NCBI GenBank assembly: GCA_903837555.1
Contig: CAILUV010000084.1
Location: 1 to 58,234, forward strand
DNA length: 58,234 bases
Reading direction: 5' to 3'
From: an uncultured Alphaproteobacteria bacterium
GTDB lineage: Bacteria > Pseudomonadota > Alphaproteobacteria > Micropepsales > Micropepsaceae
The notes beneath the pieces were generated by a model. It made no database searches and had not been told where the DNA came from. It was given only the letters and a program-made list of their open reading frames with translations. Shown here piece after piece: positions 1 to 58,234 of this stretch (its first letter is position 1; each line of letters starts with the position of its first letter). The position numbers and the translations under genes are program-made.

Positions 1-75
1 GCCCTGTGCCAGCAGCACATCAACCTGCCGTAGCTTCCCAACTATCTCTTCAGCACTATGCCGTTTCCTAGCCAT
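1..75 (-). CDS. IS3-family transposase OrfA, N-terminal fragment
   Basis: The first 25 codons are visible before the window ends. They begin MARKRHSAEEIVGKLRQVD, the usual start of the small helix-turn-helix OrfA protein of IS407-like IS3 elements. OrfA binds the terminal repeats and is normally joined to OrfB by programmed frameshifting. A purine-rich Shine-Dalgarno (GGAGGAGAAGGGG) stands just upstream on the minus strand. The gene is partial only because the window stops here. Confidence 0.82.
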   Translation of the reverse strand, partial: MARKRHSAEEIVGKLRQVDVLLAQG

Positions 76-138
76 TCCCCTTCTCCTCCGTGGTCAAAAC
101 CATACTTCAGGTCGGACCACTTCAAAGGGGGCAGGCCA
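1..138 (-). mobile_element. IS3-family insertion sequence, 5' end, cut by the window edge
   Basis: This is the left (orfA) end of an IS3-family element read on the minus strand. The outer boundary is placed at 138 because the terminus reads TGGCCTGCC inward, the same nine bases that begin the IS end at 58094, and it obeys the TG...CA rule of IS3 elements. A strong ribosome site (GGAGGAG) and the start of orfA lie inside it. The rest of the element is off the window. Confidence 0.8.
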
Positions 139-185
139 CTGAAACCACCTCCCCTTGATGCGCTGCGCGCAAAGGGGGAGGCGGG
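139..185. repeat. Palindromic intergenic repeat, copy A, abutting the IS
   Basis: It shares CTGAAACCACCTCCCC (139-154) and GGGGGAGGCGGG (174-185) exactly with copy B at 13250-13298. The middle differs in sequence but stays palindromic around a GCGCTGCGC-type core. The CCTCCCC/GGGGGAGG arms form a hairpin. The IS terminus directly touches the start of the homology, so the IS seems to have inserted into a longer repeat whose other part lies beyond the element. The rest of the gap to pssA (186-279) shows nothing recognisable. Confidence 0.65.
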
Positions 186-279
186 CCGGAGTTTGCGGAT
201 AGAGATTCACAGTTTGCCCCAACGCGTTGCGTGGCTTTGCCGCGTGGCGCGTATGGGCGTTTTGGAACTGCAAAAAAAT

Positions 280-1110
280 TCAGAAGCGCTCATTCGCGCG
301 TGTGGCGCGCTTGGCGACATAGCGCGGGTGATGCGCGTGAATCGCCAGCGGAATGGAAGCGATATAGATCAGCAGACCGATGGTCATGGTCGCCCAGGGC
401 CAGGCAATCAGCGCCGCCGCCAGCAGGGCGAAGCAAAGGCCCGCCAGGATGCGGTGCTGACGCTGCAGCTTCATGTATTTGATCGATGGCGTGGGCAGGC
501 GGCTGACCATCAGCGCCGACGTCACCAGCAGGATCGTCAGCGACACCCAGGCGTGCTTGATCATCGGATCGTTCCACTGGAACGACACCAGCAGCGGCAG
601 CAGCACCATGCAGGCAGCCGCGGGTGTCGGCAGGCCGGTGAAATAGGGATTGCCCTTGGTCGCGCCTTCGTCGCGCACGCTTTCGACATTGAAGCGCGCC
701 AGGCGGATGGCGCCGCAGGCGCAGAAAATCAGCGCCGCGATCCAGCCCAGATGATCCATCTGATGCAGGCTCCAGCGATACATGATGATGCCCGGCGCCA
801 CCCCGAAGCTGACCAGGTCGGCCAGGCTGTCGAGCTGCGCGCCGAAGCGGCTGTCGGCGCCCAGCATGCGCGCGGCGCGTCCGTCCAGCATGTCCAGGAT
901 GCCGGCCAGGATGATGAAGCTGACCGCGATCGCCCACTTGTCGTCGATGCCAAAGCGGATGGCGGTGATGCCGGACGCCAGCGCCAGCAGGGTGATCGAG
1001 CTGGGTACCAGCTTGCCGATCGAAATGTCTTCCAGCCGCTCCAGCCGCGCCGCGACGATCTGGCGGGCGCGCTTGCGGCGGGAAATGCGGTCTGGCTGGT
1101 CCGGCGTCAT
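280..1110 (-). CDS. pssA: CDP-diacylglycerol--serine O-phosphatidyltransferase
   Basis: This membrane enzyme makes phosphatidylserine from CDP-diacylglycerol and serine, the first committed step to phosphatidylethanolamine. The 276-residue protein carries the full CDP-alcohol phosphatidyltransferase signature: D73, D76-G77, A80-R81, G90, D94 and D98. Several hydrophobic segments surround it, as expected for this family. Its start overlaps the psd stop as ATGA, so the two genes are translationally coupled and psd is upstream. The next enzyme of the pathway is therefore encoded with it. Confidence 0.95.
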   Translation of the reverse strand: MTPDQPDRISRRKRARQIVAARLERLEDISIGKLVPSSITLLALASGITAIRFGIDDKWAIAVSFIILAGILDMLDGRAARMLGADSRFGAQLDSLADLVSFGVAPGIIMYRWSLHQMDHLGWIAALIFCACGAIRLARFNVESVRDEGATKGNPYFTGLPTPAAACMVLLPLLVSFQWNDPMIKHAWVSLTILLVTSALMVSRLPTPSIKYMKLQRQHRILAGLCFALLAAALIAWPWATMTIGLLIYIASIPLAIHAHHPRYVAKRATRANERF

Positions 1111-1754
1111 CAGGTGAATCGCGCCAGCACGGTTTCGCCCGCCACCGTGGTGATGCCGGCCGTCACCAGAATTTCGGTGCCGTGCGGCAGATAGACATCG
1201 ACGCGGCTTCCGAAGCGGATGATGCCGAAGCGCGCGCCGCGCTTCACGCCCTGACCCTGCGCCAGGTCGCAGACGATGCGCCGCGCCACCAGGCCGGCAA
1301 TCTGCACCACCGCCAGGTCGCGCGGTCCATCATCGTTTTCGGGACGCAGGCGGATCGACATGCGTTCGTTATGGATGCTGGCCTTGTCGAACGAAGCATT
1401 GAAGAACTTGCCGGGGCGGTAAGATTTGGCCACCACCGTGCCCGATACCGGGTTGCGGTTCACATGCACGTTGAAGACGTTCATGAAAATGGAAAGGCGC
1501 TTGCGCGGCGCAGTGCCCATGTCCAGCTCGGCGGGCGGCACCGCGTCGATGATCGGCAGAAGCTTGCCGTCCGCGGGGCAGATGATCAGGTCCACGCCAT
1601 CGGGTGTGTTGCGCTCGGGATCGCGGAAAAAGGCAATGCACCACAGCGTGACAGGCAGCAGCGCCCAGCCGATCCAGGCGGAAAACACAAAGGCAAGCAG
1701 GTTCACGCCCGCGAAGAGCGCGATGAACGGATAGCCTTCCTTGTGGATCGACAT
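1110..1754 (-). CDS. psd: Phosphatidylserine decarboxylase proenzyme (short form)
   Basis: It decarboxylates phosphatidylserine to phosphatidylethanolamine at the inner membrane. The 214-residue protein is the short class of the family. It has two N-terminal hydrophobic stretches (about 8-42), the FMNVFNVHVNRNP core (90-102) and a C-terminal RFGSRVD motif (180-186). Cleavage between G182 and S183 would give the pyruvoyl cofactor on the small alpha chain. It is the first gene of a psd-pssA pair. A terminator on the same strand just upstream separates it from the preceding small gene, so it needs its own promoter. Confidence 0.95.
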   Translation of the reverse strand: MSIHKEGYPFIALFAGVNLLAFVFSAWIGWALLPVTLWCIAFFRDPERNTPDGVDLIICPADGKLLPIIDAVPPAELDMGTAPRKRLSIFMNVFNVHVNRNPVSGTVVAKSYRPGKFFNASFDKASIHNERMSIRLRPENDDGPRDLAVVQIAGLVARRIVCDLAQGQGVKRGARFGIIRFGSRVDVYLPHGTEILVTAGITTVAGETVLARFT

Positions 1755-1765
1755 GGCAGCTTTCC

Positions 1766-1804
1766 AAAAGCAAAGGGGCAGCCGGCTTTTGCGGCGGCTG
1801 CCCC
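1766..1804 (-). terminator. Rho-independent terminator after the 99-aa gene
   Basis: On the minus strand, ten-base arms GGGGCAGCCG and CGGCTGCCCC (1775-1784 and 1795-1804) enclose a ten-base loop and are followed by TTTGCTTTT. It lies 22 bases past the stop codon at 1826 and before the psd start. Confidence 0.85.
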
Positions 1805-1825
1805 TCGCGGAACGCGTAAACTATA

Positions 1826-2125
1826 TCAGGCGGTGCGGTTGCCCGTGAAGGGGAATGAACCGAACGAGCCGGCCTTGACGCTGCCGGACAGTTTGTCGCC
1901 CTCCACCGTGCCAGAGAAATCCAGGGTCATGGGCATGGGCGAGCTGATCTTGGCCGACCAGGTTAGGTTGTTGCCATCGACCTTGCCATTTTCCAGCGGG
2001 CCGGAACCCTGGGCGGCGGCCTGTGTGCCGGTCAGCGTGTCGCCGCTGGTGGCGAAGTCCAGCGTCGCTTTTTGCGCGCCCATCGGCGAATTGATGGTGA
2101 TTTCCCACTTTCCGTCCACGGCCAT
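1826..2125 (-). CDS. Small beta-rich protein of unknown function (99 aa)
   Basis: I do not recognise a named family. The protein has no signal peptide or membrane segment. It is built of short alternating hydrophilic and hydrophobic strands rich in Gly, Thr and Ser, with two similar halves (a KVDGNNLTW-type strand pair, then TVEGDKLSG), which suggests a small beta-sandwich or barrel. The start at 2125 is chosen because AGGAGGAA lies just upstream; an in-frame ATG farther out has no such site. It has its own strong terminator, so it is a monocistronic gene facing away from the rRNA methyltransferase. Confidence 0.75.
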   Translation of the reverse strand: MAVDGKWEITINSPMGAQKATLDFATSGDTLTGTQAAAQGSGPLENGKVDGNNLTWSAKISSPMPMTLDFSGTVEGDKLSGSVKAGSFGSFPFTGNRTA

Positions 2126-2205
2126 GGTCTTGTTCCTCCTGCGGTTTGGCCGGCATCTAAGGATGCCATGGACGGGTGCGCAAGAGGGCTGTACAGGTCT
2201 CGCCC

Positions 2206-3375
2206 ATGTCACGCAAAACCATCATATTGCCCAAGGGCAAACGCGCCCGCGGCGGATCGCCCTGGATTTTCTCCAACGAGATTCGCATGGACGAAGCGGC
2301 CAAGGCCATTGCGCCCGGTACGGTCATCAATGTGCGGGGCGATGACGGACGCGCCTTCGGCACCGGCTATTTCAATCCCAAGAGCCTGATCGCGGTGCGG
2401 CTGCTGGCCGAGGAATGCGACGTCGTTATCGACGCGGAATTTTTCGCCGCCCGGCTGACGCGCGCGCTCGCCCTGCGCGATGCGGTATATGACAGACCCT
2501 TCTATCGTCTGTTCCATGCCGAAGGCGACGGCGTGCCAGGCCTGGTGATCGATCGCTTCGACGACACGCTGACGGTGCAGATCGGCACCGCCGGCATGGA
2601 AAAACAGCAGACCGCTATCCTGATGGCGCTGGACAAGGTGCTGAAGCCCAAAAACGTGATCCTGCGCGGCGATGCACCGAACCGCGCCCTGGAAGGTCTG
2701 GACTCGTACGTGAAGACCGCCAGGGGCGAAGCCAAGCGCATCGCGGTGGAAGAAAATGGCGTGCGCTACATCGCCGATCTGCAGGAAGGCCAGAAGACCG
2801 GCTGGTATTATGACCAGCGCGACAACCGCGCTTTCATCGCCCGGCTGGCGAAAGGAAAAAGCGTGCTGGACGCCTATTCCTATACCGGCGGCTTTGGCAT
2901 TGCCGCCGCCAAGGCCGGTGCCAAGGAAGTGGTGTGCCTGGATTCGTCCGCTCCCGCGCTGGCATTGGCCGAGGAAAGCGCCCGCGCCAACAGCGTGACC
3001 ATCCAGGCGGTGAAGGCCGATGTGTTCGAGGAACTGGAGCGTCTGAAAAAAGCGGGCGAGACCTTCGACATCGTGCTGACCGATCCGCCGCCCTTTGTGA
3101 AATCGAAAAAAGATCTGGAGCCGGGCGCCAAGGCCTATCGCAAGCTGGCGCGTCTGGCGGCCGATGTCACCGCGCCGGGCGGTTTTCTGTCGATCGCGTC
3201 CTGTTCGCACAATATCCCGCCCGAACGGTTCGCGGTGGAATGCGGCCAAGGTTTGCTGCGCGCCGGTCGCCGCGCCGCGCTGATCCACCAGTCTGGCGCG
3301 GGTGTGGATCATCCGGTGCATCCGCTGCTGCCGGAATCGGCTTACCTGAAGTCGCTGGTCTACGCGCTAGATTGA
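2206..3375 (+). CDS. Class I SAM-dependent rRNA (cytosine-C5) methyltransferase, RlmI-like
   Basis: The 389-residue protein has the RlmI/YccW layout: an N-terminal PUA-type RNA-binding domain (RKTIILPKGKRARGGSPWIF at the start), a middle linker domain, and a Rossmann methyltransferase domain with VLDAYSYTGGFGI (SAM site) and TDPPPFVKSKK. E. coli RlmI makes m5C1962 in 23S rRNA; the same target is an inference. The start at 2206 begins at the PUA domain; an ATG ten codons earlier adds nothing conserved. It converges on kup with a nine-base overlap of the 3' ends. Confidence 0.88.
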   Translation: MSRKTIILPKGKRARGGSPWIFSNEIRMDEAAKAIAPGTVINVRGDDGRAFGTGYFNPKSLIAVRLLAEECDVVIDAEFFAARLTRALALRDAVYDRPFYRLFHAEGDGVPGLVIDRFDDTLTVQIGTAGMEKQQTAILMALDKVLKPKNVILRGDAPNRALEGLDSYVKTARGEAKRIAVEENGVRYIADLQEGQKTGWYYDQRDNRAFIARLAKGKSVLDAYSYTGGFGIAAAKAGAKEVVCLDSSAPALALAEESARANSVTIQAVKADVFEELERLKKAGETFDIVLTDPPPFVKSKKDLEPGAKAYRKLARLAADVTAPGGFLSIASCSHNIPPERFAVECGQGLLRAGRRAALIHQSGAGVDHPVHPLLPESAYLKSLVYALD

Positions 3376-5376
3376 AACCTGCGTGCCCAGTTCGACCACG
3401 CGGTTGGTCGGCAGGTTGTAGAAGCGCGCCGGCGACAGCGCCGTTCCGGCAATCACGCGATAAAGGCGGTTGCGCCAGGCGCTGAGTTCAGACTTTTCCG
3501 CCGGCACCAGCGTTTCGCGCCCGATAAAGAAGGTCGCGGTATCCACATCCAGCGCCAGCCCGAAGCGCCGGGCGTCTTCCAGCGCTCGCGGCACATCGGG
3601 CATTTCATAGAAACCGTGATGAATCTTCAGGGTGTAAAAGCCCTTGCCCAGCTTCTCGACTTCGATGCGCTTCTCGGGCGCCACCAGCGGCACATCCTCG
3701 ACCACAACATTGCAGATCACCACACGCTCATGCAGCACCTTGTTGTGCTTGAGATTGTGCAGCAGCGCGCCCGGCACGATATCGGTGCGCGAGCACATGA
3801 ACACGCCCAAACCCGAAACGCGGGTGGTGCTCTTGTCGGCGCGCTCCAGGAACAGCGACAGGGGCAGGGATTCGCTGCGAACCTTTTCCAGATGCACGCG
3901 GCGGCCGCGCCGCCAAGTGTCCATCATCACCACCACTATGCTTGCCAGCAGCAAGGGCAGCCAACCGCCTTGCGGAATCTTCAGCGCATTGGCGGCGGCC
4001 AACACCAGGTCGCTCATCCCCATGGCGCCGAACAGGCCCACAACCAGCCAGGGCGCCCAGCGCCATTGCTTGCCGGCCACCAGACCAGCGTTGAAGGTAT
4101 CGATCACCATCACGCCGGTCACCGCCAGGCCATAGGCCGCCAGCAGCGAATCCGAGTTGCGGAAGATCAGCACCAGCAGGACCACGCCGATGGCCAGCAA
4201 CAGATTGACCCGCGGCACGTAGATTTGCCCGTAATCGGTGGCGCTGGTGTGGCGCACTTCCATGCGCGGCAGCAGGCCAAGCTGTACCGCCTGCTGCGTC
4301 ATGGAAAAGACGCCGGTGATCACCGCCTGCGATGCGATGATGGCGACAAGCGTGGCCAGGCCAACCATCGGCCAATGGGCCCATTGCGGAATCGGCGCGA
4401 AGAAGGCGTGCGCGGCAGCCGACGGATCACGCAGCAGCGCCGCGCCCTGGCCGAAATAGTTCAGCACCAGCGCGGGCAAGGCCAGGAACAGCCAGGCATA
4501 TTGAATGGGCTTTCGGCCGAAATGGCCCATGTCGGCATACAGGGCTTCGCAGCCTGTCACCGCCAGCACCACCGCGCCCAATGCCACGAACGAGACCCAA
4601 GGCGCATATATGAACATGTCTAGCGCGTACAGCGGATTGATCGCTGTAAGGATCACGGGGTTACGCAGCAGGGAAGCGAGGCCGAATCCGGCGAGCGCCA
4701 CGAACCACACGACCATTACCGGGCCGAATAGCTTGCCCAGCTTGTTCGAACCGCGGTTCTGCACCACGAACAGCCCGACAAGGATAATCAGCGATAGGGG
4801 CACCACCAGCGGTTCGAAGGCGTGGTTTTCCACTTTCAGGCCTTCGATGGCCGACATCACCGTGATGGCGGGTGTCAGAAGTCCGTCGCCATAGAACAAT
4901 GCCAGACCGACAATGGCGCTGATGCCGATGGCGCTTTTGGTACGGCGCGATAGGCCGGGCGAGCGATGCGCCAGTGCCGCCAGCGCCAGGGTGCCGCCTT
5001 CGCCGTCATTGTCGGCGCGCATGATGATCAGGACGTACTTGACCGTGACCACCAGGATCAGCGCCCAGAAGATCAGGGACAGCGAGCCCATCACCGCGAT
5101 GTGGTTGGGAACGCTGCCCTGGGTCGCCAGCACGGTGGCTTTCAGCGCGTAAAGCGGACTGGTGCCGATATCGCCGAACACGACGCCCAGGGCGCCCAGC
5201 GCCAGGCCCCATTGTCCAGTGCGCTTGGGCTTGCGCTGTTCAGGCACGTCATCGATTGCCGGCGCGGGCGCGGCAAGGGGTTCGGGCGAAAGACCGATGT
5301 CGGAGGAGCTGGGTGTCACGGGGTTATGCGGCTTTGCATGAAAGGAAAACGCGTCCCCTGCATCCTGGTTTGCCAC
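3367..5376 (-). CDS. kup: Low-affinity potassium uptake protein Kup
   Basis: This 669-residue K+/H+ symporter of the KUP/HAK/KT family sits in the inner membrane. After a roughly 50-residue Pro/Ala-rich cytoplasmic tail comes the family signature GVVFGDIGTSPLYALK, about twelve hydrophobic segments, and a soluble C-terminal domain ending near the stop. The length is slightly above the E. coli protein (622) because of the N-terminal tail. It is a single gene convergent with the rRNA methyltransferase; no regulatory site is evident upstream. Confidence 0.95.
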   Translation of the reverse strand: MANQDAGDAFSFHAKPHNPVTPSSSDIGLSPEPLAAPAPAIDDVPEQRKPKRTGQWGLALGALGVVFGDIGTSPLYALKATVLATQGSVPNHIAVMGSLSLIFWALILVVTVKYVLIIMRADNDGEGGTLALAALAHRSPGLSRRTKSAIGISAIVGLALFYGDGLLTPAITVMSAIEGLKVENHAFEPLVVPLSLIILVGLFVVQNRGSNKLGKLFGPVMVVWFVALAGFGLASLLRNPVILTAINPLYALDMFIYAPWVSFVALGAVVLAVTGCEALYADMGHFGRKPIQYAWLFLALPALVLNYFGQGAALLRDPSAAAHAFFAPIPQWAHWPMVGLATLVAIIASQAVITGVFSMTQQAVQLGLLPRMEVRHTSATDYGQIYVPRVNLLLAIGVVLLVLIFRNSDSLLAAYGLAVTGVMVIDTFNAGLVAGKQWRWAPWLVVGLFGAMGMSDLVLAAANALKIPQGGWLPLLLASIVVVMMDTWRRGRRVHLEKVRSESLPLSLFLERADKSTTRVSGLGVFMCSRTDIVPGALLHNLKHNKVLHERVVICNVVVEDVPLVAPEKRIEVEKLGKGFYTLKIHHGFYEMPDVPRALEDARRFGLALDVDTATFFIGRETLVPAEKSELSAWRNRLYRVIAGTALSPARFYNLPTNRVVELGTQVSI

Positions 5377-5475
5377 CTATTTGTGGCCGGTGGGGCGGGA
5401 CCATATGCCTGCCCCCCGCCGGGTCAAAGAGGGGCGAGGCCAAATGGCGCGATTTCCCGCAAATATTTGATAAAA

Positions 5476-6087
5476 CTAGTCTATTTCGCCGGTCAGGGCG
5501 AAAACACCGGCCGCTGAGCCGCCCGCCCCTGCCACCAGATCGGGCTTGCCGTCATCTTCGGGCGCGTCATCGACATCCGATTTCGAGCCGATGAAGCCGC
5601 GCACCGGATAGATCTTGGAGCCCCAGCCGCCGGTTTTGATGTTGTAGACCCGCACCTGCGTCCAGTCATTGTCGGCGCTGACATCCATCACCGGATTGTT
5701 GACGTAGATCGAACCGTCATTGAGCCAGTTGGCATGATCGATGCGGATTTCGCGCTCGGAAATCAGATTGCGCACCACCGCGACATGGCCGTGATTGGCC
5801 CCGGCATAATCGTGCAGCACCAGCACAGAACCTTTTTCGGGCGCGGAGCCGCGCGGATATTTGCCTTCCGCCTTGTCCCACCAGGTCCAGGCGTCGCCAA
5901 AGATTTTGATCTTGGAATGTTCGCGCGCGTAAGGAACGCATTGCAGCGGCTTGTGGCCCTGGCTCTGCACCACGCTGCGGCCGGTCTTGCGCGGCATCTC
6001 GCTGTATTCCATCGGCGGCGCGCTGGCGCAGCCTTCCAGGCTGAGCGCAAGCAATGCCGCCGCTGCCAGTTTGCCGATGATGTGCAT
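5476..6087 (-). CDS. CHAP-domain lipoprotein, putative peptidoglycan amidase/endopeptidase
   Basis: A lipoprotein signal peptide ends in the lipobox LEGC with Cys20 as the lipid-anchored residue. The following domain has the CHAP (NlpC/P60-like) pattern: catalytic Cys50 in QCVPYARE, and His99/His101 in NHGHVAVV, followed by IDHANW. CHAP enzymes cleave peptidoglycan peptides or amide bonds, so a periplasmic wall-remodelling role is likely but inferred. The C-terminal 40 residues are acidic and low in complexity. It is transcribed alone, in the same direction as kup downstream. Confidence 0.8.
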   Translation of the reverse strand: MHIIGKLAAAALLALSLEGCASAPPMEYSEMPRKTGRSVVQSQGHKPLQCVPYAREHSKIKIFGDAWTWWDKAEGKYPRGSAPEKGSVLVLHDYAGANHGHVAVVRNLISEREIRIDHANWLNDGSIYVNNPVMDVSADNDWTQVRVYNIKTGGWGSKIYPVRGFIGSKSDVDDAPEDDGKPDLVAGAGGSAAGVFALTGEID

Positions 6088-6257
6088 TCCGCTCGTCCCT
6101 TGCCGCCCGCGCCGACCCTATGCCGCCGCGGACAAAAGCGGGGTTAGGCCGATAGAACGGGTTTTCATAAAAGACGACGGAAATATTTAAGGAGTTGTTA
6201 AGCGCCGGAGTTCCGGCATTGGGACGCCTCGCCCAAGCTCGGCGCGTTCGCCACTCG

Positions 6258-6278
6258 ATTTGGTCCGCCGGACCAAAT
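6258..6278. repeat. Perfect palindrome downstream of the glycosyltransferase
   Basis: Nine-base arms ATTTGGTCC and GGACCAAAT surround a three-base GCC centre. It lies 24 bases beyond the stop of the CESA-like glycosyltransferase on the minus strand. No T-run follows, so it is not a standard intrinsic terminator. It may be an mRNA 3' end hairpin, a protein site or a dispersed palindrome. The rest of the gap 6088-6301 holds no gene I can support. Confidence 0.6.
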
Positions 6279-6301
6279 TGCCGGGCTGCGCCGGTCGTGG
6301 C

Positions 6302-7744
6302 TCACTCGCCCGGGGTAATCGGCTGGCGCACGCGCTTGGGCGCGCCCGCCATGCCCATGGCACCGATCGAGACCAGTCCCGACACCGCAAAGAAGAAGAA
6401 CAGCGCGTTCCAGTTGGATTCGGCAAAGGCGAAGGCCGGCAGCAACACGCCGACAATCAGCTCGGGTGCGCCGCGCCAGCCGCCCTTCTGGATTTCGCCC
6501 ACGCGCGTGGTGCGGTTGAAATCCATGTGGCTGGAGAAGAAGGCTTCGAAGGTGGCGCGGGTGTTGGCCAGTATCAGGCCGGACGGAAACACCACCGCCA
6601 GCAGCAGCGACGGCACCAGGCGGGATTCGCCATGCCGCTCGAGCATGCGCTGGCCCAGATAGAGGTAGCCGATCGATGAACAGATGCCGAGCGCGGTGAC
6701 CATCAGGCCCAGCCAGGCGACGCCCGGGTAATAGACGACGCCCATATACATAAGCGTCAGCGAGATCACGGCGCTGGTGAAAGCCAGCGTGTAGAAGGCG
6801 AACTGGCACATCTGCAGCGTCATCGCCGCTTTCTTCCAGGCCGGAAGTGCGCTGGCCCACAGCTTGGGCAGAAGCTTGCGCGCGACCTGGGCATGGCCCT
6901 TGGTCCAGCGCGCCTGCTGCGCGCGCCAGGCGGCGGCGGTCTGCGGCAGTTCACCGGGCACCACCAGGTCGGACACCATTGCGCCGCGCCAGCCCTGCAT
7001 CATGCAGCGCATGGAAAGATCGAGATCTTCGGTCAGCGTGTCGCCGGTCCAGCCGCCGCCCTGTTCGATTGCGATGCGATTCCACACGCCAGCGCTGCCG
7101 TTGAAGGAGAGCGGCATGTTGGCGCGGAAACGCGCTTCCTGTTCGACGGCGAAATGCGAATCCAAGAGCAGGCCCTGCACGCGCGTCAGCCAGTTGGCGG
7201 CGCGGTTGGCATGGCCCCAGCGCGACTGCACGAAGGCAAGACCGCTATCGGCAAGCAGCACCGGCACGGTGCGGCGCAGGAAATCGGCCGGCGGCACGAA
7301 GTCGGCATCCAGCACGGCCACGAAGGGCGCGTCCGAATGGGCAAGGCCAAATGCCAGATTGCCCGCCTTGAAGCCCTTGCGGTCGCCGCGGCGCAGAATC
7401 TGGAAGTTGATGCCCGGCGGCACCACGGCGCGCACCTGGGCGGCCAGCGCCTCATGGTCTTCGCCGTCCCCGTCATCGAGCAATTGAATGGTCAGGCGGT
7501 CGGTGGGCCAGTCCATGCGCGAGGCGGCGGCGGCGACGCGCGCCGCTAGATGACCTTCGTTGCAGACCGGAAGCTGCACCAGCACATGCGGCAGTTCGCT
7601 GTCGGGCACCTGCGCGACGGCAAGCTTGGGGCTTTTGCGGAAGATGCGGACCCACGCCAGACTGGCGAGCTGCACCGAAAGGCTGCAGACCGAAATCAGT
7701 ATCACGCACAGGGCCGATTGCAGGAATATCGAAAGACCGTACAT
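6302..7744 (-). CDS. Family 2 membrane glycosyltransferase (CESA/CESA-like fold)
   Basis: This processive-type polysaccharide synthase uses a nucleotide-sugar and works across the inner membrane. The 480-residue protein starts with a membrane helix (about 5-32) and then has the GT-A catalytic domain: DD at 90-91, DAD at 146-148, the TED base motif (238-240) and QQARW (276-280), which is the Q/RxxRW motif of cellulose and glucomannan synthases. Four or so membrane helices follow. The closest architecture is beta-mannan/glucan synthases; the product cannot be read from sequence. No bcs or PilZ partner is nearby. Confidence 0.85.
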   Translation of the reverse strand: MYGLSIFLQSALCVILISVCSLSVQLASLAWVRIFRKSPKLAVAQVPDSELPHVLVQLPVCNEGHLAARVAAAASRMDWPTDRLTIQLLDDGDGEDHEALAAQVRAVVPPGINFQILRRGDRKGFKAGNLAFGLAHSDAPFVAVLDADFVPPADFLRRTVPVLLADSGLAFVQSRWGHANRAANWLTRVQGLLLDSHFAVEQEARFRANMPLSFNGSAGVWNRIAIEQGGGWTGDTLTEDLDLSMRCMMQGWRGAMVSDLVVPGELPQTAAAWRAQQARWTKGHAQVARKLLPKLWASALPAWKKAAMTLQMCQFAFYTLAFTSAVISLTLMYMGVVYYPGVAWLGLMVTALGICSSIGYLYLGQRMLERHGESRLVPSLLLAVVFPSGLILANTRATFEAFFSSHMDFNRTTRVGEIQKGGWRGAPELIVGVLLPAFAFAESNWNALFFFFAVSGLVSIGAMGMAGAPKRVRQPITPGE

Positions 7745-7965
7745 GGCGATCGTTCAGGCCCCCAGAAACCCGTTATTGGACCGGCGCGCGAGCCGGACAG
7801 CGGCCCGTGCCGGGCCCCCCGGCCCTAATGTGCCGGACAGGGGCGAACTTCCACTTTGGCGCGTGCTTTAGCAAGAGGGTGCAGTGCAAAATGACCCTTT
7901 GTTCCGGGGGGAAACCCCGCAAATTCAAAGTCCTGCGGCGGGAACCAGGGGTGGAACCCTCTGCC

Positions 7966-7991
7966 GGAACTGGGATTTGGCTCGGGCCGTT
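7966..7991 (+). promoter_or_regulatory. EcfG-type (general stress sigma factor) promoter
   Basis: GGAAC (7966-7970) and CGTT (7988-7991) are separated by 17 bases, the consensus of alphaproteobacterial EcfG/SigT promoters. Transcription would start about 40 bases before the lipoprotein start codon at 8038. The remaining upstream gap (7745-7965) shows no gene. Confidence 0.65.
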
Positions 7992-8037
7992 ACTATATTA
8001 ACCGGACAACCGCGAGGGGCGCGGACAGGAGTTTGAA

Positions 8038-8598
8038 ATGCGTATTTCCCGTGCCTTCTCGCGCCCTCTGACCAGGGGGCTGGTTTTAACCTTGGCGCTC
8101 GGGTTGGCAGGCTGCATGACCGCCACCCCCTATGCCCCCCGGCTGGAGGGCCAGGCCACTGGTTACACCGACCGGGCGCTCGCGCAGAACCGTTACCGCG
8201 TCACATTCACCGGCAATACGGCCACGCCCCGCGAAACGGTTGAGACCTATCTTCTGCTGCGCGCCGCCGAAGTGGCCCGCGCCGCCAATTCCACCCATTT
8301 CATGTTCGACACGCGCAACACCCGCGCCAATACCAGCGTGCAGACCGTGCCTTACGGCCCGGCTGCTTATGACCCATTCTGGCGTCCGCGCTACGGCGTC
8401 TGGGGCGGCTGGAGTGGTTGGGGCTTCCCTTATGAGCCCATGCAGGATGTCGTAGTGCGCACAAACTATGAAGCCTATGCCGAGATCGTGTTGCTGACGG
8501 CGGACCAGGCGGCCAAGGAGCCGCGCGCGCTCGCCGCTGCGGATGTGATCGCGCGGCTGGGGCCGGACGCCGTGCCGCCCAAGCCCGAACCGCGGTAA
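8038..8598 (+). CDS. CC0125/CC1285-type lipoprotein of unknown function
   Basis: The 186-residue protein has a lipoprotein signal peptide with LAGC and lipidated Cys26. The mature part begins with TPYAPRLEGQATGYTD and carries a YRVTFTGN...ETVETYLLLRAAEVA segment, the hallmark of the small family first annotated in Caulobacter as CC0125/CC1285. A Trp/Gly/Tyr-rich loop (about 120-138) is a typical variable stretch. Function is unknown. CAGGAG lies at the right distance before ATG. An EcfG-type promoter directly upstream places it in the general stress response by inference. Confidence 0.8.
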   Translation: MRISRAFSRPLTRGLVLTLALGLAGCMTATPYAPRLEGQATGYTDRALAQNRYRVTFTGNTATPRETVETYLLLRAAEVARAANSTHFMFDTRNTRANTSVQTVPYGPAAYDPFWRPRYGVWGGWSGWGFPYEPMQDVVVRTNYEAYAEIVLLTADQAAKEPRALAAADVIARLGPDAVPPKPEPR

Positions 8599-8608
8599 CC
8601 GCGCGCCG

Positions 8609-8836
8609 CTAGATTTTGCGGATGCGAAATTCGTTATAGCCATCGCGCGAGGCCACGCTTTCCACGGCGTGGCCTTCGCCGTGACACATGTGCGGAATGT
8701 CGACCACCGCCATGGGATCGTCCGCCATGACGGTCAGCGCGGTGGCGGGCGGCAGTTGCGCCAGCTTCTTGCGCGCCAGCATTGCCGGCAGCGGGCATTT
8801 CAGGCCGCGAAGGTCGAGTGCCTCATCCATGCCCAT
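8609..8836 (-). CDS. TusA-family sulfurtransferase-like protein
   Basis: This small 75-residue protein has the TusA/SirA/YeeD fold pattern: LDLRGLKCPLPAML with the persulfide-carrying Cys14 of the CPxP motif, then a central strand-helix-strand and a Gly-Tyr-Asn C-terminal strand. TusA-like proteins relay sulfur for tRNA thiolation or molybdenum-cofactor chemistry; which partner is used here cannot be told. An extra MCHGEG stretch sits in the middle. It stands alone between a convergent lipoprotein gene and the divergent acyl-CoA synthetase gene. Confidence 0.85.
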   Translation of the reverse strand: MGMDEALDLRGLKCPLPAMLARKKLAQLPPATALTVMADDPMAVVDIPHMCHGEGHAVESVASRDGYNEFRIRKI

Positions 8837-8892
8837 ATCTTGATTAGAACAGTGCCCGGGCTCAAGCTGTGAGTCGCAGGAGAGAAGCGGGC

Positions 8893-10665
8893 ATGAGCCT
8901 GACGACCGCGATAAAGCGCGAATACACCTACGTCACCACGATCGTGCGCACCCTGTGGCTTTTGCGGCTGGTCAAGCCCAATGCCACCCGCAGCATCGTG
9001 GATATCGTCGAAGGCCAGGCCGCAAAGCGGCCCGACAATGCCGCGCTGCTCTATCTCGACCAGGTGATGACCTATGGCCAGATGAACGCCCGCGCCAACC
9101 GCTATGCCCATTGGGCGCTGTCGGCGGGGATCGGTCGCGGCGATTGCGTCGCGCTGCTGATGGAAAACCGGCCCGATTACATCTGCGCCTGGCTGGGCCT
9201 GTTCAAGGTCGGGGCGCAGGTGGCGCTGATCAACACCAACCTGATGGGCGCGGCCTTGTCGCACTCCATCGGCATCTCCGGCGCAAAGCACGCCATTGTG
9301 GGCGCGGAGCTGGCTTCGCAATTTCGGGATGCGCCGTTCGAGCAAATGCCGACGGAATGGATAGAAGGTGAGGGCGGCAACCTCAGCGCCCAGCTCGCCA
9401 ACATGCCGGAAGGGCATCCCGGCAAGGAACATCGCGCCGGCGTCACACTGAAAGACCGCGCTTTCTATATCTATACGTCGGGCACCACCGGCATGCCCAA
9501 GGCCGCCAATTTCAGCCATCTGCGCATGATGTTCATGATGAGCGGCTTTGTCGGGGCGCTGCGTCCGCGCGAGACCGACCGGCTCTATGACACGCTGCCG
9601 CTCTATCATTCCACCGGCGGCGTCTGCGCCGTGGGAATCGCCTTCTTCTCCGGCGCAGGCCTGATCCTGAAGCGCAAATTTTCGGCGCATGAATTCTGGC
9701 CCGACATCCACAAATACGGCGCCACCATGTTTGAGTATATCGGCGAGCTGGCGCGCTATCTTTTGAACGCCCCGCCATCGCCGCTGGATCGCGGTCACAA
9801 GATTCGCGCCATCACCGGCAACGGCTTGCGCCCGGAGATCTGGAAGCAGTTTCAGGACCGCTTCGCCATTCCGCGCATCGTGGAGTTTTACGGCTCCACC
9901 GAAGGCAATGTCTCCATGCTGAACTATGACGGCACGGTCGGCGCGGTGGGGCGGGTGCCGGACTATCTGGAATGGATGCTGCCCAGCCGGGTGATCCGCT
10001 TCGACGTCGAAAGCGAGATGCCGGTGCGCGGCCCCGATGGGCTTTGCATCGAATGCGCGCCCGATGAAATCGGTGAAACCGTGGGCGGCATTTCCAGCCG
10101 GCCGGGGCGGGGCTTTGAGGGCTACAACAACAAGGCCGACAGCGAAAAGAAAATCCTGCGCGACGTGTTCAAAAAGGGCGATGCCTGGTTTCGCACCGGC
10201 GACCTGATGCGGCACGACGCCCATGGCTATTTCTATTTCGTCGACAGGGTCGGCGACACCTTCCGCTGGAAGGGCGAGAATGTCTCCACCGGCGAAGTCG
10301 GCGCCGCCCTGTCGGCGGTGCCGGGCATCCTGGAATCCAACGTCTATGGCGTCGCCGTGCCGGGCATGGATGGACGCGCCGGCATGGCCGCGCTGGTGGT
10401 GAATGGCGATTTCAACCTGGACGACCTGCCGCCGCGGATGAAAGCGCGGCTTGCGCATTACGCGCGGCCCATCTTCCTGCGCCTTTCACCGCGTCTCGAC
10501 GTCACCGGCACTTTCAAGCAGCGCAAGGTCGATCTGGTGCGCGAGGGTTTCAATCCGCTCACGATTGCCGACCCCCTCTATTTCCTGGAGCCGGAGGGCG
10601 GCAAGTATGAGCGCCTGACGGCGGATCGTCATGCCGACATCGTTGAAGGCCGCATCAAGTTCTAG
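8893..10665 (+). CDS. Long-chain/very-long-chain acyl-CoA synthetase (FATP/FadD6-like)
   Basis: This 590-residue ANL-superfamily enzyme activates fatty acids to acyl-CoA through an acyl-AMP. The AMP-binding motif YIYTSGTTGMPKAA lies near residues 191-204, followed by FYGSTEGN and the C-terminal YFVDRVGDTFRWKGENVSTGEV, which is typical of the FATP/very-long-chain branch. The ATG at 8893 is chosen because AGGAGAG precedes it; a GTG eight codons earlier is less likely. Its stop overlaps the end of the convergent DUF3501 gene by four bases. The fab genes 3 kb away serve the opposite pathway. Confidence 0.9.
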   Translation: MSLTTAIKREYTYVTTIVRTLWLLRLVKPNATRSIVDIVEGQAAKRPDNAALLYLDQVMTYGQMNARANRYAHWALSAGIGRGDCVALLMENRPDYICAWLGLFKVGAQVALINTNLMGAALSHSIGISGAKHAIVGAELASQFRDAPFEQMPTEWIEGEGGNLSAQLANMPEGHPGKEHRAGVTLKDRAFYIYTSGTTGMPKAANFSHLRMMFMMSGFVGALRPRETDRLYDTLPLYHSTGGVCAVGIAFFSGAGLILKRKFSAHEFWPDIHKYGATMFEYIGELARYLLNAPPSPLDRGHKIRAITGNGLRPEIWKQFQDRFAIPRIVEFYGSTEGNVSMLNYDGTVGAVGRVPDYLEWMLPSRVIRFDVESEMPVRGPDGLCIECAPDEIGETVGGISSRPGRGFEGYNNKADSEKKILRDVFKKGDAWFRTGDLMRHDAHGYFYFVDRVGDTFRWKGENVSTGEVGAALSAVPGILESNVYGVAVPGMDGRAGMAALVVNGDFNLDDLPPRMKARLAHYARPIFLRLSPRLDVTGTFKQRKVDLVREGFNPLTIADPLYFLEPEGGKYERLTADRHADIVEGRIKF

Positions 10666-11255
10666 GCAAAATCCTTCGCCAGCGCCGCGCGCGTCTCCGC
10701 GCCGAGCACGGCCATATGACCGTAATTCCTGTGGCTCAGGCCCAGCACCAACCGTTCACTGCCGCTTTTGAATCGTGCGATCTGATCCGCATTCAGCTTG
10801 AAGCGCAGCCAGTGCACCGATGAAGTCTTGCCGTCGGGCGTGGTGCGGTCGTCATATTCGGTGGGCGTTGCCTTGATGGTGTCGGCGCCGATTTCCAGGA
10901 AGACGCTTTCCTCGATCCCGCCCAGGGTGAGCAGCGTGGCGCTGCGGCGCTTTTCATCCTCGATCTCCAGCATCAGGGTGGCGATCAGTTCGTCGCCCTG
11001 CGGGATCAGTGGATTATAAGCCGCAAGCTCCCCTGGAATCTGTTCGGCGCCGCCCTTTTCAATGCGCAGCATTTCCTGCACCTGCAGCCACATGGTGGCG
11101 TAATTCTCGAAATAGAAGGTGGCGAAGGGGCCGACCTCGATCCGCCGCAGCTTCTTCATCGGAATCAGGTTGGCCTTCAGCGCCTTGCGCTGCTGGTCAT
11201 ACTCGGTCGGCGAAAGAATGTCGGCGGGCGTGATCTGGCGTTGGCTTTCGGGCAT
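10662..11255 (-). CDS. DUF3501 family protein
   Basis: This 197-residue cytosolic protein has no membrane segment and no cysteine cluster. The opening ITPADILSPTEYDQQRKALKANLIPMKKLRRIEVGP-type region and the FENYATMWLQVQEMLRIE block mark the DUF3501 family, whose biochemical role is unknown. It starts four bases after the stop of the CCG-domain Fe-S gene, so the pair is one transcription unit. DUF3501 genes are commonly found beside such Fe-S proteins and rubrerythrin, which hints at iron or peroxide metabolism. Confidence 0.85.
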   Translation of the reverse strand: MPESQRQITPADILSPTEYDQQRKALKANLIPMKKLRRIEVGPFATFYFENYATMWLQVQEMLRIEKGGAEQIPGELAAYNPLIPQGDELIATLMLEIEDEKRRSATLLTLGGIEESVFLEIGADTIKATPTEYDDRTTPDGKTSSVHWLRFKLNADQIARFKSGSERLVLGLSHRNYGHMAVLGAETRAALAKDFA

Positions 11256-11259
11256 GTCG

Positions 11260-12594
11260 CTATTCTTTTTTCAGGCCGTAGGCACGGGCCATGATCTGGA
11301 TGGGATGTTCGGATTCGCGCGCCGGCGTCTCGGTGTGCGCCACGATGTGCTGCGCTGCCAGCGGGCAGTCCGACACGATATGGCCGCGCGCCTGGCTGTT
11401 GGCGGCGCGGAACACCGGGCGGCCCACCTTGACGCCGACATCATGGGTCGGCTTGACCACGCCGAAGGTGCCGCCATGGCCAGAGCAGCGCTCGATCACG
11501 TCCACGGGCGTTTCGGGGATCATCTTCAGCATCTCTGCCGCCTTGGGACCCATATTCTGGGCGCGGGCGTGACAGGCCAGGTGCACGGTGACGCCTTCAG
11601 GCAGCGGCGTCATGCCGCCCGGCAGGCCGTCCTTCTTGGCGACATCCACCACATACTCGTCGATGTCGTAGGTGTGCTCGGCGACCTTTTTTACATTCTC
11701 GTCGCCCGGCACGATCAGCGCCCATTCAAACTTCAGCATCAGGCCGCAGGATGCCGTCAGTGCGACGATGTCGTAGCCGTCATCGATCAGCTTGACCAAT
11801 TCCTTTGAAACCTTGGCGGCGTTGGACGCGACCCGCGCCAGCTCGGCCTGTTCCAGGAACGGCATGCCGCAGCAGCCGGGATAGGCGACCTTGGTTTCCA
11901 CGCCGATATGGTTCAGCACGGCGCGCGCATCCATGCCGGTCTCGGGCTTGTTGTAATTGACGAAACAGGTGGCATAGAGCGCGGCCTTGCGTTTGCCGAA
12001 GGCGGGCGCGGCGCTGTTGACTGTACCCGCATCATGCTTGTCGGCAGATACGAAAGTGCGGCTGTGAAATTTGGGCAGCGGGGCTTTTGCGTCGATGCCG
12101 GTGACTTTTTCCATCACCGGGCGCGTCAGCTTGTTCTCGACGTTGCTGGCCCAGTTGATCAGCGGTGCCAGGGGCCGCGCCATCGCGCCGTTGCGGTCCA
12201 TTTCGGCCAATTGCTTCTGGATGAACTCGCCCTTGTTCTTGCCGGCATTGGCAAAGCGGTGGCGCAGCATCAGGTGCGGGAAATCCAGCATGAAGGGATG
12301 CGGCGGCACATAGGGGCACTTGGTCATGAAGCACATGTCGCAAAGCGTGCAGGCTTCGACGATGGGATTGAAATCTTCCGATTTCAGGCTTTCGACATCT
12401 TCGGCGGGGCTGTTGTCGATCAGGTCGAACAGGCGCGGAAAGGAATCGCACAGATTGAAGCAGCGGCGGCAGCCATGACAGATGTCGAAGACGCGGCGCA
12501 TCTCCTCGTCCAGCTTCACCGGATCGGTGAAGTCGGGGTCTTGCCACTTGATGATTTCGCGGGTGGGGGCCTGGAGACTGCCTTCGCCGGTCAT
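11260..12594 (-). CDS. GlpC/HdrD-like Fe-S protein with two CCG domains
   Basis: The 444-residue protein has an N-terminal ferredoxin-like part with C39-C42-C45-C49 (CX2CX2CX3C) and C82-C85-C88-C93, whose last spacing is four instead of three. Two cysteine-rich CCG domains follow: C209 with the intact pair C240-C241-G, and C340 with C369-S370-G, where the second cysteine is Ser. Such proteins pass electrons between flavoenzymes, quinones or thiols. There is no FAD domain and no membrane helix, so a partner is expected. It is co-transcribed with DUF3501 and follows rubrerythrin after a terminator. Confidence 0.85.
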   Translation of the reverse strand: MTGEGSLQAPTREIIKWQDPDFTDPVKLDEEMRRVFDICHGCRRCFNLCDSFPRLFDLIDNSPAEDVESLKSEDFNPIVEACTLCDMCFMTKCPYVPPHPFMLDFPHLMLRHRFANAGKNKGEFIQKQLAEMDRNGAMARPLAPLINWASNVENKLTRPVMEKVTGIDAKAPLPKFHSRTFVSADKHDAGTVNSAAPAFGKRKAALYATCFVNYNKPETGMDARAVLNHIGVETKVAYPGCCGMPFLEQAELARVASNAAKVSKELVKLIDDGYDIVALTASCGLMLKFEWALIVPGDENVKKVAEHTYDIDEYVVDVAKKDGLPGGMTPLPEGVTVHLACHARAQNMGPKAAEMLKMIPETPVDVIERCSGHGGTFGVVKPTHDVGVKVGRPVFRAANSQARGHIVSDCPLAAQHIVAHTETPARESEHPIQIMARAYGLKKE

Positions 12595-12627
12595 GACGCT
12601 ATCCGCTGCTGAAGAATGCGCTGAAAG

Positions 12628-12664
12628 AAAAACAGCCGCGCGAAGCTTTCGGTTCGCGCGGCTG
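12628..12664 (-). terminator. Strong rho-independent terminator after rubrerythrin
   Basis: On the minus strand, twelve-base arms CAGCCGCGCGAA and TTCGCGCGGCTG (12653-12664 and 12633-12644) close an eight-base loop, followed by TTTTTCTTT. It lies 20 bases past the rubrerythrin stop and 33 bases before the Fe-S gene start. Confidence 0.9.
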
Positions 12665-12684
12665 GGATCGTTTTAACCCGTCAA

Positions 12685-13107
12685 TTACTTGCCGAGCGTG
12701 TCGAGGGCCTTCTGGAAGCGGCCGGCATGGCTCTTCTCGGCTTTCGCCAGGGTTTCGAACCAGTCGGCGATTTCGTCGAAGCCTTCGCTGCGCGCCGTCT
12801 TGGCCATGCCCGGATACATGTCGGTATATTCGTGGGTCTCGCCCGCGATCGACGCCTTCAGGTTGGCGTCGGTGGCGCCGATCGGCTCGCCGGTCGCCGG
12901 ATCGCCGACTTCTTCCAGATATTCCAGATGGCCGTGGGCGTGACCGGTTTCGCCTTCGGCGGTGGAGCGGAACACGGCGGCGACATCGTTATGGCCTTCA
13001 ACGTCGGCCTTCTGCGCGAAATAAAGATAGCGGCGGTTCGCCTGGCTTTCGCCCGCGAAGGCCTCTTTGAGATTTTCCCAGGTCTTGGTGTCTTTGAGTG
13101 CGGGCAT
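12685..13107 (-). CDS. Rubrerythrin (diiron domain only)
   Basis: This 140-residue four-helix-bundle diiron protein reduces hydrogen peroxide. The ligand pattern is clear: [46 protein letters not shown] and [11 protein letters not shown]. The usual C-terminal rubredoxin domain is absent, so electrons must come from another protein. The start at 13107 is preceded by GGAGAGG; two ATGs farther out lack a site. Upstream are a TTGACA promoter element and two Irr-box-like palindromes. A strong terminator follows, so it is transcribed mainly alone. Confidence 0.93.
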
Positions 13108-13134
13108 GTGCCTCTCCATGAAACTGCGGCGCAA

Positions 13135-13163
13135 ACACTGTCCCTCGCCCGCGAGCTTGTCAA
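13135..13163 (-). promoter_or_regulatory. Probable sigma-70 promoter of the rubrerythrin gene
   Basis: On the minus strand TTGACA (13163-13158) and CAGTGT (13140-13135) are 17 bases apart. The -35 box is perfect and the -10 box weak. The inner Irr-box palindrome ends five bases upstream of the -35 box. Confidence 0.5.
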
Positions 13164-13168
13164 CGGGA

Positions 13169-13183
13169 TTAGAACTATTCTAA
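13169..13183. promoter_or_regulatory. Irr box (iron control element), rubrerythrin-proximal
   Basis: TTAGAA and TTCTAA arms flank CTA. This is the TTAGAA-N3-TTCTAA form of the Irr operator described for Rhizobiales and relatives. The irr gene itself lies just upstream. Position next to the -35 box suggests direct control of rubrerythrin by iron status. Confidence 0.75.
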
Positions 13184-13187
13184 ACTG

Positions 13188-13202
13188 TGAGAATAATTCT
13201 CA
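13188..13202. promoter_or_regulatory. Second Irr-box-like palindrome, rubrerythrin-distal
   Basis: TGAGAA and TTCTCA arms flank TAA, the same 6-3-6 layout as the neighbouring box, centred 19 bases farther upstream. It also fits TGA-N9-TCA, the pattern of RirA iron-responsive operators, so the binding protein is uncertain. Confidence 0.55.
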
Positions 13203-13207
13203 TCTAG

Positions 13208-13298
13208 CCCCCTCCGGTTTCAGCTTTGCGCGAAGCTTCGCTTCGCACGCTGAAACCACCTCCCCACCTGCGTGCTGCGCACGCGCGGGGGAGGCGGG
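13208..13298. repeat. Palindromic intergenic repeat, copy B (double hairpin)
   Basis: Two hairpins stand in tandem. GGTTTCAGC/GCTGAAACC (13216-13224 and 13249-13257) encloses a GCGAAGCTTCGC palindrome. CCTCCCC/GGGGAGG (13259-13265 and 13288-13294) encloses GCGTGC-TGC-GCACGC. The right part matches copy A at 139-185. It ends just before the irr stop codon, so it may also act as the 3' structure of irr mRNA. Confidence 0.7.
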
Positions 13299-13299
13299 T

Positions 13300-13734
13300 C
13301 TATGCCCGCTTTACGCGGATGACCACATCGACGCGATCCACCGAAAGTCCCGGCGGCGGCGCGGGAACACCGGCCACGGCGATGCTTTCGCCCGGAATGT
13401 CGATCAGCATGCCTTCGCTTTCCAGGAAGAAGTGCTGATGGTCGCCCGTATTGGTGTCGAAATAGCTGCGCGCCGAATCCACGATCACCTGGCGCAACAG
13501 GCCCGCTTCGGTGAACTGGTGCAGCGTGTTGTAGACGGTGGCGAGCGAAACCTTCAGGCCCGCATCAGTCACTTCGTCGTGCAGGCTTTCCGCCGTCACA
13601 TGCCGGTCGCAGTTTTTGAACAACAGGCTGGCCAGCTCGACCCGCTGGCGGGTGGGACGCAGGCCGGCATGGCGCAGCCGCAGCGTGGCGGCGGCCGCCG
13701 CATCCTTGCTGGAATCACGCAAAGTCTTGCCCAT
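13300..13734 (-). CDS. irr: Irr-type Fur-family iron response regulator
   Basis: This 144-residue winged-helix repressor has GLRPTRQRVELASLLF, VSLATVYNTLHQFTEAGLLRQV and YFDTNTGDHQHFF, which together identify the Irr branch of the Fur family. The His99-x-His101 metal/heme-binding region is present. The N-terminal Cys-Pro heme motif of the Bradyrhizobium protein is absent, as in Rhizobium Irr. Irr acts when heme and iron are scarce and binds ICE motifs; three such palindromes lie close by. The start at 13734 follows AGAGGA. A TTG nine codons upstream is possible. The neighbours fabA-fabB-fabI are its usual company. Confidence 0.92.
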   Translation of the reverse strand: MGKTLRDSSKDAAAAATLRLRHAGLRPTRQRVELASLLFKNCDRHVTAESLHDEVTDAGLKVSLATVYNTLHQFTEAGLLRQVIVDSARSYFDTNTGDHQHFFLESEGMLIDIPGESIAVAGVPAPPPGLSVDRVDVVIRVKRA

Positions 13735-13807
13735 CGGGCCGGTTCCTCTTGGGTGGCGCAACCTGTGCGGTGGCCGCCAACCCTGCTAAACTGAGACGAG
13801 AATATAT

Positions 13808-13824
13808 CTTAGAACGCTTCTAAG
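13808..13824. promoter_or_regulatory. Irr box between irr and fabA
   Basis: CTTAGAA and TTCTAAG are perfect seven-base arms around CGC, the canonical Irr operator. It lies 74 bases from the irr start and 89 bases from the fabA start, in the divergent promoter region. It most simply means autoregulation of irr; control of fabA is also possible. Confidence 0.78.
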
Positions 13825-13912
13825 CAGCAAGGGGCGTTTGGCGGTAGCCCGGCCCGGCCTTTTGGGGTAGGGAACCGATCGGGAAACCCCAGAGTTTTCA
13901 AGGGACAGGAAA

Positions 13913-14470
13913 GTGGACCAGCCGTTGCGGAAATCCAGTTTTGACCTTCAGGGCCTGTTGGCCTGCGCCCGCGGCGATCTGTTTGGTCCCGGCAACGCCC
14001 AATTGCCCATGCCTCCGATGCTGATGTTCGATCGCATCACCACCATCACCGCCGATGGCGGCGAAGCCGGCAAAGGCCAGGTGATCGCCGAGTTCGACAT
14101 CAATCCCGACCTTTGGTTCTTCAAATGCCATTTCGAAGGCGACCCGGTGATGCCCGGCTGCCTGGGCCTGGATGCCTTGTGGCAGATGGTCGGCTTCTTC
14201 CTGGGCTGGATGGGCGGCAAGGGCCGTGGCCGCGCGCTGGGCGTGGACGAAGTGAAGTTCACCGGCATGGTGCTGCCCACCGCCAAGAAGATCACCTACA
14301 TCGTCGACCTGCAGCGCGTGATCATGCGCAAGCTGGTGCTGGGCATCGCCAATGGCACCATGAAGGTCGACGGCAAGATCATTTACGAAGCCAAGGGTCT
14401 GCGCGTCGGCCTGTTCACCGACGAAGCCGCCGCCTTGGCACAGGGTAGCGCGGTGCCCGCATCCGCCTGA
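13913..14470 (+). CDS. fabA: 3-hydroxydecanoyl-ACP dehydratase/isomerase
   Basis: FabA dehydrates 3-hydroxyacyl-ACP and isomerises trans-2- to cis-3-decenoyl-ACP, the branch point to unsaturated fatty acids. The 185-residue protein carries the catalytic His73 in [23 protein letters not shown]-type sequence and Asp87. The start is GTG, preceded by GGGACAGGAAA. It opens a fabA-fabB-fabI operon, the standard pairing for anaerobic unsaturated fatty acid synthesis. An Irr box stands in the divergent region shared with irr. Confidence 0.96.
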
Positions 14471-14486
14471 CGTTTCGAGGAATTCC

Positions 14487-15707
14487 ATGAGAAGAGTGGT
14501 CGTTACCGGCCTCGGCATCGTGTCCTCCATCGGCAACAATGCCGATGAAGTCACCGATTCGCTGCGTACTGCGCGGTCGGGCATCGTCGCGGCGGAAGAT
14601 TACATCCGCCTGGGTTTTCGCTCGCAGGTGCATGGCAGCCTGAAGATCAACCTGGACGAAGTCGTGGACCGCAGAGCCCGCCGCTTCCAGGGCGATGGCG
14701 CCGGTTACTGCTGGGTGTCGATGAACCAGGCGATTGCCGATGCCGGGCTGGGCGAGGATCTCGTTTCCAATCCGCGCACCGGCTTGATCGTGGGATCAGG
14801 TGGTCCCAGCACAAAGGCCATCGTCCAGGCCGCCGACATCACCCGCCAGAACAATTCGCCCAAGCGCGTCGGGCCGTTCGCGGTGCCCAAGGCGATGTCC
14901 TCGACGGTCAGCGCCAACCTGTCCACCTGGTTCAAGACCAAGGGTTATAACTATTCCATATCGTCGGCCTGCTCGACCTCGGCCAACTGCATCGGCAATG
15001 CCTTTGAACTGATCCAGTGGGGCAAGCAGGACGTAATGTTTGCGGGCGGCGGCGAGGAACTCGACTGGACGCTCAGCGAACTGTTCGATGCGATGGGTGC
15101 GATGTCGTCCAAGTACAACACCTCACCCGAAAGCGCTTCGCGCGCCTATGACCTGAACCGCGACGGTTTCGTGATCTCCGGCGGCGGCGGCATTCTGGTT
15201 CTGGAAGAACTGGAACACGCCAAGGCGCGCGGCGCGAAAATCTATGCCGAGCTGGTGGGCTATGGCGCCACCGCCGACGGCGCCGACATGGTGGCCCCGT
15301 CGGGCGAAGGCGCGGTGCGCTGCATGAAGATGGCGCTGGAGGGCATCAAGGCGCCGGTGGACTACATCAATCCCCACGCCACCTCGACGCCAGTGGGCGA
15401 CATTCCCGAAATCAACGCCATCAAGGAAGTTTTCGGCGCCAAGACGCCCGCGATCAGCGCCACCAAGTCGCTGACCGGCCATAGTCAGGGCGCGGCCGGC
15501 GTGCATGAGGCGATCTACACGCTGCTGATGATGCAGAACAACTTCATCTGCGAAAGCGCCAACATCCAGACCCTCGATCCGGCTGTCGAAGGCGCCAACA
15601 TCGTGCGCAAGCGCATCGACAACGCCACCATCAACGTCGCCCTGTCGAACAGCTTCGGCTTTGGCGGCACCAATGCCTCGCTGGTCTTCCAGCGCTTTGA
15701 AAAGTGA
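14487..15707 (+). CDS. fabB: Beta-ketoacyl-ACP synthase I
   Basis: FabB condenses malonyl-ACP with acyl-ACP and is needed to elongate the cis-3-decenoyl product of FabA. The 406-residue thiolase-fold enzyme has the active Cys162 in [12 protein letters not shown], a first His in [11 protein letters not shown] (near 296), a second in [11 protein letters not shown] (near 333), and the [12 protein letters not shown]-terminus. GAGGAATTCC precedes the ATG. It follows fabA by 16 bases in one operon. Confidence 0.97.
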
Positions 15708-15746
15708 TGTCCCAGAATGGAACAGAAAACCCCGCGGGATCACATC

Positions 15747-16604
15747 ATGGCTGAAGCCAAATCCGGACTGATGGCCGGCAAGCGCGGCCTGATCATGGGG
15801 GTGGCCAACGACCATTCCATCGCCTGGGGCATCGCCCAGATGCTCAGCAGCCAGGGCGCCGAAATTGCCTTTACCTATCAGGGCGACGCCCAGGCCAAGC
15901 GGCTCAAGCCGCTAGCAGCCTCGATCGGCTCGTCCATCGTGCTGCCCGCCGATGTCGAAAGCGACGAACAGCTCGACGCCGTGTTCGCCAATCTGAAGGC
16001 GCAATGGGGCACCATCGACTTCCTGGTGCACTCTTTGGCTTTCTCGGACCGCGACGAACTCAAGGGCCGTTACGTCGACACCAGCCGCGCCAACTTCACG
16101 AAAAGCCTCGATATTTCCTGCTATTCCTTCACCGCCGTGGCCAACCGCGCCGCCAAGATGATGACCAGGGGCGGCAGCCTGGTAACCCTTTCATACCTTG
16201 GCGCCCAGCGCGTGATGCCGAACTACAATGTCATGGGAATTGCAAAGGCAGCGCTGGAAGCCAGCGTTCGCTATCTCGCGGCCGACCTTGGCCGCGACAA
16301 TATCCGCGTGAATGCCATCTCCGCCGGGCCGATGCGCACCCTGGCGGGCGCGGCCGTGGGCGATGCCCGCACCGTGTTCAAATGGAACAAGGCGCACGCC
16401 CCGCTCAAGCGAACCGTGGAACTTAACCATGTCGGCGGAGCGGCATTGTACTTGCTTAGTGACCTGGCAGGTGGTGTCACCGGCGAAATTCATTTCGTCG
16501 ACTCCGGCTTCAACGTGATCGGCATGCCGCCGACCGCGGATCTGAACGGATGGACTCCGCCCGAGAATGGCCAGGAGCATCCCGATGGGCGTGCGGATTC
16601 ATGA
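15747..16604 (+). CDS. fabI: Enoyl-ACP reductase (NADH)
   Basis: FabI reduces trans-2-enoyl-ACP and completes each elongation cycle. The short-chain dehydrogenase fold is evident from GLIMGVANDHSIAWGIA at the N-terminus and the active-site SYLGAQRVMPNYNVMGIAK, with the two tyrosines and Tyr-x6-Lys of FabI. I start it at MAEAKSGL (285 residues, family length about 260-285); an ATG ten codons earlier is possible. It is the third gene of the fab operon. Its last 20 bases overlap the start of the DUF4893 gene. Confidence 0.95.
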   Translation: MAEAKSGLMAGKRGLIMGVANDHSIAWGIAQMLSSQGAEIAFTYQGDAQAKRLKPLAASIGSSIVLPADVESDEQLDAVFANLKAQWGTIDFLVHSLAFSDRDELKGRYVDTSRANFTKSLDISCYSFTAVANRAAKMMTRGGSLVTLSYLGAQRVMPNYNVMGIAKAALEASVRYLAADLGRDNIRVNAISAGPMRTLAGAAVGDARTVFKWNKAHAPLKRTVELNHVGGAALYLLSDLAGGVTGEIHFVDSGFNVIGMPPTADLNGWTPPENGQEHPDGRADS

Positions 16605-17187
16605 CGTATTTTTGGCGACAGCCCTGACGCTGGGCGTCGCCACACCTGTTCTTGCCAACTGGCAGAGCATTGCTTCTTCCCCCGATATCGACCGCCTGGT
16701 GCAGTTGCCGCAGACCCGCGCGCGCGCCATGGAAGATGCCCGCACCGGCGAAGGCCGCGGCGACTGGCGCGTTATCCCGCGCGTGATGCAGCGCGAAGGC
16801 CGCGCCATTCCCGCCAATGCCATGATCGGCAACTGGCGCTGCCGCCAGTTCAAGCTGGGCGGCATGAGCGCCTATATGGTCTATGACCAGTGGTTCAACT
16901 GCCGCATCCGTCCCCACAATGGCGGGCTGGTGTTCGAGAAACTGAACGGCAGCCAGCGCATGGGCGGCTTCCTGTATCCGGAAAAGGGCGCCTGGGTTTA
17001 CCTGGGTTCCTCGGCCGTGCGCGGCGAACGCATCGATCCGTATTCCGGCCGCACGCCGTCGATCGGCGCTGCCGTCACGCCGGACGACCAGATCGGCCTG
17101 CTCACCGGCATCGGCAACAATCACCTGCGGCTGGAAATTCCGGCGGTGCAGGAGTCGTTGCTGGATGTTGTGGAGCTGGTGCGCTAG
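16585..17187 (+). CDS. DUF4893-type secreted protein
   Basis: The 200-residue protein starts with a Sec signal peptide (MGVRIHDVFLATALTLGVA, cleavage near LANW). The mature part has the block MIGNWRCRQFKLGG and FEKLNGSQRMGGFLYPE that I associate with the DUF4893 family of periplasmic proteins; function is unknown. Two cysteines could form a disulfide. The start at 16585 is supported by AGGAG seven bases upstream, inside the fabI 3' end, so it is coupled to the fab operon. It converges on carA with a four-base overlap. Confidence 0.72.
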   Translation: MGVRIHDVFLATALTLGVATPVLANWQSIASSPDIDRLVQLPQTRARAMEDARTGEGRGDWRVIPRVMQREGRAIPANAMIGNWRCRQFKLGGMSAYMVYDQWFNCRIRPHNGGLVFEKLNGSQRMGGFLYPEKGAWVYLGSSAVRGERIDPYSGRTPSIGAAVTPDDQIGLLTGIGNNHLRLEIPAVQESLLDVVELVR

Positions 17188-18377
17188 GCCCGCTTCTTCG
17201 CCGCTTCGGCAAAGCGCTCGAACAGATAGTGCGAATCCATCGGGCCGGGTGAGGCTTCGGGGTGGTACTGGACGCTGAACACGTCCTTGCCATCCAGCCG
17301 TATGCCGCAATTGGTGTCATCGAACAGCGAGACATGCGTCTCGCTCACGCCCTTGGGCAGGCTCTCGCGGTCGACCGTGAAGCCGTGGTTCATCGAGACG
17401 ATTTCCACCTTACCCGTGGTCAAATCCTTCACCGGATGATTGGCGCCGTGATGGCCCTGCGCCATCTTTTTGGTTTTCGCGCCCAGCGCCAGGCCCAGCA
17501 TCTGATGGCCCAGACAAATGCCGAACACCGGCACATCGGCCTTGATCACGCCCTGGATGGTGGGAATGGAATAAGCGCCCGTCGCCGCCGGATCGCCCGG
17601 ACCATTCGACAGCAGCACGCCATGCGGCTTGTGCTTTAAAACGTCTTCGGCGGTGGAATTGGCGGGAACGACGGTGATGTCCGCGCCCATGCCTGCGAGC
17701 AGGCGCAGGATGTTGCGCTTTACGCCATAGTCGATGACGGTGACGCGGAACGTCGGCTTGCCCTCGGTGGCATAGCCTTCATTCCAGGCCCAGGGCATCT
17801 CGCTCCACTTATACGTCTGGGTCGAGGACACATCCTTGGCCAGGTCCAGGCCTTCCAGACCGGCGAACGACTTGGCCTGCGCGATCAGCGCCTCGCGATC
17901 CAGCTCACCGTCGCCCAGATTGACCACCACGCCATGCGGCATGCCCTTTTCGCGGATCAGCGAGGTGAGGGCGCGGGTGTCGATGCCGGCGATGGCGGGA
18001 ATGTTGTGCTTCTTCAGCCAGCCATCCAGCGCCAGCAGGCTGCGATAGTTGGACGGGTGCGCCGCATCGGCGCGCACCACAAGCCCGCGCACCACCGGCG
18101 TCACGGTTTCGATGTCTTCGTCATTGGTGCCGACGATGCCGATATGCGGGAAGGTGAAGGCCACGATCTGGCCTGCATAAGATGGATCGGACAGGATCTC
18201 CTGATAGCCCGTCATGGCGGTGTTGAAGCAGACTTCGCCGATGGCCCATCCCACCGCGCCGAAGCCGGTGCCTTCGAAGAAGGTGCCGTCCGCCAGCATC
18301 AGGCCTCCTTTGCTGAAGGGCGCGCGCGAAAACACGTCCCCCGCGGCGGCGGAGTGGGCTTTTGATGCATCGGTCAT
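17184..18377 (-). CDS. carA: Carbamoyl-phosphate synthase small (glutaminase) subunit
   Basis: CarA hydrolyses glutamine and feeds ammonia to CarB to make carbamoyl phosphate for arginine and pyrimidines. The 397-residue protein has the CPSase_sm N-terminal domain (ADGTFFEGTGFGA, FNTAMTGYQEILSDPSY) and the class I glutaminase with the nucleophile Cys in FGICLGHQMLGLA and the His-Glu pair in VQYHPEASPGP. The N-terminus has about 25 residues before the usual start. CarB is not in the window. It diverges from yqeY. Confidence 0.97.
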   Translation of the reverse strand: MTDASKAHSAAAGDVFSRAPFSKGGLMLADGTFFEGTGFGAVGWAIGEVCFNTAMTGYQEILSDPSYAGQIVAFTFPHIGIVGTNDEDIETVTPVVRGLVVRADAAHPSNYRSLLALDGWLKKHNIPAIAGIDTRALTSLIREKGMPHGVVVNLGDGELDREALIAQAKSFAGLEGLDLAKDVSSTQTYKWSEMPWAWNEGYATEGKPTFRVTVIDYGVKRNILRLLAGMGADITVVPANSTAEDVLKHKPHGVLLSNGPGDPAATGAYSIPTIQGVIKADVPVFGICLGHQMLGLALGAKTKKMAQGHHGANHPVKDLTTGKVEIVSMNHGFTVDRESLPKGVSETHVSLFDDTNCGIRLDGKDVFSVQYHPEASPGPMDSHYLFERFAEAAKKRA

Positions 18378-18513
18378 GGGAGGCCTCGAATTTGCGCGAA
18401 AATAGGGAGCGCCTTCCCTCGCGTCAACCCAAACTTATTCAGCAAAATCAATGTGTTGGAATTATCCACCGATTCCCGTTAGGTTCCGGGCGCGTTATTC
18501 GAAAGAGAATCCC

Positions 18514-18978
18514 ATGTCCCTGCGCCTTCAGCTTAACGACGCCATGAAAGAGGCGATGAAGGCCAAGGACGCCAAGCGCCTGGCCACCGTGCGCCTGATC
18601 CTGGCCGCGCTGAAGGATCGCGACATCGCCGCGCGCAGCGAAACCAACAAGGACCTGGTGGGCGACGACGATATCCTCACCCTGCTGGCCAAGATGATCA
18701 AGCAGCGCGAGGAATCCGCCACCGCCTTCGACGCGGGTAACCGCCCGGAAATGGCCGCTGGCGAACGCGAGGAGATCGCGGTGATCCGCACCTTCATGCC
18801 TGCCCAGATGGATGATGCCGCGCTGAAGGACGCCGTGGCCAAGACCATCGCCGAAGTCGGCGCCACGTCGGTCAAGGACATGGGCAAGGTGATGGCGGTG
18901 CTGAAAGAACGCTTCGCCGGGCAGATGGATTTCAGCAAGGCCTCTGCCGCCACCAAAGACGCGCTTAGCGGCAAGTGA
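18514..18978 (+). CDS. GatB/YqeY domain protein
   Basis: This 154-residue stand-alone YqeY protein resembles the tRNA-binding tail domain of the GatB amidotransferase subunit. Diagnostic segments are LRLQLNDAMKEAMKAKDAKRLATVRLILAALKD at the start, followed by the middle ITTL-like hinge region and the C-terminal AALKERFAGQMDFSKASAATKDAL. A role in tRNA-linked amidation has been suggested for the family but not shown here. The order carA/yqeY/dnaG/rpoD is usual in Alphaproteobacteria. The start at 18514 begins the conserved domain. Confidence 0.9.
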   Translation: MSLRLQLNDAMKEAMKAKDAKRLATVRLILAALKDRDIAARSETNKDLVGDDDILTLLAKMIKQREESATAFDAGNRPEMAAGEREEIAVIRTFMPAQMDDAALKDAVAKTIAEVGATSVKDMGKVMAVLKERFAGQMDFSKASAATKDALSGK

Positions 18979-19397
18979 GCGTCAAGCTCGCCGTCAGCGA
19001 TGCCGATATCCGCCGCTGCGCCGCGGTGATGCAGCAGTTGCGCCCCGCCATTGGCGAAGACGAGTTCGTCGCGCGTGCCAAACGCCAGCAGGCCGACGAG
19101 AAATGGCGGCTCGCCTATCTGGAAGAGGGCGGCGAGATCGTTGCGGTTTCAGGCTTTCGCACGCTGGACTGCATGGCCACCGGCAGGACGCTGTATGTCG
19201 ACGATCTGGTGACGCGCGAAGACCGGCGCTCAAAAGGTCATGGCGAAACGCTGCTGGGCTGGATCGAACAATTGGCGCGGGATGAAAAATGCGAATGCGT
19301 GCGGCTGGATTCAGGCACGCACCGCACCGGCGCGCACAAATTCTATTTCCGGATGGGCATGCCCATCGTGTCGTTCCACTTCATGAAAAAACTCTAG
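18975..19397 (+). CDS. GNAT-family N-acetyltransferase
   Basis: The 140-residue protein fits the GNAT fold: strand pair RLAYLEEGGEIVAVSGFR, LYVDDLVTREDRRSKGHGETLLGWIEQLA (the acetyl-CoA pyrophosphate loop, R/Q-x-x-G-x-G/A-like as RSKGHG), then a Cys/Arg strand and HKFYFRMGM near the end. The substrate is unknown. It starts at a GTG that overlaps the yqeY stop as GTGA, so the two are translationally coupled. It converges on the first GAF gene with a seven-base gap. Confidence 0.85.
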   Translation: MSVKLAVSDADIRRCAAVMQQLRPAIGEDEFVARAKRQQADEKWRLAYLEEGGEIVAVSGFRTLDCMATGRTLYVDDLVTREDRRSKGHGETLLGWIEQLARDEKCECVRLDSGTHRTGAHKFYFRMGMPIVSFHFMKKL

Positions 19398-19404
19398 CGC
19401 GGGC

Positions 19405-19896
19405 CTATTTCAGGGCTTCCGACAGCGCGCGGCCCACGATCGCGGCATAGGTCTTCACGCTCATGATTTCCAGGTCGGAAAAGCTGCGCTTTTCTTTCCA
19501 GTAGGCGCCCATCGCGGCAACGTTGCGCTCGCCCAGCGGCGTCATGATCATGCTTTTGACGAAGGTCGGCAGATAGGCGTCGTAGGGAATGCGCGGATCG
19601 TCGAACACATCCTCGATCACCGCGGTCTGGCCGTTCATCATCGCCCAGCCGGAGATGCAGCTTTCCAGCGGAAACGTCCTGCCCTTCCACAAGGGCGCGA
19701 TGGCATCTTCCTCGACATAGTGGCAGGCATCGCTGTCGCGCAGCACAAAGGTGATGCCGTCGCTCTGGCAGATGGTGCGCGCCGTCTTGCGCACCTCTTC
19801 GACAATCGCCGCCTGGGTATGGGCCAGTGTCAGCCGCTGCTGCGCGTCGCTCAACAGCGCGCTGCGCACAAATTCGGAATGTTCAAAGCGGCTCAT
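19405..19896 (-). CDS. Stand-alone GAF-domain protein 1
   Basis: The 163-residue protein is essentially one GAF domain: a helical lead (to about 40), then SDGITFVLRDSDACHYVEEDAIAPLW, SCISGWAMMNGQTAVIEDV and GAYWKEKRSFSDLEIMSVKTYA. It has no output domain. The motif block with two conserved cysteines (in ACHYVEED and SCISGW) is identical in layout to the next gene. Similar GAF units occur as inputs of bacterial histidine kinases, so a signal-binding role is plausible. It lies just downstream of its paralogue on the same strand. Confidence 0.82.
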   Translation of the reverse strand: MSRFEHSEFVRSALLSDAQQRLTLAHTQAAIVEEVRKTARTICQSDGITFVLRDSDACHYVEEDAIAPLWKGRTFPLESCISGWAMMNGQTAVIEDVFDDPRIPYDAYLPTFVKSMIMTPLGERNVAAMGAYWKEKRSFSDLEIMSVKTYAAIVGRALSEALK

Positions 19897-19917
19897 GCTG
19901 GGGAAATATATTCCGCT

Positions 19918-20427
19918 TCAGGCCGCCAGGCGAGTGCGCATCAGGGCTTCGCCCACCAGGGTTGCCAAGGTTTCAACGGCGGCGGCTTCGCGCGCCGAAA
20001 TCACCGTCTTGTCGCGCCAGTATGCGCCGATGGCTGCCACGGGTGAATCCATGCCGACCGGCGCCATCACCAGCGAGCGCACGAAGGTCTTGCGATAGAC
20101 TTCCTGCGGAATGCGTTCGTCGGCGAAAACATCGGGAACGATGGCGGCTTTCCTGTTCATCATCGCCCAGCCCGAGATGCAGGCCGTTATCGGGAACTTC
20201 TGCCCCTTCCACAGCGGGCCGATGGCGTCTTCCTCGACATAATGGCAGCGGGTGTCTTCACGCAGCACGAAGGTGACGCCGTCGGCCGATAAAACGGCGC
20301 GGGCACAGCTGCGCACGATTTCGATGACATCGTCCTGGCTGGCGGCGAGGGCCAGGCGATCGCAGGTCGCCTCCAGCAGCTTCCAGCGCGGATCCTCAGC
20401 GGAATCAGAGGGTAACTGGTAGTCCAT
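19918..20427 (-). CDS. Stand-alone GAF-domain protein 2, paralogue of protein 1
   Basis: This 169-residue GAF protein matches its downstream neighbour over the whole domain: CHYVEEDAIGPLWKGQKFP, CISGWAMMNRKAAIVPDVF and AAIGAYWRDKTVISAREA. The two arose by tandem duplication and then diverged to roughly half identity by eye. I start it at MDYQLPSDS; an ATG twelve codons earlier (20463) has no better ribosome site. Only 21 bases separate it from the next gene, so both are in one operon, divergent from dnaG. Confidence 0.8.
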   Translation of the reverse strand: MDYQLPSDSAEDPRWKLLEATCDRLALAASQDDVIEIVRSCARAVLSADGVTFVLREDTRCHYVEEDAIGPLWKGQKFPITACISGWAMMNRKAAIVPDVFADERIPQEVYRKTFVRSLVMAPVGMDSPVAAIGAYWRDKTVISAREAAAVETLATLVGEALMRTRLAA

Positions 20428-20542
20428 GTCGCCCAAGTACAACCCTGGATGGCAATGTGACATCCGAAGTTAAAGAAACCATGCACAGGCGCCAAGCCCC
20501 AAAGGCGGGCAGAACCGCTCTTTTCCTGCCTAGAATAGCCCC

Positions 20543-22360
20543 ATGCGCTATGGCGAGGGATTGCTGGAGGAGATCCGGCGGCGGACCGATCTGGTCGCGC
20601 TGGTGGGCCGCCGCGTCAAGCTGGTCCGCAAGGGCCGGGTGATGTGGGGCTGCTGCCCGTTCCATGCCGAAAAGTCCCCCAGCTTCAAGGTCGAGAATGA
20701 GCGCCGTCTCTACAAGTGCTTCGGCTGCGGCAAGGGCGGCGACGCCTTCAAATGGCTGATCGAAACTGAGGGCCTGAGCTTTCCCGAAAGCGTGGAAAAG
20801 CTGGCCGCTGAAGTCGGCGTCGAACTGCCCAAATGGTCGCCCGAAGACGAAGAGCGCGAGCAGAAAAAGAAGTCGCTCTATGACGTGGTCGAGCTGGCGG
20901 CGAAATTCTATGAAGCGCAACTGTTCGAACCGGCGGGCCGCGAGGCGCGCGACTATCTGAAAGGCCGCGGGCTGGATGGCGCCGCGGCGAAACAGTTCCG
21001 CCTGGGCTATTCGCCAGGCGGCAACAATGCGCTGATCAATCATCTCACGGCGCAGAACGTCACCCAGGACGACATCATCGCCGCAGGGCTCGCGCGCGCG
21101 GCCGAAGATGGCCGCCCCATGCGCGACTTCTTTTACAACCGATTGATGTTTCCCATCGGCGACGGGCGCGGCCGCATCGTCGCCTTCGGCGCGCGCGCGC
21201 TGGAAGCCGACGCCAAGCCCAAATACATCAATACCGGCGAAACATCGCTGTTTTCCAAGGGTTCGCAGCTTTACAACTTTGCGACCGCCCGCGCCGCCGC
21301 CATCAAGGCTGGCACCATCATCGTCGCCGAAGGATATATGGACGTGATCGCGCTGGCGCGCGCCGGTTTCACCCATAGCGTGGCGCCGCTGGGCACGGCG
21401 ATGACCGAAGACCAGTTGCATCTGCTCTGGCGCACCGCGCCCGAACCGATCCTGGCATTCGACGGTGACGCTGCCGGCTTGAAGGCTGCGCACCGCGCCG
21501 CGCACCTGGCGCTGCCGCATCTGAAGGCCGGATACAGTCTGCGCTTTGTCTTCCTGCCCAACGGCGAAGATCCCGACAGCTTCATCGCCCATAACGGCGC
21601 CGGCGCCATGGCGGTGCAACTGGAAACCGCGCTGCCGCTGTCGCAGCTTTTGTGGCGCGCCGAAACCGAAGGCAAGGACCTGTCCACCCCCGAGCGCCGC
21701 GCCGGGCTGGAGCACTACCTCAAGGAGATCGTCGACCGCATCACCGACGGCAAGGTGGCCGACTATTACCGCCGCGGCTTCGACCAGCTTGTGTTCGAGA
21801 ATTTCAAAAAGCGCAGCTCCGCGCCCGGCCCCGCGCGCGGCGCACCCCGCACGGCGTTCCGGCCTGGGGTGGGCGGCGGCAAATTCCGGGGCGACTTCAA
21901 ACCCCGCCCCCTGCCGGGCAGCCCGGAGGCGGTATCCTCCAGCGTCCAGTCCAGCGCCCTGGTGCGGTCGGGGCAGGCGGGGGTGCGGGCGGCCAAGGAG
22001 GCGGAACTTGGACGCCTTCTGGTTGAATCCCCGGAAATCGCACTCGCGGAAGCTGAATTGCTGGCTGTTCTGGACCTGCAGGACCCTTCGCTTGACAGGC
22101 TGCGCCACGAACTTCTAAACCTCGCCGCTTCCGGCTCCAGCCTTGAAAAAGCTGGGGTTCAAGCCCATTTCACCCGTAAGGGAATGGCCGAACTGCTCGC
22201 GCGTTTTGCGGGTTCTGCGGTCGACGACCCCCTTGCCAGTTTTCAGCGCGCAGTTGCGGATTTGCGAGAGCTGGCGGGGCACCCGATTGATGCGCGGCGC
22301 CTGCTGGAGCGTCGCAGAGCGCTTTCAGACCGGCCAAATGATGGGCGCGGCAACATTTAG
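20543..22360 (+). CDS. dnaG: DNA primase
   Basis: DnaG synthesises RNA primers at the replication fork. The 605-residue protein has the CHC2 zinc finger (C38, H41, C59, C62 in CCPFH...YKCFGC), the primase core, and a TOPRIM domain with IIVAEGYMDVIAL and LAFDGDAAGLKAA. The C-terminal helicase-binding region follows a Pro/Arg/Gly-rich linker (about 425-470). It precedes rpoD by 12 bases, the classic macromolecular-synthesis operon without rpsU. Confidence 0.97.
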   Translation: MRYGEGLLEEIRRRTDLVALVGRRVKLVRKGRVMWGCCPFHAEKSPSFKVENERRLYKCFGCGKGGDAFKWLIETEGLSFPESVEKLAAEVGVELPKWSPEDEEREQKKKSLYDVVELAAKFYEAQLFEPAGREARDYLKGRGLDGAAAKQFRLGYSPGGNNALINHLTAQNVTQDDIIAAGLARAAEDGRPMRDFFYNRLMFPIGDGRGRIVAFGARALEADAKPKYINTGETSLFSKGSQLYNFATARAAAIKAGTIIVAEGYMDVIALARAGFTHSVAPLGTAMTEDQLHLLWRTAPEPILAFDGDAAGLKAAHRAAHLALPHLKAGYSLRFVFLPNGEDPDSFIAHNGAGAMAVQLETALPLSQLLWRAETEGKDLSTPERRAGLEHYLKEIVDRITDGKVADYYRRGFDQLVFENFKKRSSAPGPARGAPRTAFRPGVGGGKFRGDFKPRPLPGSPEAVSSSVQSSALVRSGQAGVRAAKEAELGRLLVESPEIALAEAELLAVLDLQDPSLDRLRHELLNLAASGSSLEKAGVQAHFTRKGMAELLARFAGSAVDDPLASFQRAVADLRELAGHPIDARRLLERRRALSDRPNDGRGNI

Positions 22361-22372
22361 GGTAGTGCACGA

Positions 22373-24741
<2,369 letters not shown>

Positions 24742-24742
<1 letters not shown>

Positions 24743-25116
24743 TGCAACTGACGCTTCTCAAGGGCAAGATTCACCGCGCGACGGTGACCCAGTGCGACCT
24801 TCACTATGAAGGCTCCATCAGCGTGGACTCCGCGCTCCTGGAACGCGCCGGCATCCTGCCCCATGAGCAGGTCGATGTGCTGAACATCAACAACGGCAAC
24901 CGCTTTACGACCTATGCCATCCCCGCGCCCGCGGGTTCGGGCATGATCGGCATCAACGGCGCCGCCGCGCGCCTGGCCCAGAAAGACGATCTGGTGATCA
25001 TCATCGCCTATGCCCGCATGGACGAGGCGGAGGCGAAAGTCTGGCAGCCGCGCGTCGTGCTGGTGGACAGCGCCAATCGCCCCCACGCCCCCAATCTCCG
25101 CATTCTGGAAACCTGA
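24742..25116 (+). CDS. panD: Aspartate 1-decarboxylase proenzyme
   Basis: PanD converts aspartate to beta-alanine for pantothenate and coenzyme A. The 124-residue protein begins [17 protein letters not shown] and self-cleaves between Gly24 and Ser25 in HYEGSISVD to form the pyruvoyl group. [11 protein letters not shown] and [19 protein letters not shown] complete the family pattern. Its ATG shares a base with the rpoD stop, so it is read as part of the dnaG-rpoD unit; this linkage is unusual but clear in the sequence. Confidence 0.96.
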
Positions 25117-25131
25117 GAGAAAACGTACCGT

Positions 25132-25524
25132 ATGGCCGGCTTTAAAGAGACCAAGTTCAACGATCGCATGGATACGGCCGCCAAGGCGCGCGCCGAAATG
25201 CTGGCCAAGGCCAAGGCCCGCGCCGAAGCCGCCAAGATCAATTTCGAATCCAAGACCGAAGAGCGCAAGGCCATCGCCGAAGCGCGCGAGCAGCGCGCCG
25301 CCAAGCGCGCCGAGGAAAAGCGCCTCGCCGCCATCGAGGCCGAGAAGCGCCGCAAGGAAGACGAAGAGCGCCGCCGCCAGGAAGAGATTGAAGCCAAGGC
25401 GCAGGCCGAGCGCGAGCATGCCGAACGCATCGCCGCCCAGGAAGCGCTGGAACTCGAGCAGAAGGCCAAGCGCGACGCGCGTTATGCCGCCCGCAAGGCC
25501 CAGAAAAAGAAGGGTGGCCGTTAA
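25132..25524 (+). CDS. DUF6481-type highly charged coiled-coil protein
   Basis: The 130-residue protein opens MAGFKETKFNDRMDTAAKARAEML-like and is then almost wholly Ala, Glu, Lys and Arg in long heptad-like runs, ending KKKGGR. It must be a long single helix or coiled coil. I associate this start with DUF6481, a family of unknown role in Alphaproteobacteria. It follows panD by 15 bases and is followed by a terminator-like hairpin, so it closes the dnaG-rpoD-panD unit. Confidence 0.78.
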   Translation: MAGFKETKFNDRMDTAAKARAEMLAKAKARAEAAKINFESKTEERKAIAEAREQRAAKRAEEKRLAAIEAEKRRKEDEERRRQEEIEAKAQAEREHAERIAAQEALELEQKAKRDARYAARKAQKKKGGR

Positions 25525-25530
25525 GGCCTT

Positions 25531-25554
25531 TCGCGCAAAGTTCCGCGCGATTTT
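25531..25554 (+). terminator. Probable terminator after the DUF6481 gene
   Basis: Arms TCGCGC and GCGCGA (25531-25536 and 25545-25550) enclose an eight-base loop and are followed by TTTTCC. It lies seven bases past the stop. The stem is short, so the call is moderate. Confidence 0.6.
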
Positions 25555-25690
25555 CCTATTCCATTCGGCGCTCGACCTGTTCTAGGCTTTTGAACGGGTT
25601 GAGTTTTGCTCCCCGCCCATACTGCCGCTGCGCCGAAGTTCCCGCTTCGCCCCGGTTCGATCGTTCATTCAAAAAGGAAGGGCCAAGAAC

Positions 25691-25906
25691 ATGGCGCTCG
25701 GCGAAGACAAGGTTTTCAAATATCCGGCGGAAGACGAGTGCCTGGTGCGCCGTCTGGGTTCGGGCGTGATGGCGGCCTGGCCGCATCTGCCGCCCGAAGC
25801 GCGGGAGAAGATTCTCGCCGAAGCCAAGCTGGCCTGGGACCGCGAGCATTTCGTCTCCAAGCTGCCCGACAAGCTGGCCGCCATCATCAAGCGGCGTCAG
25901 ACCTAG
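25691..25906 (+). CDS. Small conserved helical protein of unknown function (71 aa)
   Basis: The protein is a soluble, mostly helical 71-residue product. It has a YPAEDECLVRRLGSGVMAAWPHLP segment and a C-terminal basic end KRRQT. No cysteine pair or membrane helix is present. A good ribosome site (AAGGAAGG) stands before the ATG. I do not recognise a named family. It ends with a four-base overlap of the convergent MAPEG gene. Confidence 0.7.
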   Translation: MALGEDKVFKYPAEDECLVRRLGSGVMAAWPHLPPEAREKILAEAKLAWDREHFVSKLPDKLAAIIKRRQT

Positions 25907-26310
25907 AACGCGATCGACGCCAGCACCAGCAGCAGCCCGACCAGTGACACGGTCCATATCGCGCTGCGCAGGCCCGGTATGCCGGCGGCATAGACCGGCA
26001 CATAAGCCAGCCGCGCCCAGAAATAGAGCTGCGCGCCCCAGGCGCTGAGTTCGCTTTCCCGCCCCAGAATGGTGACCAGCAGCACCGCAGCGGCGAAGAA
26101 GGCGAACGTCTCTTTAAAGTTCGCGAAGGCGCGCTGCATCCGCCCGGTCAGCACTGATACCGGCGCGCCCTGGTCGTCGCGCGGCGACAGGTTGTGCGCC
26201 ACCCCCTTGTCGCGCGTCGACAGCATGGCGGCGGCCAGCAACTGCGCCAGTCCCAGCAGCACGCTACAGAACAGCATCTGCAATTCGATCGAGCCAGTGA
26301 AGACGTCCAT
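25903..26310 (-). CDS. MAPEG-family membrane protein
   Basis: This 135-residue integral membrane protein has four hydrophobic segments and the MAPEG signature RMQRAFANFKETFAFFAAAVLL, followed by YFWARLAYVPVYAAGIPGLRS. MAPEG proteins include microsomal glutathione transferases and related eicosanoid enzymes; bacterial members are largely uncharacterised. The start at 26310 begins the first membrane helix and follows ACGGAG. It sits 14 bases downstream of the 2OG oxygenase gene on the same strand, so the two probably share a transcript. Confidence 0.85.
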   Translation of the reverse strand: MDVFTGSIELQMLFCSVLLGLAQLLAAAMLSTRDKGVAHNLSPRDDQGAPVSVLTGRMQRAFANFKETFAFFAAAVLLVTILGRESELSAWGAQLYFWARLAYVPVYAAGIPGLRSAIWTVSLVGLLLVLASIAF

Positions 26311-26324
26311 GGCGCGCTCCGTTT

Positions 26325-26921
26325 CTAATCTACCCGATAATTGAAACTGACAGAGATGCGCGGGGTTCGCGCCCGGTTGGGTTCGACGCCGTGGCGCAGC
26401 CAGCTTTCCCAAAGCAATAACGCGCCGGCCTTGGGTTCGACGTCGACGAAGCTGCGGTTTTCGGGGCGGGCGTTCTTCTTTTTGGGCGGCGCGGCCATCA
26501 GCATGGCAAGGCGCGGGTCTTCAAAGCGGATGGCGCCGGATTTGGGCGGCACCGTCACATAGTAAGTGCCGCTGATCACCGAATGGGGATGGATGTGCGG
26601 CGCATGGATGGCGCCCTTTTCCATCACATTGATCCAGAAACTGTCGAGGGCCAGGCGCCGTCCGGCCATGTCGAACTGCAGCTCGCGGGCAAAGACGGCG
26701 ACCTGTTTGGCGATGGCCTTTTCGAGGGTTTCGAACACGCTCGCGCGGCGGGTCAGGTCGTTCAGCGAGGCATAAGAGGTGTAGCCGCCATAGCCATGCT
26801 CGCGCGACCAGCGCTGGCCCGCCCGGTCCTCGGCAGCCAGCACCAGGCAGGTCCGTTCCAGATCCTGTGCCACGCTGATACGGCCGCGGTGCAGCCTGGT
26901 GACGAAAAGCGCGTCGGACAT
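26325..26921 (-). CDS. Putative 2OG-Fe(II) oxygenase (TIGR02466-like)
   Basis: The 198-residue protein fits the double-stranded beta-helix oxygenases: an iron motif region HAPHIHPHSVISGTYYV (His109/111/113), a distal His177 in WLRHGVEPN and Arg188 in RTPRISVSFN for 2-oxoglutarate. This arrangement resembles the TIGR02466 family of uncharacterised hydroxylases. It ends in SFNYRVD as the family does. The start at 26921 follows GGGAAT; the open frame extends farther upstream over gloB but only as antisense. Substrate unknown. Confidence 0.78.
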   Translation of the reverse strand: MSDALFVTRLHRGRISVAQDLERTCLVLAAEDRAGQRWSREHGYGGYTSYASLNDLTRRASVFETLEKAIAKQVAVFARELQFDMAGRRLALDSFWINVMEKGAIHAPHIHPHSVISGTYYVTVPPKSGAIRFEDPRLAMLMAAPPKKKNARPENRSFVDVEPKAGALLLWESWLRHGVEPNRARTPRISVSFNYRVD

Positions 26922-26993
26922 GGGATTCCCGTTAGGCTTATTTTGATCCTTGGACGCTAAGCTGCCCGCAAATAAAGGCAAGTGGGGCACGTC

Positions 26994-27197
26994 ATGGATA
27001 ATGAAATTCGCGTTCCGGTCACCGCTGCGGTCTTCGCCGCCATGGCCGTTCTGCTGTCGGGCTGCATGGCCTATGACGCCGTTTCCACGGTCGCCAGCGT
27101 CGGCGGTTCGGTGGTGCGCACCGGTGTGTCGGCGGTTTCGACCACCGGCGACATCGTCACCTCGCCCTTCGACAGCGACGAGCCGGAACAGGATTAG
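26994..27197 (+). CDS. Small lipoprotein, unknown function
   Basis: The 67-residue product begins MDNEIRVPVTAAVFAAMAVL and has the lipobox LLSGC, so it is a lipid-anchored envelope protein of about 45 residues after processing. The mature part is Val/Ser/Thr/Gly-rich with an acidic tail. A GTG four codons upstream is an alternative start. It ends with a four-base overlap with the convergent gloB gene. No family recognised. Confidence 0.65.
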   Translation: MDNEIRVPVTAAVFAAMAVLLSGCMAYDAVSTVASVGGSVVRTGVSAVSTTGDIVTSPFDSDEPEQD

Positions 27198-27955
27198 AAG
27201 TTGTTTTTCCGTTCGCGGATTTCGTGGAACACCGCCACGGTGTCCTGATTTTCCATGCCTAGGCTCTTGCGGATTTCCGCCGAGTCCGGCCGCAGGAACG
27301 GGTTGGTCTGTTTCTCCAGGCCCAGGGTCGCCGGCACCGTCGGCTTGCCCACCGCCCGCTGGGCGTTGACCTCGTCCATCCGGGCTTTCAGCGCCTGGTT
27401 GCCAGGCTCGATGCTCAGGGCGAAGCGCCCGTTGCTCTGGGTATATTCGTGGCCGCACCAGATCTTGGTGTCGTCCGGCAACTTCATCAGCTTGGACAGG
27501 CTGGCCCACATCATCGCCGCATCGCCTTCGAACAGGCGGCCGCAGCCCAGCGTGAACAGCGTGTCGCCGGTAAAGGCATGGCCATCGATCACGAAGGTGA
27601 TCGCGCCCCGTGTGTGGGCCGGCACTTCCAGAACCTGCACCTTGTGATCGCCCAGCGACCAGTCCGAGCCTTCTTCCACGCCGCTGTCGATGCCGGGAAT
27701 GCGCGCCGCATCCTTGGCCGGGCCGACCACCACCGCGCCCGTTTCTTCCTTCAGCGTCAGGTTGCCGCCCGTATGATCCAGGTGATGATGGGTGTTGAGG
27801 ATATGGGTCAGCGTCCAGCCGCGCTTGGCCAGCGCCGCGCGGACCGGCTCCGGCTCCGACGGGTCCACCACCGCGCAAACATCGCCGGTCTTCACCAGGT
27901 AGGCGTAATTGTCGGACAGGCAGGGGACAATTTCGATCTCGACGGGGCTGGGCAT
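27194..27955 (-). CDS. gloB: Hydroxyacylglutathione hydrolase (glyoxalase II)
   Basis: GloB hydrolyses S-lactoylglutathione in methylglyoxal detoxification. The 253-residue metallo-beta-lactamase-fold enzyme has NTHHHLDHTGGN (the HxHxDH dinuclear site), PAHTRGAITFVI, and the C-terminal glutathione-binding residues typical of the family. The start at 27955 is set by AAGGAGACGCC. It is divergent from the methyltransferase gene; the same gloB/methyltransferase pairing is frequent in Alphaproteobacteria. Confidence 0.94.
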   Translation of the reverse strand: MPSPVEIEIVPCLSDNYAYLVKTGDVCAVVDPSEPEPVRAALAKRGWTLTHILNTHHHLDHTGGNLTLKEETGAVVVGPAKDAARIPGIDSGVEEGSDWSLGDHKVQVLEVPAHTRGAITFVIDGHAFTGDTLFTLGCGRLFEGDAAMMWASLSKLMKLPDDTKIWCGHEYTQSNGRFALSIEPGNQALKARMDEVNAQRAVGKPTVPATLGLEKQTNPFLRPDSAEIRKSLGMENQDTVAVFHEIRERKNNF

Positions 27956-28031
27956 GGCGTCTCCTTGGGCGGCGCGAAGACTAGCAGACACGCGTCTATG
28001 AACAACCGCTCGGAAAGGGTTTAATCGCCCC

Positions 28032-28817
28032 ATGCCGCAGGACGTTCGCGAACTGACCGATTTTTATCATACCCCGCTGGGCCAGATGGCGCGGCGTGTC
28101 ATCAGGCGCCGTATCCGCAATTTCTGGCCCAACATGCGCGGGCGCCGGCTGCTGGGCTATGGCTATGCGGTTCCCTATCTGGATGCTTTCGGCGATGCCG
28201 AGCGCGCCATCGCCGCCATGCCATCGCATCTGGGTGTCATCGGCTGGCCTGATGAAAAGAACGCCGCGTTACTCTGCGAAGAAGACTGCCTGCCGTTCCC
28301 CGATGTGTTTTTCGACCGCATCCTGATCGTGCATGGACTGGAAGGCGCAGAGAGCCTGCGGCCGCTGCTGCGCCAGCTGTGGCGCGTGCTGGCGCCGGAA
28401 GGGCGCATTCTTTTGATCGCGCCCAACCGCACCAGCCTGTGGGCGCAGGTCGACCGTTCGCCCTTCGGCCATGGCCGTCCCTTTTCCCGGAACGAACTGG
28501 ACGGAATTTTGAAAGGCGCGTTGTTTCACCCCTCGCGCTGGGAGCGCGGCCTGTATGCGCCGCCGATGAGCAGCCTCACCGGCAGCGGCGCGAGCTGGGA
28601 AGCATTTGGCGCGCGCATGTTTCCCGGCATGGGCGGGGTGCATGTGGTGGAAGCGACCAAGTCGCTTTACGCCGCCGCCGCGCCGCCCGGCCTGCCGCAG
28701 ACGGCAAAGGCCAAACTAAAAACTGCCACTGATTTTAATTTTTCTTCAGAAGAAAAATGGCGCCCTGCGCAAACAGGTTGGGGCCCATGTAACTGTCGGT
28801 CAGCCGCGCCGGATTGA
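28032..28817 (+). CDS. SAM-dependent methyltransferase-like protein
   Basis: The 261-residue product resembles class I methyltransferases of the type beside gloB. LLGYGYAVPYLDAF stands where motif I (D/E-x-G-x-G-x-G) should be but lacks the usual glycine triplet; LPFPDVFFDRILIVHGLE and LWRVLAPEGRILLIAPN match later motifs. The SAM site may therefore be weak or altered. About 28 C-terminal residues are read antisense to the end of metW: the 3' ends overlap by 83 bases, so this tail may be recent. Function is unknown. Confidence 0.72.
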   Translation: MPQDVRELTDFYHTPLGQMARRVIRRRIRNFWPNMRGRRLLGYGYAVPYLDAFGDAERAIAAMPSHLGVIGWPDEKNAALLCEEDCLPFPDVFFDRILIVHGLEGAESLRPLLRQLWRVLAPEGRILLIAPNRTSLWAQVDRSPFGHGRPFSRNELDGILKGALFHPSRWERGLYAPPMSSLTGSGASWEAFGARMFPGMGGVHVVEATKSLYAAAAPPGLPQTAKAKLKTATDFNFSSEEKWRPAQTGWGPCNCRSAAPD

Positions 28818-29355
28818 TGCGCGTGGTGGTGCCACCGGAATTCAGCGAATGGGCCTCCACGATCGATGCACCGCACTCGCGCGTCAGGTCGACGAAATCG
28901 GCGAGCGTGCAAAGGTGGATATTGGGCGTTTCGGACCAGGAATAATCCAGCCCCGAGGTGCGTGGCATGCGCCCGCCGGAGAGCAGCGCCAGCCGCACTT
29001 TCCAATAGCCGAAATTGGGCAGCGACACGGCGGTGCGCCGCCCGATGCGCAGCAGATGGTTCAACACCGCACGCGGCTTTTCCGTTGCCTGGATGGTCTG
29101 GGACAGGATCACCGCGTCGAAAACCTGCGCCGGGTAATCCACCAGATCGCTGTCGGCGTCGCCCTGCACCACGGCCAGGCCGCGCGCCACGCAGGCATTC
29201 ACATTGGCCTGGGAAATCTCGATGCCGCGGCCATCGACATTCTTGGTGCGCACCAGATGTTCCAGCAGCGCGCCGTCGCCGCAGCCCACATCCAGCACCC
29301 GCGAACCGGGGCGGATCATATCGGCAATGGCCTTGAGATCCGGGCGTAAACTCAT
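28735..29355 (-). CDS. metW: Methionine biosynthesis protein MetW
   Basis: MetW is a methyltransferase-fold partner of MetX in the homoserine acylation step. The 206-residue protein has [15 protein letters not shown] (SAM motif I, 20-34), then [10 protein letters not shown] and [17 protein letters not shown] and the [14 protein letters not shown] block that marks MetW. Its start overlaps the metX stop as ATGA, so they are translationally coupled. Its 3' end overlaps the convergent methyltransferase gene by 83 bases. Confidence 0.95.
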
Positions 29356-30518
29356 ATCAGGTCGCTCGCCGCGTGATTGAGGAAGCCTCTGACGGTGGCG
29401 AACATTTCCGGCTCGTCCAGCAGGAAGGCGTCATGGCCCTTGTCACTGCGAATCTCGACAAAACTGACCTGCGCCGCCACGGCATTCAGCGCATGGGCGA
29501 TGCGCTTGTTTTCAAACGGCGGGAACAGCCAGTCGCTGCTGAATGACACGATGCAGAAGCGCGCGGCATTGACGCGGAAGACTTCCGACAACATGCCGCC
29601 ATGCTCTTCGGCCAGATCGAAATAATCCATTGCGCGGGTGATGTAGAGGTAGGAGTTGGCGTCAAAGCGGTCGACGAAGCTGGCGCCCTGGTGATGCAGA
29701 TAGGATTCGATCTGGAAGTCGGGCGTGAACTGGAACGACTTGGCATCGCGATTCTGCAAGTTGCGGCCGAACTTGTTCTGCAGCGCCATTTCCGAAACGT
29801 AAGTAATGTGCGCGGCCATGCGCGCCACCGCCAGGCCCTTGGACGGTCGCGTGCCCTGCAACTGGTACTCGCCGCCCCGCCAGTCAGGATCGGCCATGAT
29901 CGCCTGGCGGCCGACTTCGTGGAAGGCGATGTTCTGGGCGCTATGACGTGCGGCGCAGGCGATCGGCACCACGGCGCGCACGCAGTCAGGATAAGATGCC
30001 GCCCATTGCAGCACCTGCATGCCGCCCATCGAACCGCCGACCACCGCCAGCAGCTTTTCAATGCCCAGATGATCGACCAGGCGCTTTTGCGCCCGCACCA
30101 TGTCGCGGATGGTGACCAGCGGGAAATTCAGGCCGAAGGGCTGGCCGGTGGCGGGATCGGTTTCCGCCGGGCCGGTCGAGCCCATGCAGCCACCGATCAC
30201 GTTCGAACAGATCACGAAAAAGCGGTCGGTATCGATCGGCTTGCCGGGGCCGACCATGGTGTTCCACCAGCCGGGCTTTCCGGTGATGGGATGATCGCTG
30301 GCGACGAACTGGTCGCCGGTCAGGGCATGGCAGATCAGGACGGCGTTGCTCTTGGAGGCATTGAGCGTGCCATAGGTCATGTAGGCGACGGTGAAGGGCG
30401 CCAGCGTGCGGCCGCAGTCCAGTGGTAGGGGCGTGTCGAAGGTGACCGCCATGCCGACATTGGCGGCGGTCTTTACAGGGCGCAGGAAGCGGGGAGCTTC
30501 GCTCATTGCCTCATCCAA
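29352..30518 (-). CDS. metX: Homoserine O-acetyltransferase
   Basis: MetX acylates homoserine for direct sulfhydrylation to homocysteine. The 388-residue alpha/beta-hydrolase has the nucleophile Ser in [15 protein letters not shown], Asp in SSDWLFPP and His in KGHDAFLLD, and the family HALTGDQFV block. It forms an operon with metW. The start at 30518 has no strong ribosome site; an ATG four codons later is equally possible. I looked for a SAM-II riboswitch in the short upstream region and do not see its conserved bases. Confidence 0.95.
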
Positions 30519-30631
30519 AGGTTGGGGAACGGTAGGTAAGGGACGGGGGCCAGTACGTCAACGAATGCCAGCCCTGCTTTGCTTTTATGACGATCCGGCC
30601 CTATCAATACGGCCCTTTTTGAGCCTTGCTT

Positions 30632-31732
30632 ATGAGCCCGACACCCAAGCCCGGCCTGCTGGACATCTCGCCCTATGTCGGCGGGCGCGCCGCCGTGCCC
30701 GGCGTGGCCAAGGTCTTCAAACTGTCGTCCAACGAGTCGCCGCTGGGACCTTCGGCGTCGACGCTGGCGGCGCTGCAGGAGGCGACCTCCAGCCTGGCGT
30801 TGTACCCCGAAGGCTCGGCGGCCGTGCTGCGCGAAGCCATCGGCGAGGTCTACAAGCTCGATCCCGCCCGCATCGTCACTTCGGGCGATGGTTCGGACGC
30901 GTTGCTGACCATGCTGGCCAATGCGTATCTGCAGCCGGGCGATGAGGTCATTTTCAGCCAGCATGCGTTTCTGGTCTACAAGATCGCGACCTTGGCCAAC
31001 AGCGCCCGCCCCGTGGTGGTGCCGGAGAAGAACAGCAATACGGGTCTGAAGGTCGATGTCGACGCCATGCTGGCGGCGGTGACGCCGAAAACCCGCATGC
31101 TCTACATCGCCAATCCCAACAACCCGACCGGCTCGTACCTGACGCGCGACGAGATGGCCAAGCTGCATGCCGGCCTGCCCAGGGGCGTGCTGCTGGTGAT
31201 CGACGCGGCTTATGCCGAGTACGTCACGGCCAAGGATTACGAATCCGGCATCGAGCTGGCGCACAAGTTCGACAATGTGGTGATGACCCGCACCTTCTCC
31301 AAGCTCTATGGCCTGGCAGGGCTGCGCATCGGCTGGATGTATGGTCCCGCCGCCATCTGCGACGCGATCAATCGCATTCGCGGGCCTTTCAACACGGCAC
31401 TGCTACAGCAGCTTGCGGGCGCCGCCGCCGTGCGCGACCGCGAGCATTTCTGGAAAGCTGTCGAACACAACAACAAGTGGCTGCCCTGGATCACGGCGGA
31501 GATCCGCAAGACGGGTCTTCGCGTCGACGACAGCGTCGCCAACTTCGTGCTGATCCATTTTCCTAAGGGCGAAAAGAGTGCGGCCAATGCCGACGCCTTT
31601 TTGAACAAGGGTGGCGTGATCCTGCGCAGCGTCGCCAGCTATGATCTGCCCGATTGCCTGCGCATGACGGTCGGCACCGAGGAGCAGAACCGCCTGGCGG
31701 TGAAGCTGCTGCAAGAATTCATGGCCGCCTGA
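30632..31732 (+). CDS. HisC-like aminotransferase (histidinol-phosphate/aromatic)
   Basis: This 366-residue fold-type I PLP enzyme is of the HisC family. Diagnostic parts are KLSSNESPLGPS, YIANPNNPTGSYL, VIDAAYAEYV and the PLP lysine in TRTFSKLYGLAGLRIGW. Its stop overlaps the start of the prephenate dehydrogenase gene by one base, so an aromatic (tyrosine/phenylalanine) transamination role is likely besides or instead of histidine synthesis. The start at 30632 is ATG; a TTG two codons upstream is ignored. Confidence 0.9.
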   Translation: MSPTPKPGLLDISPYVGGRAAVPGVAKVFKLSSNESPLGPSASTLAALQEATSSLALYPEGSAAVLREAIGEVYKLDPARIVTSGDGSDALLTMLANAYLQPGDEVIFSQHAFLVYKIATLANSARPVVVPEKNSNTGLKVDVDAMLAAVTPKTRMLYIANPNNPTGSYLTRDEMAKLHAGLPRGVLLVIDAAYAEYVTAKDYESGIELAHKFDNVVMTRTFSKLYGLAGLRIGWMYGPAAICDAINRIRGPFNTALLQQLAGAAAVRDREHFWKAVEHNNKWLPWITAEIRKTGLRVDDSVANFVLIHFPKGEKSAANADAFLNKGGVILRSVASYDLPDCLRMTVGTEEQNRLAVKLLQEFMAA

Positions 31733-32643
31733 TGTTCGACAAGATCGCCATCATCGGTCTGGGCTTGATCGGGTCGTCCATCGCCCATGCGGCGCGGCGC
31801 GGCAAGCTGGCGAAGGAAATCGCCGGTTTCGATGTCAGCGCCGATGTGCGCGCCCGTGCGGCCAAGATCGGCTTTTGCGATCAGGTGTATGACGATCTCG
31901 CTGCGGCGGTGAAAAACGCGCAGCTGGTGATCCTTGCCACCCCGGTTGGCGCCTACAAAGGCGTGGCCGAGGCGATCGCGCCGCATCTGGCCAAAGATGC
32001 GATCCTGTCAGACGTTGGCTCGGTCAAGGGCGCGGTGGTGCGTGATGTCGGGCCGTTCGTGCCGGCGGGCGTGCATTTCATTCCGGCCCATCCCATCGCG
32101 GGCACCGAATTTTCCGGCCCCGAAGCCGGTTTCGCCACTTTGTTCGATGGCCGCTGGGCGATCATCACGCCGCTGCCGGGCGCCGATTCCGCTGCCGTGG
32201 CGCGGCTGCGCGCCTTCTGGGAAGGGCTGGGTAGCCGGGTGGATGCGATGGAGCCGGGGCATCATGACCTGGTGCTGGCCATCACCTCGCACCTGCCGCA
32301 TCTGATCGCCTACAATATCGTCGGTACCGCCCATGACCTGGAAGCGGTGACCGAAGGCGAAGTGATCAAGTATTCCGCCTCCGGCTTTCGCGATTTCACC
32401 CGCATCGCCGCCAGCGATCCCATCATGTGGCGCGACGTCTTCCTCAACAACAGGGATGCGGTGCTGCAGATGCTGGACCGCTTCAACGAAGACCTGCGCC
32501 AGTTGCAGGATGCCGTTCGCGAAGGTGATGGCGAATTTTTGTTCGACAAGTTCAGCAAGAACCGCGCGATCCGCAAGGCGATCATCGAGATCGGCCAGGA
32601 ATGCGCCGCGCCCAACTTCGGCCGCGACCAGAAAAAGACCTAG
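31732..32643 (+). CDS. Prephenate/arogenate dehydrogenase
   Basis: It oxidatively decarboxylates prephenate or arogenate toward tyrosine. The 303-residue protein has an N-terminal Rossmann motif (IAIIGLGLIGSSIAHA), then DVGSVKGAVV and the active-site AHPIAGTEFSGPEAG with the catalytic His, and a helical C-terminal dimer domain (ITSHLPHLIAYNIVG). No chorismate mutase or ACT domain is fused. It is coupled to the aminotransferase gene by a one-base overlap (TGATG) and converges on the DUF2125 gene. Confidence 0.94.
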   Translation: MFDKIAIIGLGLIGSSIAHAARRGKLAKEIAGFDVSADVRARAAKIGFCDQVYDDLAAAVKNAQLVILATPVGAYKGVAEAIAPHLAKDAILSDVGSVKGAVVRDVGPFVPAGVHFIPAHPIAGTEFSGPEAGFATLFDGRWAIITPLPGADSAAVARLRAFWEGLGSRVDAMEPGHHDLVLAITSHLPHLIAYNIVGTAHDLEAVTEGEVIKYSASGFRDFTRIAASDPIMWRDVFLNNRDAVLQMLDRFNEDLRQLQDAVREGDGEFLFDKFSKNRAIRKAIIEIGQECAAPNFGRDQKKT

Positions 32644-33386
32644 TAGAGCGGCGACAGAATTTCGGCCGCGAGCTCAGGCTCGACCGTCTGCGACAGTGTC
32701 GCCTTGCCACCCAGGCCGCGCCACAGGCCCATCGCCATGGTCCAGGGCATCTCGCCGCGCAGAAACGGCGCGATGGCATCGGCCTTGTCGAGGCTGGCAT
32801 AAGCCTGCACCAGCTTGCGCGGCGCGCCGAAGCCGGTGACGGAATCGGCGCGCACCATCAGGTTCAGATTGCTGCCATCGCGGCGCATGTGAAACTGGAA
32901 GCGGGCGGCGGTGAACTGCTTGTTGCCGGGATTGGCAATATCCAGATCGAACCGCGCCAATCCCCTGTCGTCGGTGATGCTGCTGCCATGCAGGGAGCCG
33001 GGCAGGAACTGGATGGCATGGGCCACGCCCCTCGCGTCCGTCCAGCCCAGCCCCTGCCTGCCGGCGGCTTCATATACGGTCCTGCTGCGGCCATAGGTCA
33101 GGGCATGCAGTGCAAACTTTTCCGTCGACCAGAACAGCGGCCCATAGGCGCCGTCGCCCTTCAGTTCAAAGCCGGTGAAGTTGGCGTCGACCCGGAAGGG
33201 GAAGCCGCCGATCTGCACGGTCTTCCAGTCTATGGTGATGCCGGGAATCGCCTGCCGGCCTTTGATTTCGGCCAGCTTCTTTTCCAGCGCGCCGGCGGTC
33301 TGCCACCACAAATACGCGACCGCAGTGGCGATGATCACCACTGCCGCGAAGGGAGCGTACAACCAGAAGCGGCTGGAATACTGCAT
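32640..33386 (-). CDS. DUF2125 domain protein, membrane-anchored
   Basis: The 248-residue protein begins with one membrane helix (RFWLYAPFAAVVIIATAVAYLWW) followed by a periplasmic beta-rich domain. The opening ITIDWKTVQIGGFPFRVDANFTGFEL region is the DUF2125 hallmark. The family is thought to sit in the envelope, but its job is unknown. It starts 8 bases after the nrdJ stop on the same strand. It shares its last four bases with the end of the prephenate dehydrogenase gene. Confidence 0.85.
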   Translation of the reverse strand: MQYSSRFWLYAPFAAVVIIATAVAYLWWQTAGALEKKLAEIKGRQAIPGITIDWKTVQIGGFPFRVDANFTGFELKGDGAYGPLFWSTEKFALHALTYGRSRTVYEAAGRQGLGWTDARGVAHAIQFLPGSLHGSSITDDRGLARFDLDIANPGNKQFTAARFQFHMRRDGSNLNLMVRADSVTGFGAPRKLVQAYASLDKADAIAPFLRGEMPWTMAMGLWRGLGGKATLSQTVEPELAAEILSPLY

Positions 33387-33394
33387 CGTACCGG

Positions 33395-35689
33395 TTAGCT
33401 ACACTTTGAATAGCCGCAAGACAAACAGGAATCGCAGCCTTCCAGCTTGACGAAGGTGGCGTCGCTGCAACGCGGGCAGAAACGGGCGCGCGCGCCTTCG
33501 GCCGGGACTTCCGCCTCGGGCAGGATGGACGGGCCGCGCTGGCCCAGAAAGCCGATCTCGATCAGGTGCCGCTCAATCACTTCGCCGAACGCCGCCAGCA
33601 GCGAGGGCACATAACGCCCGTTCATCCACTGGCCGCCGCGCGGGTCGAAAATGGCTTTCAGTTCATCCACCACGAAGGAGATGTCGCCGCCGCGCCGGAA
33701 CACGGCCGAGATCATGCGGGTCAGCGCCAGCGCCCAGGCATAGGCTTCCATATTCTTGGAGTTGATGAAGACCTCGAACGGCCGCCGCCGCCCGTCTTTC
33801 TCGATATCGTTGATGGTGATGTAAAAAGCATGGTCGCTGTCCAGCCATTTGATCTTGTAGGTACGGCCCAGCAGTTCCGCCGGACGGTCCAGCGGCTTTG
33901 TCATGTACACCACGCCGCCGCGCGGTTCAGGCGCGGGCAGGGGCAATTCCGGTTCATTTTGCGTCTTCGCGGCTTGGGCGGGAACGGCACTCTGCGGTTC
34001 ATCAACCGACAGGACCGAACCGGTCACATCGTTGGGGCGATAGGTGGTGCAGCCCTTGCAGCCCGATTCATAGGCTTCCAGATAGACATGGGCGAAATCC
34101 TCGAAGGAAATCGTTTCCGGCATGTTGATGGTCTTGGAAATGGCGCTGTCGATAAAGGGCTGGGCTGCGGCCTGCACCGCCAGGTGATCGGAGGGTGCCA
34201 GCGTCTGGGCGGTGACGAAGTAATCGGGCAGCGCGGCATCCTCGCCGAACTTTTCGCGGAACAGCCGCACGGCATAATCGCTGACGGTTTCCTCGCGCTT
34301 GCTGCCGTCGGGCTGCGTCACCTTGCGCTTGTAGCTGAAGGCGAAGACCGGCTCGATGCCGCTGGAGACATTGTCCGCGAACAGCGAAATGGTGCCGGTG
34401 GGCGCGATGGAGGTCAGCAGCGCATTGCGGATGCCATGGGCAGCGATGGCGTTGTAGATGTCGGGCGGCAGCGCCTGGATATGGGGCCGCGACAGATAGG
34501 GATTCATGTCAAAGAGCGCAAACGCGCCCTTTTCCTTTGCGAGCTCTACGCTCGCACGATAGGTGGCATGGCTGATGGCAGCCAGCCACAGGCGTATCAG
34601 CTCCAGGCTGCGCGGCGAACCATAACGGACCTTGCAGAAGATCAGCGCGTCGGCCAGGCCGGTGACGCCCAGCCCGATGCGGCGCTTGGCCTTGGCTTCG
34701 GCATATTGCGCATCCAGCGGGAAGCGCGACACATCGATGGCATTGTCCATCATCCGCACGGCGCTGGCGACCAGCCGATCCAGCTCTGCCATGTCCAGCA
34801 CGGCGGCGTCCTCGAACGGGTGGCGCACCAGCTTGGCCAGGTTGATCGACCCCAGCAGGCAGGCCCCATAGGGCGGCAGGGGCTGCTCACCGCAGGGATT
34901 GGTGGCGGCGATGCTTTCGCAATAGCCCAGATTGTTGGCGTTGTTGATGCGGTCGATGAAGATCACGCCCGGCTCGGCATAATCATAGGTCGAGCGCATG
35001 ATGCGCTCCCACAAGGCTTTCGCCTTGAGGGTGCGATACACCTTGCCGCCGAATTGCAGATCCCAGTCGGCATCGGCCTTGACCGCCGCCATGAAGGCAT
35101 CGCTGACCAGAACCGACAGGTTGAAATTGGACAACCGCCCCGGCGTACGCTTGGCGGTGATGAAATCCTCGATATCAGGATGATCGACGCGCAGCGTCGC
35201 CATCATCGCGCCGCGCCGCGACCCGGCGCTCATGATGGTGCGGCACATCGCGTCCCACACATCCATGAAAGACACGGGGCCCGAGGCGTCGGCACCCACG
35301 CCCTTCACCAGCGCGCCCTTGGGCCGCAAGGTTGAAAAATCATAGCCGATGCCGCCGCCCTGTTGCAGCGTCAGCGCGGCTTCGCGCAGGGCGCCGAAAA
35401 TTCCCTCCATGGAATCTTCGATCGTGCCCATCACAAAACAGTTGAACAGCGTGACGGCGCGGCCCGTGCCGGCGCCCGCCAAAATCCGTCCCGCCGGAAG
35501 GAATTTGTGACCCGCCAGCGCCTGGGCGAATTCGCGCGCGCGCGCGGTGCGCTGTTCGGGCGCTTCGGCCTGGGCCAGCGCCAGCGCCACGCGGGCCCAG
35601 CTTTGCGCCACGTCGCGGTCCACGGGCGTGCCATCCGGCGCTTTCAGCCGGTATTTCAGGTTCCAGATTTGCGCGGAAATATCGCTCAT
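33395..35689 (-). CDS. nrdJ: Adenosylcobalamin-dependent (class II) ribonucleotide reductase
   Basis: It reduces ribonucleotides to deoxyribonucleotides using a B12-derived radical, independently of oxygen. The 764-residue chain shows [13 protein letters not shown] and [17 protein letters not shown], the active-site [39 protein letters not shown], and a C-terminal cysteine cluster (CPRC...[12 protein letters not shown]) that likely delivers reducing equivalents or binds zinc. No ATP-cone is present. The short upstream region (95 bases) has no room for a B12 riboswitch. Confidence 0.95.
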
Positions 35690-35783
35690 GGCTGTCCGGT
35701 AAAAATTATATCAGGGGCGGGCGCGCCACCGTATTAGATAGGCATGCTTACCCAACGCACAAGACCGCTAACGGTTTGAAAAA

Positions 35784-36473
35784 TCAGGGTAAAAGAGCAG
35801 CGGTGGCGGTTTCTATGCGCTTTTCCAGCAGCGCCATGAACGCGCCGCGCTTGAGCCCCGGCGGAATGACCTCCAGGAACTCCAGCGTGATGGTGCCGGG
35901 ATGCTTGAGAAAGCTGGTCCAGTAGACGCCCGAATTCAGCGCCACGGGCACGCAAGGCACCTCCAGCATGCCGTACAGCCCTGCCACGCCCGGCTTGTAG
36001 TCCGGCGCCGCGCCCGGCTTCTTGCGGGTACCCTCGGGAAAGATCAGCAGGGGGCGGCCTTCGCCCAGCGCGTGTTTTGCGGCCTGGCTCATCTTGCGCA
36101 GCGCGCTGGCGCGGGCGCTGCGGTCAATCGGAATGGCGGCCGCCCGCCACAGGAACCAGCCGTAAAATGGAATGTAGAGCAGCTCTCGCTTGAGCACGAT
36201 GCTGGGACTGTCCAGCACCAGGAACAAAGCGAGCGTGTCCCACATGCTCATATGCTTGGACGCGACCAGCACCGGGCCCGTCGGGGGAAGCCCGCGCACT
36301 TCAAACCCGATGCCCGCGAAAACCTTGAGGCCCCACAGCGTGGCGCGCGCCCATGTGCGCGACAGCCAGAGGGTGGCGCTGCGCGATACCAGCACCGGCC
36401 ACAGCAGCAGCGACATCAGAAGAGACAGCGTGGCGAACCACACAAGAAAAATCAGAGAGCGAAACGCTGTCAT
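35784..36473 (-). CDS. plsC: 1-acyl-sn-glycerol-3-phosphate acyltransferase
   Basis: PlsC adds the second acyl chain to make phosphatidic acid. The 229-residue protein has an N-terminal membrane helix, the catalytic HX4D motif (KHMSMWDTLAL) and the glycerol-phosphate-binding FPEGTRK. It is the last gene of ftsE-ftsX-ydcF-plsC; its start overlaps the ydcF stop by four bases. The stretch 35690-35783 before nrdJ shows no gene. Confidence 0.93.
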   Translation of the reverse strand: MTAFRSLIFLVWFATLSLLMSLLLWPVLVSRSATLWLSRTWARATLWGLKVFAGIGFEVRGLPPTGPVLVASKHMSMWDTLALFLVLDSPSIVLKRELLYIPFYGWFLWRAAAIPIDRSARASALRKMSQAAKHALGEGRPLLIFPEGTRKKPGAAPDYKPGVAGLYGMLEVPCVPVALNSGVYWTSFLKHPGTITLEFLEVIPPGLKRGAFMALLEKRIETATAALLP

Positions 36474-37039
36474 ACGCTGGCCAGGCGCGTGGTCACCAGG
36501 CTGGCGAGATACTTGACATACTCACGGTGCAGGAACTGAACGGTGCGCGGGCGTTGCCACCAGCCGCCCAGATCGACGCCGCTCTGGTCCACCGGGTAGG
36601 GGATCAGGGTGATGTCGGGCATCCGGGTGGAGAATTCGCGCAAGGCGCGCGGCATGTGGTGGCGACCCGTGACGATGATCAAGCTGTTGAATTTGTTTTC
36701 GCGCGTCCAGGTGGTGGCTTCCTCGGCATTGCCGTGGGTGTCTTCGGCGGCATAACCGATGTCGGCGCAACAGTCGAAGCGCTGGCCGCCGCCGGAAATT
36801 TTGCCGACCGTCTCCTTGGTGACCGAGATGGCGGTGCCGCTGACCAGGAGCCGCTTGGCCGCGCCGCCTTCCAGCATCGCCACCGCCGTCTCCAGCCGCT
36901 CATCGCCGCCGGTCAGCACAACGATGCCGTCCGCTTTGGGATGCGTGGCAAGCTCGGGCGGCAGATTGCTCACGAACAGCAAAAAGCCGATTCCATAGGC
37001 GAGCAACGCGGCGATGATGACGGACAGAAAAACGCGCAA
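36470..37039 (-). CDS. YdcF/DUF218-family membrane protein
   Basis: The 189-residue protein has one N-terminal membrane helix and a DUF218 domain: ADGIVVLTGGDERLETAVAMLEGGAAKRLLVSG, an acidic DTHGNAEEATTW loop and IIVTGRHHMPRAL. Family members (YdcF, SanA, ElyC) act in envelope or lipid-carrier metabolism; the exact role here is inferred from context. It lies in the ftsE-ftsX-ydcF-plsC operon and overlaps plsC by four bases. Confidence 0.88.
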   Translation of the reverse strand: MRVFLSVIIAALLAYGIGFLLFVSNLPPELATHPKADGIVVLTGGDERLETAVAMLEGGAAKRLLVSGTAISVTKETVGKISGGGQRFDCCADIGYAAEDTHGNAEEATTWTRENKFNSLIIVTGRHHMPRALREFSTRMPDITLIPYPVDQSGVDLGGWWQRPRTVQFLHREYVKYLASLVTTRLASV

Positions 37040-37096
37040 AGCAAGGCTCCTTGCGCCAAGGATAGCAAACCGGGTTCACCGTGCTCAAGCGCGAGC

Positions 37097-37993
37097 CTAG
37101 TAAATGGCCTTAACCACCGACAGGACCGAAAACCGCGCCGTGGCCCAGGCGATCAGCGATGTGACGACCGGCACCAGCGCCAGCCAGGGGAATTCGGTCC
37201 ATGTCAGCGACAGCGGTGGCAGGAACGGCACCGCTTCCAGCCCGAAGACTTCAAGGCCTCCCGCGCCCAGAAAGAACAGGCCCGCGAATGCGGTGCCCAA
37301 AGCGGCGGCGAACAAGGCCGAGATGAAATAATGCCATTCCACCGCGCGGGCGATGAAACCGGGCAGCGCGCCCATCTGGTGCAGCAGCGCCACCATTTCG
37401 TGATGCGCGTCCAGGCCGGCGCGCGTGGCGAAGGACACCGCCGCGGCGGTCGCGCCCGCGATCAACAGCAGGATGCCGTACGCCGACCAGCGCACCGCAT
37501 CGGCCAACCCGCGCAAACGCGAAATCCAGCGGCGATGATCGTCCAGCACGGCATTGGGCGCGGCGCGTTTGAGATCATCGGTGAGCCTGGCGATATCGAC
37601 ATCGGCGCCCGGCGTTACCGTTGCATCGACCAGCCGGGGCAGCGGAATGCCGGCCACCACGCCATCCTTGCCGATCCAGGGTTCGACCAGCGCGTTGATT
37701 TCCGCATCCGACAACCGCTTGGCATGGGCGATGCCCCGCGTGGCGTTCAGCACCCGCACCACGGTGCGGGTTTCGTTTTCCAGATCGGCGGCGGGATTGT
37801 TGCCCACTTCCGGCGGCAGCACCTGCACGGTGATGCGGTCGGCCAGTCCGCTCTGCCAGCCTTCGGCGGCGCGGGTGGCAACTAGCGATGCGCCCAGCGC
37901 CAGCGCGGCCAGAAACGCCATCACCGCGATCACGAAGTCCAGCGGCGCAGCGCCCTTGTCTCTTGGAAGAATGTAGGTCGCGCGGTCGCTCAT
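37097..37993 (-). CDS. ftsX: Cell division protein FtsX (ABC permease)
   Basis: FtsX partners with FtsE at the septum and transmits ATPase activity to periplasmic wall hydrolases. The 298-residue protein has the FtsX layout: cytoplasmic tail, first membrane helix (about 20-43), a periplasmic loop of about 125 residues with the NAVLDDHRRWISRLRGLADAV-like end, and three C-terminal helices. Its start overlaps the ftsE stop as ATGA. Confidence 0.93.
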   Translation of the reverse strand: MSDRATYILPRDKGAAPLDFVIAVMAFLAALALGASLVATRAAEGWQSGLADRITVQVLPPEVGNNPAADLENETRTVVRVLNATRGIAHAKRLSDAEINALVEPWIGKDGVVAGIPLPRLVDATVTPGADVDIARLTDDLKRAAPNAVLDDHRRWISRLRGLADAVRWSAYGILLLIAGATAAAVSFATRAGLDAHHEMVALLHQMGALPGFIARAVEWHYFISALFAAALGTAFAGLFFLGAGGLEVFGLEAVPFLPPLSLTWTEFPWLALVPVVTSLIAWATARFSVLSVVKAIY

Positions 37994-38670
37994 GTGCTGG
38001 CACCCACAGAGCTGCGCAGTTCCACCAGACGGCCTTCGATCAGGCGTATCTCCCGCGCGCGCGTCGCTTCGATCAGGGCGCGGTCGTGGGTGGCGATCAG
38101 CACGGTGGTGCCAAGCCGGTTGAGTTCGGCGATCAGCCGGATCAGGCGCGCGCCCATGTCCGGATCGACATTGCCGGTGGGCTCGTCGGCGATCAGCAGA
38201 TCGGGCCGCGCCACCACCGCGCGGGCGATGGCGACGCGCTGCTGCTCACCGCCCGACAAGGTCGCCGGGCGCGCATTCATGCGGTCGCCCAGGCCGACCC
38301 AGGACAAAAGCTCGCGCACGTCATGGGAAAAATTGCCCACCTTTTTGCCCGCCAGCCGCAACGGCAGCGCGACATTGTCGAAGGCCGACAAATGATCGAG
38401 CAGGCGGAAATCCTGGAACACCACGCCGATGCGGCGGCGAATGGCCGGCAGGTCGCGGCGGCGGGCGGTGGCCAGTTCGGTGCCGAACAGGGTGATGAGG
38501 CCTCTGGAGGGCGGTTCGGCGACATAGATCAGCTTGAGCAGCGTGGTCTTGCCCGCGCCCGACAGGCCGGTCAGGAAGGTGAACGAGCCCGGCTCCAGCG
38601 AGAAGCTGACATCGCGCAGCACTTCGGGCCCCGAGCCATAGCGCATCCCGACATTTTCAAACCGAACCAT
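37990..38670 (-). CDS. ftsE: Cell division ATP-binding protein FtsE
   Basis: This 226-residue ABC ATPase drives the FtsEX complex. Walker A is GLSGAGKTTLLKLIY, the signature is LSGGEQQRVAIARA, Walker B is LLIADEPTGNVD, and the H-loop follows in LIATHDRALI. The start MVRFENVGMRYGSGPEVL is typical. It heads the operon with ftsX, ydcF and plsC and is divergent from a zinc-ribbon gene. Confidence 0.96.
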   Translation of the reverse strand: MVRFENVGMRYGSGPEVLRDVSFSLEPGSFTFLTGLSGAGKTTLLKLIYVAEPPSRGLITLFGTELATARRRDLPAIRRRIGVVFQDFRLLDHLSAFDNVALPLRLAGKKVGNFSHDVRELLSWVGLGDRMNARPATLSGGEQQRVAIARAVVARPDLLIADEPTGNVDPDMGARLIRLIAELNRLGTTVLIATHDRALIEATRAREIRLIEGRLVELRSSVGAST

Positions 38671-38713
38671 GGGGCGACCATAGCTTTTTTAATTTTGAAA
38701 AATAGGCCCTTCG

Positions 38714-38750
38714 CCCGCGCTTTTGCGCGGGTTGCGCGGCAAAGCCGCGC
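38714..38750. repeat. Two adjacent GC-rich hairpins in the ftsE/zinc-ribbon divergent region
   Basis: CCCGCGC-TTTT-GCGCGGG (38714-38731) and GCGCGGC-AAA-GCCGCGC (38734-38750) stand three bases or fewer apart, between divergent starts at 38670 and 38807. There is no T-run for a typical terminator. They may structure the leader of the zinc-ribbon mRNA. Confidence 0.5.
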
Positions 38751-38806
38751 CCTTGCGGTCATGGCCCCCGACGCCTATTTTCCTCATGTTTTTCAACAGG
38801 CCGGAC

Positions 38807-39538
38807 ATGATTCTCACCTGTCCTTCGTGCGACACGCGCTATGCGGTGGACGGGGCCAAATTCCCCGCTGCCGGACGCACGGTACGCTGCGCCAAATGCG
38901 GCCATAGCTGGCACCAGGCCGCCGAAGCACCAGAACCGGTGGTCGAGCCCCAACTGGTGGCGCCGTTCGAGGCTGAGGCGGCGGCAACTCCCGCAGCGGT
39001 GGATATACCCGCCGACGATCCCTATCCGGTCAATCCGTCTCCCACCCGCGCCTATGCGCCCGCGGCGCAGGCGCCGGCGCCCAAGCAGCCGATCGGCCCC
39101 AAGCTGGCGGTGATCGCCGGCTGGGTCGGGCTGATCGTGGTAGTGCTGCTGATTGCGGTATCGGCGGTGCGCTATCGCCAGGACATCGCGGTGATCTGGC
39201 CGCAATCGGCGGGCGTCTATTCCAGCCTGGGCCTGCCGGTGAATGCCAGCGGCATCGATTTTCGCCAGGTGCGCTATGAGCGCCAGAACGAAGACGGCCA
39301 GATCGTGCTGGCGGTGTCGGGCATGATCGTGAATGCCGGCACGCGCGAGCTGCCGGTGCCGCAGACGGTGCGCGTGACGCTGAGCGACGCCGACAAGCGC
39401 GAGCTGTATCACTGGAATTTCAAGCCGGGCGCGTTGGTGCTCAAGCCGGGCCAGTCAATACCGTTCGCCACGCGGCTTTCCAGCCCGCCCGCCGCCGCGC
39501 GTCACCTGGAAGTGCGCTTCGCCAAGGATGGGTCGTGA
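38807..39538 (+). CDS. MJ0042-type zinc-ribbon protein with DUF3426-like domain
   Basis: The 243-residue protein begins MILTCPSCDTRYAVDGAKFP...VRCAKCGHSW, a four-cysteine zinc ribbon of the MJ0042/zinc_ribbon_5 type. A Pro/Ala linker, one membrane helix (about 104-125) and a beta-rich C-terminal domain (FRQVRYERQNEDGQIVLAVSG) follow, so the finger is cytoplasmic and the C-terminus periplasmic. Genes of this type usually stand beside ftsEX in Alphaproteobacteria. Role unknown. It is coupled to the phosphoribosyltransferase gene by a GTGA overlap. Confidence 0.85.
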   Translation: MILTCPSCDTRYAVDGAKFPAAGRTVRCAKCGHSWHQAAEAPEPVVEPQLVAPFEAEAAATPAAVDIPADDPYPVNPSPTRAYAPAAQAPAPKQPIGPKLAVIAGWVGLIVVVLLIAVSAVRYRQDIAVIWPQSAGVYSSLGLPVNASGIDFRQVRYERQNEDGQIVLAVSGMIVNAGTRELPVPQTVRVTLSDADKRELYHWNFKPGALVLKPGQSIPFATRLSSPPAAARHLEVRFAKDGS

Positions 39539-40047
39539 ACCCGCCCGCCACACTCTATTCGGCTGAGCAGATTCAGGAACGCGTCGGCGTGATGGCGCGC
39601 ACCATCGCCGCCGCGCCCTTGCGCCCCGACATCGCCATGCCGATCCTGGTCGGCGGTTTTGTTTTTGCCGCGGATCTGTTGCGGGCGCTGGCCTGGGAAG
39701 GCGTTCTGCTGGATGTGGAAATGATCTGGCTGCGCTCTTATGGCGACAAGCGCGTCGCCAGCGCCATTTCGATGGTGGCGGGACCATCGGAACAGATCGC
39801 GGGACGCCATGTGCTGGTGATTGACGGCGTGCTGGATGCGGGCCGCACGATTGCAAAAGCCGTGTCGCTGATCGAGGCCGCGGGTGCGGCCAGCGTGCAG
39901 GTGGCGGTGATGCTGGACAAGCAGAAGCGCGATGCGGTCGCCAAGGCCGATTATGTTGGCTTCACCGTGGGCGATGATTTCGTCATCGGCTATGGCATGG
40001 ACGATGCGGGCAAGTATCGCGGCCTGCCGTATATCGGCAAGGTCTAG
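39535..40047 (+). CDS. Hypoxanthine phosphoribosyltransferase-like protein
   Basis: This 170-residue purine-salvage type PRTase has the PRPP-binding loop VLVIDGVLDAGRTI, where the classical acidic pair (ED or DD) is D-G, a variation. ILVGGFVFAADLLRAL, the flexible-loop SYG and the C-terminal FTVGDDFVIGYGMDDAGKYRGLPYIG match HPRTs, including the aromatic residue that stacks on the base. It begins at GTG overlapping the preceding stop (GTGA). It converges on the TIGR02302 gene with an eight-base gap. Confidence 0.87.
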   Translation: MNPPATLYSAEQIQERVGVMARTIAAAPLRPDIAMPILVGGFVFAADLLRALAWEGVLLDVEMIWLRSYGDKRVASAISMVAGPSEQIAGRHVLVIDGVLDAGRTIAKAVSLIEAAGAASVQVAVMLDKQKRDAVAKADYVGFTVGDDFVIGYGMDDAGKYRGLPYIGKV

Positions 40048-40055
40048 TCGCCGTA

Positions 40056-42395
40056 TCAGAAAGCCTTGAGCAACCGATCCAGATAATCGCGCTCGGCCTG
40101 CGGGCGGTTCATCTGCGCGGCGCGGCGGCGCAGTTCCTGCAAAATCTCGCGCGCCCGCGCCAGATCGGTCACGCCGGGAATCTTCACCCCGGATTCGCCC
40201 AGCACCGAGTTGCCGCGTCCCAGCGGATCGCGGCCGGCCATCTGCCTGTCGCCCTTGGCCTGTTCCTGCGCCAGTTGCTCGGCGCCCTGGCGCAGCGCCT
40301 CCAGCGCCTGGTTCTGGGCGCTTCCGGCATTGTCCAGATCCTTGCGGCCCAGCGCGCCCTGCGCTTCCCCCATCGCCTTGCCCGCTTCGCGCAGCTTTTG
40401 CGCCGCTGAACCGCCCATGCCCTTGAGCGAATCCTGCAATTCCTTTTCCAGCGCCTGTTGCTGGCGCTGCAGGCCCTGCGGGCCGCCGTCTTTGGGATCG
40501 CCCTGACCCTGGCGCTGGCGGAAGGTCTTGTCCTGCAGCGAGCGCTGCTTGCCCATCAACTCGCTGAACTTCTGGATCTGCTGGTTGCGCTGCTGGTTCT
40601 GGGCGCTCTGGCCGCCCTGACCCTGGCTTTGCGTCAGGCGCATGTTTTCCAGCATCGATTGCAGCATCGCCAGCAACTGCGCCGCCTGCTGGCGCTCGCC
40701 CGCCTCGGTCATTTTCTGGATCGTGTCCAGAAGCTGCTGCAGATCCTGCTGGCCCAGCATGGTGGCATCGGGCGGGGTCGGCGCCTGGCCTCGCGGCGGA
40801 TTGGCGGCCAGCGCCTGCATGTAACGCTGCATGGCTTCGTTGTAGCGCTTGAGCAGTTCGTCGAGAACTTCCTGCGGCGCGCCCGAGGCCATGGCCTGGG
40901 TCAGCATCTGTTGCAGCTTGCGCAATTCCTCCGCCGCCGACAGCAGGCCGCCACGTTCCAGCTTCAGCGCGGTTTCCCACAACAGGCGTTGCACCCGCTC
41001 GATATCGGCGTCGCTCTTGGCATTGCGCACGCCATAAAAGGCGTTGCGCATGGCCAGATAGATATCGTGGCGGCCTTCATAGAAACGCTCCGGCTCGATG
41101 CTCAGCGCGTCCAGTGTCAAAAGTGCGATGCGGCGGCCTTCATCATTCAAAGTCGCGATGTTCTGGCGCTGTTCGATCAGGGCGCGGGCCAAGGGATCGG
41201 TGAAGACCCGCGCCGGCAGACGGAAGCTGACCGTGTTGCTGACGCCTTTCTGTCCGGTGGCGTCGCGCGCTTCCAGCCGCACTTCCACCATCAGGCCCGC
41301 ATAGGGATGGCTGGTGAGATCGGCATAGCTGGTCTGCGTGACGGATTTTTCCGATGTGCTGGGCAGCGGCAGGTCGGCCACCAGCGGCTTGGCACTCTTG
41401 CGGTCCTTCGGCACCAGAACCGCATGGACATTGGCGATGCCGTAATCATCGCCACCCTTGAAGGCAAATTCGGTGGCGAGCTGTTCGGTGGGCTTGGGCG
41501 TGGCGGTGAAGGCGATGGTCGGCACCGCATCGGGTGCGGCGCGGATCTGCCATTTGCCGATGGCTTCGCCGCCCACTTGCACCCGCACCCGCGCATCGGC
41601 GGTGAGAAGGACGTTGCTGGAATATTCCCCATTTTCGCCCGCAAAGCGCGGCGCATCGTTGGCGCCCGCGGTCAGACCCGGCGTGCGCGGCGCGCCATGC
41701 ACCCGCAGATGCAGAACCGAACCTTGCGGCGCGGTGATGATGCCGGTGTCGCCGACGCGCAAAGACGTCAGCGGCAGGCCGGTATAGGGCGGCGGATCGA
41801 TCCAGGCATCGATGCTGGCGGCGGCGCCCGCGCCGCTGTCGAAGGCCGAGACCAGGCGCTTGCCGATGTCGCCCTGCGCCAGAACCAAGCCTGTCGTCAG
41901 CGCGATCAGCAGATACCAGCGCAAGCCCTGCGGATCGCGCTCGGCAATCCCGGCGCGCGGCAAAGCGAGGCGAAACTTGCCCGGCAGTCCGCGCTGGCGG
42001 TGCAAGTCCCACAGCGCCTGCGCAAACGGATCGCTGCCCACCAGCACATCGCCCCGTTCCGACACCGGGCGATGCAACAGCCCGCTGTCGCGTTCCAGGC
42101 GGCGGGCGCCATCGATGGCGCGGGGCCAGACGAAATCTTCAAATCCGTCCACCAGCGACAAGGCGCTGGCGGTGATGGTGGCGGCGAGCAGCAATGCCTG
42201 CAACGGCCAGGGCGTGAAGGCGAAAATGCCGGTCAGCGCCAGTGCCAGATGACCGCCGAAGAACAGCGCCGCCGGCCACAGCCGCGGCAACACGCGCTCG
42301 ATGCCGACAATCGCGCGCGCCAGTGCAACCCGGCGATCGAGGGGATCAGCCAGCCAGCCAGTCGGGAATGCGGTCTTTGGCGATAAGATCGGCAT
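40056..42395 (-). CDS. TIGR02302/DUF4175 family membrane protein
   Basis: The 779-residue protein has an N-terminal two-helix hairpin and another membrane helix (about 160), a middle beta-rich periplasmic part with YTGLPLTSLRVGDTGIITAPQGS, and a long Gln/Ala-rich helical C-terminus (from about 500) that includes QGQGGQSAQNQQRNQQ-like low complexity. This is the TIGR02302 layout known from Alphaproteobacteria; function is unknown. The start at 42395 has AGAGAAAG upstream and overlaps the end of lysA by 50 bases, so the pair is coupled. Confidence 0.87.
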   Translation of the reverse strand: MPILSPKTAFPTGWLADPLDRRVALARAIVGIERVLPRLWPAALFFGGHLALALTGIFAFTPWPLQALLLAATITASALSLVDGFEDFVWPRAIDGARRLERDSGLLHRPVSERGDVLVGSDPFAQALWDLHRQRGLPGKFRLALPRAGIAERDPQGLRWYLLIALTTGLVLAQGDIGKRLVSAFDSGAGAAASIDAWIDPPPYTGLPLTSLRVGDTGIITAPQGSVLHLRVHGAPRTPGLTAGANDAPRFAGENGEYSSNVLLTADARVRVQVGGEAIGKWQIRAAPDAVPTIAFTATPKPTEQLATEFAFKGGDDYGIANVHAVLVPKDRKSAKPLVADLPLPSTSEKSVTQTSYADLTSHPYAGLMVEVRLEARDATGQKGVSNTVSFRLPARVFTDPLARALIEQRQNIATLNDEGRRIALLTLDALSIEPERFYEGRHDIYLAMRNAFYGVRNAKSDADIERVQRLLWETALKLERGGLLSAAEELRKLQQMLTQAMASGAPQEVLDELLKRYNEAMQRYMQALAANPPRGQAPTPPDATMLGQQDLQQLLDTIQKMTEAGERQQAAQLLAMLQSMLENMRLTQSQGQGGQSAQNQQRNQQIQKFSELMGKQRSLQDKTFRQRQGQGDPKDGGPQGLQRQQQALEKELQDSLKGMGGSAAQKLREAGKAMGEAQGALGRKDLDNAGSAQNQALEALRQGAEQLAQEQAKGDRQMAGRDPLGRGNSVLGESGVKIPGVTDLARAREILQELRRRAAQMNRPQAERDYLDRLLKAF

Positions 42396-43614
42396 GGCTT
42401 TCTCTGGGGCGTACGATGCCCCATTGCTCGCCCGCGACCAAGACTTCCGGGATGCGCGGGCGGGCATTGTAGTCGCCCGCCATCACCGCGCCATAGGCGC
42501 CCGCCGACAGGATTGCCACAAGATCGCCCGATTTGAGTTCCGGCAGCGCCCGGTCGGCCGCGAAAAGATCGCTGGTTTCGCACACCGGCCCTACCACATC
42601 GTATTTCGGCCGCGGCGAACCGGCTGCGGGTTCCGCCACCGCCGCGATTTCGTGATGGGCCTCGTACATGGCCGGGCGGATCAGATCGTTCATGCCTGCA
42701 TCGATGATCAGGAAGTCCTTGGCGTCGCCGCGCTTGACGTAAATCACGCTGGACACCAGCACGCCGGCATTGGCGGCGATGAAACGGCCCGGCTCGAACG
42801 ACAAGGTGCAGCCCAGGTCCTTCGTTACCCGCGTCACCATGGCGCCATACGCGCTCGCATCCGGCGGCGGATTGTTGTCGTGCTGATACGGCACACCCAG
42901 TCCGCCGCCCAAGTCGAGCCGGGTGATGGCATGGCCATCGGCGCGCAATTGCGTGACCAGTTCGCCGATGCGCTGGAAAGCGGTCTCGAACGGTTCCAGG
43001 TCCGTGAGCTGGCTGCCGATATGGACATCGACGCCGACAATCTCCACGCCTTTCAGCGTGGCGGCCTGGGCATAGACTTCGCGGGCATGGGCGAAGGGAA
43101 TGCCGAACTTGGTTTCCGATGTGCCAGTGGTGATCTTGGCGTGGGTCTTGGCATCGACATCGGGATTGACGCGCAGGGTGATGGGCGCGCGCTTGCCCGC
43201 CGCCAGCGCCACCTCGCTCAGCGCCAGCAGTTCCGGCTGGCTTTCGACATTGAACTGATAGATGCCGGCATCCAGCGCGGCGCGCATCTCTTCGCGGGTC
43301 TTGCCGACGCCCGAGAAAACGATCTTGCCCGCAGGAATTCCCGCCGCCAGCGCCTTCGCCAACTCGCCGCCCGACACAACGTCGGCGCCGGCGCCCAGCT
43401 TGGCCAGCGTCTTGAGCACCGCCAGGTTGCCATTGGCCTTGACCGAATAGGCGACCAGCGAGCCCTTGGGCAGCGCTTCGGAAAAGATTTTGTAGTGCCG
43501 CTCCAGCGTGGCGCTGGAATAGCAATAGAAAGGCGTGCCGACCTCTTTGGCCAGCGCGTCCAGCCGCACGCCTTCCGCGCACAGCACGCCATCCTTGTAC
43601 TGGAAAAAATTCAC
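42346..43614 (-). CDS. lysA: Diaminopimelate decarboxylase
   Basis: LysA makes lysine from meso-diaminopimelate, the last step of the pathway. The 422-residue fold-type III PLP enzyme has the lysine in VAYSVKANGNLAVL, the HIGSQ motif, the glycine-rich LDLGGGLGVPY, EPGRFIAANAG and the CETSDLF block with the catalytic Cys. It follows argH and the lptM-like gene on the same strand, the usual alphaproteobacterial order. Confidence 0.96.
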   Translation of the reverse strand: MNFFQYKDGVLCAEGVRLDALAKEVGTPFYCYSSATLERHYKIFSEALPKGSLVAYSVKANGNLAVLKTLAKLGAGADVVSGGELAKALAAGIPAGKIVFSGVGKTREEMRAALDAGIYQFNVESQPELLALSEVALAAGKRAPITLRVNPDVDAKTHAKITTGTSETKFGIPFAHAREVYAQAATLKGVEIVGVDVHIGSQLTDLEPFETAFQRIGELVTQLRADGHAITRLDLGGGLGVPYQHDNNPPPDASAYGAMVTRVTKDLGCTLSFEPGRFIAANAGVLVSSVIYVKRGDAKDFLIIDAGMNDLIRPAMYEAHHEIAAVAEPAAGSPRPKYDVVGPVCETSDLFAADRALPELKSGDLVAILSAGAYGAVMAGDYNARPRIPEVLVAGEQWGIVRPRESHADLIAKDRIPDWLAG

Positions 43615-43650
43615 TTAGCGTACTCGATTCAGGGGCGGTCCGGCTCCCGC

Positions 43651-43794
43651 CTAACGCCCTAATGGAAAGGGAGGTCTAGACGGATCGGTTTCGTCGCGCT
43701 GGGTGCTCTGGCCGCTGGGCTTGACCAGGTCATTCTTGACCCCGCAAGCGGCAACCAGAAGCGACAGCGCCATGACGATCAACACGGGCTTCAT
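43651..43794 (-). CDS. lptM: LptM (YifL)-like small lipoprotein
   Basis: A 47-residue lipoprotein is read as [18 protein letters not shown], then a short polar tail ending RPPFPLGR. The lipobox is VAAC with Cys17. Its ATG overlaps the argH stop (ATGA). Small lipoproteins at this position between argH and lysA belong to the LptM family, which helps LptD disulfide maturation in E. coli. The family call rests on position and layout, as the tail carries few conserved residues. Confidence 0.78.
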
Positions 43795-45173
43795 TTGAAA
43801 GCAGCCTTCCAGTGCGCAAGTTGCTCGCGCACCCGCGCGGGCGCGGTACCGCCCAGGCTCATGCGCGCCTTCACCGACGATTCCAGCGACAGCACCTTGA
43901 AGACTTCTTCGGTGATGTCCGCATCAATCGCCTGCATGTCGGCCAGCGGCAGCTTGTCCAGCGTGACGCCCTTGTCTTCGGCGCACTTCACGATCGAACC
44001 GGCAATGTGATGGGCTTCGCGGAACGGCTTTTTCAAGACGCGCACCACCCAGTCCGCCAGGTCGGTGGCGGTTGGATAGCCGGCTTCCGCCGCGCTGAGC
44101 ATCTTTGCCGGATTGGCGGTCATGTCGGCGATCATGCCGGCCATCGCGGCCAGCGAAATTTCCAGCGTGTCGGCGGCGTCGAACACGCGTTCCTTGTCTT
44201 CCTGCAGGTCAGTGCCATAGGTCAGCACCAGGCCCTTGACGACCGTGGCCAGCGCCACGAAGTCACCCAGCACGCGGCCCGTCTTGCCGCGGATCAGTTC
44301 GGCGGCATCGGGGTTGCGCTTCTGCGGCATGATGGACGAGCCGGTGGTGAAGGCATCCGACAGCTTCACGAAGCCGAAAGCCGGCGTCGACCACTGCACC
44401 AGTTCGCCCGCCAGGCGCGACAGATGCACCGCGCTGATGGTGCAGGCGGCCAGATATTCCAGCGCGAAGTCGCGCGCGGAAATCGCGTCCATCGAATTGC
44501 GCATCGGGCGCGTGAAGCCCAGCGCCTTGGCGGTGGCGTCGCGGTCGATGGGAAAGGTCGTGCCGGCCAGCGCGGCGGCGCCCAGCGGCGATTCATTCAG
44601 ACGCTTCTTCGCATCTTCGAACCGGCCACGATCGCGCCCGAACATTTCGACATAGGCCATCAGGTGATGGGCGAACGTCACCGGCTGGGCCACCTGCATG
44701 TGGGTGAAGCCCGGCATGATGGTGTCCAGATGTTGCTCGGCCTGAGCGATCAGCGCCTTTTGCAGAACCGTCAGGCCCTCTTCGGCGCGGATGCAGGCTG
44801 CCCTGACCCACAGGCGGAAGTCGGTCACCACCTGGTCATTGCGTGAACGCGCGGTGTGCAGACGTCCAGCCGCCGGGCCGATCAGCTCGGCCAGCCGTGC
44901 CTCGATATTCAGGTGAATGTCTTCCAGCTCGCGCTTGAAAACGAAGGTTCCGGCGGCGATCTCTTTTTCAATTGTGTCCAGCCCGCCCAGGATCGCCTGG
45001 CCATCATCCTTGGAAATGATCCCTTCGGTGGCCAGCATGCGGCAATGGGCGCGGCTTCCGGCCAGGTCTTCACCCGCCAGGCGCTTGTCGAAATCGATTG
45101 AGGGGGTAATCTCCCTCATGATGGCGGCGGGGCCGGATGCAAACCGTCCGCCCCACATTTTGTTGGTGCTCAT
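43791..45173 (-). CDS. argH: Argininosuccinate lyase
   Basis: ArgH splits argininosuccinate into arginine and fumarate. The 460-residue fumarase-superfamily enzyme has [10 protein letters not shown] at the start, TARSRNDQV, the flexible-loop signature [20 protein letters not shown] and TDLADWVV. The ATG at 45173 is chosen; a TTG four codons earlier is weaker. It is divergent from tlpA with only 17 bases between the start codons and is followed by lptM and lysA. Confidence 0.96.
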
Positions 45174-45190
45174 CTTTTCATCCAAAGGCC

Positions 45191-45745
45191 ATGATCAAGA
45201 AAATCATCATCAGCCTGTCCGTGATTACGGCGATCGCGTTCGGGTTTCTATATGGGAACGGCCTGCTTTCTGTCCATCACGGACTAGAGCCGCCCGAGGC
45301 TTTGGCCGTGCTCAAGCTGGAAAAAGAGCCCAAAAGCGCACCTAATGTCGGTTTTACCGATCCTACGGGGCGCCGTTATGCGCTGGAGGAATTCCGGGGC
45401 CGCTACACGTTGCTCAACCTCTGGGCCACCTGGTGCGCGCCCTGCGTCGCCGAGCTACCGGCCCTGGTCCGGCTTCAGGCCCGCGTGCCGGGCTTGCGGG
45501 TGGTGGCGATCAACACCGACCGCAAGGGCATCGACGCCGCCGCCTTCCTGCAGGCCAACCGCGCCCGCGCCCTGACCCCCTATCGCGACAGCGATGTTGT
45601 CATGCTGAAAAGCTTCAAGGCGTTCGGCCTGCCGCTGACCGTGCTGATCGACCCCGAAGGCAAGATCATCGCCCGCGCTGAGGGGCCGGCGGAGTGGGAT
45701 GATCCGGAAGCGGTGAAGTATTTCAAAAGAGTGACGGGGAGCTGA
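45191..45745 (+). CDS. tlpA: TlpA-family thiol:disulfide reductase
   Basis: The 184-residue protein has one N-terminal membrane anchor ([21 protein letters not shown]) and a periplasmic thioredoxin fold with [12 protein letters not shown] as the active site and a cis-Pro in GLPLTVLID. TlpA proteins keep haem-lyase or Cu-site cysteines reduced for cytochrome oxidase maturation; this target is inferred from the family. It stands opposite argH, as it does in many Alphaproteobacteria. Confidence 0.9.
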
Positions 45746-45815
45746 TCCTCTCCCTCACCATGGGCGGCCTTTGAGCCGTCCATCCATCGCAACACGAACG
45801 CTGCTTTAAACATGG

Positions 45816-45838
45816 ATGGCCGGGTCAAGCCCGGCCAT
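45816..45838. repeat. GC-rich palindrome between tlpA and the 3-hydroxyacyl-CoA dehydrogenase gene
   Basis: Arms ATGGCCGGG and CCCGGCCAT flank TCAAG. The GGCCGGGTCAAGCCCGGCC unit is a common dispersed intergenic element of alphaproteobacterial genomes. Standing between convergent genes it may also serve as a transcription stop. The remaining gap holds nothing else. Confidence 0.65.
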
Positions 45839-45848
45839 GGAGCATTAT

Positions 45849-46724
<876 letters not shown>

Positions 46725-46735
46725 GTTGCTTGCCT

Positions 46736-47680
46736 TTACTTGTACCCACGCTTGCCGAGCTCTTCATCGATCTCGGGAAGCGCTTTGAACAGATCGGCCA
46801 CCAGGCCGTAATCGGCGACCGAGAAAATCGGCGCCTCTTCATCTTTGTTTATCGCCACAATGACGCGGGAGTCCTTCATGCCGGCCAGATGCTGGATGGC
46901 CCCGGAAATGCCCACCGCAATGTACAGATCGGGAGCCACGACCTTGCCGGTTTGGCCCACCTGATAGTCGTTGGGCACATAGCCCGCATCGACGGCGGCG
47001 CGGCTGGCGCCGACAGCGGCATGCAGCTTGTCGGCGATGGAATCCAGCAGCTTGAAGTTTTCGCCCGAACCCAGGCCGCGGCCGCCCGACACGATGATCT
47101 TGGCCGAGGTCAGTTCGGGGCGCTCGGACTTCGACAAGGCTTCGCCCGCGAAGGTGGAAAGACCCGGATCGGACGCTGCGCTGATCTTTTCCACCGTCGC
47201 GCTGCCGCCTTCCGCGGCTGCCTTGAAGGCGGTGGCGCGCACGGTGATGATCTTCTTGCCTTCCGGCGCCTGCAGCGTCTCGATGGCGTTGCCGGCATAG
47301 ATCGGTCGCTCGAATGTGTCCGGCGAAATCACCTTCAGGATTTCGGAAACCTGCGGCGTATCCAGCCTGGCGGCAACGCGCGGCAGGATGTTCTTTCCCG
47401 TCGTGGTGGCGGGGGCGATGATCGCGTCGTATTTGTCCGCCACCGACAGGATCAGCGCTTCCATCGGCTCGGCCAGTTGGCGCGCGTAGACAGCGCCCTC
47501 GGCCAGCAGCACTTTTTCCACGCCTGCGATCTTGGCGGCAGCGTCCGCCACGGCGGCGCAATTCTCGCCCGCCACCAGAATGTGTACCGGCGAGGAGATT
47601 GCGGCGGCGGCCGTCACGGTCTTGTGGGTCGCGTCCTTCAGCGACGCATTGTCATGTTCGGCGAGAACCAGCGAAGCCAT
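46736..47680 (-). CDS. etfA: Electron transfer flavoprotein alpha subunit
   Basis: EtfA carries the FAD of ETF, which accepts electrons from acyl-CoA dehydrogenases and passes them to ETF-quinone oxidoreductase. The 314-residue protein has the C-terminal FAD signature with [21 protein letters not shown], then [26 protein letters not shown] and [16 protein letters not shown]. Its ATG overlaps the etfB stop by one base. The ETF-QO gene is not in the window. Confidence 0.96.
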
Positions 47681-48426
47681 CAGATAACTCCGTCGGCTTT
47701 GAGCTTGTCGAGCAGCTCGGTCACGCTGGCGACCTTGGCGCCCGCCGCGCGCTTGGCGGGTTCGGTCACTTTCAAAACCTTGAAGCGCGGCGTGACATCG
47801 ACGCTGAAATCCGCCGGGGTCTTTTCTTCAATGGGCTTCTTCTTGGCCTTCATGATGTTGGGCAGCGACGCGTAGCGCGGCTCGTTCAGGCGCAGGTCGG
47901 TGGTCATCACCGCCGGAAGTTTCACGTCGACGGTCTGCAAGCCGCCATCGATCTCGCGGGTAATCTTAGCATTGGCGTCGCCCAGCTCCAGGCTGTGCGC
48001 GAAGGTGCCCTGCGGCCAGCCCAGCAGCGCGGCCAGCATCTGGCCCACCTGATTGGAATCGTCGTCGATCGCCTGCTTGCCGGTGATCACCAGCTTGGGC
48101 TGCTCGGCGTCGACAATGGCCTTGAGAATCTTGGCGACGGCCAGCGGCTCAACCGCCGTGTCGTTCTTCACCAGGATGCCGCGGTCGGCGCCCATGGCCA
48201 GCGCGGTGCGGATGGTTTCAGAGGCCTGGCTCGGCCCGATGGACACGACCACCACTTCGGTCGCCTTGCCCTTTTCCTTCAGCCGCACAGCCTCTTCGAC
48301 GGCGATTTCGTCGAACGGGTTCATGGACATCTTGACGTTGGCCAAGTCCACGCCGCTCTGGTCCGCCTTCACGCGAATTTTGACGTTGTAATCGACGACC
48401 CGTTTGACGGGCACCAGGACCTTCAT
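47680..48426 (-). CDS. etfB: Electron transfer flavoprotein beta subunit
   Basis: EtfB pairs with EtfA and binds AMP. The 248-residue protein opens [20 protein letters not shown] and has [44 protein letters not shown] and the recognition loop [21 protein letters not shown]. It is the first gene of etfB-etfA-hbd. A long palindrome lies about 130-155 bases upstream and may bind a regulator. Confidence 0.96.
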
Positions 48427-48555
48427 GCTGCTTCTTTGATCCCCAAGGATGGTGTTTTTTGCCGCGCAGTCATGGGCGGCCATCCTGTTGTTGTGCGGTG
48501 CAAAAAGTATGGCCGCAGCCGCAAGGCTGTCAACGAAAGCGGACAGGATGGACAG

Positions 48556-48582
48556 CAGTTTTGCTGCATTGCAGCAAAACTG
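48556..48582. promoter_or_regulatory. PhaR-like palindromic operator upstream of etfB
   Basis: Two perfect 12-base arms, CAGTTTTGCTGC and GCAGCAAAACTG, flank ATT. It contains CTGC-N3-GCAG, the site type reported for PhaR (Paracoccus), and agrees with the TGCRNYGCASMA form described for Bradyrhizobium PhaR. The operon downstream (etfB-etfA-hydroxybutyryl-CoA dehydrogenase) fits PHB or acyl-CoA control. The phaR gene itself is not in the window. Confidence 0.55.
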
Positions 48583-48620
48583 GTTAAGGGCGCGGACGCC
48601 CCTGCGTCATTCCGCCACAG

Positions 48621-48998
48621 CTACTTGAGAGTCGCCAGATACGCGGCGAGGTCGGCCTGCTGGTTCTTGCTGGTGATGCCGGCGAAGAACATCTTGTTGC
48701 CCGGCACCATTTTCTGGGGCGCGGCAGACCATTTGATCAGGTTGGCTTCGGTCCAGGTGATGTTCGCGGCCTGCAGCGGGGCGGAATAGGCATAGCCCGG
48801 CTTGCTGGCGGCCTTCTTGCCGACAATCCCGAAAAGGTTGGGGCCCAGCGTATCGCTGCCGCCCTTGGTATCGGTGTGGCAGACCACGCAGCGCTTGTAG
48901 ACGGCCTTGCCCTTGACCGGATCGCCCGCGCCTTGCGCCTGGGCCGCGATGGTGGTGGCTGCCAGCAGCGCCACGGTCATCAAACTTTTCGCAAGCAT
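48621..48998 (-). CDS. Class I c-type cytochrome
   Basis: The 125-residue protein has a Sec signal peptide (MLAKSLMTVALLAATTIAAQAQG) and one haem c site CVVCH with the methionine ligand in KMFFAG. The GDPVKGKAVYKRC...GPNLFGIVGKKAASKPGYAYS pattern is that of small cytochrome c2/c550 electron carriers. It acts in the periplasm, probably between the bc1 complex and an oxidase. The start at 48998 is the first residue of the signal peptide and has AAAGG upstream. Confidence 0.93.
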   Translation of the reverse strand: MLAKSLMTVALLAATTIAAQAQGAGDPVKGKAVYKRCVVCHTDTKGGSDTLGPNLFGIVGKKAASKPGYAYSAPLQAANITWTEANLIKWSAAPQKMVPGNKMFFAGITSKNQQADLAAYLATLK

Positions 48999-49102
48999 AG
49001 AACAAGCCTTTTCTAGGGTGCCCCCGAGGGCGGTCTCCATATCCGAATATTGTCAGCGAAAACAGGGCGATTTTTGGCCGCAGGTGCTCAGCCCCGGAAA
49101 GG

Positions 49103-50269
49103 TCAGGCGTTTACCAGCTCGACCTGAACCACATCGGTGCGGGCCACCTCGAAGGTGGCGGCACAGATTCCCAGGTAAAACTCCCAGTTCCGCAGGAATT
49201 GCTGGTCATGGCCCAAGGCCCTGATAGCGCTCTCTTGCGCCTGCATCCGCACCAGCCATTCGCGCAAGGTGCGGGCATAATCCTTGCCGAAGCCGAAGGC
49301 CCCGGCGAATTTCAGGCCGGCCCTTTCGGCCTCCTCGCGGAAGCGCGCCAGCGACGGCAACATGCCGCCCGGGAAGACATAGTGGCGGATGAAGTCGCTG
49401 CGGGTGCGGTAGCCGGCGAACAGTTCGTCCTGGATGGTGATGGTCTGGATCACCGCGCGGCCGCCGCGCTTCAGGCGCTGCGCGATCGCGTTGAAATAGG
49501 CCGGCCAGTAATGCTCGCCCACCGCCTCGAACATCTCGATCGACACGATATTGTCGAAGGTGCCCTTGGTCAGCCGGTAGTCCTGAAGCTTGATGTCGGC
49601 GGCGGCGCCCAGCCGCGCGGTGGCGAATTTATGCTGCGCCGGTGAAATGGTCAGGCCTGTGACATGGTGGTTGTCAGCCGCCGCGCGTTCGGCAAACCCG
49701 CCCCAGCCGCAGCCGATTTCCAGCACATTGGCCTTGGGGGAATCGAACTTGGACAGGATGCGCTCATACTTGTTCTGCTGGGCGCGATAGAGGTCGGACG
49801 CGCCGTTATAGAGCGCCGAGGAATAGGTCATGCTGGGATCCAGCCACAGTGAATAGAAGTCGTTTCCGACGTCGTAATGGTCCTTGATGTTGCGGGCCGA
49901 GCCGGAAATGGAATTCCTGCGCACCAGCGCATTGTGGATCACAAAGCCGATGCGGTTGATCCAGTTGCCGTCGGAAAAATTGTCGAAGTGATCCAGGTTC
50001 AGCAGGAACAGGCTGACCAGATTCTCGACGCTGTCGGTGTCCCAGGTGCCGGCGATATATTCCTCGCCCAGCCCGATATCGCCGCGCGCCATGATCCGGC
50101 GCAGCACGTCCCACTCATGAATATGAAAGCGGGCCGTCGGGCCCGGCTTGGCCCCCTGGCACACTGTGACTTCGCCATTGGGGGCGATGAAGGTCAGGGT
50201 ACCGTATTCCAGCTCGCTGATCGCCTTGCGCCAGCTCTTTTCAATATAGGACGCAGGTATCAGGGCCAT
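49103..50269 (-). CDS. Cyclopropane-fatty-acyl-phospholipid synthase-like methyltransferase
   Basis: This 388-residue COG2230 methyltransferase acts on unsaturated acyl chains in membrane lipids. Motifs are DHYDVGNDFYSLWLDPSMTYSS, VLEIGCGWGGFAERAA (SAM site), LTISPAQ, FDNIVSIEMFEAVGE and YVFPGGMLPS. The Cys that follows DP-x-M-x-Y-S in E. coli Cfa (Cys139) is Ser here. The FAD-dependent gene upstream, 51 bases away, is a frequent partner. Cyclopropanation or methylation are both possible products. Confidence 0.86.
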   Translation of the reverse strand: MALIPASYIEKSWRKAISELEYGTLTFIAPNGEVTVCQGAKPGPTARFHIHEWDVLRRIMARGDIGLGEEYIAGTWDTDSVENLVSLFLLNLDHFDNFSDGNWINRIGFVIHNALVRRNSISGSARNIKDHYDVGNDFYSLWLDPSMTYSSALYNGASDLYRAQQNKYERILSKFDSPKANVLEIGCGWGGFAERAAADNHHVTGLTISPAQHKFATARLGAAADIKLQDYRLTKGTFDNIVSIEMFEAVGEHYWPAYFNAIAQRLKRGGRAVIQTITIQDELFAGYRTRSDFIRHYVFPGGMLPSLARFREEAERAGLKFAGAFGFGKDYARTLREWLVRMQAQESAIRALGHDQQFLRNWEFYLGICAATFEVARTDVVQVELVNA

Positions 50270-50320
50270 CGCGGCTTCTCAGCAAAAATAAGGACGGGCA
50301 AGACTAAGCAGCAAATCCGA

Positions 50321-51673
50321 TCAAAACAATTCCGCCGGGACCGGCCGCGCGGCCGGAAAATGCGGCACGGACCATTTTTGCTGCGCAGCATCGGGGCGGG
50401 GCTGCGGTGCACTGGCGTCCCAGGGGACGGCCGCGCCAAGCCCGCGCGCCACCGCGACCGCGCTGGCCAGGCCATCTTCGTGAAAACCATGGCCCAGATG
50501 AGCGCCCGCGAACCATGTGCCGCGGCGGCCCTGCAGCGCCGCGACCCTGGGCTGGGCGGCGATAGCGGCATTGTCGAACACCGGGTGATCGAACTCGGCC
50601 CTGTCGAAGACCATCTCGTCCGGAATGTCGCGCTTGGGATTGAGGCTGACGAACAGCGGGCGGCTTTCGTCGATGGCCTGCAGCCGGTTCATCCAGTAGG
50701 TGACGGTGATGCGCGGATGCAGGAATTCGCCGTCGGAGGTATAGACCCAGCTTGCCCAGCACCGGCGGCGGCGCGGCATCAGGCGTGTGTCGCGGTGCAG
50801 GATGGCGGTGTTCTTCTGATAACGGAACGGCGACAGGGCGGCGCGCTCCTGCGTGTCGGCATCGGTCAGCAGCGCCAGCGCCTCGTCGCCATGACAGGCC
50901 AGCACCACCTGATCGTAGAGTTCGCTGCCGCCTTGGGTGTCGCGCACTTCGACCTTGCCATCGGCGCAGCGCGTGACCGCCACGGCGCCACAGTTGGTGC
51001 GGATGCGACTGGCGAAGGATGCGGTCAGCCGCTGCACATATTCCTGTGATCCGCCGGTCACGGTGCGCCATTGCGGCTGGCCGGAATAGGAAAGCAGGTG
51101 ATGATTGGCGAAGAAGCGCACCAGCGTGCGCGCCGGGAAGTTCATCATCTCGCAGGGCGGGCAACTCCAGATCGCGCCCGACATCGGCAACAGGTAATAG
51201 CGGCGAAACCAGTCGCCCAGCCCCAGCTTGGCGATCAGGCCTTCCAGCGTCAGGTCGGGATGGCGTTCGACCGTGCTTTGCGCCTGCGCGTTGAACTTCA
51301 TCACGTCGCGCACCAGCAGGCCGAAGCGCGGCCGGAAGATATTGCGGCGCTGGCCCAGCACGGTGTTGAGGTCCTGCGCCCCCCATTCCAGCCAACCGTC
51401 GCGGATGGAGGCGGCGAAGGTCATGTCGCTGGCATGGGTGGGCACGTTCAGATGCGCGAACAGGCCCGACAGGTTGGGATAGTTGGGACGGTTGAAGACG
51501 ATGAAGCCGGTATCGACCGGAATGCGTGCGCCGTCATAATCGACTGTGATGGTGCGGCTGTGGCCGCCGATCCGGGCCGCCTTTTCATAAACCGTGATCT
51601 CGTGATCGGGGTTCAGAAGGAAGGCGCTGCCCAATCCGGAAATGCCGGTGCCGAGAATCGCAATTTTGCTCAT
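50321..51673 (-). CDS. FAD-dependent oxidoreductase (COG2907-like amine-oxidase fold)
   Basis: The 450-residue flavoprotein has IAILGTGISGLGSAFLL (Rossmann GxGxxG), EKAARIGGHSRTI, VDTGFIVFNRPNYPNLSGLF and WSCPPCEMMNFPARTLVRFF, the pattern of the NAD/FAD-binding proteins that neighbour Cfa-like enzymes. Such clusters in other Alphaproteobacteria have been tied to modified (methylated or furan) fatty acids, but this family member is untested. It precedes the Cfa-like gene on the same strand. The DUF1365 gene often found in these clusters is absent here. Confidence 0.82.
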   Translation of the reverse strand: MSKIAILGTGISGLGSAFLLNPDHEITVYEKAARIGGHSRTITVDYDGARIPVDTGFIVFNRPNYPNLSGLFAHLNVPTHASDMTFAASIRDGWLEWGAQDLNTVLGQRRNIFRPRFGLLVRDVMKFNAQAQSTVERHPDLTLEGLIAKLGLGDWFRRYYLLPMSGAIWSCPPCEMMNFPARTLVRFFANHHLLSYSGQPQWRTVTGGSQEYVQRLTASFASRIRTNCGAVAVTRCADGKVEVRDTQGGSELYDQVVLACHGDEALALLTDADTQERAALSPFRYQKNTAILHRDTRLMPRRRRCWASWVYTSDGEFLHPRITVTYWMNRLQAIDESRPLFVSLNPKRDIPDEMVFDRAEFDHPVFDNAAIAAQPRVAALQGRRGTWFAGAHLGHGFHEDGLASAVAVARGLGAAVPWDASAPQPRPDAAQQKWSVPHFPAARPVPAELF

Positions 51674-51779
51674 GGTCCTGCCTTTTAGCAGGTACGCCCG
51701 CCCCGCGGGGGCGGATCACAGGCCGTGGGGCGATCCAATCTGGCGGCTGGCGCGGAGTAAGGGGCGGGAGGACCATCCG

Positions 51780-52181
51780 ATGAGCTATGTCGTCGCCTAT
51801 GTCGCTGCCGCCCTGGTCATGGGCGGACTGGATTATATATGGCTGACCAATGCCGCCGGGCCGATCTATCACAAGGCGCTGGGCCCGGTGATGGCGCCCG
51901 AGCCCAACATGGTGGCGGCGGTGATTTTCTACCTCGTCTATATCCTGGGCATCCTGGTGTTCGCGGTGCGCCCGGCAATGGCCAGCGGTGACTGGAAGAC
52001 GGCGGCGCTGTTCGGCGCGCTGTTCGGATTTTTCGCCTATTTCACCTACGACCTGACCAACCTGGCCACCTTGAAAGTCTGGTCGGTCAAGGTGTCGGTG
52101 ATCGACATCGTCTGGGGCACGTTCCTGACCGGCGTCACCGCGAGCGCGGCCGCCTTTGCCGCCCTCAAATTCGCCAAATGA
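51780..52181 (+). CDS. DUF2177 family membrane protein
   Basis: The 133-residue protein has four membrane helices and the DUF2177 pattern: AALVMGGLDYIWLTNAAGPIY, VAAVIFYLVYILGILVFAV, ALFGALFGFFAYFTYDLTNLATLK and SVIDIVWGTFLTG. Role unknown. It is divergent from the FAD/Cfa-like pair and is a usual neighbour of such genes. GGGAGGA stands before the ATG at 51780. A terminator follows directly. Confidence 0.9.
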   Translation: MSYVVAYVAAALVMGGLDYIWLTNAAGPIYHKALGPVMAPEPNMVAAVIFYLVYILGILVFAVRPAMASGDWKTAALFGALFGFFAYFTYDLTNLATLKVWSVKVSVIDIVWGTFLTGVTASAAAFAALKFAK

Positions 52182-52211
52182 AAACCCGCGCGCTGTTGGG
52201 CGCGCGGGTTT
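52182..52211. terminator. Bidirectional terminator between DUF2177 and the PRC-barrel-like gene
   Basis: A twelve-base stem pairs AAACCCGCGCGC (52182-52193) with GCGCGCGGGTTT (52200-52211) around a six-base loop. It begins right after the DUF2177 stop and lies 14 bases past the stop of the convergent gene. Confidence 0.82.
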
Positions 52212-52225
52212 CAAATGTTAGCGGG

Positions 52226-52696
52226 CTAGCCGTTTGACGGCAGCCCGCTGGTCGCGGTGATTTCGTTCTTGTGCGCGTCATAGCTCACGGTTGACGCATC
52301 CAGAACCACGACCTGATCCTTCGTTCCCAGTATGCCCACCGACACGGTCGTGGGCCTGCCGTCCGGCGTCACTTCCACCTTCTGCACCACGCCCACCGTC
52401 TTGCCGCTGGCGTCGAGCACATTGGCGGTGGCGACCTTGGACGGCGGATGGATGATGCTGGAAAGCACACCGCTGGGGGCCGCCGTGACCGGCTCGGTCG
52501 GTGCCGCGGTCAGCGGCATGGTCGCCGCGTTGTTGGCTGCCATCTGCTGCGGCAATTCAGGCTTGGCATTCTGGGCCGCCTGGAGGTTGAGCTGGCGCGT
52601 CGCCTCTTTTTCCGCAGGTGTCGATTCCCCGGCAAGGGCTGGGCCTGACAGCATAAGGACTGCGGCACCGGTCAAGGCGATCATGCGCGTATGCAT
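52226..52696 (-). CDS. Secreted PRC-barrel-like protein
   Basis: The 156-residue protein has a Sec signal peptide (MHTRMIALTGAAVLMLSGPALAG), an Ala/Pro/Thr/Gln-rich linker, and a C-terminal small beta-barrel-like unit with VLDASGKTVGVVQKVEVTPDGRPTTVSV, which resembles PRC-barrel domains. The start at 52696 has GGGGAG upstream; an ATG four codons later is possible. An exact EcfG-type promoter is placed 30 bases upstream on the same strand. Probably a periplasmic stress protein; function unknown. Confidence 0.72.
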   Translation of the reverse strand: MHTRMIALTGAAVLMLSGPALAGESTPAEKEATRQLNLQAAQNAKPELPQQMAANNAATMPLTAAPTEPVTAAPSGVLSSIIHPPSKVATANVLDASGKTVGVVQKVEVTPDGRPTTVSVGILGTKDQVVVLDASTVSYDAHKNEITATSGLPSNG

Positions 52697-52725
52697 GCGG
52701 GCTCCCCAAAATTGTTCGTTCTGAC

Positions 52726-52750
52726 AACGGCAGCGCGAGATGCCCGTTCC
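52726..52750 (-). promoter_or_regulatory. EcfG-type promoter of the PRC-barrel-like gene
   Basis: On the minus strand GGAAC (52750-52746) and CGTT (52729-52726) lie 16 bases apart, the exact consensus for the alphaproteobacterial general-stress sigma factor. The start codon is at 52696. Confidence 0.8.
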
Positions 52751-52780
52751 GGGAACTTCGCGGAACTGAAGACATTTGGG

Positions 52781-52805
52781 GGAACCGGCGGGGGGCAGCG
52801 GTGTT
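52781..52805 (+). promoter_or_regulatory. EcfG-type promoter of the DUF3309 gene
   Basis: GGAAC (52781-52785) is followed after 16 bases by TGTT (52802-52805), equal to GGAAC-N17-GTT. It diverges from the promoter on the other strand. The start codon of the 51-aa gene is at 52839. Confidence 0.6.
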
Positions 52806-52838
52806 CCTTCCTCATATATATCTTTGAAGGATTTCAAG

Positions 52839-52994
52839 ATGCTCGGAACAATTATGATTGTGGTTTTGCTGCTGCTTTTGCTGGGCGCCTGGCCGTCATG
52901 GCCGCACAGCCAGGCCTGGGGTTACTACCCGTCCGGCACGCTCGGACTGGTGCTGGTGATCGTTCTGGTGCTGGCGCTGATGGGGCGGATCTGA
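52839..52994 (+). CDS. DUF3309-type small membrane protein
   Basis: The 51-residue product has two hydrophobic helices (MLGTIMIVVLLLLLLGA and GTLGLVLVIVLVLALM) around the loop WPSWPHSQAWGYYPSG, the DUF3309 signature. AAGGA precedes the ATG. It is the first gene of three small genes on the same strand behind an EcfG-type promoter. Members of this family often appear among stress-induced genes; their job is unknown. Confidence 0.88.
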   Translation: MLGTIMIVVLLLLLLGAWPSWPHSQAWGYYPSGTLGLVLVIVLVLALMGRI

Positions 52995-53020
52995 ACGGAC
53001 GGCATGTCCGGGAGGCATGC

Positions 53021-53248
53021 ATGGCGAAGAAGAAACTGTTCGAGGACATCAAGCAGAACCCGGCGCGGATTTACCGGGCTCCTGCCGATGTGCTGCGCGA
53101 TCGCCGGTTTGGCGATGCGGAGCGTGTGGAAATTCTGCGGGCCTGGCGGGAGAGCGGCGATGACGCCGTCAATCGCGCCGAGCTCGACGGGCTGATCGCG
53201 GAAGTGGAAGGGCGGCTCTATTCCGCCAGCAATCACGCCGCGGAATAA
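53021..53248 (+). CDS. Small soluble protein of unknown function (75 aa)
   Basis: The product begins MAKKKLFEDIKQNPARIYRAPADVLRDRRF and continues as an Arg/Glu-rich helical protein with ERVEILRAWRESGDDAVNRAELD. The PADVL...ERVEIL-RAW pattern occurs in small proteins of unknown role linked to stress gene clusters. GGAGG lies five bases before the ATG at 53021. It follows the DUF3309 gene by 26 bases. Confidence 0.7.
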   Translation: MAKKKLFEDIKQNPARIYRAPADVLRDRRFGDAERVEILRAWRESGDDAVNRAELDGLIAEVEGRLYSASNHAAE

Positions 53249-53268
53249 CCGACCAAAAGGAGACGAAC

Positions 53269-53415
53269 ATGCAAACCGAAGAAGGCCACGTTGTTCTCGA
53301 TGCCCAGGAAGCGCGCGGGGGCAAGGAACTGGGCGTGATGCGCTATGTGCTGCATATCAGCCTGGCGCTGTCGGTGGTCGCCGGCGTCGTGCTCTATGCG
53401 ATCTTCTTCTTGTAA
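53269..53415 (+). CDS. Small single-helix membrane protein (48 aa)
   Basis: The 48-residue product has a polar N-terminus (MQTEEGHVVLDAQEARGG) and one C-terminal membrane helix (about 25-47). A very good ribosome site (AAAAGGAGA) stands six bases before the ATG, which supports the call although the gene is short. It closes the run of three small genes and lies three bases from the end of the convergent response regulator gene. No family recognised. Confidence 0.72.
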   Translation: MQTEEGHVVLDAQEARGGKELGVMRYVLHISLALSVVAGVVLYAIFFL

Positions 53416-53418
53416 GAC

Positions 53419-53859
53419 CTAGTGCGTCACGCGCCCGCAAAGGCCTATCAGGGCGTGGCGCAATTCGACCGGACCGAAGGGTTTTTGCAGCACCAGATGG
53501 TCCTGGAATTCTGCGGGCAGGCCACGCGCTCCATACGCCGTGGCAAACAGGAACGGGATTTCGCGCTTCTCCAGCTCAGCAGCGAAAGGAAACACCGTCT
53601 TGCCGTTGAGGTGCACATCCAGCATCGCGAGGTCGAAGAGGTCGGTATCCAGGAGGCGCATGGCGTCCTCCAGGCGGGGCACCACGGCGGCGACCTCATA
53701 GGCCAGCTCGCTGACCATGTCCTCGATCAGCATCGCCACCGTCATCTCGTCCTCGACCACCAGCACCCGCGGCGCGATCACGCGCAACGGCGTGTGATTG
53801 GCCGGCAGGCCGGGCGTGCGGGGCGGGTTGGCCGGATGGATCATCGATTTGCAACGCAT
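53419..53859 (-). CDS. Receiver-only response regulator
   Basis: The 146-residue protein is a single CheY-like domain with a short Pro-rich leader. RVLVVEDEMTVAMLIEDM holds the acidic pair, FDLAMLDVHLNG the phosphorylated Asp, FATAYG the Thr, and VLQKPFGPVEL the Lys. There is no output domain, so it acts as a phosphate relay or by protein contact. The EDE...ML...VHLNG style is that of receivers paired with HWE/HisKA_2 kinases. It is convergent with the stress gene cluster, but it is not PhyR because no sigma-like domain is present. Confidence 0.85.
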   Translation of the reverse strand: MRCKSMIHPANPPRTPGLPANHTPLRVIAPRVLVVEDEMTVAMLIEDMVSELAYEVAAVVPRLEDAMRLLDTDLFDLAMLDVHLNGKTVFPFAAELEKREIPFLFATAYGARGLPAEFQDHLVLQKPFGPVELRHALIGLCGRVTH

Positions 53860-53926
53860 CTTAACGGGGGAAGTTTCCCGCGCTACCGTTGGCCGCTTCT
53901 AAGTCACTGACAGGGTTAGCGATTTC

Positions 53927-53944
53927 TTGACGGTCTGCCGTCAA
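53927..53944. promoter_or_regulatory. TTGACGG inverted repeat upstream of the GtrA-type glycosyltransferase
   Basis: TTGACGG (53927-53933) and CCGTCAA (53938-53944) flank TCTG, and a third TTGACGG copy begins one base later (53946-53952). It sits in the divergent region between the response regulator and the glycosyltransferase. A regulator site is possible; no family assigned. Confidence 0.4.
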
Positions 53945-54005
53945 CTTGACGGTTCTGCCCCGCCCCGTCACCTAGGGGGCCAAGCATCTCAGGACTTTCG
54001 CGCCC

Positions 54006-55106
54006 GTGCCCAGCCCCCAGCTCTCCGTTGTGGTTCCCACCTACAAGGAACGCGGCAACGTGGCCGAGCTGGTGCGCCGGCTGGACCTGGCCCTGTCTGG
54101 CATCGCCTGGGAAGTGATTTTCGTCGACGACAATTCGCCCGACGGCACCGCCGCGCTGGCCAAGGAGATCGCGGCCACGGACAGCCGCGTGCGCTGTCTG
54201 CGCCGGGTGGGCCGCCGTGGCCTGGCCGGGGCCTGCATCGAGGGCATGTCCGCCAGCGCGGCGCCCTTTGTGGCGGTGATCGATGGCGATCTGCAGCATG
54301 ACGAGAAAGTGCTGCCCGCCATGCTGGCCAAGCTGCAGGGCGGCGCCGCCGATCTGGTGGCGGGCACCCGCTATGTCGAAGGCGGCAGTGCCGCCAGCTT
54401 CTCGCAGGGGCGCGGCGCGATCTCGCGCCTGGCCACCAGGCTGACACACCGGCTAGTGGGCACCAATCTCAGCGATCCCATGTCGGGCTTCTTCATGCTG
54501 CGCCGCGACCGCTTCGACGAAATCGCGCCGCGCCTGTCGCCGGTGGGTTTCAAGATCCTGCTGGATATCGCCGCCACCGGTGGCGGCAAGCTGCGCATCG
54601 CCGAACAGCCCTACAACTTTGGCGAACGCTTCGACGGCGAAAGCAAGTTCAACGCCCAGATCGGCGTCGAATTTTTGGGCCTGCTGCTGGCCAAGGCGAC
54701 CGGCGACCTGGTGGACCCGCGCTTCATCTTCTTCGCGCTTGTCGGCACCATCGGTCTTGTGGTGCATCTGGTGGCGCTGCGCTTGTCGTTATGGCTGCTG
54801 CCTGCCGATCTGCCCGACCTGTTCCGCACCGCCCAGTTCATCGCCACCTTCATCGCCATGACCAGCAACTTCCTGCTCAACAATGAGCTGACCTACAAAG
54901 ACCGCCGGCTGAAGGGTTGGGCGATGGCGCGCGGCTTCGTGCTGTTCTGCCTGATCGGCTCGGTGGGCGTGCTGACCAATATCGACCTGGCCTCCTGGCT
55001 GTACATCGATCACTCGCGCTGGCTGCTGGCGGGCGCGGCGGGCGCGATCATGAGCGCCTTGTGGAATTACGCCATGTCCACGCTGTTTGTCTGGCGGGCG
55101 AGGTGA
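54006..55106 (+). CDS. Dolichol-phosphate-mannose-synthase-like GT2 with GtrA domain
   Basis: The 366-residue protein joins an N-terminal GT-A domain (LSVVVPTYKERGNVAELVRRL, VIFVDDNSPDGTA, DGDLQHDEK as the DxD region) to a C-terminal GtrA-like part with four membrane helices (about 238-365). Such proteins transfer sugar from a nucleotide to undecaprenyl phosphate and help flip it. The donor is unknown. Start is GTG. It is coupled to the GT39 gene through a GTGA overlap, whose product would use the lipid-linked sugar. Confidence 0.88.
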   Translation: MPSPQLSVVVPTYKERGNVAELVRRLDLALSGIAWEVIFVDDNSPDGTAALAKEIAATDSRVRCLRRVGRRGLAGACIEGMSASAAPFVAVIDGDLQHDEKVLPAMLAKLQGGAADLVAGTRYVEGGSAASFSQGRGAISRLATRLTHRLVGTNLSDPMSGFFMLRRDRFDEIAPRLSPVGFKILLDIAATGGGKLRIAEQPYNFGERFDGESKFNAQIGVEFLGLLLAKATGDLVDPRFIFFALVGTIGLVVHLVALRLSLWLLPADLPDLFRTAQFIATFIAMTSNFLLNNELTYKDRRLKGWAMARGFVLFCLIGSVGVLTNIDLASWLYIDHSRWLLAGAAGAIMSALWNYAMSTLFVWRAR

Positions 55107-56521
55107 TTTCGGTTCGCGTCAGCCTGGCGCTCATCGCGGTCCTGATCGTGTTGCGCGCCGTGATGGCGGCGCAGCTGCCATTGTCGGCGGACGAAGCCTA
55201 TTACTGGCTGTGGTCCAAGCGGTTGGCATTCGGCTATTACGACCATCCGCCGTTGATCGCCTGGGCCATCCGCGCCGGCACATCGCTGTTGGGTGATACG
55301 CCGCTGGGCGTGCGCTTTGCCGGCATTGTGCTGTCGCTGCCCGCAAGCTGGCTGGTCTGGCAGTCCGCGGCGCTGATCCTGAAAGACGAAAAGCGCGCCG
55401 CGCTGGCGGCCTTGCTGTTCAATCTCACTTTGATGGTGTCGGTGGAAATGCTGGCGGCGACGCCAGACATGCCGTCGGTCGTCTTCGCCGCCGCCTTTGT
55501 CTTCGGCCTCGCGAAGGTGCAGCAATCGGGTGATGGCAAATGGTGGCTCGCCGTGGGCGTCGCGGGCGGGCTTGGCCTGTTGTCGAAGTATTCCGCGCTG
55601 TTCCTGGGGCTGGGCGCGCTGGTCTGGCTGCTGGTGGATGTGCGGCAACGAAAATGGCTGGCCACGCCCTGGCCCTATCTGGGCGCAGCGCTGGCGCTGG
55701 CCATCGCCACGCCGCACCTGATCTGGCAGGCCCAGCATCAGTGGATGACCTTCGCCTTCCAGTTCGGACGGGTCGGCGGCGGCGCCTTCACCTTGCGCTT
55801 TATCGGCGAATTTCTTGCCGCGCAGATCGGCCTGGCCTCGCCGCTGATTTTCCTTCTGATGGTGATCGGCCTTTGGCGCGCCAGCCGACGCAGCGACGAC
55901 CGTCTGGTATTGGCGGTGCTGTGCTGGACCGCGATCGGTTATTTCCTACAGCACGCCCTGCATGACCGCATCCAGGGCAACTGGCCCTGTTTCATTTTTC
56001 CGGCGCTGGCAATTTTGGCGGCGGATGCATTCCGCACGGAAGGCAAAGCGCGCTGGATCTCTTATGCCGCCGCGCCGCTGGCGGCGGTGCTGCTGCTGCT
56101 GGTTTATGCCCAGGCGCAGTTCGGCATTCTGCGCCTACAAAAAGATCCGCTGGCGCAGCTTCTGGGCCGCAATTTCGCGCCCGTGGGCGAGGTTGTGGGG
56201 GCCATCAGCAAGGCGCGGCTGGCCGACGCCATATTGACCACCGACTATCAGACCACCGCCTGGCTGCGCTTCAACCAGCCGGATGTGAAAGTCATTCAGG
56301 TGACCGAAACCCAGCGCTATCCGGATGCGCCCGCCGCCGATGCCAAGCTGCTGGGGGGGCGGCTGTTCTATCTGGCGGAACTTCGCCGCGACCGTCACCG
56401 CGAGCTGCGCAAGGATTTTGGCTATAGCGGCTTTCCCACCCAGCTTCAGGGCCCGGGCACGCTCTATGTGCTTTATCCCGTCGCCAAGCCCAGAAGTTCC
56501 CAGATTGGCCGGATGCCCTAG
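55103..56521 (+). CDS. GT39/ArnT-like membrane glycosyltransferase
   Basis: The 472-residue protein has about ten membrane helices and the opening of the PMT_2 superfamily: SADEAYYWLWSKRLAFGYYDHPPLIAW (catalytic Asp in DEAYY), then KYSALFLGLGALVWLL. It probably moves a sugar from a polyprenyl phosphate carrier to an envelope acceptor. Start is GTG inside the stop of the preceding gene. A terminator follows at 56585. Lipid A or a cell-surface polymer may be the acceptor, by analogy only. Confidence 0.86.
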   Translation: MISVRVSLALIAVLIVLRAVMAAQLPLSADEAYYWLWSKRLAFGYYDHPPLIAWAIRAGTSLLGDTPLGVRFAGIVLSLPASWLVWQSAALILKDEKRAALAALLFNLTLMVSVEMLAATPDMPSVVFAAAFVFGLAKVQQSGDGKWWLAVGVAGGLGLLSKYSALFLGLGALVWLLVDVRQRKWLATPWPYLGAALALAIATPHLIWQAQHQWMTFAFQFGRVGGGAFTLRFIGEFLAAQIGLASPLIFLLMVIGLWRASRRSDDRLVLAVLCWTAIGYFLQHALHDRIQGNWPCFIFPALAILAADAFRTEGKARWISYAAAPLAAVLLLLVYAQAQFGILRLQKDPLAQLLGRNFAPVGEVVGAISKARLADAILTTDYQTTAWLRFNQPDVKVIQVTETQRYPDAPAADAKLLGGRLFYLAELRRDRHRELRKDFGYSGFPTQLQGPGTLYVLYPVAKPRSSQIGRMP

Positions 56522-56584
56522 GAGCGACCGGCAACCCGAGCGGAAGCGAGGGCCTCTCCGGCGCGACCATCAGAAAAGAAAAAA

Positions 56585-56605
56585 CCGCGCTTTCGCGCGG
56601 CTTTT
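56585..56605 (+). terminator. Rho-independent terminator after the GT39 gene
   Basis: CCGCGC-TTTC-GCGCGG (56585-56600) is followed by CTTTT and preceded by a run of A, so it may work in both directions. The remaining gap to 56726 shows no gene. Confidence 0.85.
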
Positions 56606-56726
56606 AGGAAGAGAGCGGACACCCGAAGCGGGCTGTCGAAGGGGCTGGGGGCGTTCCGGATCGGACGTCCGCTCGCACTAGATAATGGCTGGCGAAAAAA
56701 AGCGTTCCGAAGCCCCTGAAAAATTT

Positions 56727-56876
56727 TCAGATGCGTCCGCTAGCCGCCACTTGGGTGGCAGGGTCCGCAGCTTCGATCGCCTTGCGGTCGGCGGAGCCGA
56801 ACAACACCACCGCCAGCAAGACGCCGGCGAGCAGGGTTTCAATCGGGTGTTCGGTCACAAAAGCGGGAATACGCAT
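56727..56876 (-). CDS. Small single-helix membrane protein (49 aa)
   Basis: The product starts MRIPAFVTEHPIETLLAGVL and has one membrane helix, then a polar Ala/Asp/Lys-rich end. AGGGAGAG lies directly upstream of the ATG at 56876. It is 50 bases behind the DUF1328 gene on the same strand, so both may be read from the EcfG-type promoter at 57160. The ending is like the C-terminal helix of DUF883/YqjD proteins in style (a short helix with Glu-His-Pro before it); no family assigned. Confidence 0.68.
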   Translation of the reverse strand: MRIPAFVTEHPIETLLAGVLLAVVLFGSADRKAIEAADPATQVAASGRI

Positions 56877-56926
56877 GGGCACTCTCCCTTCGACACGAAA
56901 ATGAAAATCAGACGGGACTGAAAAAA

Positions 56927-57100
56927 TCAGACTTGCGGACGGCCACGCAGCGCACCGGAAAAAGCGCTGACAATTAGAAGCACCACAAAAACCACCAGCA
57001 GCAGCTTGGCGATTGTCGCCGCAATTCCTGCCAGTCCGAAGAAACCCATGTACCCCGCGATGAGTGCGAGAATGAGGAAAGCAAGCGCCCAACCGAGCAT
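56927..57100 (-). CDS. DUF1328 family small membrane protein
   Basis: The 57-residue product MLGWALAFLILALIAGYMGF... has two membrane helices, the central FFGLAGIAATIAKLLL motif and the LRGR tail: an exact DUF1328 (YtjA-like) pattern. Role unknown; the family is common among stress-induced small membrane proteins. AAGGA lies upstream of the ATG at 57100. An EcfG-type promoter starts 60 bases farther upstream on the same strand. Confidence 0.92.
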   Translation of the reverse strand: MLGWALAFLILALIAGYMGFFGLAGIAATIAKLLLVVFVVLLIVSAFSGALRGRPQV

Positions 57101-57138
57101 GACGAGTTGTTCCTTGACGACAAAGTCTAGGTCACAAA

Positions 57139-57164
57139 AACGTCTCGATCAGGTCTTGGGTTCC
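57139..57164 (-). promoter_or_regulatory. EcfG-type promoter of the DUF1328 gene
   Basis: On the minus strand GGAAC (57164-57160) and CGTT (57142-57139) lie 17 bases apart, as in general-stress promoters. The DUF1328 start codon is 39 bases beyond the -10 element. Confidence 0.72.
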
Positions 57165-57197
57165 GGCCTATCCACAGGCCGGCGCGCGCGGGCAGTC

Positions 57198-57545
57198 CTA
57201 TTTGGAACCCGTGTTGCGGTTGAGGAACATGTTGACGACGCTGACAAGCCCGGTGCCGACCACGGCAAGCCAGGGTTTGTCCCTCGCGACTGCAGCAAGA
57301 AGGGTGCGCATCAGTTCGCTGCCGGGCGGCGGCGGCGGACGGCGCGGCCGAAACAGCGTGCCCGCAATGACCCAGACCAGCGGCGGCAGCAGCAGGATCG
57401 TGCCCGCCAGCGCATAACCGCCGGCAACGCCGAGTGCTGAAACCAGCGCATGCGCCAGCGCCAGCCCAAGCAGGCCGATACCGAAAAACGCCATGGCGAT
57501 GGCGGCGGCTGCCAGAATGGCTTTGGCGGTCAGGCGCGCGAACAT
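57198..57545 (-). CDS. Holin superfamily III/DUF1469-type membrane protein
   Basis: The 115-residue protein has two N-terminal membrane helices (about 8-33 and 38-62), a Pro-rich turn RPRRPPPPPG and a C-terminal amphipathic part with a weak third hydrophobic stretch (about 92-107). This is the layout of the phage-holin-like DUF1469 family found next to DUF883 genes in Proteobacteria. It is not from a prophage: no other phage gene is near. It lies downstream of the DUF883 gene on the same strand. Confidence 0.78.
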   Translation of the reverse strand: MFARLTAKAILAAAAIAMAFFGIGLLGLALAHALVSALGVAGGYALAGTILLLPPLVWVIAGTLFRPRRPPPPPGSELMRTLLAAVARDKPWLAVVGTGLVSVVNMFLNRNTGSK

Positions 57546-57602
57546 GGAATCCCCATTGTCTGTCCCGCTTTTATACGACAGGGCGGGTTAACAGGGAAAT
57601 GA

Positions 57603-57971
57603 TCAGCGTCGCAGGAAGATTGCGCCCAGAAAAGCGCCAATGCCGCCAGCGATGAGCAGCGACTGGATGGGCTGGGCGCGAACGTAACCGCGCAGCTCCT
57701 CGGCATTTTCCTCGGCCCATTCTTCGGCTTCGTCCTTGTATTCCAGGGCGACGCCTTTGGCTTCCTTGGCGGCTTCCTCGGCCAGCGCCACGGCGCGGTC
57801 GGCGATCTCTTCGGCCGAGCGCATGGCCAGCGCGGCGCGTTCCGACGCCACTTCGCTGACGTCGCCATAGAGACCCTTCATGTCCTGCTGCAACGCGCCG
57901 AAATCGGCGCGCAATGCGGCGAGGCGCGCTTCAATGTTGCCGTTCACAGCGGATTTCTTCTTGGCGGCCAT
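57603..57971 (-). CDS. DUF883 (ElaB/YqjD-like) membrane-anchored protein
   Basis: The 122-residue protein has a long Ala/Glu/Lys-rich helical part (about 15-95) and a C-terminal membrane anchor YVRAQPIQSLLIAGGIGAFLGAIFLRR, the signature end of DUF883/ElaB/YqjD. E. coli members are stationary-phase ribosome-associated inner-membrane proteins; the same role here is inference. It begins a small operon with the holin-like gene. Weak EcfG-like boxes lie upstream but do not match the consensus. Confidence 0.88.
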   Translation of the reverse strand: MAAKKKSAVNGNIEARLAALRADFGALQQDMKGLYGDVSEVASERAALAMRSAEEIADRAVALAEEAAKEAKGVALEYKDEAEEWAEENAEELRGYVRAQPIQSLLIAGGIGAFLGAIFLRR

Positions 57972-58015
57972 GGTTCAAATCTCCAATTCATCAAATGACG
58001 TAACGCACCGGCGGC

Positions 58016-58093
58016 TTAAGCGGCTTCCTTGGCCACCGGATGGAAAAACAGCGCCTGGCCCACGGTCGCCTGCACGGTTTCGGGCAGGAAGGG
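58016..58093 (-). pseudogene. 3' remnant of a gene cut by the IS
   Basis: On the minus strand a frame reads PFLPETVQATVGQALFFHP and closes with VAKEAA and a TAA stop at 58016. It enters straight from the IS terminus at 58094 and has no start of its own. The codons look like real coding sequence, but 25 residues are too few to identify the gene. It ends 44 bases before the DUF883 start. Confidence 0.4.
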
Positions 58094-58234
58094 TGGCCTG
58101 CCGGATATTTTGTACCAGCGTGATTGAGACTACTGCATTGGCGCTGTCCGATCCAGATGGGGCGGTGCGGGCATAAGAGTCTGCGGCGCAGGTGGTCGAT
58201 ATCCCAGCGATGAATGGGGCCTGACGGTGTTGTA
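58094..58234 (-). mobile_element. IS3-family insertion sequence, 3' end, cut by the window edge
   Basis: The outer terminus is placed at 58094, where the plus strand reads TGGCCTGCC, the same nine bases as the inward end of the left copy. The orfB stop is 36 bases inside. The element is in the same orientation as the copy at 1-138, so the window may be the unique stretch between two copies. Confidence 0.72.
58130..58234 (-). CDS. IS3-family transposase OrfB, C-terminal fragment
   Basis: The 34 visible residues start YNTVRPHSSLGYRPPAP, the nearly invariant C-terminal block of the DDE integrase core of IS3-family (IS407-like) OrfB proteins, then run to a TAG at 58130. The catalytic residues are off the window. 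Together with the OrfA start at the left edge it indicates one kind of IS at both ends. Confidence 0.85.
   Translation of the reverse strand, partial: YNTVRPHSSLGYRPPAPQTLMPAPPHLDRTAPMQ

Follow-up and report, generated by a model that had tools for sequence, protein, structure and literature searches.

Four adjoining minus-strand open reading frames in the 58,234-nucleotide stretch of alphaproteobacterial DNA analyzed here (the window) encode a DUF3501 protein, a CCG/ferredoxin Fe-S protein (RFO), a rubrerythrin without rubredoxin domain (Rbr) and the Fur-family iron response regulator Irr. We put a probability of roughly 0.55 on the reading that this is an aerobic-type module with an Irr of its own, in which Rbr is the peroxide-reducing enzyme, RFO its electron donor and DUF3501 a non-redox partner. 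The original prediction had seen here a candidate undescribed system, which must be given up, since the available text of Cardenas, Quatrini and Holmes (PMC5114695) has had the aerobic-type RBR-DUF3501-RFO module, its co-occurrence and RFO as a replacement for rubredoxin in print since 2016; the idea was taken up later (PMC7050145, PMC7852563). The published module and the present locus share the three families, their adjacency, a one-domain RBR, a GlpC-like RFO and the proposed electron role of RFO. The word Irr is absent from the available text of PMC5114695, and Irr boxes and a hairpin between rbr and RFO were also not found there; these boxes, the geometry of the -35 element, the hairpin, a DUF3501 without conserved cysteine and with a solved relative (3fjv), and the likeness of RFO to LutA, EtfD and HdrB are added here.

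The gene order and the Irr-type operators before rbr and irr, both anticipated by the original prediction, are borne out by the reading frames, profile matches and exact palindromes. The DUF3501 gene (10662..11255, minus strand; 197 aa) matches Pfam PF12007 over model positions 1-187 of 187 (197 bits, 3.3e-58) and is followed, in order of window position, by the genes for RFO (11260..12594, minus strand; 444 aa; CCG domain PF02754, 41.7 bits, 1.3e-10), Rbr (12685..13107, minus strand; 140 aa; PF02915, 102 bits) and Irr (irrA, 13300..13734, minus strand; 144 aa). The last of these is identified as Irr, as it clears the IrrA equivalog model NF045678 (207.1 bits, cut-off 150). For rbr and irr, ATG starts were chosen over longer TTG frames.

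Co-localization of DUF3501 with a COG0247-type Fe-S oxidoreductase carrying a CCG domain, together with co-occurrence, identifies the locus, as far as sequence can, as an RBR-DUF3501-RFO module. Whether the three families co-occur had been proposed as a check, and DUF3501, RFO and aerobic-type RBR are each held by the identical 13 of 249 genomes of the phylum, including the genome studied here, when at most 6 RFO and 16 RBR candidates are scored per genome and the RBR score line is set, after the gap was visible, between 177.5 and 263.9 bits. Module RBRs score at least 263.9 bits, and weaker rubrerythrin matches of at most 177.5 bits are found in 33 further genomes; genome G305, with an RBR match of 177.5 bits, has neither DUF3501 nor RFO. 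Gene order was compared in related loci; of 581 confirmed candidates the best 80 were retained, so that these loci are the nearest relatives. A total of 119 loci gave 109 in which DUF3501 is unique (39 of them from relatives and 70 named), and loci lacking upstream room were dropped from each count. Among these nearest-relative loci RFO immediately precedes DUF3501 in 104 of the 106 with room (median gap 15 nt), RBR lies upstream of the RFO-DUF3501 pair in 86/86, and irr stands beside the trio in 60/81, the trio still being together in the 21 where it does not. DUF3501 occurs in 4 of 72,556 plasmid records, all of them Burkholderia replicons of 2.4-3.5 Mb. In Andalucia the same trio is present, and RFO and DUF3501 are reported to be of alphaproteobacterial origin, but there the genes are unlinked and mitochondrial targeting is predicted for their products.

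A pairing of DUF3501 with katG was considered as a separate context and rejected. On one 6.3 kb contig (L132) katG lies about 80 nt before DUF3501 with neither rbr nor RFO on the contig, and at L075 the end of KatG is followed by a broken rbr/DUF3501 piece (read by eye); both have the look of deletions or faulty assembly, because locus L151 has the order irr-katG-rbr-RFO-DUF3501.

In Rbr, PF02915 spans residues 11-134 of 140, a ferritin-like domain alone, and the protein contains zero cysteines; it thus has no rubredoxin domain of its own, as originally predicted. Its best PDB matches, over nearly the whole length, are 9onm/4di0 (238 bits) and sulerythrin 1j30 (178 bits), and classical rubrerythrin 1b71 scores lower than either (95 bits). 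The missing rubredoxin-like domain and these nearest solved members, sulerythrin and 4di0, mark Rbr as an aerobic-type rubrerythrin (group 4 of PMC5114695). The draft genome itself has no match to rubredoxin PF00301, and such a match is absent from 33 of the 40 DUF3501-bearing genomes, this one included, and present in 7 (61 genomes searched). A rubrerythrin without rubredoxin domain in a draft genome without a PF00301 match points to RFO as the electron donor.

The architecture of RFO is that of an electron relay. It has two ferredoxin-type four-cysteine motifs (C39/42/45/49 and C82/85/88/93) and two CCG-type regions (C210/C241/C242/C283 and C341/C370/S371/C410), the second of which reads CSG, with S371 kept in at least 90% of rows. 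The ferredoxin-type and CCG cluster cysteines are invariant in all 43 rows of an alignment of 43 loci, which excludes L148, L150 and L167, where a stop falls close to the 3' end of the coordinates, as well as L141 with its several stops, and the conserved CCG cysteines argue for a cluster-binding protein of the CCG/HdrB type. The predicted fold resembles those of the CCG-domain proteins LutA (Z 23.4, to an entry that is an integrative model too), EtfD (Z 21.6 over 361 residues) and HdrB (Z about 19). RFO differs from EtfD in length (444 aa against a chain of 742) as well as in its CSG, and LutB- or HdrA-type partners are absent from its gene cluster. It was also compared with GlpC, the anaerobic glycerol-3-phosphate dehydrogenase subunit C, and is related to it but not GlpC, falling below both equivalog cut-offs (193.6 bits for NF008369, cut-off 278; 133.8 bits for TIGR03379, cut-off 279.9).

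DUF3501, by contrast, has no conserved cysteine: 37 of 65 sequences are free of cysteine, as is the present protein, and the most populated alignment columns are column 45 (17/65), column 173 (13) and column 51 (10). We therefore reject DUF3501 as a second Fe-S carrier, and supply of electrons by DUF3501 through an Fe-S cluster, which the original prediction had entertained, is unlikely. The AlphaFold2 model, made with an alignment of 65 rows, has a pLDDT of 91.5 and matches the solved structure 3fjv over the whole chain (Z 25.0, 187 residues aligned, 37% identity); 3fjv is a DUF3501 crystal structure of unassigned function and so informs on the fold only. Membership in another named fold family was rejected, since after 3fjv the listed matches have Z of at most 7.1 and may share only the general arrangement (CrdA, adaptin ear, Kir channels, and neelaredoxin at 4.3). 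The model may be read as a helix-plus-beta-sandwich protein, the sandwich being taken from the model's strands and these weak matches. The available texts of the literature searched give DUF3501 no function, in line with the original statement that its biochemical role is undescribed.

The Irr box, an ICE-type palindrome, is present as TTAGAAnnnTTCTAA without mismatch before rbr (13169..13183; TTAGAATAGTTCTAA on the minus strand, and conserved in relatives) and before irr (13809..13823). Three sites with at most two mismatches occur in the window, where shuffling predicts 0.15, and the whole genome has four sites with at most one mismatch, all exact and two of them at this locus, against two for a reversed control pattern. 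At up to two mismatches there is no genome-wide excess (14 sites, control 36); thus only near-perfect boxes are meaningful, and we claim no wider regulon. Among 15 module-bearing relatives, picked from 36 of the same genus for good assembly, all 35 exact boxes lie at irr/rbr (29), ahpC (3) or katG (3), and with our own genome added 38/39 are at one of these four genes. In the nearest-relative loci (best 80 of 581), a box with at most one mismatch precedes rbr in 57 of 66 with an adjacent irr and in 4 of 23 without, namely L151, in which katG separates irr from rbr, and three Methylocystis loci; many box loci come from one genus, so these counts are not independent. Controls gave 0/1780 in regions shuffled to preserve single-base content only and 0/106 in RFO-internal stretches. 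The His-cluster haem site of Irr is H117-119 in the available account of the Bradyrhizobium protein (PMC4700492); our Irr carries HQHF, and in 67 loci with an Irr hit, some of the hits partial, the protein has HQHF in 33, HHHF in 29, HYHF in 1 and none of these in 4.

The original prediction overlooked a second palindrome, TGAGAATTATTCTCA (13188..13202), just upstream of the rbr Irr box; it has 2 mismatches to that box, may be a second Fur-family site, and when 89 regions upstream of rbr at other loci were searched, 9 contained a similar palindrome somewhere, with at most one mismatch. A suspected repeat between irr and rbr had no copy in the window at up to three mismatches, and the pattern missed even its own source stretch. 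An Irr site before the rbr of an RBR-RFO-DUF3501 set is not reported in the available texts of the literature searched, and we do not claim that none has been printed. Rodionov et al. 2006 may reportedly list one.

Before rbr, the Irr box is followed after 5 nt by TTGACA (13158..13163, minus strand), a putative -35; of 62 rbr promoters, 58 have a TTGACA-like hexamer that begins 3-7 nt past the box, against 54 of 3100 flanks shuffled in the same way. The candidate -10, CAGTGT (13135-13140, minus strand), is weak, and a promoter scan of the region missed the rbr promoter, its two promoter-like sites being on the plus strand. The rbr promoter implies a start some 40 nt downstream of the box, and the available text on Rhodobacter sphaeroides ccpA (PMC3413700) describes a start at such a distance. 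The irr box is flanked by a weak -35-like hexamer (13825-13830) and TATATT (13801-13806); at ahpC the box lies just downstream of the -35 in 3 of 4 promoters, and at katG its position varies. Upstream of the -35, the rbr box is equally well placed for activation or repression. We favor repression, and what the available text of PMC2864753 says of Pelagibacter, that its rbr, possibly of another type, rises 1.57-fold under iron limitation, counts against simple repression by Irr.

A terminator-like hairpin (12633..12664, minus strand; 12 pairs, 9 of them G-C) followed by TTTTTCTTT separates rbr from RFO, a feature that the original prediction had overlooked. The rbr-RFO gap has a folding energy of -28.3 kcal/mol (z -3.4), equaled in 0 of 200 shuffles; terminator-like sites as such are no more frequent in the region than chance predicts (3, against 4.4 in shuffles), and by a set rule such a hairpin lies between rbr and RFO in only 21 of 93 loci.

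Could Rbr be served in some other way? It might be fed by NADPH through ferredoxin-NADP reductase (FNR) or ferredoxin, with RFO and DUF3501 building, metallating, repairing or protecting its di-iron site. According to the available account of ferriperoxin of Hydrogenobacter thermophilus (PMC3317640), which like Rbr and sulerythrin has one domain and lacks rubredoxin, NADPH and FNR suffice for peroxidase activity in vitro without RFO, a disruptant loses aerobic growth, and RFO and DUF3501 go unnamed. The available text of PMC5114695 records that Thermoproteales keep RBR and DUF3501 without RFO, so that RFO is not always required, and a DUF3501 with no conserved cysteine is consistent with assembly or repair. 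We nevertheless judge this arrangement rather unlikely, as the relay-like layout of RFO, with its invariant cluster cysteines and its fold like those of the electron carriers LutA, EtfD and HdrB, argues against it, and two ferredoxin-type motifs would be needless in an assembly factor.

The neighboring regulator, Irr, would also suit a unit that handles iron, in which Rbr is a ferroxidase or iron buffer under Irr, like bfr and mbfA, and RFO and DUF3501 release or oxidize iron. In the available text of PMC3413700 Irr targets include bfr and the rubrerythrin-like protein mbfA, and that of PMC2864753 terms the Pelagibacter rbr product a putative ferroxidase. The R. sphaeroides regulon (mbfA, ccpA) resembles ours in having ICE/Irr boxes at rubrerythrin-like and peroxidase genes, but mbfA is a membrane-bound ferritin and not the RBR-RFO-DUF3501 trio. 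Since the remaining exact boxes of the 15 relatives are at the peroxide genes ahpC and katG, and the one-domain homologue ferriperoxin is a tested peroxidase, we consider iron handling quite improbable. That RFO, with or without DUF3501, senses cluster or redox state and tunes Rbr or Irr, sensing being a role that the original prediction had also raised, appears highly improbable: it draws on irr adjacency and cluster-binding motifs only, profile searches of RFO and DUF3501 matched no DNA-binding or signaling family, and in the 21 of 81 loci (best 80 of 581) where irr is not adjacent the trio is intact.

In the peroxide-reducing module that we prefer, the di-iron center of Rbr would reduce hydrogen peroxide, and perhaps organic peroxides too; soluble RFO would hand it electrons by way of two [4Fe-4S] clusters and a CCG-bound cluster; and cysteine-free DUF3501, produced together with RFO, may serve as a docking or assembly factor. 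Irr would bind the boxes at irr, rbr and ahpC, and at katG in relatives, which would set the module within an iron/haem-linked peroxide-defence regulon. The hairpin that follows rbr probably holds RFO and DUF3501 at lower levels than Rbr. The originally predicted peroxide/iron defence unit with the Fe-S protein as donor is thus supported by co-occurrence, shared boxes and the scarcity of rubredoxin, and its electron path is one that we infer.

In its available text, PMC5114695 left open the electron source of rubredoxin-less rubrerythrins in aerobes and the job of DUF3501, a question that also concerns some mitochondria (PMC7050145). The present locus narrows it: a terminator-like hairpin precedes a closely spaced RFO-DUF3501 pair, conserved cysteine ligation of an electron-carrying cluster is not open to DUF3501, RFO is similar to LutA, EtfD and HdrB, and peroxide defence is linked to the trio by the Irr box that it shares with ahpC and katG. 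It is distinctly unlikely, on our estimate, that Irr in this genus is a narrow, PerR-like regulator of peroxide defence with irr, rbr-RFO-DUF3501, ahpC and katG as its main direct targets; if it were, such an Irr, whose box is placed differently from target to target, could restrain some peroxidases and, under a shortage of haem or iron, favor the non-haem rubrerythrin.

The four adjacent minus-strand genes of the original prediction are borne out by coordinates and family scans: a DUF3501 gene (10662-11255; PF12007, 197 bits), a gene for the ferredoxin-plus-CCG Fe-S protein, here called RFO (11260-12594; PF02754, 41.7 bits), the rubrerythrin gene rbr (12685-13107; PF02915, 102 bits) and irr, which encodes a Fur-family iron response regulator (13300-13734; 207 bits against the IrrA equivalog NF045678, cut-off 150). 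RFO scores 193.6 bits against the GlpC equivalog, whose cut-off in the family scan is 278, and so it is a relative of GlpC; its identification as GlpC itself was ruled out. Rbr consists of a ferritin-like domain alone and contains no cysteine, and in this respect too the prediction, of a rubrerythrin free of a rubredoxin domain, was correct. The draft genome comprises 2.46 Mb in 101 contigs, and the closest named relatives, among the best 80 of 581 candidate loci, are alphaproteobacterial MAGs. The cluster is real, conserved, coherent and of a known kind.

Gene order was compared across two sets of loci, 39 taken from relatives and, from named genomes, the 80 best of the 581 candidates; DUF3501 is unique in 109 of them. 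Where at least 600 bp of upstream sequence is available, the gene immediately upstream of DUF3501 is RFO at 104 of 106 loci; L132 has katG in its place, and in L141 RFO is frameshifted. Rubrerythrin (RBR) is upstream in 86/86 loci with room and irr in 60/81. All of these are counts of non-independent events, since many loci come from one genus. In L132 DUF3501 directly follows katG on a contig without rbr or RFO, and in L151 katG lies within the cluster (irr-katG-rbr-RFO-DUF3501). A tandem pair of irr matches precedes rbr at L127:5085-5845 (L052 is apparently the same contig). At L191:4164-5991, in a genome outside the class, 2-oxoacid:ferredoxin oxidoreductase subunits are encoded downstream of DUF3501, beyond an opposite-strand gene; in this single case the enzyme is a possible electron source.

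Co-occurrence of the three families had been proposed as a check. In a phylum-wide sample of 249 genomes, ours among them, DUF3501 (E ≤1e-3), RFO (E ≤1e-60) and aerobic-type RBR (at least 263.9 bits) each occur in 13, the identical 13, although a match may have been missed in candidate-rich genomes because at most 6 (RFO) or 16 (RBR) candidates were scored per genome. The three genes lie within about 0.6 kb of each other in all 13, five of which belong to other classes. The irr gene adjoins rbr in 4 of the 12 trio genomes besides our own, all four of our genome's class. Weaker rubrerythrin matches (at most 177.5 bits) occur in 33 further genomes, with DUF3501 and RFO both absent; the strongest, in genome G305, might be a lone aerobic-type RBR.

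The PDB relatives of Rbr are 9onm and 4di0 (238 bits), sulerythrin 1j30 (178) and classical rubrerythrin 1b71 (95), and its ferritin-like Glu and His positions, which we take to be iron ligands, are invariant in 24/24 rows. RFO cysteines 39/42/45/49, 82/85/88/93, 210/241/242/283 and 341/370/410 are invariant in 43/43 rows, and at least 90% of rows have serine at position 371. The predicted RFO model (pLDDT 88.1) resembles LutA (Z 23.4 over 226 residues, the LutA structure being itself an integrative model), EtfD (Z 21.6, 361 residues, rmsd 4.1, in the second structure comparison only) and HdrB (Z about 19). That of DUF3501 (pLDDT 91.5) matches 3fjv along the whole chain (Z 25.0, rmsd 1.4, 187 residues), an entry also recovered by sequence (2.6e-46); no cysteine is conserved in 65 DUF3501 sequences, 37 of which are cysteine-free. 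In a search of 61 genomes, PF00301 rubredoxin gave no match in 33 of the 40 that bear DUF3501, own included, and was present in the other 7.

A lineage of aerobic-type RBR accompanied by DUF3501 and RFO was described by Cardenas et al. 2016, who report all three families in 185 of 4461 genomes and DUF3501-RFO fusions in Nitrosomonas, and propose that RFO compensates for the lost rubredoxin (PMC5114695). The biochemical idea of the original prediction, an undescribed peroxide-defence unit with the Fe-S protein as a possible electron donor, is the same as a published one. The trio also occurs in Andalucia and other eukaryotes with predicted mitochondrial targeting (PMC7050145), and the association is restated, with oxyR beside the trio in Sideroxydans, in PMC7852563. 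Ferriperoxin, an experimentally tested peroxidase, is one-domain like Rbr, but was assayed with NADPH and FNR (PMC3317640). By analogy with a homologue, Rbr would reduce peroxide; RFO would deliver its electrons and DUF3501 may be a non-redox partner, and the portions of the literature examined that name this family give no function for it.

The gap between rbr and RFO holds a hairpin followed by a T tract (12633-12664; 12 pairs, z -3.4); terminator-like sites in the scanned region around it do not exceed shuffles (3 vs 4.4). Under a stricter rule such hairpins occur in 21/93 rbr-RFO gaps against 3/309 coding controls, and in 1/105 RFO-DUF3501 gaps, most of them (median 15 nt) too short for one. 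From the hairpin we infer that Rbr is probably more abundant than RFO and DUF3501.

The Irr-type operators predicted before rbr and irr are mismatch-free copies of the ICE-type palindrome TTAGAAnnnTTCTAA (putative Irr box), at 13169-13183 and 13809-13823. With up to two mismatches the window has 3 sites against 0.15 expected; the genome has four with at most one, all exact (reversed-pattern control, 2), and shows no excess at up to two (14 against 36). Of the other two exact boxes, one lies on contig C87 (L036:1937-1951), about 40 nt before ahpC and, after ahpC, an AhpD-like gene of the CMD family (both identified by Pfam). The other lies on contig C11 (L035:1220-1234), adjoining a presumed H+-pyrophosphatase gene and preceding a gene that resembles one for an NHL-type secreted protein. 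Since the box beside the same pyrophosphatase in a relative, G036, precedes katG, and KatG has no match in our genome, the C11 box is possibly the relic (a fossil) of a katG operator. A second palindrome, TGAGAATTATTCTCA (13188-13202), adjoins the rbr box; similar ones occur in 9/89 rbr upstream regions, and a further protein of the Fur family might bind it. An inverted-repeat stretch, GGTTTCAGC...GCTGAAACC (13201-13299), was spotted by eye between irr and rbr.

An Irr box (at most one mismatch, within 260 bp upstream of rbr) is present at 57/66 loci with adjacent irr and 4/23 without (three Methylocystis loci, and L151, where katG intervenes), against 0/1780 shuffled upstream regions and 0/106 RFO-internal stretches. 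Box-like palindromes also precede rbr, with irr not neighbouring, at L188:5087-5101 (one mismatch; an irr-less neighbourhood in a genome outside the class), L193:5072-5086 (one) and L189:9524-9538 (none).

A TTGACA-like hexamer (at least 5/6) starts 3-7 nt beyond the box in 58/62 boxed rbr promoters, own included (54/62 if only the best-scoring hexamer counts), against 54/3100 shuffled flanks. Our own hexamer, a putative -35, is TTGACA at 13158-13163, with a weak -10, in a promoter unlisted by a generic scan. In 3/4 ahpC promoters the hexamer instead precedes the start of the box by 10-11 nt; the three katG promoters are each laid out differently; and our irr box sits between weak core promoter elements. 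The rbr geometry resembles that of R. sphaeroides ccpA, whose start maps some 40 nt downstream from the Irr box. When iron is limiting, ccpA is 1.8-fold higher in the irr mutant, which sets a precedent for mild repression (PMC3413700). The position of the rbr box would allow activation as well as repression.

Our Irr has HQHF where a His cluster is expected, and we noticed in its translation no Cys-Pro haem motif. For these reasons its trigger may differ from that of Bradyrhizobium Irr, where haem binding leads to degradation through an oxidation involving H2O2 (PMC4700492).

What is mainly added here is the regulatory wiring, for which we claim no priority. From 36 relatives in the same genus, 15 with good assemblies and the module were searched, and together they carry 35 exact boxes (reversed control: one site, in 1/15): 29 belong to irr and rbr at the module locus, and six precede ahpC (G006, G015, G028) or katG (G016, G021, G036), ahpC being named from translation and katG placed by KatG search. 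Irr would control the set, whether by repression or by activation. With our genome included, 38 of 39 exact boxes, degenerate ones excluded, lie at irr, rbr, ahpC or katG, which supports a putative peroxide-defence regulon marked by Irr boxes.
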